DNA of 64,000 nucleotides, taken from Fistulifera solaris. Lineage: Eukaryota > Bacillariophyta > Bacillariophyceae > Naviculales > Stauroneidaceae. Location: positions 310,001 through 374,000 of the forward strand of contig AP026126.1 of NCBI GenBank assembly GCA_030295235.1, given 5' to 3'. Within the stretch, counting starts at the first letter, position 1. Each line of letters begins with the position of its first letter. Under the pieces are notes generated by a model, which was not told where the DNA came from, did no database searches, and saw nothing but the letters and a program-made list of their open reading frames with translations. Shown piece after piece: positions 1-64,000 of this stretch. A program made the position numbers and the translations under genes.

Positions 1-291
1 AGGCACCTCTTCAGGTTGCCGCAGCGGTAACGCGAGAAGATTTTTTCGTAGGAAACTGAGGTCGGACGGTGGACAAACGTAGACTGTAACGTGAAGTAAG
101 TAATAAGTGTAGGCTTCGTTTCATCTCCAACTCCTCAAAGGAAATTATAATCCCAAAATAAATACACAACTATCGCCTTTTGTTTGTGTTGCAGTTCTGT
201 TGCGCTCTACATTTAAACAAAGTTACCCTAATATTTATTCCAAATTTTCTAAAACTGTGCTGAGTAAGTTGTCCAATAGCATTGAGTACCG

Positions 292-300
292 TACCTGGTA
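292..300 (+). promoter_or_regulatory. TACCTGGTA motif, copy 1
   Basis: Exact 9-mer about 190 bp upstream of the DHAR-like start at 487. Its flank (gTACCTGGTAgca) is identical to that of the reverse-strand copy at 57261. Confidence 0.35.
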
Positions 301-453
301 GCATCTGCAATACAAAACTCAATTAATGATTTTAGGCTACGGTACATGCGGCTTCGTCGCCACGACTGCATTTCAGTCATGAATAAGAACAACGCATTTC
401 TCATTCTATTGCATTATTTTAGCGTCTTGTCAATCACTACTGTTACTTTTTGG

Positions 454-462
454 TACTCCGTA
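454..462 (-). promoter_or_regulatory. TACGGAGTA motif, copy 1
   Basis: Reads TACTCCGTA on the plus strand. It sits 25 bp before the proposed DHAR-like start codon, so it may lie in the promoter or 5' leader. Confidence 0.25.
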
Positions 463-486
463 GAACAATTAAGCAACATTTTTATA

Positions 487-1281
487 ATGACGGATAGTGG
501 CCGCACTATTCCTGGCTATTCCGGATCCGGTGAGTCCAAAAAGCGGGTACAATGCTTATTCTCGATGGCATCGATCCGAGTGATCATGTGTCGCATACCA
601 GTGGCATTTTGTCTCATATGCCCGTTTTTTAGATGACGGCATGACATTGTATTGTAAGGCTGGGCCGGATGGTAAAACGATAGGAGACTGCCCCTTCTGC
701 CATGCCATCCGGCTCGTTTTAGAAGAATTGCACCTCGCCTATCAACTGATTCCGGCGACTCCGGAAACAAAGCCTTCTTGGCTATTGGATCATTTTGAAG
801 GGAAAATGCCCGCGCTACGTCACGGGAACTCCTGTTACACCGAAAGTTCCGTGATCATCGACTACCTGCTTGGTCTTTCCCACAACCAACTTTCCCAGGC
901 CAATAGCAACGAAGCTGCGAATGCGGGCCTTTTCCAGCCATTGCAAAGTACTTAAAACATAGACCCGACAATGACGAGGAAGATAGGACGTTGCGAAGCA
1001 AATTGAAAACTATTTTGCAAAGGATGGATGCGAATTTGGCAGGGACATCATTTTGGAACGGCGAGAGCTTCACGGAAACGGATTGTAAGATTGCACCGCA
1101 ACTGTATCACTTACAATGTGGCGTTGCCGCCTTCCAGAAGGATATCGATTTGGAGGAGTATGCAAATCTCTCTGGGTACATGAAAAATCTTTTTGATCGG
1201 GAATCCTTTCAATCAACTGTGTATCCCGCAGAAACAGTCGTATGGGGATGGTCCAACGCACGGAAGTGCACTGAACACTAA
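487..1281 (+). CDS. Dehydroascorbate reductase / CLIC-like glutathione transferase
   Basis: Likely a DHAR-type GST, which recycles oxidised ascorbate with glutathione. Exon 1 is 487-529. A GT-AG intron (530-632, donor gtgagt, acceptor ttttttag) joins in frame to the segment with the active-site motif GDCPFC near residue 34. The thioredoxin fold is followed by 'ESSVIIDYL' and an all-helical C-terminal half. Near 934-935 the frame shifts: 'NAGLF' continues as 'AIAKYLKH' only if one C is added to the CC run. After that the C-terminal half (to 1281) is intact and GST-like. Plant DHARs usually have CPFS here; this one has CPFC. Predicted length is about 230 aa, normal for the family. A second small intron at this point is a less likely alternative. 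Confidence 0.75.
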
Positions 1282-1494
1282 GTTTACGCCATTGATAATC
1301 AAGGACCGCTTTTTCATAGTCATTTCCCCTCCCCTGTTTCTATTGTTCAAAGCAATAAATTTTTTATTATGTGACAATCATCGCCGTTATGAGTCTAGAG
1401 CTTCTGAGCACCCCAAGTAGACCCCTAGCGAAATGATTTGCTTGTTAACAACCTATTGCACGATTACTTTACAACGGTGATAATCACCGCAAAC

Positions 1495-2603
1495 TCACAT
1501 AAACTTTGATTCAAGTAGCCTAACATGTTCCATGTTGCGCAACTTATCCTCTTCGAGCATGGCTATTCTCTCCCTTAGCTTAGTCACTTCCTTTTTGTAA
1601 TTGCAAGCAAGTGCCTTTAAAGATACTTTGCGGGCCTTCTTCTCGTCTTTACATTGCACGCGAGAAACTTTTGCCCGCAATGCGCCAATCATTATCTCTG
1701 ATTCAAAAAGTTGGGTTTTTAAATCGGTGATCGTGTTTATCAAGTCTCTGTTGCTTCTTACTTGATTAGTCACCTGACTGTGCGCCTCATCCAAGCCACT
1801 TGTTCTTTCGTCTAAACAAGACTGAAGCATCTTTACAGTTGCTTCGAGATCATTCAGTTTGTCGGATTTGAGAGCGATTGAAGAAGCGCTGCTTCCAGCT
1901 GTTGTTCCTTCTCCTTGTACTCGAACTCTTTGTTAGCTATATGCGTTTCCATCTGGACCACCTTGCGTTCGAAAAACTGATTTCGTTTTTGAGCTTCCTC
2001 TAATTGAGAGGCAGCTGATTTGAGTTTTGCTTCGACCAGTTGTACCTGTCCCTCTGCTGTAAACGCTCGGTTTCGCATCACATCGGCTTCCTCCTCCAGT
2101 TTGTCGTTTTTCAATTCCATTCGCGCAATCTCCCTTAGAAGTGCTTGTTTTTCTTCATCTAAACGTTGCATTTCCGCGGTGTGAGCGTGAGTTTCATCGA
2201 GATGCTCGCTTGACATTTGGGCGGATATTTGTTCCAGTTGCAGTTTTCGTGGGCCCTCACGAGGTTCATACAAAGTAATCGTTGCGTCCCTTGCCTTTAT
2301 CTGTTCCTGCACCTGTACCTGTTCCCCTTTTAACTTGTTGAGCTGGATTGAGTTCGCGAGTCGTTCATGTTCTGACAGACGCTGTTGTTGTTGGGCAGAT
2401 TCGGGAAGGTGATTTGTAAAGGACAGTCGCACTTTGGCGTCATTTGAATAATGGTCGCTATGATCGTCATGCATGCAGTACTTTTGAGATAAACTCATCA
2501 CATGACAGTCTGTTGATACTTTTTCGGCATCTACGATAGGTGTCGCTGATGATGATGATGAGGCTTCCGTGAAAGACGACATACTGTGACATGGGGAAGA
2601 CAT
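1495..2603 (-). CDS. Coiled-coil protein of unknown function
   Basis: I do not recognise a family. From the ATG at 2603 the protein has a Ser-rich head of about 80 residues, including a Ser run, and then an almost continuous heptad-rich coiled coil rich in Glu, Lys, Gln and Leu. The frame closes at 1854. The adjoining frame, 1830 down to 1495, continues the same coiled coil. One extra A in the AAA run (TTT at 1866-1868 on the plus strand) joins the two as one protein of about 370 aa. It could be a centrosomal, Golgi or motor-adaptor protein; composition alone cannot decide. Confidence 0.55.
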
Positions 2604-3232
2604 GATAGAAACGGAACCGATGCAATACGGTTTCTTAGCAGTGCACAGCCATCACACTCCCAGCCAAAACCACGCTCAACTCAAGTGGAGATCTATTCTG
2701 TGAAGATGCTTTGGAAAATAGTTTGTAATCAAATAAAAAGCATCTTCGGGGGGACGATCTTCATGTTCTAAAGAAAAAAAAAGTAAAAAATAATCGCTCG
2801 GACATAGTAAAAAAATCTAATCGGAGCTTGGGGTGTCAATCTCACTGTAGCGTCAACCGAGCGGCATTGTTTCTGATTCTGAAAATCGTCATAAGATATG
2901 ACATAATAATACGGAGTAGTCATTATGTCTGCAACACAGACACGTGAAGGTTTGGGGTTTGCGCCCCGTTAAGACAAACGGAAAATTGATGATTACCTTT
3001 GCTTCATTTTCAAGATGATGATAACGTCTATCATTTGCTAGTGGCAATGGTAGCGAGGCTGATATAGTTATCATTCTGTGTTCTCATTTTAGAAAGGGAA
3101 ATCCGTGAGAAAAGAGAAGTAGTACTCTAAAAGCTAATCAGCGAGGCGACTTTTTGATGACAAAAGCTAGTGCGCAAGAGACTCGCCGCGTCTCTCCACG
3201 CCTACCCTTCCCGACCTCGGTTTACATCTTCA
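2604..3232. other. Divergent intergenic region
   Basis: About 630 bp between the starts of two outward-facing genes. It contains A/T runs near 2770-2815 and one TACGGAGTA motif at 2910-2918. No ORF here looks like a protein. Confidence 0.4.
2910..2918 (+). promoter_or_regulatory. TACGGAGTA motif, copy 2
   Basis: Exact 9-mer, roughly midway between the divergent coiled-coil (2603) and UVRAG-like (3233) starts. Confidence 0.25.
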
Positions 3233-4609
3233 ATGGATTTTATGATGACCCAGAACACGCCCTTGGTAACAGCAGCTTGCTACAATTTTTACGCGATTAT
3301 TCCAATTCGCTGCTCCATGAAATACGACTGGACTTTTGTAGTGCGAGAAGCCGAAGAAGTCCTTGGCGTCAAGAAATGGAGAGAGCACCGGCTGTATTCG
3401 CGTACCTTGTCGTCGGGAATCATCCAACCGGTATGGCATCATCTGAACGAACAAATAGACATTTCGGAATTTTCCATAGACGCTTACGAGTCCATGATGC
3501 TTCGTTTCTTTGTCGGGTCCGATGACGACTCAGCAACTCTGTGGCAACAGATGCCCATCCATCCTAGCAAACTCATCCGAATTGCCAAATTGCCGCAGCC
3601 TGATAAACAGCTATTGCCGTTGAATTTCATCGTCATTGAATACTCAGATAAGACACTCCGGACTACATTCCCACTTTACCGGCTCCTCGAGAGCAAGGGC
3701 AAGAAAGAAGAAATAGAAAGTCTACTTAACATCAAATCAGAAGGTGAACTCGACGATGACTACTTTGGTCGCTTTAAAGACAACGCCTTCAATGCGCTGG
3801 ATCAAGTCTCAGCGAAGGAAACAAAAGTTATGGTGGATGAAGATGACTTGCTTTTTCCGCAAATAGACAGAACATCTCCAATTAAACCTAGTCACCATAG
3901 CCACGCCGAAATGGACGAATCGCTCGTTCTAAGTTTTCCTATAAAGCAGCAAAGACAGGCATTATTGTTACAAGCAGAAATCGAAGCCCAGAGGGAGGCT
4001 TTATTGAACGACATCACAGAATTAGAAGCTGAAAATCTTCTTATGAGTAACTGGGAGACACAGCTGACCACGAAGCGTGACCAGCTACGCCAAGTCCTTG
4101 AGGCGGTAGAGACCGAACGTCAACACGGACTCGAAACCGCAGTGAAGCTTCGAACACAACAAATCCGCTTAGTATGTGAGCTGCAACAAATATATCCCAT
4201 CACTGTTTATGTTGGTGGACCGGGCGACGCTCGTCATCGCTTTCGCGTTCGCGATTTAGAATTTCCGTCGACATTCCAAGATATGTTGATGGCGCCAGAG
4301 GACGAATTATCAGCAGTGCTCGGGTATACTTGCCACCTTGTACATATGATCAGCAAGTATCTGTCCGTTCAGTTACGGTACCGGCTTATTTGTCATAATT
4401 CCAGGTCAGGTGTACAAGACGATCGAGCTTTGCTTTATCCTCTCTTCTACGGGAGAAATGTCGACCGAGAGCAATTTGAACGTGGTTTTACTCTTCTGCA
4501 ACGTAATGTTGACTGCCTCTGTCGAGAGAGGGATATAGTTGTTGCACCAAAGCTCCACATATTAGGAAAGCTCAAGCGGCTGTACGAGCACGTTATCGAC
4601 GGCTACTGA
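3233..4609 (+). CDS. UVRAG/VPS38-like subunit of the VPS34 PI3-kinase complex
   Basis: Resembles the UVRAG/VPS38/ATG14 group, which ties VPS34 lipid kinase to endosomal traffic or autophagy by making PI3P. The first 200 residues look like a C2-type beta domain ('NEQIDISEFSID'). A coiled coil follows at roughly residues 235-325. The C-terminal part has the hallmark layout: 'ITVYVGG', then 'LGYTCHLVHMISKYL', 'LRYRLICHNSRSG', 'LYPLFY' and 'FERGFTLLQRNVDCL'. I chose the ATG at 3233; an upstream extension exists but begins only with GTG. The stop is 41 bp from the stop of the convergent VAC14 gene. ATG14 is an alternative; the absence of an N-terminal Cys-pair motif favours UVRAG/VPS38. Confidence 0.72.
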   Translation: MDFMMTQNTPLVTAACYNFYAIIPIRCSMKYDWTFVVREAEEVLGVKKWREHRLYSRTLSSGIIQPVWHHLNEQIDISEFSIDAYESMMLRFFVGSDDDSATLWQQMPIHPSKLIRIAKLPQPDKQLLPLNFIVIEYSDKTLRTTFPLYRLLESKGKKEEIESLLNIKSEGELDDDYFGRFKDNAFNALDQVSAKETKVMVDEDDLLFPQIDRTSPIKPSHHSHAEMDESLVLSFPIKQQRQALLLQAEIEAQREALLNDITELEAENLLMSNWETQLTTKRDQLRQVLEAVETERQHGLETAVKLRTQQIRLVCELQQIYPITVYVGGPGDARHRFRVRDLEFPSTFQDMLMAPEDELSAVLGYTCHLVHMISKYLSVQLRYRLICHNSRSGVQDDRALLYPLFYGRNVDREQFERGFTLLQRNVDCLCRERDIVVAPKLHILGKLKRLYEHVIDGY

Positions 4610-4650
4610 AACACTGATTCTGGAAAGTTGTGGGAATACGAAGGATAGTT

Positions 4651-7600
4651 TTAGCATGGAGGATCAGCCCAATACTCTTTCCATTGCTCATCGTGGTTGT
4701 CGCTAGTCTGTGCCTCTTGATCTTCTGTTCCACTTTCAGTTGGTTGCGAAATCTCCGGTGCTTCCTCCGGTGAAACAATTTCTTGACTCGGTGAGAGTGA
4801 AGTGAGGTCATGGTATTCCGCCGTGTTAGGTGCGAGTGACGCCCGAAACTGGCTTTTGCTCAAAAAGGACTTCCGCATTGTGTCTTCTTCCTCTTTTGAA
4901 GCGTAGCCAAGCCAGGCTCGTCGATCTGAACCCTCCTCGTGGCCATCATCTTTAGGTTCCTCCTTACGAGACATAACCTCAAGACTATCAGCTCGGATTG
5001 TTCGCCATTTTGCATTGCAATGCAGCGATCTTACACACTCGATTCGCCGAACGTAAATGTTGGGGATGCTTATTTCATGAGAATCGCGCTCAAACCGGAG
5101 CTTGTTCACCCTACTGAGAGCAGTCTGGCGGAATCGAGCTATACTCGTCAAGCGGTCCTTCAAGACATTGTAACATGTACCTTGAGGGAGAATCATCAGT
5201 AAAGTTGTTAGAAGCTTAAATAACATTGTTCCGTTTCCTTCGCCTTCAGCGTCGACATCCTTCTCCAGCATGCGGACGTGCAAATGCCTTTAAACAATTT
5301 AGGGATGAGAAATGAATAGCTATAAAGAAGGAGCGACTACTTGTCTACAAACTCACCGAAAGAAGGGGCGTTCTAGCATTTCGACAATTTTATCAATCTC
5401 TAGCAGATTGATGAGATGAATATCAAGCGGGTTAATTGCATTAAGAAATTCTGAAGCTGTTCGATAAGCTCCGCACCACAAACATAAAGACACAGTTGCC
5501 CCAATATTATGTGAGAAGGAATGCAGCATTATATGAAACAATCTGCACCGTTGTTTATCTTCTTCGGTGACAGGGTCGCTGCAGATTGAATCTTTAAGAA
5601 CATCACGTAAATGCTTGGCCTCTTGTGCATGTATTAATACGTGACTCATGTTTTGTACAAACGACGAAACAAAGCGAAGGCCTGCGGACTCGTCCTGGAT
5701 GTCCTGGTTGTCAAATTCTACGGCTTTGGATCTGCGGCGAACAAATCGCTCAATTTCAACTGAAAATGACACAAAAACAAATGCTGGTGGTTGGAGTGTA
5801 CACATGTATGTAAGAACATTGGAGAAGTTGGCCAAGAGATGCTCGTGAATTGAATGCAGGTCAATCAAAGCCGAAAAGACTCGCCGGTCTCTTGATTTGA
5901 GCGATCGATTGTCTTGATCGAGGACCTGGAGCGCATACTCTACGTTCGACGGTGACATGATGTACTCAGATTCGTCCCTCATCTCGTCAACGTGAGATGA
6001 AGAAAAAGTTTGCCAAGTGGAGGGGTCTTCTTCGGGTACGGGAATGGTGACTTTTGCCAAGACTTCCAAACTCTTTTCGACGGTTATTGTTGAAGGATTG
6101 TCATCCAACTGATTGATAATGGCATATATGAATTCTCGTGCGTACTAGATGATAGAAAAATCATTAAGTTTGAGAATGAAAAAATCCGAATCGCTTTTCA
6201 CAATTGAAAACGATGCTTCCGCGCAAGTCTCTTTTCAGGTAAGACGCACGCTACATCAACTTACCTCAGCTTTCAGGGTCGTCGGAACAACATGCTCGTA
6301 AAGAACTGTTACCCAGTCTAGCGCGCAAAGTCTCGATTGTATCATTGCTTCATCATTTCGGTCCTTCGTGTCAGAGCTAGCGCGAAACCAGCCTGGAGCT
6401 TCAATCCCATTGCCATCGGTTGTGACATCGGTCCTATACGGTGAACGTTCCAATGCCGGTGGATTCTTTGCGACAAGGCCACCTGGAGAATCGAGTTCTT
6501 CCCTCAAAGCAACAATAAAGGCATCCAAATGCTGAATATATGACGCTCCTTCTCGACGGACCGCCTCTTGTAGGTGCTTATTGGTCTGCTCGGCTAGTGC
6601 TCTAGTTGTCTGATCCGGTAGAAATGTTTCCTTCGTAATACCACTGGCTTGGTAACTGTCTCCAATACTGTTGGCGTTGGACGACAATAAGCCTAAGTAC
6701 TCAAGGTGGCACGGAAATCAAAACACCATTATCAACGTACCATAGCAAGATTCCCGGCAAAAGATGCGGAACGGAATTCCTCACGGATACAGAGGCCATG
6801 GTAATCGCGCTAGGCTTTTCCGCATCGTCTTTAATATCGTTACTGGACTCCTCATGCTCGAAGGTCATGTGTGCCTTGACGATCCGCGACATCCAGTACA
6901 TGGCGACTTTGCGAACAAATGGATCCGGATGCTCCATTCTGTCAAGAAGAGAAGCAAACATTAGACGGTTTAGGGAGCTCTTTGGAGAACAACGACACAC
7001 CCACTCACGTTGTTACCAGACTCTGTAGAATTTTGTCAAAATCAACGCGACTGTTACGGACATCTTCGTCGTCACCAACAGTATCGATAGCTTGATCCGA
7101 TGGTGAATGCACGGTAAGAAGTTTCGGTAGTACGGATTGCAGGAAGGCCAGGGCCGACTGCCGTAACGCTACGGTAGGGTCGGCCACCATATCGAAAATA
7201 CCCCCGAGGAATAAATGCAAGTACGGCAAGACGGGTGATCCCACCAATTTCTCATTCAATTCTTGTAACCAAGTCAAAGTCAATAATTTGGTGGCTTTGT
7301 TCCGTATGTGCACGAAACGTGCAAAGACGGGGACACAAGCATCCACCGAAAATGTTCCCGAATTCATGGCCGCCAAGATGATTTCCTTGAGTTTCTTGTC
7401 CAACAATTCCGCCCCACTGCGGACATCCGCATCGACATCGGCATAAAGGGATCGCAAGATTTCAAATAGTATGAAAAAATGCTGCGTCGCCAAATTCGGT
7501 AAAACTTTGACGACATTAAACAAGCTTTCCGTCGCGTAATAACGGACCCGCTGCGAATGATCCTGACACGCATGTACGACACTCGCCAGTATCAAATCTT

Positions 7601-8402
7601 GACAATCGTCCGAAACTTTTTTCTTGATGCCTATCGCACACGCCGCCAACGCCACGACACCCCCCTTCCGGGCATCTTCACTCGTCGATCGCACATAATC
7701 ATCCGACAGTAACAACAAGATGGCCCGGACACGATCCCATTCATTTTGGAGCGCCAAACTCCGGACTACTTTTTCAATTTCCATGGCCGCCAAACGTCGT
7801 CGTTCGTAGCGTTTGTGGGCTAAACTCACTAATACCGCCGGACTGATGGATTGCTGGGAGGATCGTTTGAGAGATTCGCGTGTTTCGGCTGTCATGGGAT
7901 CATTATCGTCCTCGTTGTGGGCCAATTTCATCATGTCAGAGTCAAACAAGGACATGGATTCCAACTGTTGTCGCACATTTAGTAACACATCCGGGAGGAC
8001 CCCCGAACTCAAGTCGCCTGCCGTGCTGGGTGGTCGGGAAGGTGCATCTTGAGACGTCGTATAACTGTTCGAGAGATTGGATAATGTAGGTTTTGATTCT
8101 TTCGATGCTTTCGTGGAAATAGCAGACTTAGTAGTCACTTCTTCCCTATTTTGAAAGACTTCACTGGTCGCTCGAGCTTTGGAGACGACCCCCGACAAGA
8201 CCGCTTTATCCCATTCGTTGTTGTATTCTTCATCTTCGGAAGAAGAAGAGTCGTCGGACGAAGAACTACTAAAGGCGGTCGAATTTTGACGTTGAGTGAC
8301 TTCCATAGCTTCCTCGTGTGAAGTGATATCGTCCTGGAGCGTCAAGGCACTCATTTCTTCCTGAGGAAGGGTATTCGAAGTTTCACTCGACGTCGACGAC
8401 AT
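4651..8402 (-). CDS. VAC14: VAC14 scaffold of the PIKfyve/FAB1 complex
   Basis: HEAT-repeat scaffold that holds FAB1/PIKfyve and FIG4 and so controls PI(3,5)P2 on late endosomes. Five exons can be traced: 8402-7009, 6938-6741, about 6692-6267, 6144-5357 and 5287-4651. After an acidic Ser-rich head (about 130 aa) comes the VAC14 N-terminal signature ('RRRLAAMEIEKVVRSLA', 'RKGGVVALAACAIG', 'VRYYATESLFNVVKV'). The C-terminal VAC14_Fig4 region follows ('FHIMLHSFSHN', 'LCLWCGAYRTASEFL', 'MILPQGTCYNVLKDRL'). Introns are 69-122 nt with good GT-AG ends, except exon 2/3, where the phases differ by one; that may be another one-base error or a weak splice site. The start 'MSSTSSETS' is chosen over upstream in-frame codons because the homology and acidic head begin after it. 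Confidence 0.9.
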
Positions 8403-8787
8403 ATCAAATATCAGCAAACGAGGAACAGAAAAAATAATCCGTTTGTGAAAAAAGAAGATAAAACGAATGAAGTTACTTTCAATTGATTGATGATACAGAT
8501 GATAGGACGATAATGACAGTAAAAGATGTTGTGACAAAAAAATGCTGCACTTTCCCAGGTACTGTCCTAGTACTCTATGTTCCATACAACGAACACTCTG
8601 GACTGATGAGTCCCTTTTCACCCAATGTCGCGCAACGATTTTTATCATCGTCGTCGACGCGATGGAGAAAGCATTTTTTTCCATACCTGGTAACAAGCAA
8701 CAACAGAACAAATACAATCACAACGCACTCTCATACTCTCAATTGTTCTCCGTACACACCTTTTTATCATCTTTTTAATTGCGGCTT
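8403..8787. promoter_or_regulatory. Divergent promoter region, VAC14 / glycosyltransferase-like gene
   Basis: About 385 bp shared by two outward-facing genes. It holds a TACCTGGTA motif at 8684-8692, about 95 bp before the plus-strand start. I see no protein-like ORF. Confidence 0.4.
8684..8692 (+). promoter_or_regulatory. TACCTGGTA motif, copy 2
   Basis: Exact 9-mer, flanks aTACCTGGTAaca. It is the copy closest to a start codon (8788) among those upstream of plus-strand genes. Confidence 0.35.
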
Positions 8788-10179
8788 ATGATACCGAAAA
8801 ACATTTCTCGAAAGAATGAACCCAAACGAATATCTCTTTCCTACATTTTGGTTTGCATCATTGCCTTCCTGTTGGGGTGTTTAGCGACGGCTTCCATCCT
8901 ATTAAATATTCAGGCAAGATCGACTTTGCATTCTTCCACCCAATATTCGAAGGAATTCCTTACAGAAACCCGATGTCTCGAAACGACACCCGATAATAAG
9001 AACCCATCCATTCATTCCATATTACAGAATAAACGTCTCTTGATTGCCATTGCCGCGTATGATTTTTCCCAAATTCCCCATCTCGAAGAAGTCTTGGATG
9101 CCTATCACGATGTATGTATCGCGGGCGCGGCCCAAGTCGATGTTGTCATTCATGCGACCGTTCCGTATCCCGTGACTTTGCTGGATCTATGGAATGCCCG
9201 ATTTCCCTGTCCGCACTTTTCGTTACAAATCGTCTTGAAGCCAGCGTCGTTGCGATTGCATTTGGTGGATTGTCATCGACAACTCTTTTATGATCATTTG
9301 CAACAGTATGATCTGTTTATTTATTCTGAAGATGATATTCGGGTGACTCCCACCACGATCGCCACCTACTGCTACGAAACGAAACGTCTCGAACAGTATC
9401 TTACGACGACGACGACTCCAACCAAGTACCAACCCGCCGACTTTAATATCGGAATTGTACGATACGAATACAATTATCCCGCCAATGTCATTATTGATGA
9501 CAAAACGCGTCACGCGACACAAAATGTGACACGAGTCTATTGGGAACATTCGGGATTTCAACGTCCCGTCGTGCCGAATGCGGTCAAGGATGTCCTCGAA
9601 GATGACACATTATTACAACAAAAATACTTTACCATGAGCAATCATCATCAGGGCATGTTCTTGGCGACACGGGAGCTGCTGACTGCGTGGCAAAAACGGT
9701 GCAACTTTCACATTGCCTCCAATCGTCCGGGGAAGGGTGCGCAACCGACCGAGGGGACCCAACGAGTTTGGATGAGTTCGCAAATGTTGTACGGTTGTCG
9801 ACACGGGTGTTGCGTCAAACAATTGTTACCGAAAGATCGTTCGTTTGGGGCTTTAACGGTATTGCATCTGCCCAACAAAAATTACCGTCGGGTCGGGAAA
9901 TATCGGCAACGCGAATTTGCGGATGGGACCGAAGTCTTTCAACAACCGAGTTCCACACTGCTCACGGATATGGAACTGCATTTGGGCATGCGAAAAGTTT
10001 GGCCGCCGGAACCACAGATACCCTACCGAGGCATCCGCATGGTGGATGAAGTCGACCAGCCACGTGACCGGAATGCATTATTGGAGCGTCGTATGAAAGA
10101 ATATCATGATTACGTAGAGCGAGGTGGTGTATTGAGTGACTACGATTTCACTCGAATCGATTTGGTGGAAGAAAGGTAG
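8788..10179 (+). CDS. Type II membrane protein, glycosyltransferase-like
   Basis: A single-exon ORF with no frame break. A short basic cytoplasmic tail is followed by a hydrophobic anchor near residues 17-40 ('YILVCIIAFLLGCLATASIL'), then a lumenal domain. That is the usual plan of Golgi glycosyltransferases. 'LFIYSEDDIRV' near residue 180 looks like a DxD-type metal and nucleotide-sugar site. Paired cysteines ('YGCRHGCCVK') suggest disulfides. The start is the ATG at 8788, just before the basic tail. No specific family can be named from the sequence alone; a cell-wall or glycoprotein-modifying enzyme is an inference. Confidence 0.55.
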   Translation: MIPKNISRKNEPKRISLSYILVCIIAFLLGCLATASILLNIQARSTLHSSTQYSKEFLTETRCLETTPDNKNPSIHSILQNKRLLIAIAAYDFSQIPHLEEVLDAYHDVCIAGAAQVDVVIHATVPYPVTLLDLWNARFPCPHFSLQIVLKPASLRLHLVDCHRQLFYDHLQQYDLFIYSEDDIRVTPTTIATYCYETKRLEQYLTTTTTPTKYQPADFNIGIVRYEYNYPANVIIDDKTRHATQNVTRVYWEHSGFQRPVVPNAVKDVLEDDTLLQQKYFTMSNHHQGMFLATRELLTAWQKRCNFHIASNRPGKGAQPTEGTQRVWMSSQMLYGCRHGCCVKQLLPKDRSFGALTVLHLPNKNYRRVGKYRQREFADGTEVFQQPSSTLLTDMELHLGMRKVWPPEPQIPYRGIRMVDEVDQPRDRNALLERRMKEYHDYVERGGVLSDYDFTRIDLVEER

Positions 10180-10225
10180 ATCAATAGTACTAACAAAAAC
10201 AGAGTTTTGTGATTTAATAGAAGGT

Positions 10226-12394
10226 TTATGCAAGCTTTCGGCTTCGACTGACTTTCGTTTTGATACCGGTACTTTCTCCACCATATTTGTGTCCTTCGTC
10301 TTGTCGAACTTCTCGGACCGCACCCTTTCGTCGCACGAGTGCTTTCTTGTACTGCACGCGCTTCTTGACGCGAGGGTTTCTGTTGATTTTCGCCTTGTGA
10401 GCAACCAAACCTCTGTTCTTCAGAATGTGTGAGCTAATGGCACGCTCGCCTTCCACAACCGAATCCATGCGTGGGAATTTCGGTGCAACAGCATAGCGGG
10501 CCTTGCGCTCTGCTTTTGCAATCTTTGATTTCTTGGCGACTTGTTCATAAAATCCCATCTCATCATCACTGTCTCGTTCTGGATCAAAGCTGGCTTGATG
10601 GGACGCATCGTCACTATTCTTATCGAAATCCTTTCCAAGTTGCTCCTCCATCATTTCAAGTCCACGACGTAAAGCATCGTCAGGTTCTTGAGTCTCATCA
10701 ATAATATCAGGGAGTTGAGACGTGTTCTTTCTCGACGTCTTTTGCTCAATAGTATTCAATGTTGCAGCCAACGACTGTCGTGCTGCTTTCTGAATACCTT
10801 CGTCCACCGCTTCAATTTCTCCAAAATCGACAGCTCTCCGCTTGCGGTGATGACCAACTTTCGATTGACTGATCTCAGAATGTCGTAAGCCAAATCTGGC
10901 TTCCGTTTGAACCCGACGCTCTTCTTTTGCAGATTCGTGTGTCGACACTGATTGGTCATCTTCATCCGACGACGCAGTCTCTATCAAATCAGCCGTCTTT
11001 GTCGTGTCTAATTCAGCTTCGTTATCACTGGTAATAATTTGATCCACTGACTCATCGTCAGATTCCGCGGAGTCCTCCTTTTCTGAGTTTGCGTCTACTA
11101 ATTTGGCCGCCTCCGCTATATTCGCTAGCTGCTTCGAAAGCCCCGGTACTTTATTCTCCACATATTCTTCCAATTTGTCCGATAGCGAATTTAGCCTTTG
11201 CAGTCTCGCCATTACCGGGTGGCTTTGAATGAGAGACGATTCCGCATCAAGTTGATCGGAATTCTGATCCTCCTTTTGAGTAAAAGATACATGGTCAAGT
11301 TCAATGCAGAGGAAGCCTGCAACATTGCTTTTGCAAGAAGATACCGCTTTCCGGCGGTAGTAGCACCAACAGCCTGTTGTCACAAAAGTTGAAAGATAAT
11401 GCAATCATGAGTACGAAATCATGTTAAGAATGTTGAAGCCGACCAATCGAACAATGTCACTGTCATGGCATGCTCGTAGGATATATATGGCTTAATCAGT
11501 ATTGTAGCACCACTTTTCTGCCAAAGTATCATAAATGCAAGCATCTATACTCTAGCCTATCATGGGTGCAAACACATCGCACGATTTAAGCGAGCGCAAT
11601 ACTTACATCAGCAGCATCCTTCTCTCCTTCAAAAAGAGCTTTTGCGGCAGGGTTAGTCTTTTCGTCGAATTCTTTTAATGCACCAGAGAAGTAAGAAATA
11701 AGTGGAAGGATCTCAGGGTGTTGTTTGTCAAGAAGCTTTTTTCTCTCCTTGGTTGGGAGTTTGTTGACATCACGGGAAGATGAAAGCTTCTCGATGTCCC
11801 CACTCTGTTTCTTTTCTTCATTCTGTTCTTCTGAATCTGACAATTCGAAATCGTCATCCGACATTTCTTCATAGCGTGCTCGCTGTACTTCCTTCGCAGC
11901 CTCCTCTTCGAGATAAGCATCATCGATCTCTTGACCAATTTCCAAATCAGCAGTGTCACCATGATAATACGCCTTTTATTCCTACCCCAGTTTCGAACAT
12001 CCTGCATTTCTTCCTCTTCTTCTTCTTCATCCGATGAAGACACACTCACTTCCGCATCGTCGTCTGAAGACAAGTCGGATTCCTCCTTCTCACCATCTTG
12101 CAAATCGCTGTCGTCATCGTCGGATGGTTCATCACTACTGCCATCTGTATCATCGTCTCCCCCAAGTCCAAGATCCATGACCGCCTCCTTCTCCTCTTCC
12201 TCCTCACTATCACTTTGCACATAATCAAGTTTCATAAATTCTTCCTCCTTTTGGTTGTGGTAGCGGTCAACTTTGGTGTACATTGGATCATCATCGTCAT
12301 CGTCGCGCGCATTCTTTCGTTCGAGCGTCTGCTTCTTTCCTTTACCAGAGACGGCTTTGTCACCCGTCTTGGCGGTGTTGCGGCGCTTTCCCAT
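10226..12394 (-). CDS. UTP3: SAS10/UTP3 small-subunit processome protein
   Basis: Nucleolar protein of the U3 snoRNP/SSU processome that makes 18S rRNA. Exon 1 (12394-11607) encodes a basic start, a strongly acidic region, 'WGRNK' and 'AYYHGDTADLE', then 'HPEILPLISYFSGALKEF' (the Sas10 N-terminal element). A 233-nt intron (11374-11606) leads to exon 2 with 'RYLLAKAMLQASSALNL', 'SHPVMARLQRL' and the C-terminal Sas10 domain ('ISSHILKNRGLVAHKAKINR', 'KYGGESTGIKTKVSRSRKL'). Two one-base losses break the frame, at T runs 11974-11977 and 11274-11277 (plus strand). With one base restored at each, exon 1 is an exact multiple of three and the exons join in phase. Confidence 0.9.
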
Positions 12395-12724
12395 TCTTCA
12401 AGCTTTTGTCGGGTACTATGGTTGAATAATCACACTTGAATTCATTCCACTTATATTCCATCAACTGGTTTTGTGGCGTTTTTCTTGGAATATTTATTAT
12501 TATTTTTTCTTTTGCGAGTGCGACGATGATTGGAAGCCACGAGAGTGCGGCAACGGACAGACCGGACATGCGGGATTGGAACGAATCCGAAACACGACTT
12601 AAATCGGCTACGTCATTGCGCTTCGTGTAAAGCATTAGACCTTCTGGAGGTGGCTGAGTGTTAACAGCAGCAAGCCACCTAGCTAGGCGTATAATCATGA
12701 TTTTAAGTGGATTCTATGGATCTA

Positions 12725-13060
12725 TCAGTGATCGCTAGGCCTTGCTTCTAAAATGAAAACCATCCAATGCGCAATTCGTTCGTACTTCCGAGCTAAATTT
12801 CCTTTACTTGTGCCACGAAGGAGCATCTTGAAACAATCCCTCTTTTTGATAAAAATCTCAACTTTCGAGACGGGAGCCTGTACTTGCGCACTTTGTTGAA
12901 ACGCACCCGTCGTTCGGGGAGCGGCATAAGCAAATACCTGAGGAGCCAGCATGCAGTCGACCATATGTTCCGCTTGTGCCAATTCGGAGGTCATCGCACG
13001 AGCGAGATCCTTCTCAAATGCAGGCATTGCCAACTTGGAGACGATTTGACGAAGTGCCAT
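12725..13060 (-). CDS. Small basic protein, unknown
   Basis: 111 aa from the ATG at 13060. The N-terminus ('MALRQIVSKLAMPAFEKDL') is amphipathic and lacks early acids, so a mitochondrial presequence is possible. I recognise no family. The open frame extends upstream to 13198, but the extra residues look random, so the inner ATG was chosen. The coding status is uncertain. Confidence 0.35.
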   Translation of the reverse strand: MALRQIVSKLAMPAFEKDLARAMTSELAQAEHMVDCMLAPQVFAYAAPRTTGAFQQSAQVQAPVSKVEIFIKKRDCFKMLLRGTSKGNLARKYERIAHWMVFILEARPSDH

Positions 13061-13533
13061 TGTTTTCTTTTGATGGAGCATACAGAAAGAACCGAAAGCT
13101 GCGTTGTGAGGTGTGACGACAATGGGAAAGCGACGCATTTCTGCATTATTTCGTGCGCTCTTTTCGCAAGTGTGATTTTTTTTACCGTCGGGAACCACTA
13201 CGACAGCGAGAAGTCAATAACAGACTGTCTCAGATGAAAGAGTGGGTTCTTTACTTTTTACGTAGTATACTTTGTAGAAAGTCGCTTCCACGTATTGTGT
13301 CCCTCATGACATGCTTAATCTTGACGCGCCGGCATGACATTTCATTGTCCTGTGACGCGGAGAAACGTGAAAACGACTTCATTACCAGGTATTGCTGCTG
13401 TGGAGGAACGAAGTTTTATTTTTTCGAAAGAGATCGATCCAACAAGTTTTCTTTCGTGGACAACTTTGCTCGTTTTCTCACATAAGAAATGATTCTTTGA
13501 GTCCGTACTGACTGTGTTCAACTGCGTTTGACA
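13061..13533. other. Divergent intergenic region before the WSS1-like gene
   Basis: About 470 bp without a supported gene. It contains a reverse-oriented TACCTGGTA copy at 13383-13391, about 145 bp before the WSS1-like start. Confidence 0.4.
13383..13391 (-). promoter_or_regulatory. TACCTGGTA motif, copy 3 (reverse)
   Basis: Reads TACCAGGTA on the plus strand. On the minus strand its flank is aaTACCTGGTAat. Confidence 0.35.
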
Positions 13534-14502
13534 ATGTCCACCGCAAGAAAACGAATTCGCACGGTTCATGATCTGGCTCCCTTTGTCGCTTCCTTACCTC
13601 CCAAGGAGGCGGCTGCCGCCATGTCATTGCCCATTTCCGATATGCCACCCTTGCTTGTGTTACATCAACTGCCTCAAGCGGACTCTTGCAAAACGCTCAT
13701 GGAGCGCGTCGTGCGTGAATTTCTTCCCATCATTTTGCGACGTGGCTACAAAATCCTCTCCGTGTCCGAATTTTGCTGTTGCGGCGATGGAATGGATGCA
13801 CTGTGTCGTCGAAAGAAAAACAAACAGCCCGACAATGTCTTGGGCTACAACCAAACATTGAGTCGCAATGGAAATAAAAGCCACGAGATTCACTTGCGCA
13901 TGCGACATGTTCACAATCATGGTGCGTTTTACGAATATGAAGATATTGCCGGTACATTCGCCCACGAGTTGGCGCACTGCGAACGTGGTCCCCACGACGA
14001 AAAGTTTTTTAAAATCATGGAAGGAATTTTAGAGGAGCATGCCAAATTAATGGCGTCTCGTCTGACGTTGGGAGGCGGCATGCAACCGATTTTGCCCTTT
14101 TCGGGTTCCGGACAGCGACTCGGGGGAGGCAATCATGTTGGCAGACACCCAAGTCGCTTGGTAACATCGGGACACAAACTGGGTGGAGACTGTTGTTTTC
14201 AAAAGTACATGACACCTTCTGAGGCTGCCGTCGCCGCGGCCCTAGCTCGGCAACGGCAGCTTCTTCGTATCAAAGGAAATCAATGTTGTCAGCCTTGTGT
14301 GATTGACCTGAGTGATGAAGATGAGTCAACGAACACGATCGAACGTCAACCGGTCGTCTCATCCAAGAAGCCTGCTTTTGTAGACTTGACCAGTGACGAC
14401 ACGCCGAAGAAAAAGTCTCTTGAATGGAGCTGTCGGGCTTGCACGTATCTAAATCCTCCCATCGTGCGATTGTGCGACATGTGCGAAACGGCTCGTGCTT
14501 AA
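13534..14502 (+). CDS. WSS1: WSS1-type WLM metalloprotease with SUMO-interacting motifs
   Basis: DNA-protein-crosslink protease of the WSS1/SPRTN group. The WLM domain spans about residues 55-180 and shows the zinc motif HELAHCERGPH (HExxHxxxGxH) near residue 150. Behind it are two stretches typical of SUMO-interacting motifs: 'CVIDLSDEDE' near residue 255 and 'AFVDLTSDD' near residue 283. A RanBP2-type zinc finger ('WSCRACTYLNPP..LCDMCE') closes the protein. Yeast Wss1 likewise has SIMs at its C-terminus; the RanBP2 finger is found in other WLM proteins. The start is the ATG at 13534, since upstream there is only TTG. Single exon with no frame break. It probably acts in the nucleus on SUMO-modified crosslinks. 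Confidence 0.88.
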   Translation: MSTARKRIRTVHDLAPFVASLPPKEAAAAMSLPISDMPPLLVLHQLPQADSCKTLMERVVREFLPIILRRGYKILSVSEFCCCGDGMDALCRRKKNKQPDNVLGYNQTLSRNGNKSHEIHLRMRHVHNHGAFYEYEDIAGTFAHELAHCERGPHDEKFFKIMEGILEEHAKLMASRLTLGGGMQPILPFSGSGQRLGGGNHVGRHPSRLVTSGHKLGGDCCFQKYMTPSEAAVAAALARQRQLLRIKGNQCCQPCVIDLSDEDESTNTIERQPVVSSKKPAFVDLTSDDTPKKKSLEWSCRACTYLNPPIVRLCDMCETARA

Positions 14503-15090
14503 AGATTAGAGATTTTTTTGTCGATTTGGTTTGGAGCAATTCGATTTCAAGTGTATTCAACGTTGAACTAGGACGAATTTTAACAAGCGATTCTTATTTC
14601 GAACTCTAGAGTCCAATCTTGGTCAATCGAAGATCCAGGCGTCATTCTCTACCAATCTGAAAGTATTTCTTTTCGTTAAATTCCACTTTTCTCTAATCTC
14701 TGTAAAGTCTAGAGAGCTATTGTGTCTACAGTTCGAGAGCATGTTTAAGGGATGAATCGGATTTGGAGGGAACGTTGGGATAGTGATTTTGCTGACGTGG
14801 AAGCAGCCAGTCTGCCTGTTGCTCAGCCAACCATTGGCTCGAGACTGACACAGAGTGTACTGGACCGTGCGCGTGCAGACGCGCATCATCATCATCGTCC
14901 TTCCGATTTGTTCGCTTCACATCCCGCTTTTTTCTTGCAAAAATAATTTGGTTTCAAATCGTTTCGACGATTGCTTCATTTTATAGTTGTTGATCGGAAT
15001 CGGATTTCATCACTCTCCTTTGAAACGAATAGTTCATTCATTTCTTGAAGTGTATCCTTTTATATCAGTCATACAAAAAGATTCAACAAA
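14503..15090. other. Intergenic region, WSS1-like to HSP70
   Basis: About 590 bp. A 64-codon ORF at 14752-14946 exists but has no recognisable features. The 60 bp before the HSP70 start is AT-rich. I see no other structure. Confidence 0.4.
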
Positions 15091-17278
15091 ATGGCTTTTC
15101 AATTAAGTCTCCGCCGCGGACTCGTCAGCTCTCCGTCGATGCTTCGTCCTTCGTACATCCAACCCACCAGCGTGCTCGGACAATCCATTCGAAGGTGGCA
15201 ATCCGCAGGTCCCGATGCCGGTGATGTGATCGGTATTGATTTAGGAACGACCAACTCTTGCGTGGCAATCATGGTAAGAATGAATCAGTAGACGACTCGA
15301 TGTTTCCATCCTCGCCTCTGTCACTCAATTGTCGCTCTCTTTTCACGACTCGAAGGAAGGCCGCAATCCCCGTGTGATTGAAAACTCCGAAGGTGCTCGC
15401 ACTACTCCGTCCGTGGTGGCGTTTACCAACAACAACGAGCGCTTGGTGGGTATGGCGGCGCGCCGACAGGCGGTGACGAACCCCGAGAATACACTCTACG
15501 CCGTCAAACGTCTCATCGGACGTCGCTTCGAAGACAAGGAAGTCAAAAATATTGCCGGACTCGTTCCTTACAAGATTGTCAAGAGTGACAACAATGAAGA
15601 TGCTTGGGTGGAAGCGCAGGGCAAAAAGTACAGTCCTAGTCAAATCGGGTCCATGGTGTTGACGAAAATGAAAGAAACCGCGGAAGGCTTTTTGGGACGC
15701 ACCGTCACCAAGGCCGTGGTCACCGTCCCGGCCTATTTCAACGATAGTCAGCGTCAAGCGACGAAAGATGCCGGAAAAATTGCGGGCTTGGATGTTTTGC
15801 GTATTATCAATGAACCCACAGCGGCCTCACTCGCGTATGGCCTCGACAAGGCGGACGGAAAGACCATTGTCGTCTTTGATTTGGGTGGTGGTACATTTGA
15901 TGTCTCGGTTTTGGAAATTCAGGGCGGTGTCTTTGAAGTGAAAGCAACCAACGGAGATACCATGTTGGGTGGAGAGGACTTTGATGAAGAATTACTGGAG
16001 CACCTGTTGCGCGAGTTCAAGAAGGACAGTGGCATTGATTTAAGCAAGGACAAACTGGCCATGCAACGATTACGTGAAGCCGCCGAAAAAGCCAAGCGTG
16101 AACTCGATGGTTTGGCACAAACGGATGTTTCGTTACCCTTCATCACTGCTGACGCCACTGGACCCAAGCATTTGAACATTAAACTTACGCGTGCTCAATT
16201 TGAACAAATGGTGCAAAAACTCGTTGACCGTGTCATTGATCCCTGCAAGGTGAGTGGAATATAGTGTGCTGTTATTGAGCTAGTCATGTTTTCTAATGTG
16301 ACGGATACTTATCATTTTACTTTACACTCTCGATTCAACAGAACTGCATGAAAGATGCCGACATTTCGAAGAGTGACCTGCATGAAGTCATCCTTGTTGG
16401 TGGTATGACACGAATGCCAAAGGTGCAAGACACCGTCGCTGACTTTTTTGGCAAAAAGCCGTCTCGAGGAGTGAACCCCGATGAAGTTGTAGCCATGGGT
16501 GCCGCCATCCAGGGTGGTGTTCTCAAGGGTGATGTGAAGGATATTCTGCTTTTGGATGTTACTCCCCTATCTTTGGGTTTGGAAACACTTGGTGGCGTCA
16601 TGACAAAGCTTATTCCCCGAAATACAACTATCCCGACGAAAAAACAACAGACATTCAGTACTGCCACCGACAACCAGCCACAGGTACAAATCAAAGTGCT
16701 ACAAGGTGAACGTGAGATGGCTGCTGACAACAAGATGCTTGGAAACTTTGATTTGGTGGGTCTCCCACCAGCGCCTCGTGGTGTTCCCCAAATCGAGGTG
16801 TCGTTCGATATCGATGCCGATGGTATTTTGAACGTGAGTGCCAAGGATAAGGGAACGGGTAAACAACAAAGCATTGTAATTCGTAGTAGCGGTGGTTTGT
16901 CGGAAGCCGAAATTGAAAAGATGGTTCAAGATGCGGAAGCTAATGCCGAAGCGGACGCCCGACGCCGCAAAACTATTGAAACACGCAACGAGATGGATTC
17001 TCTTATTTATTCAACGGAAAAGAGTTTGACCGAGAACGCCGAGAAGATTGATGCCGATACCAAGGCCGAAATTGAAAAGGCCATCGCGGAGGCGAAGGAG
17101 GTCAAGGACAGTGACGACTTGGATGCATTGACTGCTAAGAAGGACGTTCTAAACCAGGCCAGTCTAAAGATTGGACAAGCCATTTACGGACAGCAATCAC
17201 AAGGTAATACCGAGGAGAAAGACGATAACACAGTCGATGCTGATTTCAAGGAGAAAGAGAAGAAAAGACGACAAGTAA
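15091..17278 (+). CDS. Mitochondrial HSP70 (DnaK type)
   Basis: Matrix chaperone that drives import and folding. A Ser/Arg-rich presequence (about 45 aa) precedes '[16 protein letters not shown]', the phosphate-1 loop. Exons are 15091-15273, 15356-16249 and 16342-17278; the introns (82 and 92 nt) are GT-AG and in phase. '[20 protein letters not shown]', '[12 protein letters not shown]' and '[15 protein letters not shown]' mark the ATPase domain, followed by the peptide-binding domain and lid. The frame as written runs on to 17379, but the tail is un-HSP70-like. Dropping one A from 17263-17266 gives an ending 'KEKEKKDDK' with a stop at 17276-17278, as expected for the acidic/basic DnaK tail. 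The lack of an EEVD end rules out the cytosolic form. Confidence 0.93.
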
Positions 17279-17484
17279 TTCCAATGCCTTCGCGTACGCC
17301 ATCTGGCCAATATTGTCTTATTCGTGCTATTCTTGGAATGTTGATGGGCGTTGGTGAATATAGTAGAGAAATTTATTAGAAAAGCTGCTTGTAGGACCTC
17401 CTTTGTGACCATTGTGTCTAGTTTCTTCTACAACACTAAAGTCGCTTTTATTTGTAGACATGTACGATTAGAATAAGTACCTTT

Positions 17485-18796
17485 CTAAAGCTCATCACCC
17501 GTCCCGATCGGTTCCTCCATCACGGGCCCATGGTCTGGCACCAGCATCGAATGCGAGAGGGCGAGACCGACCAAACATCCGCACGTGACCACGTACATGT
17601 CAGACCGCAAATGCGTCCAGGCCCGATACACGGTCACCAATTTGGGAAAGGAACCGGCCAAAAAGTTCTTGACCATGGTCACCCCGGTGCTGACGATATC
17701 TTTATGAGCCGCTTCATCTTCAATGACGGCCGGTAGGTGCGCCCCCAAGGTCGATGCTACGACTTGACGGATAAACAAGGCAATGATTCCCAGTAACGGT
17801 GGTACCATGCGAAAAGATAGCAACAATCCCATGATTCCTGTCACCAATCGACGTGGACCATAGTAAAGAGGGCGAGATTGAGTCGGTGTACTTTGACCGC
17901 CTGACGACCCAAGAACATGACGAGACCACTGCCGGCAGTGTATTTGTCCAAATCGACCCCGAAAAGGGGATCGATATTCGCATCATGATTATCGACACCA
18001 CGCTTGGGCGTATTCTCCTCGGCAAATTCATCGATAGGGTCTACGGAATAGTCGGTCGGACGACGACTATCTTCGAGGACGGGAGACTTTTCGACCGTCG
18101 ACCACGGATTCATCACACTCGGAACGATATTGACAAATTTCATCTCGAGCGGTCCCAAAGGACCCCGTTGGACGATGTCAGGCAAATCTCCTTTACTGTA
18201 CGACAAATGCAATTGCATTCCCACATCGAGACCAGCTCCAAAGAGCAAGAATACGACGAGTACATGCATGTAAATGGGAATCCGATCCGCCAACGTCGTG
18301 GATCGTTGTTGCAACGGAATGCTTCGTTGCTGCTGTACTTCTTGTTGTTTCTTTTCTTGCAATCTCATACGACGCATTTTGGCCACTCCCATGTATTTTT
18401 TTCTTTTCTTCCGGTTGTGTTCCGGGTGTAAAAACTTCTTCGACCACGGATGATGATTCCTCGTCCACATTCGACTTCGTCTCTTTAGCGACCGGTGTTG
18501 TTTTTTCTTGTTTCTTCTCCTCCTCCTCTTCTTTGTTGACGGTCGTTTCTGCTTCTTCTTCTTCTTTTTCTACAACTTCTTCTTTCGTCTTTTTGTTAGC
18601 AAACCTACGACGCCGCATGGCAGCTAATTTGGAGGAACCTTTATTATTCTTGTTGCCGTCCTCGTCGTCATCCCCGAATCCCGACACTTGGTCCATCCGA
18701 CGATTGGCTCCTTCTAGAATGCGCTGTCGTCGCGCTTCTGCTTGGATGCGGGCTTTTTTCTTCTTCTTCTTCTACTACTAACAAATCTTCCGACAT
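17485..18796 (-). CDS. GET2/CAMLG-like tail-anchored protein receptor (putative)
   Basis: A membrane protein split over three frames by one-base changes: runs at 18754-18759 and 18396-18402 have one base too many, and 17865-17867 has one too few. Read through, the N-terminus carries 'EARRQRILEGANRRMDQVSG', which matches the basic helix of CAMLG/GET2 that recruits the GET3/TRC40 ATPase. An acidic, low-complexity linker and a second basic patch ('MRRRRFANKK') follow. The C-terminus has three hydrophobic segments: 'IPIYMHVLVVFLLFGAGLDV', then 'LVTGIMGLLLSF' through 'LLGIIALFI', then 'YVVTCGCLVGLALSHSM'. The order (basic helix, linker, three TMs) is that of GET2/CAMLG. Overall identity is low, so the call rests on architecture. 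The start is the ATG at 18796. Confidence 0.5.
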
Positions 18797-18906
18797 GATC
18801 GTTTCCTCTCTATTTAGTTTGAACTTTATATGCAAATGCAAATGCAAGGAGCCAAATATAACAAAGGAATGAAAACGGTGGGTGTGTGTATGTGTGTTGT
18901 GTGTCA

Positions 18907-18939
18907 TACTTTGTACAAAGTAGGTTCGCGATCGCGAAC
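18907..18939. promoter_or_regulatory. Two adjacent perfect 16-bp palindromes
   Basis: TACTTTGTACAAAGTA at 18907-18922 and GTTCGCGATCGCGAAC at 18924-18939 are each perfectly self-complementary and are separated by one base. They lie in the 455-bp divergent region between the GET2-like start (18796) and MCM4 (19252). The second contains TTCGCG, close to E2F-type half-sites, which would suit an S-phase gene such as MCM4; that link is inference. A GT-rich stretch (18880-18904) precedes them. Confidence 0.5.
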
Positions 18940-19251
18940 GTCAAATCGATCTATCCGCCGTACGACGTCCAGACGGAGCCGACGGGCCGGGTCGGGTTGG
19001 GCGCGCGCGCAGTGGCGGGAGATTTGATTCTCGCAAACAACCACAAAAGGCTGAGGCAATAAAGTTGTATGTCGCACAACAAAAAAAAAAATAGAAAACA
19101 AAACACCATTCTGCTCCCTTTTGAGACGCACGGAATAGAGAGATTAACATCGAAATATTCATTCACTTTATATATCTTTTGCTGCTCTATTCTTTCGGAT
19201 AAGTAGCTAGCTTTAAAAAAGGACATAAGCACACATTAACTCAACATCAAC

Positions 19252-21869
19252 ATGGATTATGACAATGTCGAACTTCCTCCAACTCCGCCGCGGAGTCCTA
19301 CCAATGACAACAACGATAACCGTCGACCGAATGATTCACCCATTCTTCCTCCCAGTCCAATGAGTGAGAGTTCCAGCCGTCAGATGCCTCCGCCTTCACC
19401 CTCCTCGACCGTCGATGAATTGAATGAAGAACCGGCTTTTCCCCTCCCGGAGGAGAATGCTAACAACAACAACAACAACAACAATGAAACAGCCATTGAT
19501 CAAGACATTGCCTTGATTCGAGGAACGAATGTGCATGTACCGACTGCCGCAGCTGCCTTTGTTGACTTTTTGCGTCATTTTCGATCGTTGCGGGCACAGC
19601 GAAATGACAAAAACGACGACTCGGAGAGTGATAGTGATGACGAAGAAGAAGAAGAAGAAGAAGAAACTCCCCTTTACATGGCCCAATTGCAATCCCTGTT
19701 GACGCACGGTCACTGGCGCGACGAAACAACACCGACGACGACGACACATCCATCTACCGCCACGGCGAGTCTTGACATTGATGCCATGCATATTTATTTT
19801 CACAGCGAAGCTTGTCAAAAATTCTATCATCAGATGGTGTCGTTCCCCATGGAAATCATTCCTCTCATGGATTTACTCGTTCATCGGGAACTCGAACGAC
19901 TTGCTCCCGATTGGGACATTGACGTTAATGGTCCGTTCCCCCGCGTTCAAGTCCGACCCTTCAATTTGCGGCAAGTTTCCAATTTGCGCAGTCTCGATCC
20001 GGTCGCCCTCGATTCCCTCATTACCATTCAAGGCATGATTGTGCGCTGTTCTCCCCTCATTCCCGATCTCAAAGTCGCCCATTTCACTTGCTGTTTGTGC
20101 GGACACGCCGTCGCGGTCACCTTGGATCGGGGGCGCATCACCGAACCCACCGGTCCGTGTCCTACCTGTTCGACCCGGGATGCCTTCCAAATGCAACACA
20201 ATCGTTGTACGTTTGCCGACAAACAATTGGTGCGATTGCAAGAAACACCGGATCAAGTACCGGCGGGACAAACACCGGCATCCGTCGTCACGTACGCGTT
20301 TGATGATTTGGTCGATGCCATGCAACCGGGTGATAAAGTCGAAGTAACGGGTGTACTCCGGGCGCAACCCGTACGGGTGCATCCCCGGATGCGGAAACTC
20401 AAGACCATTTACAAGACGTACATTGACGTCGTGCATTTTCGGAAATTGACCACGATGCAACGGGACGAACAACAACGCACGACCGTCCCACCGAAATGGA
20501 CCCACGAACGAGTGCAAACATTGTACGCCTTGTCCCGAAGACCCGATATTTACGAGCAATTGACGGCATCTTTGGCACCGTCCATTTGGGAATTGGACGA
20601 TGTCAAGAAAGGGATTTTGTGTATGATGTTTGGGGGGAATTCCGTGCGGGTGAAGAATACACCGCCGTCAAATTCGAACAATAATGATGACTCGTGGTTG
20701 GATGAAGAAAATCCACCCGACGAAGATTTTACCACGGCAACTGCCAAATTGAACAAACGCGGTGACATTAATATTCTGCTCTGTGGTGATCCCGGTACTT
20801 CCAAATCGCAGCTTCTGGGATATGTGCACAAACTGAGTCCGCGCGGTGTCTACACGTCGGGCAAGGGCAGTTCTGCTGTGGGACTGACGGCCTCGGTGGT
20901 GCGTGATCCCGAGACAAGGGAATTGGTCTTGGAGAGTGGTGCGCTGGTGTTGAGTGATTTGGGGATTTGTTGCATTGACGAATTCGACAAAATGTCGGAT
21001 ACCACGCGATCCATCCTCCATGAAGCCATGGAGCAGCAGACAGTGTCCATGGCGAAAGCCGGTATCCTCGCCACACTTCCGGCTCGTACATCGGTACTGG
21101 CTTCCGCCAATCCGATTGATTCCCGATACAATCCAGCGAAAAGTGTGGTGGAGAACATTCAACTTCCACCAACTTTGTTGAGTCGATTTGATTTGATCTA
21201 TCTGATTCTCGATCAACCCAATGAGCAGCAGGACCGTCAGTTGGCGCAGCATTTAGTGGGACTGTACTATGAAACGCCGAATGTGGTACAACCCCCATGG
21301 ACCATGCCTTATTGCGTGATTACATTGACTACGCCCGACAAAACATTCATCCCCAGCTGTCCGATGAAGCATCGGACCAATTGTTGGAGAGCTACTTGGA
21401 AATGCGGGCGCGTGGTGCCGCCGCACGAACCATTTCGGCGACCCCGCGACAGCTGGAATCATTGGTTCGAATCTCGGAAGCGTTGGCCAAAATACGCTAC
21501 CGCGAAACGGTCACGCGTGCGGATGTCATTGAAGCGGTTCGTTTGTGGGAGGTGGCCACTCAAACAGCTGCAACTGATCCCCGGACGGGTCGCATTGACA
21601 TGGATGTGCTGGCGGTGGGACGTTCCGCAGCGGATCGTCATGACGACGAAATCCTATTGGTTCATTTACAAGAGCTGGTCCGAGAGCGTCACGGTCAAAC
21701 CATGACGGTCCGAGAGGTGTCGAGCCAACTTGCCCAAATCCAGGGGAGCGATCAAGAACCAGACCATGACAGACTCTTGAATGCTTTAAGACAGCTGCAA
21801 GCGAACGAGGTGATTCGGTTTCATGAACGCAGGCAAACGATTTTTATTGGACGTGGCATCGGGCGTTAA
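19252..21869 (+). CDS. MCM4: MCM4 replicative helicase subunit
   Basis: Subunit of the MCM2-7 helicase. The N-terminal tail has several SP/TP sites ('PPTPPRSP', 'LPPSPMSE', 'PPPSPSS') and Asn and Glu repeats, as expected for a CDK/DDK-regulated MCM4 tail. The conserved body has 'ETPLYMAQL', 'EIIPLMDLLVHRELERLAP', a C4 zinc site near residue 280, 'CTFADKQLVRLQETPD', Walker A 'GDPGTSKSQ' near 511, Walker B 'CIDEFDKM' near 573 and the arginine finger SRFD. The HNRC-FADKQ block and the C-terminal helices fit MCM4 better than MCM7. The frame breaks at the C run 21292-21296; one more C joins 'NVVQP' to 'MDHALLRDYIDYARQNIHPQ' and the winged-helix end at 21869. Confidence 0.93.
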
Positions 21870-21912
21870 AAATAGACAAATAGTAGCATATTAAACTTAT
21901 TTAGCGTTTTGA

Positions 21913-22953
21913 TCATCGTGGTCTACGGCCATCGTCACCAAAGAGGTCATCGACTATCCAACCCACGAGACGACCCATAAATTTCCTCGTTCGTTCAATT
22001 GTAGCTGGCATCTCGTAGAGAATATCCTTTCCCGTCGCTAGTGTCCTTGCCGGAAAGTCGGCACCGCATGCTTGTATAATCCAGGAAACATTAGCTACCA
22101 TGTGTTCCCCTACTTTTGACGTAAAATGAGCAGCGTAGAGCGCGGATTGTTTGGCGGAAGCCAATGCATCGGCCGTAGACTTGTGGTGCATCTCCTTAAA
22201 GGCCGTGTTCGGTACAGGCTGTGGATTTGTAGTAGTTGTTGTTGGTTCTTCGGTGTCGCTCTTCCAATCGATAATAAAACTGAGCCATCCGATACCATAG
22301 CAAGAAATGTTGACGCCTTGATCTGCTTGTATTTCGCGAATCGAAAGACCATGATTTCTCGGCGCGACCGCGGCAATCGCCTCCTCGCCCGTTTCCGGAT
22401 TTTTCAAAGAAGGTAATCGACCTGAGTCGAGCCGTAGCAACTCCAGTCCTGTCGCTTAATTAATTCTTCTTCTGGCAAACGTGAGGACGAATCAATGCTG
22501 GTAATTGTTTTCGAATCGTCGACGGACTCAATGAAAGCATCGTGTTTCTTCCCTTTCTTGTCAGCTGTCTTGGCGGCATCAATCACTGTCTTCGACATGG
22601 CATCGGGAAAAATCAAAGCCGGAGAAACTACCACCGACATGGCTTGTGGGTCCATTTCGACGCCTTCTTGTGTCTCGGCAAAACCAGCCTCGGAGGGGTC
22701 ACCCCCGGCGGCCCACACGGTAAATTGCTCCAAGGCACCTTTCCTCGTATTCACGTCCAAATCCGACAACAATTCGAGTCGCGACCGTAAGCCCTTACAG
22801 TTTCCTTCTCTCTGATTCGTAGACTGCGTCGACGAGGACAAAATACGATCCCCGACATGTGTACGTGTAAATGGAAGGTTCGAACAATTGCTGGGAAGGA
22901 ATTGTGGCCTTGTTTTGCAAATTGTGTCTGTCACGGGGGAATTTTTTCGCCAT
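21913..22953 (-). CDS. Unknown protein, about 345 aa
   Basis: I do not recognise this protein. From the ATG at 22953 the start 'MAKKFPRDRHNLQNKATIPS' reads to a stop near 22797, and a second frame continues with 'GLRSRLELLSDLDVNTRKGA'. Dropping one base from TTT 22801-22803 joins them. A second break at CC 22443-22444 joins 'LIKRQDW' to 'ELLRLDSGRLPSL'. The C-terminal half contains 'ISCYGIGWLSFIIDW' and ends in a basic tail. It is convergent with MCM4 (44 bp between stops). No signal peptide or clear membrane span is evident. Confidence 0.55.
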
Positions 22954-23624
22954 TTTATTGCGGTCTGCGAGGTTTACTTCTTTGATGCGAAATATAGACT
23001 AAGTATGTGGTGCCGTGGTTGTTTTTCCTTTTTTAATTTGCAAGACACTCTCTCGTTATTTCTTTTGTTGCAATGCCTGCAAAAACAACAATGGGAGACG
23101 AGAGACGAGTGCCGAGTGGGAAGCAATCCTGCATCGCACTGCCACTCGCTCTCTCCACGTAGAATTGGACGAGAGGAATTCGTAGTTCATCACAGAAACG
23201 GATGTACTTAAAGCCCTACAGTCGACGTGTCACGTTTTCTCTCATTCTGACGTACCATGGATTTTTGGTTGGAGGAGTTCCCTTGGGCCATTCTCATTGG
23301 GATTATAGTCAATTTTTCTTTTCCGTTGCATGTGAAGTGGCAATAAGATAGGAATCTTACTCTATAATAATATGTACTGCGATTCAAGCGCGCAAGCATA
23401 GCATCGAGAAACTTTTTTCTACATAGAATTCGATAGATGCGAAAGATCCACTCCTGTTCGTGCCGCAGCTCCGTGATTTGACGCGAAAAACAACGCGAAA
23501 CAATTTTTTCGCATCGTGCATCCATGATCTTTTCACACGAAGGATTTGATTCGTTCGATCCAAAGCAATGGCGTGGGACTCATAAACATTTTTCAATAGA
23601 ATCATGAGGGTGATAGATCGAGAC
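22954..23624. other. Divergent intergenic region
   Basis: About 670 bp between two outward-facing starts. Several short ORFs overlap here in different frames, but none has protein-like composition. I see no repeat or RNA gene. Confidence 0.4.
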
Positions 23625-25884
23625 ATGCCGCCATGTTCGGATCCTCATGCGGGGGAATATTACCCCAACGTCACACCTCGAAAAAATTACGTATTTGCGG
23701 TGAACTACGAACTCGTAAGTAGCCGAATGCATCGTTGCTTTGAAATGGGACTTTCCCCCTCACTTTTTAGTCTTTAATGCAGTCCATGGTAGATCAATTT
23801 ACTCTTTCTCAGAAAAGAGACGTCGCTCGCTGGCTGGAATCACGGAGGAACCTTTTTCCGACCAAGCGGAGAGCACACGAATGGAGGTTACGAGTCGGCC
23901 GGATGCAAGTAACGTATCGATATCGGATAACAGTGAGCCAGATAACAAAGCAATTACTAAAAATAGAAGTGAAGATGATGAGGAGGAGATGTACAGGGCG
24001 GCTTCACCGTCAAAGTTAAGTCGTCAGGAGATGCAAAGCCCGACTCGAAAATCAACGCGGGACAAATCGAAACGGGAAGTACCTCTGGCGCGAGCTCGTG
24101 TTCGCTACGATATGCAATTGGTTCCACCAGTGAACCGGAATCGTTCATTTCTTCGGTGTTTTTTTGAAAGCAAGGACTTTAGACGATCTTCTCGCTTGCA
24201 AGCCGGCGAAATGAGTGACACCAACGAACCGCCTCCTCCTTTTACCGATGGTGATACAACCGTCGTGTGGGTGCCGTCGAAGCGATCCGAATGGGAAGAT
24301 TCCGTCTCAGAGATGACTGCTGTTTGTACTTCCGCTGCCATTCGCCGCTACATGATTGATATTGAATCCTCGAGCAGTTGTGCCAAACCCTTTCACGCCC
24401 CTCTTTCCCGCGAATATATTCGAGATCGCGTTGATATTGACGACCCCTTGAGAGGTTTCCAACTGCGACATCGGGACGGAGGATGGTTGCAAGGTTTTGT
24501 TTTGTGGACGAATTTCACCACGTGGACTCATTACTTTAAGTGGGACTCTTTACATCCCGAGAGTGGCTTCTCCGTCGGTACCTCGGGAAAAGCCGATGTC
24601 ACGGGTGAGCTAGCGAACGAACTCGAAATGCAGCCTCGATCGGGCGACCCTCGTGGTGAGGGTGTTGTGTTTGAAGGGATCGCAGAGCTTGCTCTTTTGG
24701 GAGGCCTTGGTTGTGGAGAGATTTTACTTCGAATGGCCTTGGAGAGCATCATGAAAACTGGCAATTACAAGTATCTTGTGCTTCAGGCGACCGATTCTTC
24801 CAAAACTTTTTACGAGCGCTTCGGTTTTGTTCGAGTAGGGGCTGTCTGTAGATATGAAAAACAGCTTGGTGCCCATGAAACAGAACCTATTCAAGGATAC
24901 TGTCACTGGACGCATGCGAACGAATCCGAAAAGAGCTTACAGAAGCACGGTGGACCTAGCTACATGATGTGTCTCAAGCTTCCGGAACACGGGGTAAAAA
25001 CGTCAGGCCCTTCGTTTCTTGATGAAATGATGAAGCTTGCGGTTGAAAACAAACCTACAGTAGAGCCACTCGGCGCGGCTATGTCGTCATCCGCCATGAA
25101 ATCTTCCGTCCGGAGAAGCAGCTCCTCGGATTTTTCATCAGTTACCCCAAGGAGAGGCCGGCCGCCATTATCAGCGCGTGGAAAGTCGCCAACTCCTCGT
25201 CGGAAAAGCATGGTTTTGCCGCCTTCTCAGGTCATTGTGAGAAGGAAAAGCTCGGATCAGAAGTCTCACAAACACAGTTTACCGCTTGCAGCTGGTGATC
25301 AGCCCCCACTCAAGCGCCGGCGCGTCTCCAATCCCGATAGCCCTATTGGCTTTATGAAACTAGTACCATCCATGAGCTCCTACAAAGGTTCTGTAAATAG
25401 TAAGGGCAGTGGTTCGGTTGGACTCACTCCGAAGACAAATCCAAGAGATGCAACGTTTGACGGATCGCAAGCTCGACGGACTCGGCCTGATATTCCATCG
25501 CCGGAGCCGTTGACGTTAAGCCCCAGCTCCCCAAAAGCAATAGACAAAGACGAGCTTTTCAAACAGAAAGTGAAGGCATACCCTCGAAGTCGTGTACATT
25601 ATTACAATCGAGTTGTGAAGCCGAAGCTGCAGTCAAGGGACAAGAAGTATTTCTTTGTATTGCAATATGACGAACCTTCAAATCTGATAAAGATTGTTCC
25701 CCTTAGCGCCAAGAACATTTTGACAGGTAAGCGCGAAGGTCGTCCGCGCTACCAGGCTGATATAGGAGATACCGATGAGAACTTTGCTGTGGTTCGGGCC
25801 GACGATTACGATGTGGTGCCGGCGGCAATGGTAATGAAGACCCCGATGGTCGCAGCAGAAGCGTGGGACGTTGAGGATGATTGA
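23625..25884 (+). CDS. GNAT-domain acetyltransferase-like nuclear protein
   Basis: Exon 1 (23625-23714, exactly 30 codons) begins 'MPPCSDPHAGEYYPNVTP'. A 56-nt intron (23715-23770) leads to 'FTLSQKRDVARWLESRRNL'. The frame then breaks in the T run 23853-23857 (one T short) and continues as 'DQAESTRMEVTSRPD'. A basic, Ser-rich linker precedes a GNAT fold: 'GVVFEGIAELALLGGLGCGEILLRMALE' carries the acetyl-CoA loop, then 'LVLQATDSSKTFYERFGFVRVG', the typical last strand and helix. A long Ser/Arg/Pro-rich region with many RRxS sites follows, then a conserved-looking end ('YPRSRVHYYNRVVKPKL', 'KKYFFVLQYDEPSNLIKIVPL'). Nuclear acetylation of histones or other proteins is an inference from the GNAT fold and basic linkers. 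Confidence 0.6.
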
Positions 25885-25965
25885 GTTTCGTAGAAAGCAG
25901 TTCGATTCTTACCATCATTCAGCTTGACAAATAACTTTGCCTATAACCAATTTACTTTTTTTATT

Positions 25966-26494
25966 CTACAAGTACCCGCCTGCTGCAGCAAGTGATAGCA
26001 TGGAGAAGAAAAGCCCTTTGCGAGTGTCAGCTTCTAGGAGCTTTGGGTTTTGCGCATAGATATCTATTTGATCTTCTGGTATCATTCCTTCTTTTTTCAT
26101 CTCCTCGAAAGCCCTTTGAGGGTCTGCAAAAGAATTTCAGTTGCTTTCATTTCATATAACGTTCTCACCATGTGCTCGATATATTCTTTCTCATCCATGG
26201 TCTTTTCAACTCCTCCAAGTCTTTCTTCACGGCCCCTCTCTTCATTTCATCCAAGAGCTTCATGCTCTCTGGATCGCTCCTTATGGCAGTGATCATTTCG
26301 GCAATATCCAGTGCGTCCTGCTCGGAGAGTCCCGAATGCGTACTGCGTAAACGTGCCATGAGCTCCGGATCAAACGTAGGCGCACCTTTGATTGCCTCAC
26401 CGTCGAGCGTAACAGTCGCCTGTTGGGCTATCGAGGTTACTGCCATCAAGAGCATCAACAGTACTGCCGCGATTGGTCTTACTAACTTTCTCAT
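25966..26494 (-). CDS. Small secretory-pathway protein, unknown
   Basis: Starts with a clear signal peptide ('MRKLVRPIAAVLLMLLMAVTS', ATG at 26494). A helical, charged segment follows ('FDPELMARLRSTHSGLSEQD', 'MKLLDEMKRGAVKKDLEEL'). One T is missing in 26203-26206; with it the protein continues 'KKTMDEKEYIEHM' up to a GT donor. A second exon after an intron of about 45-55 nt encodes 'AFEEMKKEGMIPEDQIDIY' and ends 'LSLAAAGGYL' at 25966. The helical Met-rich repeats recall STI1/DP-type chaperone domains, but this is weak. The target may be the ER lumen or the plastid; no Phe follows the signal, which argues against the standard plastid route. Confidence 0.5.
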
Positions 26495-26739
26495 TCTTAC
26501 GTCTTTTAGATTTACCAACAATTGACTTTTGAAAGCAACATGTTTCAATTTTTTTGTTATCGGTCGCCTCACTTTTTTACACTTCCATGTGGAGGAAAAG
26601 ACTTTAGTCACGTTCGTGACTGTCTAATGTTATAGCCGAAGCCAATAAAGACGCAAGCAAATATGTTAGGTAAGTACTTATCTAGAAAGCAGTTCCCCTT
26701 GCCATCCATATTTTGTTCGTTTTGCCACACGAGATGGTT

Positions 26740-27567
26740 TCATACCTTGAAACAGTGTTTCCATGTGGGGACTTTAGCACAATTCGTATTGCTGGAAAAA
26801 TCCAGAACCTTTAGCTTGGAGCTTGCATTTGCAACAGCCATAATTTTCTGAACAATACTGTCGGGTACGTCGAAATGGTTGATGCAAAGAGTTGCTTTCA
26901 ATTCCACGAAATGTCGCAACGCAGCCAGACGTTGGCAAAAGGAAAGCATGAGCTCAGTAGGAAAAATTTCGGTGTCATTATATTTACCGATATCGAGTTT
27001 GCTAGCCGCGATCTTCAGGGAAGGCCTATCGACTATTTGCTGATCCATTTTTGCATCAAGAGAAAGTAGAGTTCAATCAAAGTAGGATAGCCTAAATGCT
27101 CGATCACGCTAATTCGGAACAGTCGTTGCAAATTGTTGTCGTTGAACCGAGTACTCTCATCTTCGAAAGTCAACGCGACAAACGACGACTGACGGGTCTC
27201 GAGTACCTCAACGAATGCAGTTCTTCCATATTCAAACATAGTTTTAGAAAAAGTATACATTTTTGGGATGAGTGCTTGTCGCCAAAAAAATGGCTGGTTT
27301 TCACTCATTGTGATGTTCCGGAAATAAATGTCACGGCACCGTGCGGCCTCAAGCATATGTTTTTAGACATTGAGACCCAGCAGCTCGAAAGTGGAAAGAC
27401 TGGTGACCGTGAAACTCAATTTCAAGACGATCTTCGAATGCGCTACTATCCTCCAACTCTAGGAAAAGGGCAGCGGTTTCCGCAATCGCGGTGTCGGTTT
27501 CACCGAAGATGTAGAGATCTGAACCAGTTCCAGAGAATGAGACCAACAGAGATTCTCTTTCATCCTC
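26740..27567 (-). CDS. Leucine-rich-like protein, unknown
   Basis: Three overlapping minus-strand frames belong together. One carries 'YIFGETDTAIAETAALFLEL', the next 'LEAARCRDIYFRNITMSENQ' and the third 'LATLCINHFDV'-like leucine-spaced text ending 'LKVLDFSSNTNCAKVP'. Removing one base from the T run 27360-27364 and adding one to AAA 27063-27065 joins them into about 275 aa. The spacing of Leu, Ile and Phe suggests irregular leucine-rich repeats. The start is uncertain: an upstream 24-nt exon from ATG 27625 would require a 34-nt intron, which is too short to trust; the start may instead be near 27555 with one more base error. Confidence 0.45.
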
Positions 27568-27625
27568 CTACAAATCAAATCTATTATGCGGAATTACGTA
27601 CGTGAGCGTTCCATTTTGACGTCAT

Positions 27626-28045
27626 AAACTCAAGGGTCTTGTGTCATTGTTGAGTTCCTGCAGACTGGTGGGTTTTCGTTGGAGCCTGTACGTAGACGAC
27701 TTGTCTTCGCTTCAAACCACCAAAAACTTGCGCGGGCGTGCGCTGGAAGCTTGGAAGGGCTTTTCGTAAGTCACTGGTGTCCTGGCTATTGTTCGATATT
27801 TCATATGAAAGGAATGGAAAAGGGAGAAGTAAGATGTGTTGATACTTTTATTTTCCGCTTTTTTGTTTAAGGCTACAGTCCCGAAAGCACAATTTGCTAT
27901 TATGTGTCATTTCCACAGTGCGACACACACCTGGTGCTATCCACTCACTCGGTAGTATAGACAACAACCTTACATCTACTACTTTACTAAGCGAGAACAA
28001 GCCATGAACATTCCAAAGAATTTAGCACATATTATTATTAAACGC
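27626..28045. other. Intergenic region
   Basis: About 420 bp between a minus-strand gene start and the GOGAT stop. The ORFs here are short and unlike protein. I see nothing else. Confidence 0.35.
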
Positions 28046-31000
28046 TTAATCAGCACATCGTTGAGTCTGCTCTGGGCTCAGACTCTTGCCGACAGGCAGG
28101 AAACACACTTCCCCGTCCGGGGCGCTGGCACTCACTCGAAGGATGGTGGTCGGCTCACTGGACAATTCGATCAAAGGTGTTCTGGCCTCCGAAGGGGGAT
28201 ACACCTGCCAGAACTTGCCCGATTCTTCTTCCCAGCTACTCAAGATCTTGTCGGCGCGTTCGCTTCCTGTTAGCTCATAGTGGCGCTCAATCATGCTCTT
28301 GAGTTGCGTCAGTCCTTCTGGAGTGGTCACTCGCTGTACCTTAACAATCTCACGGTTCACCTTGGACTGGAAGGAGTCATCGTCATCGTAGAAGTAACCA
28401 ATGCCACCCGTCATACCGGCGCCGACGTTACGTCCCACCGATCCAAGCATAACAACAACACCACCGGTCATGTATTCACAGCAGTGGTCGCCGGCACCTT
28501 CCGCGACCGCGTACGCCCCACTGTTTCGCACGGCAAACCGCTCTCCGGAACGACCATTAGCATGGAAATCACCGCCAGTGGCACCATAGAGACAAGCATT
28601 ACCAACAATGCTGGAGTCAGCAGCGACAAAGCCAGCGTCGCCATCTGGTACAACAACAAGTTCTCCACCGTGCATGCCCTTTCCGACATAGTCATTGGCT
28701 TCACCAGTCAAACGAACATTCAAGCCTGGAAGGCCGAAAGCTCCGAACGATTGACCCGCGCTTCCCTCGTACCGAACAGTGATTTTACCTTCAAAGCCGG
28801 AGTTACCATGAGCACGTGCGATGTCACCCGCGAGCATAGCTCCGACACTGCGATCCGTGTTCTTGATCGGGAAGCTTACCACTGTTTCGCCCTTGTTGTC
28901 GGCAATCACCTTTTTGATGTCTGGGTGATTGCAAACTTCTCGGTCAAGTTCAGAACTAAATCCATTCACATGCACTCGATCCTTCTTGAGCATGGCTCCC
29001 TGGTCACTTTTGGCTAGCAAGAAATCACGGTCAGTCTCGGAACTGGGCACACCGGAGAAGAAGGGCACAAGATCGACTCCCTTTGTTTTCACTACGCGCT
29101 CCTTGTTTGTCTTCGAAACAGTGAGTAAATCAGCGCGACCAATGATATCTTCAAACTTGCTGTAACCGAGATGCGCCATGATTTGTCGTACTTCTTCAGC
29201 AACAAACATGAAAAAGTTGACCACGTGTTCGGGAGTTCCAGGGAATTTCTTTCGCAACTCCTCTTTCTGTGACGTCACTCCGACAGGGCAAGTATTCAAA
29301 TGGCAGACTCGCGCCATGACACAACCTTCCGCAATCATTGCAATGGTACCGAAACCATATTCTTCACCACCCAGCATTGCTGCAATAGCAACGTCACGGC
29401 CCGTACGAATACCTCCATCGACACGAATGATAACACGATCGCGCAAGTTGTTGTTCATCAAAGCAGAATGAGCTTCAGTCAAACCAAGCTCCCATGGACT
29501 GCCGGCGTGTTTAATGCTGCTGAGAGGAGAAGCACCAGTACCACCGTCGTTTCCACTGATTTGAATGACATCGGCACCTGCCTTGGCAACACCGCATGCG
29601 ACGGTACCGATACCAATACTGGAAACGAGCTTCACAGACACACCAGCTTTCTCATTCACAGCATGCAAGTCATGGATCAATTGAGCAAGATCCTTCGTAG
29701 AGCGACGATTAAATAAGTAATGATTGAGAATAAGCAGAATCAAACCAAAAGTTGAGAAGAAAATAGGAAACGTACCTCAATGGAGTAAATGTCGTGATGG
29801 GGTGGTGGCGAAATTAAGGTGACGCCCGGCTTACTCGCACGTAGGCCCGCGATGTAGTCGGATACCTTCGGTCCTGGAAGTTGACCGCCTTCACCAGGCT
29901 TTGCACCTTGGGCCATTTTAATCTCAATTTGCTTGGCGGTGACAAGGAATTGAGGAGTGACTCCGAAACGGCCACTCGCGACCTGATGAACGAAAGAATT
30001 TGCCGAGTCGCCATTTTTGAGTCCGGCCAAGTGAGGAAAAGTGGGACTTCGGCCATTCTCATCAACATCCTCAATCGGCAAACACCTAATGACGTCTTCG
30101 CCTCCTTCACCTGAGTTGCTCTTTCCACCAATTCTGTTTACGGCAATTGCCAAGTTCTCGTGGGCCTCACGCGAAAGAGCTCCCAGAGACATAGCACCGG
30201 TGCAGAAACGTTCGAGAATAGCAGCAGCGGGCTCTACTTCTTCAATCGGGATACTCTTTCGATCTGAGTCAAAGTCGAGCAAATCACGAATGTTTGCAAG
30301 GGGGGCGCTCTCGATTGATTTTTTGAAGATTTCGTAGTTGGCTACAGATGCCGGCTTGACGCCATCATTCTCGAGTTCGTCGCGGTTTGATGCAGCACTG
30401 ACCTTTTTATCCAAGCCAATAGCGTCGTGTAATAACTTCGCCATATCTGAGGAGTTAATGTGGTATTCACCAAGCGCTGGAACTGGCTTGTAGAAACCAT
30501 AGTTGATGAGTTTCATCTTGGCTTCAGCTACCTCGGGACGCATCATTACCGTTTCACGAGCGATATCCTCAAAGCTAACTCCACCGATTCGACTTGTGGT
30601 GCCCTTAAAACTACGACTAATAACGTCTTCACCGATTCCGATGGCTTCAAAAATCTGAGCACCCTGATATGATGACAACAAGCTAATACCCATCTTCGAC
30701 AAAATCTTCAGCAAACCGTCGTCAACAGCCTTACGGTAATTTTCTTGCGCTTGAGCTGTTGTCGTCTTTTAAGCTTTCCGGCTTCCATAGCCTTTTGAGT
30801 TTTGTCTTGTCCGTGCCACTGCTTAACGGTTTCGAGAGCAAGATAAGGGTGAACAGCGTTCGCTCCATAGCCGACCAAGCATGCAAAGTGGTGTGTACTC
30901 CAGGCTCCGCCAGTTTCAATTACGATACCCGTGTCCATACGCAGACCTTCTTCAATTAAACGATGGTGTACCGCACCAACAGCGATCATCGGAGGAATAT

Positions 31001-33215
31001 ATGTGGTAGAGTCAAGCTCAACTTGATCCTTCGCAAAATCGCTTAGAATCAAGACTTCACTGCCTCCCTTCACAGCCGCAACTGCAGCGTCACACACCTG
31101 ATCAAGAGCCTTTTGTAGTCCCGATGGTCCATCACTAAGTGCGTAGCGCGTCGAGACAGTGGTTTGCTGGAAACTACCGTTCTCGGGTTTGCTCATTTCG
31201 GCGATACGTTCCATTTCGGCGGCATTCAAAATAGGTGACTCCAAATGAATCAATCGTGCACCCTTTTCTGAGACCTTGTAAATTGACTCTTTCTTGCCGA
31301 GCGTCATCGCCAACGACATGACAACACCCTCACGCAACGGATCAATCGGTGGGTTGGTTACCTGGGCGAAACGTTGTTTGAAGTAATTGTAGAGAGGCTG
31401 TGGGCGTTCCGAGAGGACAGCAATCGGTGCATCGTCTCCCATAGAATAAGTCGTCTCTTTGCAGCACCCGCCATGTCAGCAATCTGCATTCCGATATCTT
31501 CGAGCGACCAACCGAACGATCCTTGGGCAAAAGTCGCCGTAGAGTCATCGTAAAGGCGTTCGTCCGGAGCGTCCATCTTATTGACATCTTTGCGTTGTCT
31601 CGCGATCCATTCACCGTAAGGATGACCTGTAAAGACTTCATTTTTAGAAACAATCCAATCATCGATTATTGTGTAATGTGACTCGATCTTTTGTACTTAC
31701 GACTAGCGATTTCGCTCTTGATTTGAATATTGTCTTTAAAAGCTCCCGTCGACAAATCAACATTGATCATCTGGCCTGGTCCAAGACGACCTTTTTCAAC
31801 AATCTCAGATTCCTCCAAACCAGGAATCACACCCGTTTCACTCATCATGTAAACAGTTCCATCATTGCCAATGCTGTATCGGGCCGGTCGAAGTCCATTA
31901 CGATCAAGTGATGCACCAATCGATTTGCCATCCGAAAAGACCAAAAGAGCAGGTCCATCCCACGGTTCCAGGAGTCCTCCATGGAATTTGTAAAAATCGG
32001 TAATTTCGGGATGATCAGCTAGGTCGGGATTGTTCACGTAAGCAGTCGGAACCATGGCCATGAGTGCGCATGGGGCACGGTGTCGTGACTTGCACATGAG
32101 CTCAAAGACGGAATCCAAGTTGGCCGAGTCCGAACGTCCCAAATCAACAACGGGCTCGAGTACCGATGGAATATCTTGCGTGTTGCACATGGTCACAATA
32201 TTCATCGTGTTATCAAAGTCGACCAAATCGTCGGTATTTTCGATCGTACTGATGGCTTTAGACGCTTCTCGTGCTTTGATCCAGTTGACGTTCCCCAATA
32301 AAGTATTGATCTCACCGTTGTGACCCACCACACGCATGGGCTGAGCCAAAGGCCAGCGGGGACTGGTATTGGTGGAGTAACGGCGATGGTAAATGACGAA
32401 CTTGGAAGTATAATCCGGATTGGTCAAGTCCTTGTAAAATTGCGGTAAGATCGCCGATTGCACCATGGCCTTGTAGACAATAGTACGTGAACTGAACGAG
32501 GCCACGTAGGTCTCACTTCCTTCTTCATTGTTCCATACCAATCCTTGCTTGGCGAGTTGCACTCCGAATCGTCGTCGCACCAGATAGAGGGTTCGTTCAA
32601 ACCCATCACGATCCTTATCGTCTTCGAGTCGCTTGGGCGGCTGGACGAAGAATTGCCAAATACTCGGACGAGCCTGGTAGGCCAACTCACCCAAGACGGA
32701 ATTATCGACCGGAACTTCTCTCCAACCCAAAAATTGGAGTTCGTTGGCTTGACAGACATCTTCAATGAGATCTTTGACCGCCTTGCGACGCATGGCATTG
32801 CGGGGCAAAAGATCATTCCGACGCCCGGTTCCGGACATTCGTCGGTCGTAAACTCTTCAAAAAGTTTCCACGGTATCCCCGTCATGACACCGGCACCATC
32901 GCCAGAGACGCCGTCTCCACCACAAGCCCCACGATGTTCCATGCATCCAAGGGCACTGAGACCTTGTGTGAGAACTTTGTGCGAACCGAATGGACCACCT
33001 TCTTTCACATTGGCCACAAAACCGACACCACAAGCGTCGCGTTCTTGAACGAGTGGTGCTGGGCCATCAAACATGTTGGTAAGTTGATCTTTCGGCCAAG
33101 CCATGGAAAGACTTACTTTGCTACTCATTGAAGGAGGAGTAGGAGGAGAAAAAAGAAAAGCCATGGCGACTGGAGCCGCCAGAATGGCGAAAACGACCAA
33201 CCGTCGGCACGACAT
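28046..33215 (-). CDS. GLSF: Plastid glutamate synthase (ferredoxin-type GOGAT)
   Basis: Makes two glutamates from glutamine and 2-oxoglutarate in the plastid. Start '[20 protein letters not shown]' (33215) is a signal peptide ending AMA|F, the diatom plastid rule. '[10 protein letters not shown]' holds the glutaminase Cys, '[19 protein letters not shown]' and 'SNSGEGGED' belong to the FMN domain, and '[12 protein letters not shown]' carries the 3Fe-4S cysteines (Cx5Cx4C). The beta-helix tail includes '[16 protein letters not shown]'. Exons are 33215-31701, 31626-29776 and 29692-28046; introns are 74 and 83 nt. Three one-base losses interrupt it: A run 32807-32810, TTT 31458-31460 and T run 30767-30770. 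About 1,670 aa without a fused NADH-binding beta subunit, which points to the ferredoxin enzyme. Confidence 0.95.
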
Positions 33216-33649
33216 GAGCAGTGACGAACGAAAACGAGTCTGGAAACAAAAAAAGAAGGTATTCAATGGTAAATCTCCCAACAGACGTTCGTTGCCTTTT
33301 ATAAAGTCAACCAATTTCAAATGTCCTCTCGGCTGTTTGAATGAGAGAAACACTATGATCGGATTGAATTTTCGGTTTTCCCACAAAGGCAGGCAATCCA
33401 AAAGATTTTTTTATGATGATGATGATGGAAGAAAGCGAAATTTCATTTCAGAGGCCATGAAGTTATTATCATTTGTTGCCGAGAAAAAAGAACAACCTGC
33501 GCAAAAATCACGTGGCGGAAATTCGCCGCCGATCCAACTTTTTATGCTATAGTGTCTGTCCGAGGTCAGGACACAGCAGGAAAAGCGAATGAAGGGACGG
33601 ACGAAATTTCGATGGAGGAAGATACATTCGTGACTGGGAGTCCCGTACC

Positions 33650-33669
33650 GTACGGTACCGGTACCGTAC
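33650..33669. repeat. Perfect 20-bp palindrome
   Basis: GTACGGTACCGGTACCGTAC is fully self-complementary. Its 12-bp core GGTACCGGTACC recurs at 57266-57277. Flanking GTACC units (33645-33675) extend the pattern imperfectly. Confidence 0.6.
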
Positions 33670-33735
33670 CGTACCTGCTATCCGATTGCTTCGTGATCGA
33701 TCTCGATGCTCGCGATCTTTTGCCTCTCTTCTTGT

Positions 33736-33744
33736 TACCTGGTA
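33736..33744 (+). promoter_or_regulatory. TACCTGGTA motif, copy 4
   Basis: Exact 9-mer, about 90 bp before the small membrane-protein start and 67 bp after the 20-bp palindrome. Confidence 0.35.
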
Positions 33745-33834
33745 TTGCTCACTTGGTAATCATTTTCATCCATGAATAAGAAAAGCTTTAATCATTCACC
33801 GTAAAAGTCTAGAATAACACACAAAAACAGAATC

Positions 33835-34338
33835 ATGCCTTCTGATGGAGGTAATATTTTTTTAACGACAGAGAATCTCGCGTTCTCTATGCCGCTCATT
33901 GCCGTGTGTTTGATCTACGTAAGTGAAATCATTCCATCCGTTCGTTGGATGTCTTATTTCGACCTCGACTCGCAGTTTTCTCTCACCTTGACGCAAAAAA
34001 AATACAGGCCTATTTCAAATTTCTACCGCTCCGAGTCAGTTTAGCGGGAGTTGCCATTGTATTTGTAGTATTCCAAATACGGTCGCAGCTACAGGCAAGA
34101 AAAGACAGCCAACTGACGCATTTGGATGAAACCGCCATCTTAGATATTGTCGGGGAAGAAGAAGAAAAGGATGCCGCGAAAGCACAGGAAGCAGCGAAAC
34201 AAGCCAGTAAAGCAAAAAAATCGTGTCAAGAATCGATTGGCACAGGAACGGAAAAGTGGAAAGGTGAAATCCAAAATCGAGTACGATGAGGATGTCGATA
34301 TGGCGACCTTTGTGAAAGGTGGAAAGAAGGGTAACTAA
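33835..34338 (+). CDS. Small ER-type membrane protein with charged tail, unknown
   Basis: Exon 1 (33835-33918, 28 codons) and exon 2 from 34008, with an 89-nt GT-AG intron. Hydrophobic segments 'LAFSMPLIAVCLIYAYFKF' and 'VSLAGVAIVFVVFQIRSQL' are followed by a Lys/Glu/Ala-rich tail. The A run 34214-34220 has one base too many; with one removed the tail continues 'NRVKNRLAQERKSGKVKSKI' and ends at 34338 with 'FVKGGKKGN'. The final residues are basic, and the overall plan (two hydrophobic stretches, cytosolic coiled tail, about 138 aa) resembles small ER factors, but I cannot name the family. Confidence 0.6.
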
Positions 34339-34521
34339 TAATCAACGAAGCAAGGTATACTCTTTTTTGTGCGCAATGAAACAGCTTTCTTTCTTTCTCA
34401 CTTAACCGGGTCGTAGCTTCTAGCCACTACGTAGCTAGTTCCGTAAAGAGCCACCAAATATTGTTGCCACCGCACACCAAATACAGTATATGCACTAGCC
34501 GTCGTCTTTCCCTTTCATTCC

Positions 34522-35224
34522 CTATAGTTCACCGCATTCCACAATCTTGATTGGCATCCGCGGTTCGGTCCCACGGACGGGCGCATTTTCAATCTTTCGT
34601 ACCGTCAACATACTTTCGGCATCCAACACCTTGCCAAATACAGTGTGTCTTCCGTCTAACCAATCAGCTTTTCCGCACGTGATAAAAAATTGACATCCGT
34701 TCGTATTCGGACCCGAATTGGCACTACTGAGCAAACCGGGTTGATCGTGAGGATGTTGAAAATTTTCATCGGCAAAGGAGGGTCCGTAAATGCTCATTTT
34801 TCCGGTGCCATCGTGGTGCACAAAATCTCCTCCCTGAATCATGACTGTGCGATGATACAAGAGTGAGATAATAATATAGGAAAAGCAACCAAACAGACTC
34901 ATCCTTATACGTACACGATTTGATGATGCGATGAAACGTGCTTCCTTTATATCCGATCGGTTGCTCGTGTTGCAGAAATTCGCCCGTACAGAACTGTCGA
35001 AAATTTTCACACGTCTTGGGGCACTGTCGGAACATCACTGTGAGATTAATCAAGGTCTTTCAACTTTCATGATAATATAGAAAGGAACGTACATCTTGCA
35101 CAAAGAGCTCCAATTTGATGCGACCCAACGGTACGTCTTCCATGGCCACGTCCAAAAAGACTACAACATTCCCTCTATTTTGAATAGCATCTAATACAGC
35201 CGGATCAGGTCCGCTGGTTGTCAT
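34522..35224 (-). CDS. PPIH: Cyclophilin H-like peptidyl-prolyl isomerase
   Basis: Peptidyl-prolyl isomerase of the cyclophilin A/H group; PPIH is the U4/U6.U5 snRNP cyclophilin. Exons 35224-35093, 35023-34915 and 34844-34522 are separated by 69- and 70-nt GT-AG introns and join in phase to 187 aa. Text such as '[20 protein letters not shown]', '[16 protein letters not shown]', '[20 protein letters not shown]' and '[20 protein letters not shown]' includes the active-site Arg (FHR), Gln and Trp. The 'GRIKLELF' to '[14 protein letters not shown]' layout matches PPIH closely. No targeting signal from the ATG at 35224, so cytosolic or nuclear. No base error was needed. Confidence 0.88.
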
Positions 35225-36045
35225 GCTTGTATGATTTCCTTGTGATTTGTAGAAAAAATATACAGCAACTACAATATGGATGGATCGACGACTTCGGGCG
35301 TACAAAAAAGTTTCCGGGACTGGATTTCCTTTGAGTCGTAGAAAGAACGGTCGCCTGTACATTGTATAAGGCACTGGTAGAAAACATTGGGGGGAGTTCT
35401 CGCAACACTACGGAATCGTTCCAACAAATGCATCAACAATAATACCACCCAATAATCCAATAGATTAGATCTGTCAGTGATTATGGATATGGAGGAGTTG
35501 AATTAGGTGTTTTCTTCGATTTTTTATACGGAGTACGTTTTTCTTGACCTTTACCGGGATCGGATTGAAATTGAGTCGTGGGAATTATAGCATGAAGGAT
35601 CATCTGAGCTCTGTTCCATGGAGCATGACTTTCTCAATGTTTTTCAATCCAACAAAATCATCAAACAAAGTCTATAGAATTCATTCCGAGTAGCTCGTTG
35701 GACATGCATTCAATCATTATAAAGAGAGGGCGAAGCGACGCCGGCGTGCCAACTTAGTTCACTGTTAAACATAAAACATGTTTATGTACTACTAGTTTGA
35801 CTCTCATTATGCCCCCACTATGGTCCACGAAAAATGGGGGAGGGGGTGCACCTCCACCGAAATGATTTCGCCTCGTCTTTCCTTCCAAGAACCTTCTTTT
35901 CTTTCTGATAATACGATAATAAAGATATCCAGTCTCGCCCTCTCTCTCTCTCATTCACCTCTCTTGAAATCACCGGGTGCGACTGTGGGATTTTTTCGTG
36001 AATCATCATCGATCTCTTGTTCGCGGCCCACATTCTTTGTATTAC
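35225..36045. other. Divergent intergenic region, cyclophilin H / organellar polymerase
   Basis: About 820 bp. A TACGGAGTA motif lies at 35527-35535, and a CT-rich stretch near 35938-35952 precedes the polymerase start. ORFs present overlap on both strands and appear spurious. Confidence 0.4.
35527..35535 (+). promoter_or_regulatory. TACGGAGTA motif, copy 3
   Basis: Exact 9-mer, 303 bp upstream of the cyclophilin H start and 511 bp upstream of the polymerase start. Confidence 0.25.
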
Positions 36046-39000
36046 ATGTGGCGCACCACGAGGTTCATTTCGTGGATCTTGTTGTTACTGCTTCCCACCG
36101 TTCATAGTTTCAACATGATGCGTCCTTTGATCACACGAACACTGCGAAATACCTCCCATCGACGAGTCTGTACAAGGATCTTTTCGACGTTACCACATGA
36201 AACGGTGACCACGGAAGAATTGTTTCACAATAAGCCATGGGTAGAATTATCCAAACAACCAGCGATTGAATTCTCGAATACGAATGAAGATGCCCTACAA
36301 ATAAACACTAAGCCCAAAGAAGGAGGAAATTGGAATCCAGAAAATCCGTTGCAATGGGCGCGTGATTTTGGTCGACGTTCTGCCGAACGCACCGCTGCCT
36401 TACAGAGTCGTATCCGTCTCCAACCGGGAGACGAAGGATATTTTGACGTGAATCACATTCGCATACCTCATGTCACCATTGTTCGCAATCGACAAGATGC
36501 GCGCATTGTAACGGCCAAATTGATGGAAGCGACCGATATCTTTCATGCGTGTGATACAGAAGTCATGGACATTGACCTCAAAACGGTGGGGCCCGTGGGC
36601 AATGGATACGTCACGTGTGTCAGTATTTATTCGGGACCCGATTTTGATTATGGTCTCGGAGATGGACCCGGTTCTTGTTTGTGGATTGATAATCTCGATG
36701 ATGCGTGCGGTGTCTTACAAGAATTCAAAGAATGGTTCGAGGATGAACGCTTCCTCAAAGTGTGGCACAATTATGGCTTTGATCGCCACGTCATGTGGAA
36801 TGAAGGAATTGACGTAAAAGGCTTTGGTGGCGATACCATGCACATGGCGCGCCTCGAAAATACAGCACGCAGTCGCATCAGTATGACGGGCGGAACTGAA
36901 ATGAATGGCTACAGTTTGGAAGCGCTGACGGCCTCGCTCTTGAATCGTCGCAAACAGCCCATGAAGGAGATTTTTGGAGTCAAACGATTACGAAAAGATG
37001 GGAGTGAAGGAAGTATTATCGATATTCCACCGGTCGAAGTCATGCAGCGCGATCCTCGATTTCGGTCACGGTGGATTCTTTATTCCTCCTATGATGCGGT
37101 GGGGACCTATAAACTTCGAGAAGTGTTGGAGGAACGATTGAAGAAGAGGAAATGGTTATCGGATTCAGACAACATGTACGATTATTACTTTATGCACATG
37201 AGACCCTTCGGAGAAGTACTCACCGACATGGAACGACGAGGAATACGTGTGGATGCCCGCGATTACTTGGCCAAAGCCGAACAAAATGCCCGGGCCGATA
37301 GAGAGCGGCACTCCAGGATATTTCGAGAATGGGCGGCCACAAAAATTGGTGTCGATGGTTTAGCCATTAACACAGCTAGCTCGTTGCAGCTATGCACTTT
37401 CTTGTTTGGAGGCGCTCTTAACGAGAAAACAAATGAATTCACTGAATCGGTTCGAGTATTCAAAGTTCCTCGGGAGGAAATCCCGGAAGATGCGCTCGAG
37501 GCGATTGAAAATCGTGATAGAAAGGATGATGACGAAGATCAAAATAATGATCTTGATTACCTTGAGCAAATGAAAGCGACTCAACTCAAGGCTCTATGCA
37601 AAGAGAGAGGCTTGAAATTATCAGGGAAGAAAGCAGAATTGATTGAACGCTTGAAAGCCTTTTTTATACATGATAGTCAGAGAGTTGATAGATTAGTAAA
37701 CGCTGACGAATTCGACGAAATGACCGACAAGGATCTTCAAGATGTTTTGATTGCTCGAGGGCAAGGGAAAGTAACAGGCACAAGGGATGAATTACTGAAA
37801 AGAATACGGCAAGATGTTGAGTTTACGAACCAAATACTAGAAGCGTCAACTGGTCTGGATGCAGACGGAATGCCGGAAATAGCAAAAGTAATGGAAGATT
37901 TGGCAAGAAAAGACGGCGGCGCGCTCGCTGAGGCACTGGAAGAGCTGAGATTGAAGTCCTCTACACCACCAAAGAACATTGACATAACAATCAAGGGCTT
38001 GGGCCTTAAGATTGAAAAAATACACTGCAGGTAATTCTCCCAGCGTAACAGCCGATGTAATAGGAAAACTTGCAGGGGATCCGTTCGCCGACCCACCGAA
38101 ATATGGCTCGGTAAGCATGTCGCATGGGGAAATAGATTGTAATCAACAAGTTACTTATTTCGTTTTTTCAGGCATTTGAAAAACTGGGAAAAGAGGGCTG
38201 CGAAGCTCTCGCGAGTCTCGCTGCTATTGGTTCTATCGACACAATGATAGCCAACTTCTTCACAAGTTTACAAGAGCTTGTTGACGACCAAAGTCGCGTC
38301 CATTGCTCGTTAAATTTAAATACAGAAACAGGTCGACTATCTTCGCGGAGACCCAATCTTCAAAATCAACCTGCCTTGGAGAAGGATAAATACAAGATTC
38401 GAAAGGCATTTCAGGCTAGTCCAGGAAACAACTTGATCGTGGCTGATTATGGTCAGCTTGAATTGCGTCTATTGGCTAGTTTGACAGAGTGTACTTCTAT
38501 GATCGAGGCTTTTAAAGCAGGAGGTGACTTTCATTCTCGAACGGCGCTAGATATGTTCCCTTATATACAAGAGAAAGTGAAATCTGGAGAGGTTATCTTG
38601 GAATGGGATTATGCTGACGGCGAGCCAACCAAACCGCTAGTGAAGGATTTGTACGCTTCTGAGAGGCGGAAAGCGAAAACGCTTAACTTTTCCATTGCTT
38701 ATGGCAAAACCGCGCATGGTCTGAGTCAGGATTGGGGTGTGTCGAAAGAAGAAGCTGAGGAGATGCTAAAAGCCTGGTACAAAGCTCGACCTGAAGTCGA
38801 AAAGTGGCAAAAAGCGACACAAGAGCATGCGAAGCGTTTCGGAGAGACACGAACCTTGATGGGGCGATACCGTGATCTGCCTCATGCAATGAAGGGCTCA
38901 GCGCCTAAATTCCTCGGTCACGCTATGAGGGCCAGTATCAATACGCCTATCCAAGGTGGTGCCGCTGACGTAGCTATGATGGCAATGATTAAAATCAACA

Positions 39001-39212
39001 ATAGCCCCAAACTCAAGAAACTCGGTTGGATTTTGCTGCTACAAATCCACGACGAAGTCATATTAGAAGGCCCTGAGGAGACCGCCGAAGAAGCGTTCCA
39101 AGAGGTTCTCGATTGTATGCAAAATCCTTGGGTATATGGACTGAAGAAGACCAGTGTACCGCTCGAGGTAGATGGCTCATACAATCACAAAACATGGTAT
39201 GATGCGAAATAA
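36046..39212 (+). CDS. POP: Plant/protist organellar DNA polymerase (family A) with SAP-like segments
   Basis: Replicates plastid and/or mitochondrial DNA. The start chosen (ATG 36046) gives a signal peptide 'ISWILLLLLPTVHSF' followed by an Arg/Thr-rich transit-like stretch, so the plastid is likely. A DnaQ-type 3'-5' exonuclease starts near residue 165 ('CDTEVMDID'). Residues about 505-590 hold two SAP-like units ('LKALCKERGLKLSGKKAELI', 'LQDVLIARGQGKVTGTRDEL'). The polymerase domain has motif A 'VADYGQLELRLLASL', motif B 'RRKAKTLNFSIAYGKTAHGL' and motif C 'LLLQIHDEVILEGP'. The A run 38015-38020 carries one base too many; with it removed, exon 1 ends in phase at 38110. A 61-nt intron (38111-38171) precedes exon 2. 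There is no 5'-3' exonuclease, as usual for POPs. Confidence 0.92.
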
Positions 39213-39438
39213 GCCGCTTTAGAACTTATAAATCATTACATAAGACTACTTGGTTTGTTGATGCCGCAAAAGCAGGCGATAACCTTTTTCTCGATTGAGC
39301 ATGGATCCTTTCGAACGCGCTCATGTAGAACTATTATACAGTATTTTTGAAGAGAACCCATTGTCTAGTCCATCTTTTCCCAGCCCAGGTTGGTTGGGAG
39401 TTGGGACTCACACTTTAAACCGAAGTCTCAAAAATGTA

Positions 39439-39556
39439 AAAGAACAACACCCGGGATTCCAACGTGGTCCCCCACCGTAGTACTAACCGGGCCTGACGAT
39501 GCTTAACTTCGCTGAGCAGACGGGAAGCGGTGCTGTCATCGTAGTATGGTCGTTCC
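39439..39556 (-). rRNA. 5S ribosomal RNA gene
   Basis: On the minus strand the sequence starts GGAACGACCATACTACGATG. It has the internal control region resembling AGTTAAGCATCGTCAGGCC, then GGTTAGTACTACGGTGGGGG (the universal GGTTAGTACT-GGTGGG block), and ends CCCGGGTGTTGTTC before a TTTT run that would stop RNA polymerase III. The 5' GAACGAC can pair with the 3' GTTGTTC to close helix I. About 116-118 nt, as expected. It lies alone, 227 bp past the polymerase gene on the opposite strand, not in an rDNA array within this window. Ends are good to a base or two. Confidence 0.9.
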
Positions 39557-39791
39557 TACTTGTTGACGGAAATTTTATTTTAATTATTTATTGTTTTGAC
39601 AGACGCAATGTCATTATTTTCGTCGAACATGATGCCAACAACGGAGACATCGGAACGAAATTTTGGCCTCGAGACCAAAGTTCCAATTGTGTGTTGTTTT
39701 CTTCGCCTTGGAAGATAGATTTGCGAAAATGGGTTTACGGTCTGCGCAAAAAAAAAACGAACAAGACAATATTTGCCAGAGGTAATTTCGG

Positions 39792-41399
39792 ATGTTGAGC
39801 TTTGACGATAGTCGTTGTCGCAGCCGCAGTGCTTCTTCGCAGACCCCTGCTGATGGCCGCCATCATGTCGGACAACCAGGACGACAACACGAGCAAAAAG
39901 ACTCCTCGACAATGCCTGGTACATCGGAGCGCGTGTCACCGAATAGCGTCATGATGCTCAGCCTCGATGATTCTTCCTCATCTGAAATATCCTCTTGGGA
40001 CTCGTCATCTCACTTGAATTCAATCTATCTCGAGCCAACGTTCTTCGTCCTCGGCCCATACGATGAGGCACATGCTACTTGCAAGCGCACAGATCAATTT
40101 GACCACCGGAGAAGAACGAGATTGAGTAGCCCTTTTCAGCAGCCGCATTCCTTGATGAACGACCATGGCGGAGATGGGTTACGACGGTTCTCTTGGCGTG
40201 TAATTCCTCACGGTCCTCGCTAATCATTACAAGTCAACAACGGGACGAAGAGAGATATAATGCAATAGGTCCGATCCGAGCGTTTCAACCCCCTCAAAAC
40301 CATCTGAAACAGAAACCGGTATCGGTATGTGAAGGACGCAACAATTTACTTCGACGAGATGAATCATGGAAAGTCGGTAAAGCGAGTGACTGTGTCGCTC
40401 AAGGATTTCAAAAGGCAAAAGAAGTCATGAATTGCAATGTTTGGGACGCAACGAGGGGTAAAAGCAACCAGTCAATATTCCATGGTCCTGACAGTAGTCC
40501 GGATACAGCAGATCGTGGTTCGAGGGGCGTTGATGATGAAAACGATTTGATGGGCCCGCCCAAAATCAAAAACATCTGGCGCGACTTTGCTAAAAATTGT
40601 ACGATTCATGGGCTCCAGAGTCCCTGTGGAGCTCTTTTTTCGCCATCTGACGAACGTCGCCCCCAGACATGCAAAGTCTTTGGTGTACAGCGAATTTTCC
40701 AGAAGAGGTTCTAGTAGATCAAGTAGACGCCGAGAGTAATTTTCAATATGGTTATGGTCCAAGACGACAAAGACAGGGGCAGGGGACTACGGAGGATTCG
40801 TTTTTGAGTAGCAGAAACAACCGCCAGCACGCGATGAAGCTTCGAGAATCGTCTGCTTGTCATAATACGCGTGTCATGAGCAAAAGCCACGTTTCCATCA
40901 TGGGTGAGGAACAAACGTGGTCAGAGGTGAGACTTCGAGTCGGGCTTCCTTCAAATTCATCATCAGGCGACAACCAATCTAGAAACATGTGCAGCGAGCT
41001 GAGCTCTTGCAAAAAAGTGCTTTACAAGCGCTGCCGCACCACAACACAAAAGTGGAGGATACCCTTTGCGTGGTGCGCCCCGAAACTGATGTCGTGGTAA
41101 CACATGATAAATCATCTCGACTCCCTGTCGACGTTTTCGACTTGCGTATAGAAATTTTGAAACTGCAGGTTGAATTAAATGAAGCTTGTGCCGAGCGCCT
41201 ATCGTCTGAGAAGGAAAAGGAAAGAGTTGAAAGGGAGAGAGATGAAGCGATGAATGAAGCTTATGATTTGAAAAACCATGTTAGTATACTATCAGCTTCC
41301 GTTGGCTTATTACGAAGGCAGCAATTGAGTCAGACGCGAGAAATCGACGAGGAGCTCTTCAGCTCAGACGGTAGCTCGGAAGTACGGCAGACTGAGTGA
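39792..41399 (+). CDS. Unknown Ser-rich protein with C-terminal coiled coil
   Basis: Four successive frames appear to be one gene of about 536 aa. From ATG 39792 ('MLSFDDSRCRSRSASSQTP') it is Ser-rich. Single missing bases near 40213-40214 (CC), 40695-40698 (TTTT) and about 40983-40985 (AAA) switch the frame each time, after which the text stays protein-like ('SLIITSQQRDEERYNAIGPI', 'VDQVDAESNFQYGYGPRRQ', 'ELLQKSALQALPHHNTKVED'). The last 100 residues form a coiled coil ('LKLQVELNEACAERLSSEKE'). I recognise no domain. Introns are possible at the joins, but no good GT-AG pairs fit. Confidence 0.45.
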
Positions 41400-41572
41400 G
41401 AGACCGAAGATTGCATTGTTTTTATTTTGTTAGTGATTTTGGTCCAGTACAAAAGATGGTAAAACGCTTCTTTGGAAGGCTTAGCTGTTACCGGAATGGG
41501 TACTTGAGCGGTAATGATGCTAGATCTACAGAAAGCTCTGCTATTAACGTCTACTTGAAGTTTATTGTATGT

Positions 41573-44500
41573 TTATGCATCTTGTTCTTTCCAAAGTCTG
41601 CGGGTTCTGTTGCGCCTGGCGTTTTTAAACAACAGGCTTTCTGTGAAGAGGGCACTGAAAATCCCTCCCGTGGTTGAGTTTCGGTTCAGTAGGCAATAAT
41701 CAAGTTCACTTTGCGTGGTTAAACCCATCCACAGAGCGACACCGTTCCAAAAGGCATCCCAGCTGGTAGTTGGAATGAACCTGCCTCGACCGATATTGAG
41801 TGACCCTTTATCGGTAAGATCAGGAGGATATTTCCCAAAAACCTTTCAGCCGTTTACATCGCCCCCAAGGAACATGTAATTGCCACCCCATCCATGATCA
41901 CTTCCTCCACCGGTGTTTGGCGTTAATGTTCGTCCGAACTCAGAGGCGACGACAATTGTAACATCATCCCAAACACCTTGTAAATTTAGTTCTTCGACCA
42001 TCCAACCCAACCCTTCATTGACGTGCGTCAAGCCTCGCTCTAAGGAAGATTTTAAAGAAGAGTGATGATCCCAACCATCCATTTGAACATAGAAAACATC
42101 GCGATCTACTCCACGTGAGCTTCTAGCCTTGATAAGCTTCGAGATCATGCTTAATTGATAGCCATGCGTCTCGAGCTCCCACTCATTTCTGGGCCAATGT
42201 GCACCCAAGGACACATTTTCAATTTGGCTCTGCAAAAGCTCAGCAGCACGAACACCACTGATAAATTCCTTCGACCATGTTTGGCCGAAGAGGGAGTTGT
42301 GCTCAGATGGCAATCCATTGAGCTCCTCTGCATATGAAAGCAGATCGAGGGTTTCAGGTTCAGGTTTTACGTCAAACTTATTCACCCCAAGACGACTGAC
42401 TATTTTGGGCTTAGGATTCTTGTCTTTAGCAGCGTCAACAGCTATGGATGCCTTGTCAATCGCCACTGATCCAGTCTTATAATCCTTTGTCTGCAAGACA
42501 GAACTGAGTCGACCCAAAACTCCTGTTCCCTCATTAAATGATTTAGGGTCAATTGTTTTTGTCTCCCGTGTCATCCAATTGTGGGCAAACAGCTGTACCT
42601 TTGTTTTTTCGAGATAGGTATTTTTATCCAGTCCTGTAGTATTGTCAAGTACACCCATATTCGCAACAAAAGCCAAATCACCATCTTTGTAAAGAGTGTG
42701 AAAGAGTGTTAAACTCTTGTGTAAAGCGAACGTTTGGCATGGTTGGTTTGTTGCGCTGATGAGCAAAGACCGTTCAGCGTTGCCAATAGCGAGATAATCT
42801 CGTTCTGACATATACTGCTTGTCAGTTGTAACACCTTGAGCGTTCTTCCCAGAACAAAACATGCGGAATAAGCACGTTAAATGAGTCTAGTCCGCTGTCA
42901 AGCATCAGCAAAATGACGGCTTTATACGGTTTTGCGTTTGTATCCATGGTGGCGTCGGGAGGTCTGCCACCTCCTCTGTTCTCGGTTATCCCAGTCGCAT
43001 GAAATTCGGGTGTCATCAATATCAACTGACCAACATTTAAAAAGCCCTCGGTTCGACTCACGGCCAAGTCGTAGACTTCTCGCAAAAGAGTCCCCTTGGT
43101 CTTGCTCATTCGGCCCGCAGTAAGCAAAAGAGACATTTCGTCAACAACTTGCAACGAATCATACGAATCGTTGGGCATGTATGCGAGATATCCCATTGTG
43201 TTGCTGTATGTGCCTTTCGTTACACCAAGATCTTTGCCGTATCCAAAGCCACCGTATTCAGAATCTAAACCATATTTTAGAAGACTGTTCAGTCCGTTTA
43301 CGAGTGATACAACGGTTGGTGCACTCATAGCCTGACATTCTGGACAAGTGAGCTTAGCGTCACCGATGGGCCCTAGAAATGAAATAAAGGTTAGATATCT
43401 CCAGAGCAACTCTAATGTCACAACCAATGTGCTTACCAGAAGGAGAATATTCAGGTAGGAAAAGGAAAAGACGCTTGGGAGCTTATGAGCTTGTTGCCCT
43501 ACCAGATCTTGAAGGGGCTGGGCAAACCGAATGAAGGGTGAATCCTCTCCGGGACGAAATTCCATGGATCGCATGACCCTTACTATTCTCAGAAAAGGCT
43601 CATAAAGGCTCCCGTGGGTAGGATCAAATTCCAAAAGCTGGGCTCGCGACTCCCGATCAAGTAATATTGCAGAGATCATTGCAAGCAAATCACCGTATTC
43701 GCCGCTTCCAAGTGTGTCTTCACCGTCTGTATAGATACCTGTTCTAAATGCCGTAGCAGCAACTTCAATCGCCCGGTGAGACGGATTGGATACACCAAAG
43801 CGTTGAAAGAGTCTTATGGCAAGAAACGGTGCAGTGCTTGGGTGGTACTATAGTCACAGAATAACCGTGAGATTTGAATCGAGTAAAGACACGACAAAGT
43901 CAAAGAGACTTACGAAGTATTGATCCAATCCTGCTTCTGTCTTGTATATAGCGTCGCGTAACTCGGGCAGCACTAACGGCATGAAATGAGAGGGATTTTG
44001 AAACTTAAGTGAGCGAGTCCCAACATGCACCATTGACCGGATGTTTCTTCGCCGCTGAATAATGCCATTGTTATCGATGACTTCAAAAATCGATTCTATG
44101 GAATAAAGCCCGTCTGGTGAAAACATTATAATTCCTCCTCCAAGATCAAGTCGTTGATAAGCGTCATCGAGTATGTCCGGAGAAAAAGCCCCAATTTTCA
44201 AATCCTTCAGCACCTCTTCTTTTGTAGGAGCCTGACTAAATACTAATTCGTCGACAAGGTTTGCATTGCATAAACAGAAATCGTCGTACTCATCCCTAGA
44301 ACAACCATTTTCCCTACACCGCACATCATATGAATCCAAGAATGATCCCAGTGATCCTTCCCAATCTACCCTGAAAAATGTTTTCGTATCTTCGTTGACA
44401 TTATAGAAAATGTCTTCTTTGTCGATTACTGGATCGGCGGCGTTAGAGACACTGTGAACTATGCCCACATTTCCATGAAGGTTAATTTTTACTTTCAGCG

Positions 44501-47500
44501 CACAAGCGTGTGTCCCCCAATAAGGAAGCTTTTCGTCGCAATCGTCGCAAGTCCACCAAGGGATTCGGCAAAGGTTCAAGTTATTCTCTTCGCAACGAGA
44601 TTCAGCGCTAGCAAATGACATCCTTTCTCCAGGGAAATGGACGTATGAGTTGACATTTGCAAAGTCATTACTTCCATTACAGCACGCCACTGACCCAACC
44701 TGCGTTCGTGGATCACCGCAAAAGAAATAGTGCCATTGTATTCTCATCATGGCTGGCTCATAGAATGCCTGCTCAACGCATGGTAATCTTGTGTATTCAT
44801 AATATACGTTTTCGTCAACTTGAATAACCCTTGGCGACTCAATCCTGCATTCGTTTCCTACACAGCCTATATTGTTGTGCAAAACAACTATACCTGGATA
44901 TTGACAGTTCTCTAGACTATCTTTGGAGCACAGAATTGAGTACAATTCGGAATTTGTTGTGTCTAGGACAAGCCTCTTCTTTTCGATATCGTCTGCCCAA
45001 CTTTCCGGCTCCATTAGTAGGCGTGGCTTGGGATGGGATCCCAACAAACGATAGGTAGCGCCTTTCTTCAGAAAGTGCTGGGCCGGCAAATCTGCGCACA
45101 AGGGATAGCCATCTCCCACGTATGTATTGAATAAGCCCATCTGAAGAAAGATTAGTTGTTGATTGAAAGCGACGAAAAAGAGTACAGGATAGACACTCAC
45201 CTTTGGAAGACTATCGCGTGCTAGGCTATCGATCATCATAGGGTCAAGCAAATTCCCCTTCCATTTTGACCAATCTTCCGTATTTCCGCGTTTCGGTTGC
45301 TGACGAAAGCCTGTCCACAATTGAGCAAGCTCAGTGACTTCATCGTTGGTGTACGTCGGAACAGGATTGCCATCATCATTCTTTTGCCATCTGCCATCTA
45401 TTTCAAGAGATAACAGCCCTGTAGACATCAGCTGCATCAGCTCGCGAGAAAAGTTCTCATCAGGCCACTGGATGCGTCCTTCCGTTTCAAAGACATAGTT
45501 TGTGGATGCGCTATTCAAGTAAGTCAACATTTCAGCCATGAGAGGGCTGTAAGCCACTTCCTTCAAGATAGCACAATAATTACCAAACGCATGTCTGACA
45601 AAGATATCGTAGAAAACCTACAAAGCCAAAAGTAAGTGAGAGTATTTTTCGGATGACCACCATCTACCACTTCTTTGTCATCTCACCAAAAAATTCTCTG
45701 TCATGTAATAAGCTTCAATGGCTGCTGGAGAAACTGCAAATATCTGGCTCAGAGCCCACGCCACCCTCTGGCGTAACTGATCCTCGCCAAAGAGAGCGGA
45801 GTGCATCCAAATCATCGTCCGCTGATGTTCCATATCTTCTTGGAGCGTCGTCCAGCTGTACTGCGTCGCAGCATTGAATGCTCCCTGGTAAAGGCTGCCA
45901 TGATGCGTCGGGTCATTGGCAACCTCGTACGGACTACCGCACACCAAATTTGACCCCACAGTAGTGGATGGCAGCAAATGCCGGAAAGCATCACCAGCTG
46001 CTGGGTTGGTGGCTATAAGAATTGTATCGCCTAGAGTACCGAGGTCCACCACATGCTCCCAGTTGGTATAGAAGCGACGCATTTCATGTGATGCAGGAAA
46101 TACAAGAGCGTGCGTTTGTGCCACGGCAAACTGCTGAATGGCATTCTCTCCGCCTGGATGGATTGTGACCCATTTTGTAAAATCAAAGACCTCAAATTCC
46201 CACGGATGAACGTTTTTCCAGCAATTACCATCCACTTGTATTTTATAATCGAAAGAATTGAGATCAGCTGCATTGCAGCTTGTGCCTAAAACGGGAAAAT
46301 TGGTATCTATGACACCTTCGGCATTGCTTCTTGCCGCGGCTGCTTTACGAATGAGATTTTCGAAAATTCCACGCGTTGTGGTACCTAATGAGTTCGAACA
46401 ATCGGTCGTCACAATCTTCTTCCAGCGAGAGCGGCTCCCTGGAGCACACGGAGCGTCAATGTTACTATCAGACTGTCTAAGCCCCTGAATGGAATAAACG
46501 TATCGTCGGGTCTCTGCCTCGTAAGCACCTCGTAAATTGTTTAAGTTCAGTTCAACCAACAAATCGGAATCATATTGAACCAAAGAGCATTCAGATGGCG
46601 CTATCCTACAAGTATCCTCATTCAAAAAGGTTGCAGGAGCACTCGAGCATTTCACTCAGTAGACTTCATCTCGTATATTCTGGGTAGCTTGCACGGCACT
46701 GAATGCTTCGTTGGGACTTTCTAAATCGTTGTTTTCAAGGACGCATGAAATATGCCCCATCAAAAAAGTCCCAAAGTGGTTGTTTCCGGATTTCCTGTTA
46801 AGGTTGGTAATTCCAAACACAATGGATCAGATAGCTTCGTATGAACATACAAATCTTGTTCAACTTCAGGATGATATTGTGTGTCAACTGCGATAGCATT
46901 TCCCGTTAAATCAAGCACAACAATGTCGGACAGATTTTCGAGAGGCAGCACTTCCGGGTTTCCTACAAAAACACCATCCAACAACAAATCCCCACATTCT
47001 CCGTTATGATACAAGCGGAAGAAACCTCCAATGTACCCTTCCACACGCTCGCAAACGAAATATCTATCGCCGAGTTTTATGAGAACAATGAAAAGAAGCA
47101 AGGATTATCACTTTCAGAGCACTTACTTTCCGTCAGGGAGCCGTAAATGATTCTGTACGGATCCAATATGAACAGACTGCGCATTCACAACAGTGCGAAA
47201 CTGATTCATTACCCAAAACGATTTTTGCGTGCCACTGATTGTGCAAATTTCAACCTCGGCTTGCCAATCCTTGTCGGTAAAAGCGTATTTTTGGTAACGC
47301 GTCCCTGTTTCGCAAGGATGTGTCACTCGCCCTTGATACGACGTGTGAGGATATCGATGATTTAAAAATTCTCTGTAGATAGCGCGATGAGAAGTCACTG
47401 GTACATCAACCTGGTTCCGTATCCAAGACGAAAAATTTGTACCGACGGACCGTATTTCATCAATTTTGGGCCCGAACGTTGCTTGTTCTAAAAAACGCGC

Positions 47501-47966
47501 CGTTTTATCCACTCGATCACTTGATGCCGGTACGGACACGAGTCTATAGCTTCCTTTCAAGCCAATTGATGTGCAATAGTTACTTTCACAACTAAACCTA
47601 GGCGCATTATTGGCGTCGTAGTATGGTTCCCAATCATGCCCTTCATAGCTACGAGCAATGGGTTTTCCATCCTTCCACAAAATACATAAGCCTGTACTTA
47701 TTGCAAATTCTGTCAAAGAGTCCACTTGTACCTTCACGGTTAACCCATCCAAACATGCCGCAATGAGATCAGGCTCTTGTGATAGCATGCCGGATGGCGC
47801 TTCGGATGGAGCTTGTGTTGGTGCCTTTGTCTTCACCGTCTTGGGAGGTCGTTGTTTGAAGCGTATACTTCGAAATAAGAGACATTGTTCACACGTGCTT
47901 TCGTCAGAATTTGCGATAGACACAAGAGAAATAAGGAAATAGATTGACAAAGACTGACTTCATCAT
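41573..47966 (-). CDS. Secreted DUF1800-DUF1501 fusion protein with cytochrome b5-like and lectin-like segments
   Basis: A very large protein (about 1,960 aa). A signal peptide ('LSIYFLISLVSIANS', ATG 47966) and a Thr/Pro stretch precede the DUF1800 start ('ARFLEQATFGPKIDEI'). A cytochrome b5-like block ('VFDFTKWVTIHPGG') interrupts it. DUF1800 resumes with 'RQRVAWALSQIFAVSP' and 'ENFSRELMQLMSTGLLSLE', is split by a Cys-rich lectin-like insert ('FASAESRCEENNLNLCR'), and ends 'HPSTAPFLAIRLFQRF' and 'LPEYSPSGPIGDAKL'. DUF1501 follows: 'AVILLMLDSGLDSFNVLIPH', 'IVVASEFGRTLTPNTGGGSD', 'IPTTSWDAFWNGVALWMG'. Introns: 47064-47126, 45618-45686, 45141-45200, 43848-43913, 43373-43436. One-base errors at 47949-47951, 46762-46767, 43460-43463 and 42856-42859. 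Two in-frame TGA codons remain (46656-46658, 41846-41848). Confidence 0.8.
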
Positions 47967-48174
47967 CTACCGGCATCTGCCCATCAAAGATATAAATGCT
48001 TGCTTGACAATAAACCGTTCAACATCGAGGCAAAAAGGGGGATGATCAGCTTGTATTGATTGCGGAAGGAAAAAAATTTTCCGAAGTGAAACAGAAAAAG
48101 GCCCAATCGAATATCAGATAACCAGTAGTACTGGCTTTCTGAGCATTTTCCCTTGACCTTAAATCACACTAGTG

Positions 48175-48211
48175 CTGACGACTGACGACTGACGACTGAC
48201 GACTGACGACT
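48175..48211. repeat. CTGACGA tandem repeat
   Basis: Five exact head-to-tail copies of the 7-mer CTGACGA plus two bases. A heptamer array does not keep a reading frame, and it lies outside genes. Confidence 0.9.
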
Positions 48212-48352
48212 CTTGTTGCAGTTTGTAGGGATAAATTCGAAAATGACCGAAGTGGTGCGGCCATAAGAGGTTTCGAGGCTGCGGACTGCGGACATTCTTT
48301 ATCTTCCACACGTAATCTCTAACCTAACCTCTAACGCTCACCAGTTGTATAG

Positions 48353-48361
48353 TACCTGGTA
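48353..48361 (+). promoter_or_regulatory. TACCTGGTA motif, copy 5
   Basis: Exact 9-mer, about 390 bp upstream of the DUF1800-DUF1501 start. Confidence 0.35.
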
Positions 48362-48769
48362 ATGGGGGAAGAAGCGTTGTGAAGCAAGAGAGGCCATGAA
48401 GCCCAATCCTTATAAAACATCCAAATACAAAACATAGCGTCTGGACTAAGCTTTCCCAGGTGTCATCATGCAAGAAAGGCTCCAGCGAGAGGACTAAGAC
48501 CGATAAGAAGATCAAATTGATTGCTTTCAAACTAGAAAATTTCAAAGACAACTTCCAATCAACAATTTTCTGCGCTCGAAAGCTTTTCAAAAACTTTTTG
48601 AGGTTGCTGTTTGTGTCCGTGCAGAAAAACTACTAAGTTCGCAAGTCTCTGCAGCCTTCTTTGAATAATAGTTGAGGAGTCGCCGTTTCAGTCATTGTCT
48701 CCCAACGTTGTCAACAAACCAAAAGGCTCTGAATGGATTGCAACAATGTCGCTTACTCTAAAACGACAT

Positions 48770-50223
48770 CTAAAGTCTGGGTTCCTTTAAGGCTGATAAT
48801 TCTTCCTCTTCTTCTTCATAACTAAGGAGAACCTCAGGCATGATGGACGAATGATGGTGGGAAATCTTCCAGTCACTATCTTCGTAACAGTAGACGAACG
48901 AATACCTAGCGCGAATCTTCGTCTCACCACCATCGAGAGTAAAGCTGTAGACGCCAAAATCCAAAGCCCAATTGGTTCCAAGGACAATATCGCCGCTTTC
49001 AATCGTACATTGGGGCCCACGCTTCAAAAACATCTCAAAGTAATCGCAAATAAGCTGGTTGGTGGCACGGGGAGCATCCGATAGAGTCGGAAGATAAACG
49101 GCGTTTTTGGCATAGCGAGAAGCAACTATGCTCGCATCTCCCGTCGCCAACGCATCATTCCATTCCTGAAACCAGCTTCTGACTTGCTGCTGAGTTATAG
49201 GCTGTGCTACAACAATACTTTCCGGCATCATGGAATCATGATGGTGAGCGATTCTCCACTGGCCTCCTTCGAATGTGTAAAGAAATGAAAATCGGCAGCG
49301 GATCCTTTCTCTCTTATTCTGCATGGTAAGTTCGTACATTCCGATGTGCTTGGCCCAATTAGAGCCTACTTGAACAAAAGAATCTTGAAGTTTTGCTACC
49401 GGAGCTCGTTTCAGAAAGGTTTTATAGTAGTCCTGAATAGCATCTCGAGAATTGCGTGGTATATCCGAGTCCACGGGAAACACGACCGCATTGCAAGTGT
49501 ACAAATCTGCCATGACTTTCGGGTCCAGACTCACGAGCGCCCTTTGCCAAAACTGAAATAAATCACGCACCTGGCTCTCGGTAATGGGCTGATTGAAACT
49601 AACCGATTCGGGACGGACGGAAGAATGCTGATGTTGAATTTTCCACTGACCATTTTCTTGTGCATAAAGAAAGGAGTATCGAGCCTCGACCATCGTTCCC
49701 TCCTCTGCCAAAGTTAATTCATAGATACCCCTATATTGAAAAAGCAAGCGGTGGAATCCCAAAATCCCAAGAGTGAGGACCCTTTGAAATCTTTGCCGAG
49801 CGAACAACTCCAAACTTACGAATCTTGTGCCCAGCCTTTTCCTATTCTTAATTGACTTTTGATTTGAAATACTTGCGGTCGCTTTCTTAGAAAATTGTCG
49901 TAATACGCTCGAATACTATCCCAATCCATCCGAGGAATATCCGAATCGACCGGGAACAAAACGGCATCTTCGGCGTAGCGAGCGGTAACGATCCGCGCAT
50001 CACCCGTCGCCAACGCATCGTTCCATAAAAGAAACAGGGCTCGAATTTCCGCCTGTACTACCGCATCTCCATCGTATTTTCGGGGACGCTGGAAGAGATT
50101 CAAGGCCGTGGAGTGGGCGATTCGTACGGAATGATGAAACGCGGCGGCCGGATACACCAGTCTCGCGAGAAAAAGGATGCGGAGAAAACAATAGCTATAC
50201 GAATAGTAAAATCGATGACTCAT
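48770..50223 (-). CDS. Plastid-targeted protein with three SnoaL/CaMKII-association-like repeats
   Basis: Two exons, 50223-49820 and 49730-48770, with an 89-nt GT-AG intron that joins in phase ('DSGIYELT'). The N-terminus is a signal peptide ending PAAA|F ('FLARLVYPAAAFHHSVRI'), fitting the diatom plastid route. Three repeats of about 130 aa follow. Each opens with a W-containing helix ('LFLLWNDALATGDARIV', 'LFQFWQRALVSLDPKVM', 'WFQEWNDALATGDASIV') and closes with a Tyr/Phe strand and a His-Ser or His-Asp ending ('GQWKIQHQHSS', 'GQWRIAHHHDS', 'SDWKISHHHSS'). This is the cystatin-like alpha+beta barrel of SnoaL, DUF4440 and CaMKII-AD domains. The function is unknown; such domains bind small ligands or multimerise. 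The tail is Glu-rich. No base error was needed. Confidence 0.7.
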
Positions 50224-50714
50224 CTCCCTTTTTTTGTGCCATGATCACGTCAAGGAGGTAAAGACGAGAATAAGAACCTCAGTGATATTGAATGCTACTG
50301 TAGCAGGAAAAAAGTGATTGCTAGACGTCTTAGATCGCTTGCGTTGAATTTCAATGAGATTGTTTTTCCCTCGGCGACAGGAGCTACTGTACCCGAAATT
50401 CGAAATGAGGGAGAACCCCAACTCTAAAAGAGTTGGAACTTTATCTCACTTTACCGTAGTGTGGCTAGAGATGATCGTTACCGATACGACGCGTTGCTGA
50501 CTCACACTTTTACCACAAATTCTCTCTACTCTCTACCCTTCCGTCAGCTCGCTGTGTCATTCTCACAAAATGTGGCTTTTCTCCCCATGAAATAAACCCT
50601 ATCTTTCTTTATTACGGAGTATCTATTATTTCTCTTGTTAAGCATCGTTATGCACCAAACAGATGCCATAAATCATTTTCTACTGGCTTGTTTATCAAAA
50701 ATTGTGAAATAGTC
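50224..50714. promoter_or_regulatory. Divergent promoter region between two plastid-protein genes
   Basis: About 490 bp shared by the triple-repeat gene and the 50.7 kb gene. A TACGGAGTA motif lies at 50613-50621, about 94 bp before the plus-strand start. Confidence 0.4.
50613..50621 (+). promoter_or_regulatory. TACGGAGTA motif, copy 4
   Basis: Exact 9-mer in an AT-rich tract, the copy second closest to a start codon (50715). Confidence 0.25.
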
Positions 50715-51660
50715 ATGCACCGGCAGTCAGCAGTTTTCATTCTCCTTGGATTGGCTCTCGCATCAGCTAGCTTCATTCCGTCGACATTCCAACAAGTGCA
50801 CCGAACGAAGAAGAACCTTGCATTGTTCGAACAACCAACACGTCTGTCCGAACAGCGAAGAATTTTGCTGTCATCTCTTGTCATTGCTGCTACATCAACA
50901 TTGCCGGTGCCATCCACGGCTTATGATAAGACATACCCCATCGAACTACAAGCCGTCGATCCAGGTATTCGCCGCCAACAACAAAAAAGTCAATCTCATC
51001 AAAGAGCAACAAGAAATGGAACAAAGAGCCGCAATGCGTGTCAAACCCCTGAGTGCGGCCCTTTGGGCCAGTGCCTTGTGGTTTTTGTCGGGTTCTCGTT
51101 CCAACCCGGTCCTCACACCATTGGCCAACATCTTTTACGATCCCAACGAAGAAGCGTGGTTGCGCGATCGCAACGACGGGCTCTTTGCGAATGTTCCGAA
51201 TATTCTCTATGTTGCCATGGTGATTGTATTCTTTGCGGCAGGAGCGGTCACGGACTCGTTGGCGCAACTGGCAGCAGGGCCGGCAGTCTCGTTGCCATTG
51301 GCGGGGGTATGTTTGGTGACCGGGGCGGCCTTGGAGCTGGGACGTGTTGCCAGTGGAGACAAGCGCGTGACACGGGACGAAATGGAAACGGCCGAGCGGT
51401 TGGAGCAGGAATTTTCGGAATTTGTGCAAGCGCGGTTGCTTCCGGGGGGCAACTGTCATCGACAAGAAATCGTCAAAGCATTTCGGAGGTACCATGCCAA
51501 ATATCGTAGTGAAGAAGTTATTACCGATTTAGAAATTGAACGGTTAATACGAAGTTGGAGTCAGACACAAAAGGGGAATGTCAAGATGAGTTCATCAGGA
51601 TTTTATTCCGGGGTACGGATCAATACGGATGCTGATGTCTTTGTGGAGCGTCGAAGATGA
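50715..51660 (+). CDS. Thylakoid-directed membrane protein, unknown
   Basis: The start at 50715 gives a signal peptide ending in the textbook diatom plastid motif ('LALASASF', ASA|F), then a transit-like stretch. A second signal follows with paired arginines ('EQRRILLSSLVIAATST') and a PSTAYD cut site, as in Tat-type thylakoid targeting. The mature part has a hydrophobic segment ('PLSAALWASALWFLSGS'), a second ('ILYVAMVIVFFAAGAV') and possibly a third ('GPAVSLPLAGVCLVTGAALE'), ending in a charged helical tail. The A run 50983-50988 has one base too many; with it removed, 'RRQQQK' runs into 'VNLIKEQQEMEQRAAM'. I cannot name a family. Confidence 0.65.
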
Positions 51661-51712
51661 CAATATGTGATACATGTCATAGCGCGAATTTAAAGCTAAG
51701 ATTCATCTCAGA

Positions 51713-52249
51713 CTACTCAAGTCTAATTTTGTCTAGTTTGTACAAATACAGAGGCCAGGCAGCTCCCGGTTGATGCGGAACCAGTATTATCTCGTGACGC
51801 AGTGGAGTTTCGTCCGTCGACAACGGAGCCATGTAGGTAATCACGTACTGATTCGTCAACAATGGATACATGAGCCGTAAACCACGCGGTATGAGATACA
51901 AAAACAAAATGTGAGCGTCGGCAAACATTGAGACGTGTTCGAGTGCATTCTGGCATACAAATGTGACCGAAAGGGCCGGGTCGATCGATCCTTCCTGCTG
52001 TGCGCGTTCCAGTTCCCGACGTGCTTGATGTATCCGTTCACTGTCAATGTCAATTCCCCAAAATATTGGAGGCTTTTGGGATGATTTTTCCGCTGTATAA
52101 GCCCGGGCCCAGGAAAGGAGGACACGTCCGTCGCCGCAACCAACATCACATATTTTGCTGTCTTCCTCTAACAAGGGCCGTATCCAAGTCCACGCAGTAG
52201 CGATGATTGTATCAGGAGTACTCCACAGCGTTTTTCGAGGAGCCAGCAT
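51713..52249 (-). CDS. SAM-dependent methyltransferase
   Basis: A compact 178-aa class I methyltransferase. Motif I is 'ICDVGCGDGRVLLSWARA' near residue 33, the acidic end of beta-2 is 'FWGIDIDSERIHQARREL', and a motif IV-like strand ('ADAHILFLYLIPRGL') carries the catalytic face. The short length and 'TPDTIIATAW' opening resemble the FAM173/ATPSC-KMT group of lysine methyltransferases, but the substrate cannot be read from sequence. It starts at ATG 52249 with no targeting signal that I trust. Convergent with the 50.7 kb gene (53 bp between stops). No base error. Confidence 0.75.
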   Translation of the reverse strand: MLAPRKTLWSTPDTIIATAWTWIRPLLEEDSKICDVGCGDGRVLLSWARAYTAEKSSQKPPIFWGIDIDSERIHQARRELERAQQEGSIDPALSVTFVCQNALEHVSMFADAHILFLYLIPRGLRLMYPLLTNQYVITYMAPLSTDETPLRHEIILVPHQPGAAWPLYLYKLDKIRLE

Positions 52250-52541
52250 TATTATTTATTCTCGCAATTGATAAAGAGGGTTTGAATACCCCGTAGAAGA
52301 TTAAAAAAGAAAAAAGGACGCGAAAAATAAAAAGTCGAGGCAAATTGACGTGTCGCACTGGTCATCTTGGCTGCATTTCGTGTGAATGACGTCACGGGTT
52401 GGAGGGAGAAACGCGACGCTCACTTTTTTTCGCGAAGACGCAACACAAATAATTGTGTTGGCAACGATTATGGTCTCGACATGATTTTGACTTGCGCCTT
52501 CTTTCAGTAGATTTATTGTTAAACACTTCGAAAACATAAAG

Positions 52542-53591
52542 ATGGAAAAAACTATCCGTGCATTATTGCTACTTCTTTGGTATCGACTTGCCGCGAACAG
52601 TCTCTCCGTGCCGGAAGGCATGACGACTCATCGTAGAGCCTTTTTATTGCAATCGACGGTAGCGTTGCTAACACCTTCCGCTGGAGTAGCGGCCGTGACC
52701 GATGAAACCAACGCCTTCGCGAGTACATGGTGGTCTCAAGACGCTGCTGCTACGAAAGTGACAGCACCAACGGATGCATCTGATGAAGTCACTCTTCGAG
52801 TTTCGAAAGAGCAAATTCGTCAGCGGCGGCTCGGTCTGGAACTCGCCGATCTAGATTTCAAAACAAACCTGCGCGTGTACGTCAAATCGGTTCAAATGGG
52901 ATCACTCGCGAGTGAAGTAGGAATTCAACAAAATTGGGTCGTAGTTGGTTTGAATGGGCAATCGACTGAACGAACGAACGCCGAAGGCGTCGCGGTTCTG
53001 CTTTCCGAAGCACTGAACGACAAGCGCGATTATGTGGAACTGCGCTTTCGTGACCCTGCCGTCTTTCGAAATAAATTACAAAATTTGAATGTTAATGAGT
53101 CGGTCACCACCCAAGTTGCTCCAGCAGGAGATACCACACAACGGAATCAAGATGGTAGTGTCCAGAAAGGGCGGACAGTCACAGCACAAGACGACCAAAA
53201 AGTCACCGTTTCACAATTGATGCCGCCGAAGATGTGTACTCGAGGTGCGCAAGTTGACGACTTATTAGAGATATCGTACATTGGGACGGTAGTCGAAACG
53301 GGAGCGATCTTTGACGGATCGGCCGTGAAAATAAATGGACAGGGTATTCCAGGCAGAGGAGATGATGTTTCATTGTTCTTTGTTCTCGGAAAACAACCAT
53401 TTGGGCAGTTTCCTCCGGGATGGGATGTTGGCTTGGTTGGTTGTTGTGTTGGTGAGAGGCGTCGACTCCTAATTCCACCCGCGCTGGCCTACGGATCCAA
53501 GGGTCTCCCTCGAAGAGGGATTCCACCGGATGCCACATTGCAATACGATGTAACACTTGTTTCACTCAACGGATTATCCACTCCACAATAA
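52542..53591 (+). CDS. Thylakoid-lumen FKBP-type isomerase with PDZ-like domain
   Basis: An N-terminal hydrophobic signal ('ALLLLLWYRLAANSL') is followed by a Tat-type second signal ('THRRAFLLQSTVALL') that ends near 'GVAAV'. That suggests the plastid lumen, although Ser rather than Phe follows the first cut. Residues about 85-170 resemble a PDZ fold ('LRVYVKSVQMGSLASEVG', 'WVVVGLNGQS'). The FKBP domain spans about 225-345: 'LLEISYIGTVVETGAIFDGS', 'FFVLGKQPFGQFPPGWDVGL', 'GERRRLLIPPALAYGSKGLP', 'PPDATLQYDVTLVSL'. The FKBP loop residues (FDGS, GWD, IPP-LAYG) are present, so isomerase activity is likely. The PDZ part may dock substrates. Intact, single exon. Confidence 0.85.
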   Translation: MEKTIRALLLLLWYRLAANSLSVPEGMTTHRRAFLLQSTVALLTPSAGVAAVTDETNAFASTWWSQDAAATKVTAPTDASDEVTLRVSKEQIRQRRLGLELADLDFKTNLRVYVKSVQMGSLASEVGIQQNWVVVGLNGQSTERTNAEGVAVLLSEALNDKRDYVELRFRDPAVFRNKLQNLNVNESVTTQVAPAGDTTQRNQDGSVQKGRTVTAQDDQKVTVSQLMPPKMCTRGAQVDDLLEISYIGTVVETGAIFDGSAVKINGQGIPGRGDDVSLFFVLGKQPFGQFPPGWDVGLVGCCVGERRRLLIPPALAYGSKGLPRRGIPPDATLQYDVTLVSLNGLSTPQ

Positions 53592-53696
53592 TATTGATTG
53601 ATAAAGACTAACACAATTGGTCTACCTCTTATAAACATTGTTAGGAATAATGCGTAAGGTTACGGACTAGCCAGAGACGTGGTGGAATTGGCAAGC

Positions 53697-55125
53697 TCAT
53701 CGTACGCGCTCGCGAGTATATTCTTGTATCCACGCTCCCCAAGAGTCTTCATCATTGCATTGTATCAAGGCGGTTGTCTCCTCAATGGAATGGTCTCCAC
53801 ATGAGTCAAGGGTCATTCGAGACTCTGATTGCTGGTCAGCGCTGGCTTCGTCCTTATTCGCATTTTTAGAAACTAGCTCCGGGGGTTCATAAGTGTCTCT
53901 TTGTTGTTCCATTTCTAGTTCAGCAAATCTATGCTCCAGAACCTTTTCTGCTGCAGTGTAACATGCCTCTGCGAAGCTTTCCATCGTAAATGGGCGTTCA
54001 GTCTTGGGATCAATCGTCGACGGGTTCATAGGGGTCCATGGATTGCCGTCCGCATGCAAGTAAGCTCCGCGCAGGGAATTATTGAAGTCCGGATCAAGTG
54101 CAGCGCGCAGAGCGGACCGTGCTCCCTGGCTCGGGCTGAATTGTGATACGAACCTCTTTATATGATACACCGGACCCAATCCAGGCATACCACCATTGTT
54201 CCCTGTCGCAATAGAACCCGTATGATAGCTTATGAAATTGAGTTCGGGATATAGCTTGGCCCAATGCATCACATCCACTAGGACCGCCATTTTTGAGCGA
54301 CCAACTTGCGTACCGACCTTGGCTACAGCTGCAAGTTTTTCCGCAGTTGTAAATTGCACGCCTCCCGGCTCCGTCCCGCTGATCCGCTCCTCGTTTAGTG
54401 GTACAATGTAGCCAGCCGGTGCACCTCCTTCTTTGGGAAACGACAAAAGCCGTTGCGGAACAAAGTTGTGACCCAGACAGTGTCCAATCGAAGATGTACA
54501 TACCACACGAGGCTTGTACGATGGCGTCGCCGCCTGCCGCAAAAGGGGGATCCATTTTTGGTCAAGTAATGTGTTGTCAAAAAGTTACAGCCAGTATTAT
54601 ACTCAAAACCATCGGCGGTAAGTTTTGCTTCGGCGGATCCGACGCTCGCATGTTGCACGCACACGTGCAGCTTCCCATCGTATTTGGAGTGAGCGAGTTG
54701 TTCACATTGATGTGCAGCTGTTTGAGCCGAGTCGAGTGATGCGATGTGAAAACGCTGAATATAGAGTTTCGGTCGCTGCAATCCACGCCTCGACGCCTCC
54801 TCGCGAATTGCCTGTACGACTGAGCGGAGACCTGTTTCACTTTTCCCCAAAAGGAGTACATGCATTTCGGCCTGAACCGCTAGTTCGAGGGCAATGTGAT
54901 GTCCCACCTGCCCGCTTACGACACCCGTCACAACTGCTAATTTGCCCTTGACAGCTTCTTTGGCTTGTGGAGCTTCGCGAAAAGGGTATATACATAGTTT
55001 TCTGCCGATGTTGCCAGGAGACTGTTTTGTGAACCTCCATAGAAAGCTGAATGTTTCAGTTTCTCGTATTCTATGTAGCAGTCTTCCGGATGCCGCACTT
55101 CAGTCACGTTTCCAACGTACGGCAT
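53697..55125 (-). CDS. Short-chain dehydrogenase/reductase-like protein, catalytic Tyr not seen
   Basis: From ATG 55125 ('MPYVGNVTEVRHPEDCYIEY') a short head leads to a Rossmann start 'LAVVTGVVSGQVGHHIALEL' (TGxxxGxxG). Then come 'MHVLLLGKSETGLRSVVQAI' and 'LHVCVQHASVGSAE', the NAG-equivalent strand, which lacks NAG here. Later 'PRVVCTSSIGHCLGH' is the Ser strand, and 'TQVGRSKMAVLVDVMHWA' fits the YxxSK helix but with Val for the catalytic Tyr. 'LNFISYHTGSIATG' fits the following strand. A long tail is Glu/Ser-rich. One-base losses at about 54976 and in the T run 54555-54559 interrupt the frame. The family resembles retinol-dehydrogenase-like SDRs; loss of Tyr suggests a binding rather than a redox role, unless that codon is also misread. 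Confidence 0.65.
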
Positions 55126-55944
55126 CCTTTCAAACCAGGATGTTTCCTTTACTTAGAAGGATGTATTAGTTGCTTGAAAAGGAGATGAACTCGACGAGAT
55201 CGTTAATTCGAAAGGCAGAATAAATCATCATCGAAAGACTCGATCGCATCTTGCGACGGAAATTGGTCACATGTCTGTTGCTCTGTTGTGGAGGAAGACG
55301 CAAACGCGGGCGGGAAATGCCATGTCCCGTCTACATTATCCCGATCCCGTCAGTCTACATTATTCTATCCCGACGTTTGCCCGTAGTATTTAAGATGCTC
55401 AGAAGCTCACAGTTGCTGGAAATTCACACTAAGACAAAATAGCAGATAATAAACGCGAAAATCCTAAATAAATAATAAATGGACATTGCCCGAAGCATTC
55501 CACATTACTACTTGACACAAAAACCTTGTCCGTTTGTCCTACTAATCTTTTCTGTGCGAGGCACTGATTATAGATTATTGCCCTTTTCTTAAAACTCCCT
55601 AAGTCATTGAGGCTTAAGATTGAATGGCTTGGTGTTCGGCGTTAGGCGTTCGGCGTTCGTTTTTCAATAAGGATCCACAGAGCCAGAATTTCGAGAGCAC
55701 ACTACTTTTGCAACTAATAGTGTGGATTGATTTGGGGCGTTTCCATTTTCCGTTTCGTTCGGTGTTCGGTGTTCGATCGGCGTGCCGCGCGACGCCTCCA
55801 AGCGATTTTTTTCCGACATCCGATCTCTTGCCGAGAAAATTTCGCAAGGTGACTTCATTGATGATGCTGATAATTAATCCGAAACAGCGTCACTTCATCT
55901 ACAGCAGATTTGATTTACACGCTTGCTCATGAAATACTTTGAAC
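55126..55944. other. Divergent intergenic region with GTTCGG-rich patches
   Basis: About 820 bp. Two patches, near 55631-55662 and 55757-55778, repeat GTTCGGYGTTCGG-like units. I see no RNA gene or supported ORF, although the sequence is AT-rich between 55380 and 55620. Confidence 0.4.
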
Positions 55945-57204
55945 ATGCAAACGTTTATTCCAGACAACGAAAGTATACCACCAGCCATCGTATCTTGGGA
56001 TGAAGTGAGAATCGGCAAGCTGATCGCCACAGGCGCATTCAGTGCGGTGTACTGCACCGATAAAAAGGATAACTGGTCGTCCTCGTCAACGTCTCTGAAT
56101 TTTGATGAATCCTTAAGTGCCATGTTCTTCGAAGATGATTTAGAAGACGTCTTGACAAAAGCAACGCAAGGATCTGAAAGTGAATTCGGTGATCCATCGC
56201 ATTCTTCCAGCGATCCGTCCTTGGTTTCGGAAAATTCACGGCTGGTTCTGAAGTGCCTCAACAAATCGTCTCGCTCCGGTAGAACGCACAAGGCTATGGC
56301 GACCCGAGGTTTAATCAATGAAGCATCCATTCTCATGTCGTTGGCGCCACATCCCAATGTCACACGGTTAGTAGGTGTCTCCAACGATCTGCTGCACGCC
56401 AATCCAGACAAGGGCTTTTTGGTGTTTGATCGAATAGCCGATTCCTTGGACCGCATATTAGTGCGATGGCAAATATGTCCCGATGATCACGATCAACTTT
56501 TGTCACTGTTGGGTCCTGATATACAATGGAAAGATAGTGCCTTGTTGAAGGAATCACCACTGCATTGGAGATTAAAACACATTGTTTTGGGGATGGCCAA
56601 CGGGCTTGCCTTTTGCACAAAAATTCGGTCCTTCATCGCGATTTCAAGCCATCTAATGTGGGTATTAGCTACGATGGAACCGTTCGAATACTTGATCTCG
56701 GTAGTGCTCGCAGACTCCCGGTGCCGGGAGGATTTGAGCTCACCAAAGGGTAAGTCGACTATGTGAGGATGTTTCTTGATTTGTAACGTTCGCTTTCTCA
56801 TTCGAAATCATGTAAAGCGTTGGAACACGAAGATACATGGCACCCGAGGTGGATCGTTCTTCTCGTGCACCAGACTATGGCCATCCGGCCGACGTCTTTT
56901 CTTTTTCGATTGTTTTTGGGAGGTGCTGACGCAGCGGAAAGCCTTTGACGAATTCCGACATCTCAACCGCCTAGAGATTAAACATGTCATGTATATAGAC
57001 AAAGAAAGGCCGCGGTTGGATCTGGATGCATGTGCACCCTTTCGTGATGCTCTTCTGTGTGGATGGGATCATGAGCCTAGCGTGCGACCGACCATTTCCG
57101 ATATGATCAGTCGGATCGAAGCCGAGCTAGCTGGTGATGGACCACTGGAATGTTGGCAGCCGGATGCCCAATTGCGAAGACCATCCAAGTTATACTTTCT
57201 ATAA
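55945..57204 (+). CDS. Protein kinase, Ser/Thr type
   Basis: A kinase domain fills most of the protein. The Gly loop is 'IGKLIATGAFSAVYCTDK' near residue 16. A Ser/Asp-rich insert of about 60 residues separates it from 'LVLKCLNK' (ATP-binding Lys). The catalytic loop is 'VLHRDFKPSNVG', the metal loop 'LDLGSARRL' (DLG instead of DFG), and the activation segment ends 'GTRRYMAPEV'. 'ADVFSFSIVFWEVLT' and 'CWDHEPSVRP'-type text ('GWDHEPSVRPTISDMISRI') close the C-lobe. The frame breaks at T runs 56611-56614 and 56913-56917 (one T short in each). A 68-nt intron spans 56750-56817. The layout is TKL-like; the DLG motif and N-lobe insert are unusual. No membrane segment. Confidence 0.82.
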
Positions 57205-57260
57205 TAAACAATCTAGAGAGCTATACTAAGGAGTATGTTGGCACCCTTATTGCTACTTGC

Positions 57261-57278
57261 TACCAGGTACCGGTACCT
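57261..57278. promoter_or_regulatory. TACCTGGTA motif (copy 6, reverse) overlapping GGTACCGGTACC palindrome
   Basis: TACCAGGTA at 57261-57269 overlaps the 14-bp palindrome AGGTACCGGTACCT (57265-57278). It lies between the kinase stop and tRNA-Trp, about 80 bp upstream of the tRNA. Confidence 0.4.
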
Positions 57279-57355
57279 ACTTGTGGTAGTCTGCAAAAAT
57301 GACTTTGCCAAAACTGTAGGGATTGTAAATTATAAAATTCCGACAAGAAACAAAT

Positions 57356-57428
57356 GGTGGATTAGCTCAGTTGGTAGAGCATCGGATTCCAGTCCCGAAG
57401 GTCGCCGGTTCAAGTCTGGTATCCATCA
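57356..57428 (+). tRNA. tRNA-Trp (CCA)
   Basis: A 73-nt cloverleaf: acceptor GGTGGAT/ATCCATC plus discriminator A, D arm GCTCAGTTGGTAGAGC, and anticodon loop TTCCAGT giving CCA. The T arm is GCCGG/TTCAAGT/CTGGT with two G-T pairs. The A box (TAGCTCAGTTGG) and B box (GGTTCAAGTCT) are intact, and a TTTTT terminator follows directly. There is no intron. The last pair of the anticodon stem is A-C, a small weakness. Confidence 0.93.
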
Positions 57429-57995
57429 TTTTTGTTCAGTTGAGGGTGGTTAGTACTATTTTTTCATGTAGTTTCATTGAAATCGCTTTTTCTATTTTGT
57501 AAGAAGAAAACAATTTTTCACAAAATAACCAAACCTCTATGATATTTATTCTTAATTTCCTAAAGTCAGAATGTAATTTTGACATTCGACTGAATTTTCC
57601 TATATATTCCAATCTGGCACTTCGCTGAGTAGGTTCTGGTTCTAGGCTCTAGCTCTCTAGAGTGCTGGTAGAGGGCAAGTCCATAGCCCGTTTCCCAATG
57701 ATGGGGAAACCGTCTTGGCATTCCTTCACGATTGCTTTGCCGACTTGCTTCCATGGTGAACAATATAATTTCTAAATAAATAACAGACCAGGTAGTTACC
57801 TGGTACTGGTACTCGAGCCGAAGTTGGTCGCTTTAGCAGTCCGGCAACCTTAACCTTTTACGTCAAACATTCTCGTCCTCTTTCATTATTTATCGACAAA
57901 AATGACAGGAGCAGGATGAAAGACAATGCTACGTTAATTTATTTATTTATTCATCAGGCGGCCAACATACTATCCTTCTTCCTCTCAAAGTAATA
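57429..57995. other. Intergenic region, tRNA-Trp to ZGRF1-like gene
   Basis: About 570 bp, AT-rich. It contains the TACCTGGTA motif at 57797-57805 with a nearby reverse partial copy (ACCAGGTA, 57787-57794). No supported ORF. Confidence 0.4.
57797..57805 (+). promoter_or_regulatory. TACCTGGTA motif, copy 7
   Basis: Exact 9-mer, about 190 bp before the ZGRF1-like start, with an inverted 8-mer half-copy 3 bp upstream. Confidence 0.35.
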
Positions 57996-59405
57996 ATGAT
58001 GTATTCACTCAATCCTCAGGTTATGAATTACGAAACGCTCACTGCCGCAACCGCCGAGTCGTCAACGATCGAAGAAGACAGCACGGAAAATGCTGCCAAC
58101 AAGTCGCTTGCCTACGAATCTTCGTATTTGCCCTGCTCGCAATTTGCTTGTTTATACACTCATCAAAAGACACAGAAACGAAAAGTCTGGCAAGATGGTC
58201 GTTTAGTGCTGCAAGGATCACGTGCGGCTCTGCATGCGGCACATATTGTCCCGGGTTCGGCGGATCCTCTCTTAGACGAATGCGACGTATCTCCCTCCGA
58301 GGCTACCTCCATTGTTGCGGGTCATATTACGGACCTCGAAATGGACAAATTTCTGGTCACGGTTGATGGTCCGTGGGTGCCCAAGAATAGCAGTCAAGAA
58401 AGTCAACGTCCCACCAGTGCACCCGCATCCGTTTCCATGCAAAAACTGTTGACGCAAAAATACCGCAAACCAGCGCCACAAATTCCGCCTCCCCGCACTG
58501 GAAGAGTGCCCAACGTGAACCGCAAACGGCCATTGCAACCGGGAGAATTGCATCGAAAGTATTATGGTGATAGTAATGGAATTCCGCGGCCGATCAGTGG
58601 CTCTGTTGAGGGGGGAAGTCAATGTCGGCCCTTCGTCGCAAGGCATTCCTCCTCCAGCTTATCCGTCACCCGGCAACGCACACATTGCACCTGCAGCCCC
58701 TCATCGGTCCAGCACATACATGAGCGTCTCGACGGAGACCGACCCTTTGTAAGCCCGCAGTTGCCGCAACAACAGATGACGGAGCAAACGAATTATACAG
58801 CAACATTGCCGACAAGACAATTGAATGATATTGCAGACAATAGAGGTTACAATCCTAATAGTTTCTATGGGGAGGAAGAGGAAGAAGAAGACGCAGTGGC
58901 TGATAACAACTCTGGTCCCGACCTTTTCCAAATCCCTGCTGAGCTTGAGGGGTGTAGCGACCAATTCCAAGTACCTCACTCTCTAAATGAAACCAATCAA
59001 TTTCAAGTCCCTGAATCAAGTAGCGAGCTAACTTTCTTTCGCTCGCCAGAACTGAACGAGGAAGCGGATTTTGGTAACAATCGTGAACGTGACGGATCAG
59101 CGCAAAATCATATTCCGGTCCCTGCTTCAAAGTCGTCAAGCAACAGTCGACCCCCAAACTCCGATACCACGGACCATCGTGGATCAACTCTATCGACGTC
59201 GCAACTCCTCAGTTTGTTCGGTGCTGGTGACCCACCTGCGACGGCAGAAAATGACACCCAATCGCAGCAAGCATCTTCGGAAACCGATACTAACCTTAGC
59301 GATAAAGCAACCCCCGCCTTTTCACGCAATAAGGACGAGCTAGTCCATCAAGACGAGTTTCAGCTGCCTTCGGATGACTCATCTTCTGACGACGAGGAGG
59401 TCTAA
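57996..59405 (+). CDS. ZGRF1/MTE1-like DUF2439 protein without helicase
   Basis: Residues about 45-130 form a DUF2439 domain: 'FACLYTHQKTQKRKVWQDGR', then 'DLEMDKFLVTVDGPWVPK'. This matches the N-terminus of human ZGRF1 and of yeast Mte1, which act with MPH1/FANCM-type helicases at D-loops. No helicase follows here; the rest is low-complexity with short repeats ('QIP', 'FQVPHS', 'FQVPES', 'FQLPS') and an acidic Ser end. Two compensating base errors flank 58610-58748: one G too many in 58610-58615 and one T too few in 58746-58748. Between them the true frame reads 'EVNVGPSSQGIPPPAYPSPG'. Nuclear DNA repair is likely by homology. Confidence 0.75.
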   Translation: MMYSLNPQVMNYETLTAATAESSTIEEDSTENAANKSLAYESSYLPCSQFACLYTHQKTQKRKVWQDGRLVLQGSRAALHAAHIVPGSADPLLDECDVSPSEATSIVAGHITDLEMDKFLVTVDGPWVPKNSSQESQRPTSAPASVSMQKLLTQKYRKPAPQIPPPRTGRVPNVNRKRPLQPGELHRKYYGDSNGIPRPISGSVEGGSQCRPFVARHSSSSLSVTRQRTHCTCSPSSVQHIHERLDGDRPFVSPQLPQQQMTEQTNYTATLPTRQLNDIADNRGYNPNSFYGEEEEEEDAVADNNSGPDLFQIPAELEGCSDQFQVPHSLNETNQFQVPESSSELTFFRSPELNEEADFGNNRERDGSAQNHIPVPASKSSSNSRPPNSDTTDHRGSTLSTSQLLSLFGAGDPPATAENDTQSQQASSETDTNLSDKATPAFSRNKDELVHQDEFQLPSDDSSSDDEEV

Positions 59406-59446
59406 ATTTACCATTTAGCCGTATCTCGCTGTAGTATTTTAACATA

Positions 59447-62134
59447 CTAGAAATGCCCGCTTGAGGAATCGGAGCTCAAATCACCATCTTCGTCGAATGG
59501 TAAAAGTTCCTCTTGCGCTGAAATAGAAAGTCCCATCCAATCCGCATTAAAAATTTGGAGTGAAAGCACAAATGCAGCCGTTGCATAACCAGTTGCCACA
59601 CTCCCAGCAAGCGAGTCAACGTCGTAGCTGTAACCAAAAACACAAATTGCCGCCAGTGGCATAGTAACTAACCATCGCGACAGCAAAATTGCGGCGGATG
59701 CGACGGCATACCGACCCTGCGCGCCAACCAAGCTCCAATACACTTGAGCCAACGTCATGGGGATGTTTGCGAGAGATGTCAAACCAAGAAGATTATTGAT
59801 GATCGTTTGGAGTACAGTATCGGTTGTCAGTGATTCTGAAATGTTAGGACCGGCGACAAGAAATATAGATGTTATGACCAATGCTTGCACACAAGCCCAG
59901 AAAGCAACTTTGCTTGAGAGCAATTTAGCATCGACCGGAAAGCCCTCAGAAAGATAGTACGTAACGCGAACGGAAGCGGATTCGCCCAATCCTTCAGTTG
60001 CAGACAAGCATACTTCCCACAGGTTACCCACTACTGCAAATGCAGCAACTAGTGTATGAAACATATTGAGTAAGAAGACTATCAGAAATGGGAAGACATA
60101 CAATCTCATTCGTACCTTCAGCGCCACCAAGGTACCGAGCGAACAAAACTAAAACATCCCACTGAGGAGCACGATGAGGGCGATCATGAGATCAGTGTCA
60201 AACCTGTCGCAACTGCATTTCCGTGGCTTACCTCCCCAAGCTCTAAAAACGACCCAACAAACAGCGGTACAACCTGCATGAAGAAGGTTAAAACTTTCCT
60301 TGGATCCTGTAAATTGGTACGCAATAGAAGTTGAGCATCACTCATTTGGCACTCTAGCGAGGAGCCAGCAACAACTTACCATCAAGGACAAACGACCGAA
60401 AACTCCTTTCTGATATTGACGAACCCATCCTTTTTGGAAAGCATATGTAACCTTTGTTATGGTCTTCGCTATTCCGATAATGACTTGGATCCACCCGATG
60501 TTCTCCAGTGTGGGCATTGTGTCGGTGCTCGTGACGGCTATCGCGACGACAACGACGAATGTTAACAAAGTTGCAAACACGTCAATTGTTCGTTCGAAAT
60601 GCGCCTGGCCGCTCAAGTGAAAGGGAAGCATGAAGGCTTGTGTGGTACCTCGTAAGATGTAATCAACTATTATAATCTTCGCATAGGGTGCTGCAATCTC
60701 GGCGATCGAATCTGATCTCACCAGCCACTTGACAACATCGTCGATGACCAGTGCCCACACCAGAAGAATAGGAGCCCCAACTATAATCTGCATAATGATT
60801 GCCAGTTGAACATAGTATCCCGCTTTTTGAAAACCCTCGTCACCGCCTTGTGATATTGCTTCCTTCAAAAGACTTGATTCAACGTCGGTCACGGCACCCG
60901 ATACCTCCTCTGTGGTCAAACGAACAAAAAGAACCACGAGAACGAACGCGGTCATCGAATCAGTGCCACGTTCAACATAGTGAGAGATGATTGCGATTAG
61001 GACAAGGCGGAATAATGGATCCGCTAGCGCACCAACGCTGGCAGGAATAGCCAGCTCTAGCATCCTTCGAGACTCATAGTCAGTCTCTGCCAAATCGAGT
61101 ACGTGGTCAAAGCAACCACACAACATCCGTAAAGGGCCCCATCGAATCACGGCATTTCCTTGTGGTTGATAATCTTCAATGCGATTTACTCTCCCTACGT
61201 CGTGAGCATCCGCAGCGTCTTCGGGTGACAGGACATCCGGCGACAATGGAGGCATTATCGAGTTGTCAGATTCACTGAGCGCTGAACGAGACCGCTGTCT
61301 CGCTCGACGAATATATCTCCGCCTATAGAACTCCGCTTCTCCTTCCACCACTTCTTCGGAAAGCACACTGCTGGCAGCGTCGCTGACGGAACGTCGTACG
61401 CGAGAGGAATGAACCTGCCTCGAACCGCGACTCGATCGACTTCTCCGTGACGCGAAAGAACCTTCTTCAGAGGCTTGCGACTGTCGTTCTGTTTCCAGTG
61501 ACCGCATGACAAAATCGGCACGGCCGAGTGGTCTGGAATGTCCCCAAGGACGCCGAGCTGCCAGCATGGAGGAACTACTGGAGCCCGATCTTCGTCGTTC
61601 ACCAGGTTGGGCGTTATGATCGTGCTGTACCCTAAAGGAATTATTCAACGCTCCTCTTGAAGGTTGACCAAGCGAAGCAACTGGACGCTCTGGTGCAGTT
61701 TCATTCGGCTGCAGATTCATATTGCTCAACGCGGGTATTTCGCCAACCCAGTTTTCTTCACTTTTAATTGCGACATTTCCCTTTTGCTCTGGTCTTGCTG
61801 ACATATTTTCCGCAAAATTGTTATTTTGCATCATATCAGTCGAATGTGCAATGGTAACCGGTGTAAGTGGAGGCTGTGATGTCATTTCCACCATCTCTTG
61901 TTCGCTCCTGACTGGAATTTCACCGTTCTCCGAGGTGGGGTCGTCTTGTCGCGAACTGGCTGTCATTCCTCGCGTGATTTTCTTGTCACGCCAGCATATG
62001 ATTGGGATGGCTAAAATGAGCGATACACCCACGTACACAGAGAAAAAGGCAATTAAACCGGGCGGCGTCTCTTCACTGGAAAGATCATAATCTTCAAAAC
62101 CGTCAACAGTGAATTTGTAAGGACCGTCACTCAT
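59447..62134 (-). CDS. MATE-like multidrug/toxin extrusion transporter with long N-terminal extension
   Basis: Exons 62134-60380, 60306-60232, 60161-60116 and 60048-59447 join in phase to 825 aa with no base error. The N-terminus has one hydrophobic span ('GLIAFFSVYVGVSLILAIPI') and then about 300 polar residues rich in Ser and Arg. The transporter domain begins 'MLELAIPASVGALADPLFRL' and has around eleven or twelve hydrophobic segments, including 'FVLVVLFVRLTTEEVSGAV', 'LSGQAHFERTIDVFATLLTF' and 'ESASVRVTYYLSEGFPVDAK' (the MATE 'SVRVG..LG' region). Cation-coupled export across the plasma or vacuolar membrane is inferred from the family. The first span plus polar linker is an unusual addition. 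Confidence 0.7.
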
Positions 62135-62702
62135 TTTTCAGTCAACGAAAGTACTGTTTCTCCAATCTCACGAAGCCCAGCTCTGAGGTAGTCTTCCCCT
62201 TGCGGTCGAGTAAGTTAATACGAAAGGTAACGTGCAGCCGAGTCTTTCTCTCATGTGGTCCGCTTTTGTTTGCTTTCTTTCTCGTCGTCCGAGCAATCTG
62301 GCGAAAAATACTCCGTCAATAAGCTGTGCTCTGTGCACGTGCGTGATGTATGGGCGATGTCGGTGTGGCATTAACCGTTTGTCAAGTTGGTCCATATCCC
62401 ACATCCCACATCACATACCTGGTAATAAAACTACAAAAAAAAACGAAGAGAGCCCTGTCAACCGCAACTCATCATCACAAAGCCATCCCTTGTCAGGCAA
62501 CTCCATGCATTGGATATACGGCAGGATTCATCAACGAAGAGGTCATAATATGTAGCACCTGTTAGACTAGCTTCATTTTATGTGGAACGAGGTTGGTAAT
62601 CGCGCATCTAAGCAAAAGGAGAAGCTAGCAACGGCATATTTTGCTGTGATACAAGTATAAGTCTCTATTAGTTGAATCTACAACGAAGCACCATGCCTTG
62701 TT
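62135..62702. other. Intergenic region
   Basis: About 570 bp upstream of the MATE-like gene with one TACCTGGTA motif at 62415-62423. Short ORFs on both strands have no support. Confidence 0.4.
62415..62423 (+). promoter_or_regulatory. TACCTGGTA motif, copy 8
   Basis: Exact 9-mer, flanks aTACCTGGTAat, about 280 bp upstream of the MATE-like start on the opposite strand. Confidence 0.35.
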
Positions 62703-63314
62703 TTATAAACTTTCCGCGGCCGACGCTTCCTCGGATGTTGTTGAGCAGTCCTTGTACGTGCCTTTTGCTGTCTTGTCAACAATTTGGGCCGGCTCAAACA
62801 TAACAACGCGTGGTTCTTCATAGGGAATGATATGGTCGCTCCCACTGCTACTATCGCCTCTTGACATGGTCTTTTCAGTGAGATATGACGATAGTTTATT
62901 GAGACGAGGAAACCTCACATTCTGCGTCGATGGTACTGCGTTTTCTTCTCCCTGACTCAGATCCTCGTTGGAGACATATTTGTCCAAAAAGTCATGTAAG
63001 AATATACTGAGCCCTTCCTTTGTGTGAGATTCATCTCCGGATTCAGCCAGGCGTTGCTTAAAGTCACGGAATATCCTTGGATTCGCTGTCAACACTTTGA
63101 CTTTTCTGTGGAATATGTCATCATCGATTATGGAAGACAACGAATGTGAAAGGCTATTCATCATGAGTCTGCCCTCAAACTTGTGTCGTAATTTTGACAT
63201 GGTGAATGTCTCACGACGAAGAGAAACATTGGAAGTGACCGCCGGCAGATTGTCCCAGTCCAAAGAATTTCCATCGGCAAGCGCCAGGGGTGAAATGTTG
63301 AATTGAGCATCCAT
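62703..63314 (-). CDS. Unknown protein, 203 aa
   Basis: A clean ORF from ATG 63314 with protein-like composition but no known domain. The middle is helical and charged ('KVLTANPRIFRDFKQRLAES', 'LSIFLHDFLDKYVSNED'), and the C-terminal third is Ser/Thr/Glu-rich. No signal peptide or membrane span. Probably a soluble cytosolic or nuclear diatom protein. Confidence 0.55.
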   Translation of the reverse strand: MDAQFNISPLALADGNSLDWDNLPAVTSNVSLRRETFTMSKLRHKFEGRLMMNSLSHSLSSIIDDDIFHRKVKVLTANPRIFRDFKQRLAESGDESHTKEGLSIFLHDFLDKYVSNEDLSQGEENAVPSTQNVRFPRLNKLSSYLTEKTMSRGDSSSGSDHIIPYEEPRVVMFEPAQIVDKTAKGTYKDCSTTSEEASAAESL

Positions 63315-64000
63315 TATTATTCTGTGGTGTCTTTGTATTGCTTTTCAAAGGTAATGTGTGAAGCTTAATTCGATCAATTGCAGAATGAATCTATCGTTAC
63401 TGTATTAACAACCAGCTGTTCTCTAATAAAGGTTGCCTTTTGCGTAAAAGCGAAACGTTTTCTGGCAAAAACTCTTCTCGCAAGTTGAGAGTGGGCATGC
63501 GTGCGTGCGACGTGACAGTTTCGCCTAAATATTAAACCGCGAAGGATTGTTTTGCATTTCAGTTGGTAAGTAAGATTCAACGCACTTAAAAATAAGGCAC
63601 TTATGATTAACGGTTCTTTTACCTATTGTTCTTCCAGACTGAAGTGAAGTGTGGTGCTTTTGGCGAGCGTCCGCTCTTTTGGCGCAGGATTTGGCTACGA
63701 ATAAATAATTTTTGTCTTACCGCTTATTGATGTATCCCTAAAATAGTTGCGATACAAAGAGAAAGGCGACTCCGAACATTCGCGATCGAATTCGCTTTCG
63801 CGATCCTACATCCTGTCCTAGACGGAGTACCATCATTCCATATTGTAGTTTATGTTTGGGAAGGAGCAGTACGCTTAAATGTACTATGTGACTTTTTACC
63901 TCTATGTATGCCATACCGGTTCACGAGCGCGGGGTGCGAAAGAAATAATCAACGGCGACCGCGAGACTCGAAAAACTGACGAGGGAAGATGAAGAGAAAC
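63315..64000. other. Terminal intergenic region
   Basis: About 690 bp to the window end. It contains several TCGCGATC/GCGATCG-like stretches near 63780-63806. No ORF or RNA gene is supported. Confidence 0.35.

What the first reader, a model, noticed from the sequence alone, without database searches (positions are those of the whole stretch)
41573..47966. Single-gene fusion of DUF1800 and DUF1501, secreted
In many bacteria a DUF1800 gene sits directly beside a DUF1501 gene. Here both are in one intron-containing eukaryotic gene behind a signal peptide, in that order. The fusion supports a physical or functional partnership for these two poorly understood families and suggests capture of a bacterial operon followed by fusion and intron gain.
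Basis: partly seen in the sequence, partly recalled or inferred. Interest (0 to 1): 0.8.

Follow-up and report, generated by a model that had tools for sequence, protein, structure and literature searches.

The report
Fused DUF1800–DUF1501 protist protein family
Two poorly understood bacterial partner proteins, normally made from neighbouring genes, are welded into one large, probably secreted protein in this alga; the weld is old and shared with many other protists, and the copy in this window looks like a decaying member of the family.

Summary
The fusion is real: PF08811 (DUF1800) then PF07394 (DUF1501) in one intron-containing minus-strand gene, 47966-41573. All 18 DUF1501 places found in the genome have DUF1800 just upstream. 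It is not local: 114 of 120 and 119 of 120 listed relatives carry both families, named from diatoms, other ochrophytes and an apusomonad. Eukaryotic rows form one side of a branch, apart from bacteria, in trees of each half and of both. Their DUF1800 carries an insert of about 375 aa (211 of 215) and often a second of about 450 aa (130 of 215); none of 78 bacterial proteins does. In 14 bacterial genomes, 32 of 32 DUF1800 genes have DUF1501 directly downstream. Best mechanism, inferred: a secreted, glycan-binding, metal-dependent phospho- or sulfo-ester hydrolase with DUF1800 as built-in partner. No structure could be predicted and no donor identified.

The parts
47127..47966 (-). Exon 1: ATG at 47966 (out of frame with the rest as assembled), signal-peptide-like stretch from 47959, first segment of DUF1800 (ARFLEQATFGP at 47500-47468)
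47064..47126 (-). Intron 1 (63 nt, GTAAGT..TAG)
45687..47063 (-). Exon 2: insert 1 of DUF1800 (about 455 aa, with a weak cytochrome-b5-like HPGG stretch at 46160-46140), then the DUF1800 segment FNAATQYSW..DQLRQRVAWALSQI. Reading frame lost near 46768 (one T more than L041) and 46743 (14 nt fewer than L041)
45618..45686 (-). Intron 2 (69 nt, GTGAGA..TAG)
45201..45617 (-). Exon 3: DUF1800 core (FVRHAFGNY, PDENFSRELMQL)
45141..45200 (-). Intron 3 (60 nt, GTGAGT..CAG)
43914..45140 (-). Exon 4: mostly insert 2 of DUF1800 (the homologous part of P0055 holds many invariant cysteines)
43848..43913 (-). Intron 4 (66 nt, GTAAGT..TAG)
43437..43847 (-). Exon 5: part of the last DUF1800 segment (YHPSTAPFLAIRL..); apparent frameshift near 43463 in a T run
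43373..43436 (-). Intron 5 (64 nt, GTAAGC..TAG)
41573..43372 (-). Exon 6: end of DUF1800, joint (about 42990-42920), DUF1501, stop codon 41575-41573. Apparent frameshift near 42859 and TGA at 41848-41846
41576..42935 (-). DUF1501 domain (start approximate) with the conserved putative metal residues D (in DSGLDSFN), H (LFAHNWM 42592-42572), D and H (MDGWDHH 42082-42062), D and H (GSDHGWGGN 41905-41879)

Best explanation
The gene belongs to a eukaryotic family that arose when the two cistrons of a bacterial DUF1800-DUF1501 operon became one gene, once, before the split of the protist groups sampled here (shown: order, fusion, one group in both half trees; inferred: direction of transfer and single event). 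The protein works as one secreted or cell-surface enzyme: DUF1501 is a metal-dependent hydrolase of the alkaline-phosphatase/phosphodiesterase/sulfatase type acting on phosphate or sulfate esters of extracellular glycans; DUF1800, enlarged by eukaryotic inserts, is its obligate structural or substrate-handling partner; lectin-like accessory domains in some members bring it to glycans (all inferred). In this genome the family has 9 loci, each as a duplicate pair; the window copy is a member under relaxed constraint, probably dying.
For: 18 of 18 DUF1501 places have DUF1800 places just upstream on the same strand, by coordinates; joint unbroken in 12 of 18. 114 of 120 and 119 of 120 listed relatives carry both families; 15 of those listed bear transcript-type names (MMETSP/CAMPEP, TRINITY, comp_seq), so assembled transcripts span the joint in other species. 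Half trees and joint tree put eukaryotes on one side: 38 rows, SH-aLRT 100; 38 rows, 99; 41 rows, 100. Insert 2 in 211 of 215 listed relatives, insert 1 in 130 of 215, both in 18 of 18 genome copies, 0 of 78 bacterial with any. Operon order in bacteria. The D, H, D, H, D, H set holds in 40-41 of 41 eukaryotic and 79 of 79 bacterial DUF1501 rows. Superfamily: Phosphodiest (PF01663) in 5 of 21 members and Sulfatase in 2 of 21 at E up to 0.1; one Fragilaria gene model passes the Phosphodiest cut-off (32.1 against 23 bits); profile match to ENPP4 at E 0.12. Lectin-like domains: of 45 same-strand genes within 400 nt downstream of the bacterial pair, 20 have F5/8 type C, 7 PA14, 6 GLEYA, 2 CBM_4_9; some eukaryotic fusions carry F5/8C, PA14, CBM6, CBM35 and others, in P0287 and P0296 with F5/8C between DUF1800 and DUF1501. 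Purifying selection: dN/dS 0.056-0.161 over 9 duplicate pairs. Window copy: 63 against 29 amino-acid changes versus its duplicate (p 0.0005), 22 against 24 at 4-fold sites.
Against: No activity for either family was found, no catalytic nucleophile was identified, PDB sequence searches gave nothing significant and no fold could be predicted. Most superfamily matches are weak. The glycan link is by association only; 25 of 45 downstream genes lack F5/8C, only 2 of 24 upstream genes have it, and F5/8C and PA14 domains also bind other ligands (recalled). Insert 1 is not detected in 85 of 215. One other pair also shows unequal rates (L030/L037, p 0.0076), and 17 of 18 copies have some break as assembled, so the window copy's breaks alone do not prove decay. 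Support for the eukaryotic clade is 94 when outgroups are added. All trees are quick trees without bootstrap.
Confidence: 0.6

Rival explanations
1. The fusion is a recent event of this alga: two adjacent bacterial genes were taken up and merged in its own lineage.
For: Seven of the nine loci are clustered in the first 165 kb of two paired contigs (C36, C37), which would suit a recent expansion.
Against: Fused relatives in diatoms, Triparma, Pteridomonas, Chrysophaeum, Paraphysomonas and Thecamonas; the genome's copies lie inside the group of diatom rows.
Confidence: 0.03
2. Fusion happened more than once, or in a bacterium before transfer, and protists exchanged the gene among themselves.
For: The eukaryotic part of the tree does not follow accepted relationships neatly: Thecamonas sits inside a starred group with unnamed metagenome and transcript rows. 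Some fused proteins lie on 430-548 kb metagenome contigs of unknown origin (P0264, P0268). Insert 1 is not seen in 85 of 215 relatives.
Against: Insert 2 at the same model position in 211 of 215 favours one origin of the fused form. None of 79 bacterial loci is fused.
Confidence: 0.3
3. The window gene is intact; all its breaks are assembly errors and it makes the full fused protein.
For: Several breaks lie in homopolymers. 17 of 18 family copies show at least one apparent break. A glutamate synthase in the same window is split between overlapping frames. The pair's dN/dS is still 0.161.
Against: A 14-nt gap against L041, a 4-nt difference just after the start codons, a TGA, and an excess of amino-acid changes at equal synonymous change, including G to S in the GGxD motif, where all 40 other eukaryotic and 79 of 79 bacterial rows have G.
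Confidence: 0.25
4. DUF1800-DUF1501 is a structural or secretion module with no hydrolase activity.
For: The passages read give no biochemistry: DUF1501 is called uncharacterised (PMC4452313) and both families are tied to chitin-synthase operons by position only (PMC5122149).
Against: Putative metal-site residues are near-invariant across bacteria and eukaryotes; one member passes the Phosphodiest cut-off.
Confidence: 0.3

Closest known systems
Bacterial DUF1800-DUF1501 gene pair (PF08811/PF07394; in chitin-synthase operons in PMC5122149)
   Same: Same two families, same order, same strand, directly adjacent; same putative metal residues; lectin-like domains in 20 of 45 downstream genes
   Different: Bacterial proteins are separate (0 of 79 loci fused) and DUF1800 has no large insert (0 of 78); here one polypeptide with inserts and introns
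Alkaline-phosphatase-type phosphodiesterases and sulfatases (PF01663, PF00884; ENPP4)
   Same: Mostly weak profile matches, ENPP4 over about 40 positions; one member above the PF01663 cut-off
   Different: No significant match to a solved structure, nucleophile not identified, fold not tested
Unpaired bacterial DUF1501 (the high-scoring kind)
   Same: Same Pfam family
   Different: Not beside DUF1800 (34 of 66 DUF1501 places unpaired); the six rows used form their own group, support 100

Membership tests
DUF1501 (PF07394) | Match above Pfam's cut-off (27 bits) | tested here: met
   90.3 bits in the window copy; 18 of 18 genome places over cut-off
DUF1501 (PF07394) | Conserved D, H, D-x-H, D-H residues of bacterial members | tested here: met
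   Present in the window copy, in 40-41 of 41 eukaryotic rows and 79 of 79 bacterial rows
DUF1800 (PF08811) | Match above Pfam's cut-off (26.1 bits) | tested here: met
   56.8 and 45.1 bits in two window frames
DUF1800 (PF08811) | One continuous domain as in bacteria (not part of Pfam's definition) | tested here: not met
   Interrupted by two inserts in 18 of 18 genome copies
Bacterial DUF1800-DUF1501 pair | DUF1800 then DUF1501, same strand, adjacent | tested here: met
   bacterial order
Bacterial DUF1800-DUF1501 pair | Two separate cistrons | tested here: not met
   One exon crosses the joint
Alkaline phosphatase superfamily | Significant profile match | tested here: inconclusive
   PF01663 best E 0.00048, 5 of 21, and PF00884 best E 0.0056, 2 of 21; P0148 above the PF01663 cut-off, 32.1 against 23 bits; PDB ENPP4 E 0.12, none with the bacterial profile
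Alkaline phosphatase superfamily | Superfamily fold with two-metal site and nucleophile | not testable with these tools
   Structure prediction accepted no job
Sulfatase (PF00884) | Formylglycine motif C/S-x-P-x-R (recalled) | not tested
   -

The most novel reading that the evidence does not exclude
A bacterial three-gene surface glycan module (DUF1800, DUF1501, F5/8C or PA14 protein) was captured once by an early protist lineage and fused into one giant secreted enzyme, which was kept and expanded across stramenopiles and other groups as an unrecognised class of glycan-ester hydrolase; DUF1800 is the obligate second half of the DUF1501 active unit.
Probability: 0.3. Interest if true: 0.78.

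Novelty: new variant of a known kind. Interest (0 to 1): 0.58.

Why it matters
No function for either family turned up in the passages read. A natural fusion that keeps the operon order, with near-invariant putative metal residues and recurrent lectin-like partners, is a Rosetta-stone argument that the two act as one unit, and it offers a single protein to express and assay. It also marks an old, large, probably secreted protein family of diatoms and other protists; no paper naming it was found (searches, 94 of an open-licence library; listings and passages seen, not full texts).

Tried and rejected
A gene restricted to this genome: rejected. Bacterial contamination of the contig: rejected, because introns interrupt the gene and a neighbour is an MCM gene. 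Two separate genes: rejected, because one exon crosses the joint. Unfused eukaryotic DUF1501: the DUF1501-only search lists many frames with PF07394 alone, five with a eukaryotic name or transcript label. Of these P0215 and P0168 begin in the tail of DUF1800, so they are truncated fusions, and P0148, P0203 and P0191 begin inside DUF1501, so they are truncated models; the unnamed ones were not examined. A giant-virus origin was considered because of P0264 and P0268 on long metagenome contigs: a scan of viral contigs with P0264 found no relative; a scan with profile A1 gave 13 loci at 23-44% identity, not followed up. Donor search: not resolved. The best 79 bacterial loci favour in-frame adjacent pairs because one tblastn match spans both genes, so 78 of 79 is biased; the count over 14 whole genomes is less so, though those genomes were chosen because they hold a pair.

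Gene models come from my own alignment scripts, not from a published predictor. For divergent copies some frameshift calls can be alignment artefacts, and a 39-49-nt 'intron' near query position 331-334 in several copies, the window's included, was judged spurious. Dropped rows: trees used rows within set length limits, so 63 of 78 bacterial DUF1800 rows were used and every second of 63 bacteria with both halves (32); P0020 fell out of the DUF1501 and joint trees. In some searches P0013 was labelled Staurosira; it is Stauroneis constricta by taxid. P0306 is read as Hemistasia from its 'Hpha' prefix, and P0278/P0287 as choanoflagellate-style names, both from recall only.

Full report
What is there. 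Pfam finds DUF1800 in two frames (E 2.8e-15 and 1.1e-11) and DUF1501 in another (E 1.9e-25), each above its cut-off. Homology to sister copies places five GT-AG introns of 60-69 nt. The end of DUF1800 and the start of DUF1501 are in the same frame and exon, 43025-42876.

The genome. The window is part of a 51.7 Mb, 61-contig assembly. Each of the 18 family copies has a counterpart on a paired contig at 84-92% nucleotide identity: seven loci on C36/C37, one on C9/C10, one on C5/C6. [quoted passage not shown] the identification is inference.

A gene family. The 18 DUF1501 places each lie just downstream of DUF1800 places (40 exon-wise matches, 39 over cut-off). The L036 model runs from DUF1800 to DUF1501 with no stop. 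By alignment to it the joint is free of introns, stops and frameshifts in 12 of 18 copies, itself included.

The window copy. Against L036 it has three apparent frameshifts and a TGA. Against its duplicate L041 on C5 it differs by 4 nt just after the start codons, has one T more near 46768, lacks 14 nt near 46743, and has other single-base length differences. But 17 of 18 copies show at least one apparent break, L041 has five, and a glutamate synthase in the same window is split between overlapping frames, so the assembly looks error-prone. Rate evidence does not rest on indels: the window copy has 63 lineage-specific amino-acid changes against 29 in L041 (p 0.0005), with 22 against 24 at 4-fold sites. 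Of 454 positions invariant in the other 16 copies (at least 14 present) it departs at 15 unshared with L041, the TGA among them, and L041 at 3 unshared; the eight other pairs are more even. One of those eight is unequal in overall amino-acid rate (L030/L037, 10 against 27, p 0.0076). The pair's dN/dS is 0.161, highest of nine (range 0.056-0.161). I read the window copy as recently relaxed and probably dying.

Relatives. A search with the fused region of L036 gave 259 proteins; of the 120 listed, 114 carry both families, named among others from Nitzschia, Fragilaria, Seminavis, Epithemia, Pseudo-nitzschia, Coscinodiscus, Ditylum, Thalassionema, Stauroneis, Cyclotella and Thalassiosira. A search with P0120 gave 184 from a capped candidate list; of 120 listed, 119 carry both, adding Paraphysomonas, Pteridomonas, Triparma, Chrysophaeum and Thecamonas trahens (lineages). 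Fifteen listed proteins have transcript-style names. A search with the DUF1501 part alone gave 1442 proteins, best 120 listed, many with PF07394 only; the five with a eukaryotic name or transcript label are truncated, two of them starting in the DUF1800 tail.

Architecture. A profile of bacterial DUF1800 (A4) matches the 18 genome copies in three pieces separated by about 450 and 375 aa. Among 215 listed relatives the second insert is detected in 211 and the first in 130; of 78 bacterial proteins none has an insert of 200 aa or more. Of the four relatives without insert 2, P0055, P0045 and P0118 begin at or inside that insert; P0083 was not examined. So DUF1800 begins near ARFLEQATFGP in exon 1, and the protein is nearly all DUF1800 with inserts plus DUF1501. 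Insert 1 holds a weak cytochrome-b5-like stretch (E 0.00093, below cut-off; 1 of 21 members of A1 at E 5.2e-05).

Trees. With 38 eukaryotic and 79 bacterial DUF1501 rows the eukaryotes are one side of a branch, SH-aLRT 100; with 38 and 63 DUF1800 rows, 99; jointly, 41 and 32 rows, 100. All are quick trees without bootstrap, and unnamed metagenome rows were labelled eukaryotic beforehand. With six unpaired DUF1501 as outgroup the eukaryotes remain one group (94), while unity of the paired bacteria has support 6, so the donor is open.

Bacterial context. In the best 79 loci 78 have DUF1800 0-59 nt before DUF1501 and none is fused (biased towards in-frame pairs; the 79th, L084, starts at a contig edge). 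In 14 whole genomes 32 of 32 DUF1800 places have DUF1501 downstream on the same strand, and 32 of 66 DUF1501 places are paired. Of 138 nearest flanking frames, 69 were on the same strand within 400 nt: 45 downstream, 24 upstream. Of the 45, 20 have F5/8 type C, 12 a Por secretion tail, 7 PA14 and 6 GLEYA; of the 24, 2 have F5/8C. Four long bacterial DUF1800 proteins were scanned: one has PA14, GLEYA and PKD domains, one CHRD and an H-type lectin, two TSP3 repeats. Of three eukaryotic fusions with long linkers, P0287 and P0296 have F5/8C between DUF1800 and DUF1501; P0285 has DUF7402 there and a sub-threshold F5/8C match.

Mechanism. Six D/H residues of DUF1501 are near-invariant in 41 eukaryotic and 79 bacterial rows. 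Mostly weak matches point to phosphodiesterases and sulfatases, one above cut-off (P0148 to PF01663). With a signal-like N-terminus and lectin-like domains the best guess is a glycan phospho- or sulfo-ester hydrolase with DUF1800 as built-in partner. This is inference; PDB sequence searches were negative or not significant and no structure could be predicted.

Literature. DUF1501 and DUF1800 together: 2 papers; DUF1501: 10; DUF1800: 4; accession numbers: 2; COG numbers: 2 (COG5267 as DUF1800 is recalled). Passages read: PMC5122149 proposes a functional link of DUF1800, DUF1501 and chitin synthase in bacterial operons; PMC6653060 names both in a table; PMC7563939 lists DUF1800 (2 of 10) among domains enriched in up-regulated genes of Emiliania huxleyi; PMC3597751; PMC4452313 calls DUF1501 uncharacterised; PMC4960237; PMC6946804 names both COGs as uncharacterised proteins among abundant SAR202 categories; PMC6329079 lists DUF1501 beside a glycosyltransferase gene. 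None of these passages mentions a fusion; full texts were not read.

Noticed in passing
window 31666-33215 (-): Glutamate synthase GATase_2 domain is split between two overlapping frames (profile 1-98 and 78-415): an indel error or a real frameshift in a housekeeping gene.
   Followed up: partly
window 15452-17379 (+): HSP70 split into two frames (profile 49-314 and 317-598); an intron or a break.
   Followed up: partly
G000 contigs C36 and C37, first 165 kb: Seven fused DUF1800-DUF1501 loci clustered on each of two paired contigs, in both orientations.
   Followed up: partly
window 48770-49693 (-): Neighbouring gene with SnoaL-like and CaMKII-association-type domains.
   Followed up: no
window 36046-39212 (+): DNA polymerase A family gene with exonuclease and SAP domains, in two frames.
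   Followed up: no
window 39439-39557 (-) and 57356-57428 (+): A 5S rRNA gene about 2 kb from the family gene, and a tRNA gene (Rfam matches).
   Followed up: no
P0264, P0268: Fused proteins of about 1415 aa predicted as one frame on metagenome contigs of 430 and 548 kb; organism unknown.
   Followed up: partly
L123-L135: Thirteen contigs of a viral collection encode DUF1501 relatives, some matching over the DUF1800 part too; possibly misassigned bacterial contigs.
   Followed up: no
P0303: The Thecamonas gene model joins a protein kinase to the fused protein; may be a gene-model error.
   Followed up: no
window 46160-46080 (-): Cytochrome-b5-like HPGG and a second histidine motif inside insert 1; could be a haem-binding domain in a secreted protein.
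   Followed up: no
L030 and L031, query position 1492: Two neighbouring paralogues on C36 show the same apparent one-base frame change at the start of DUF1501, absent from their C37 counterparts.
   Followed up: no
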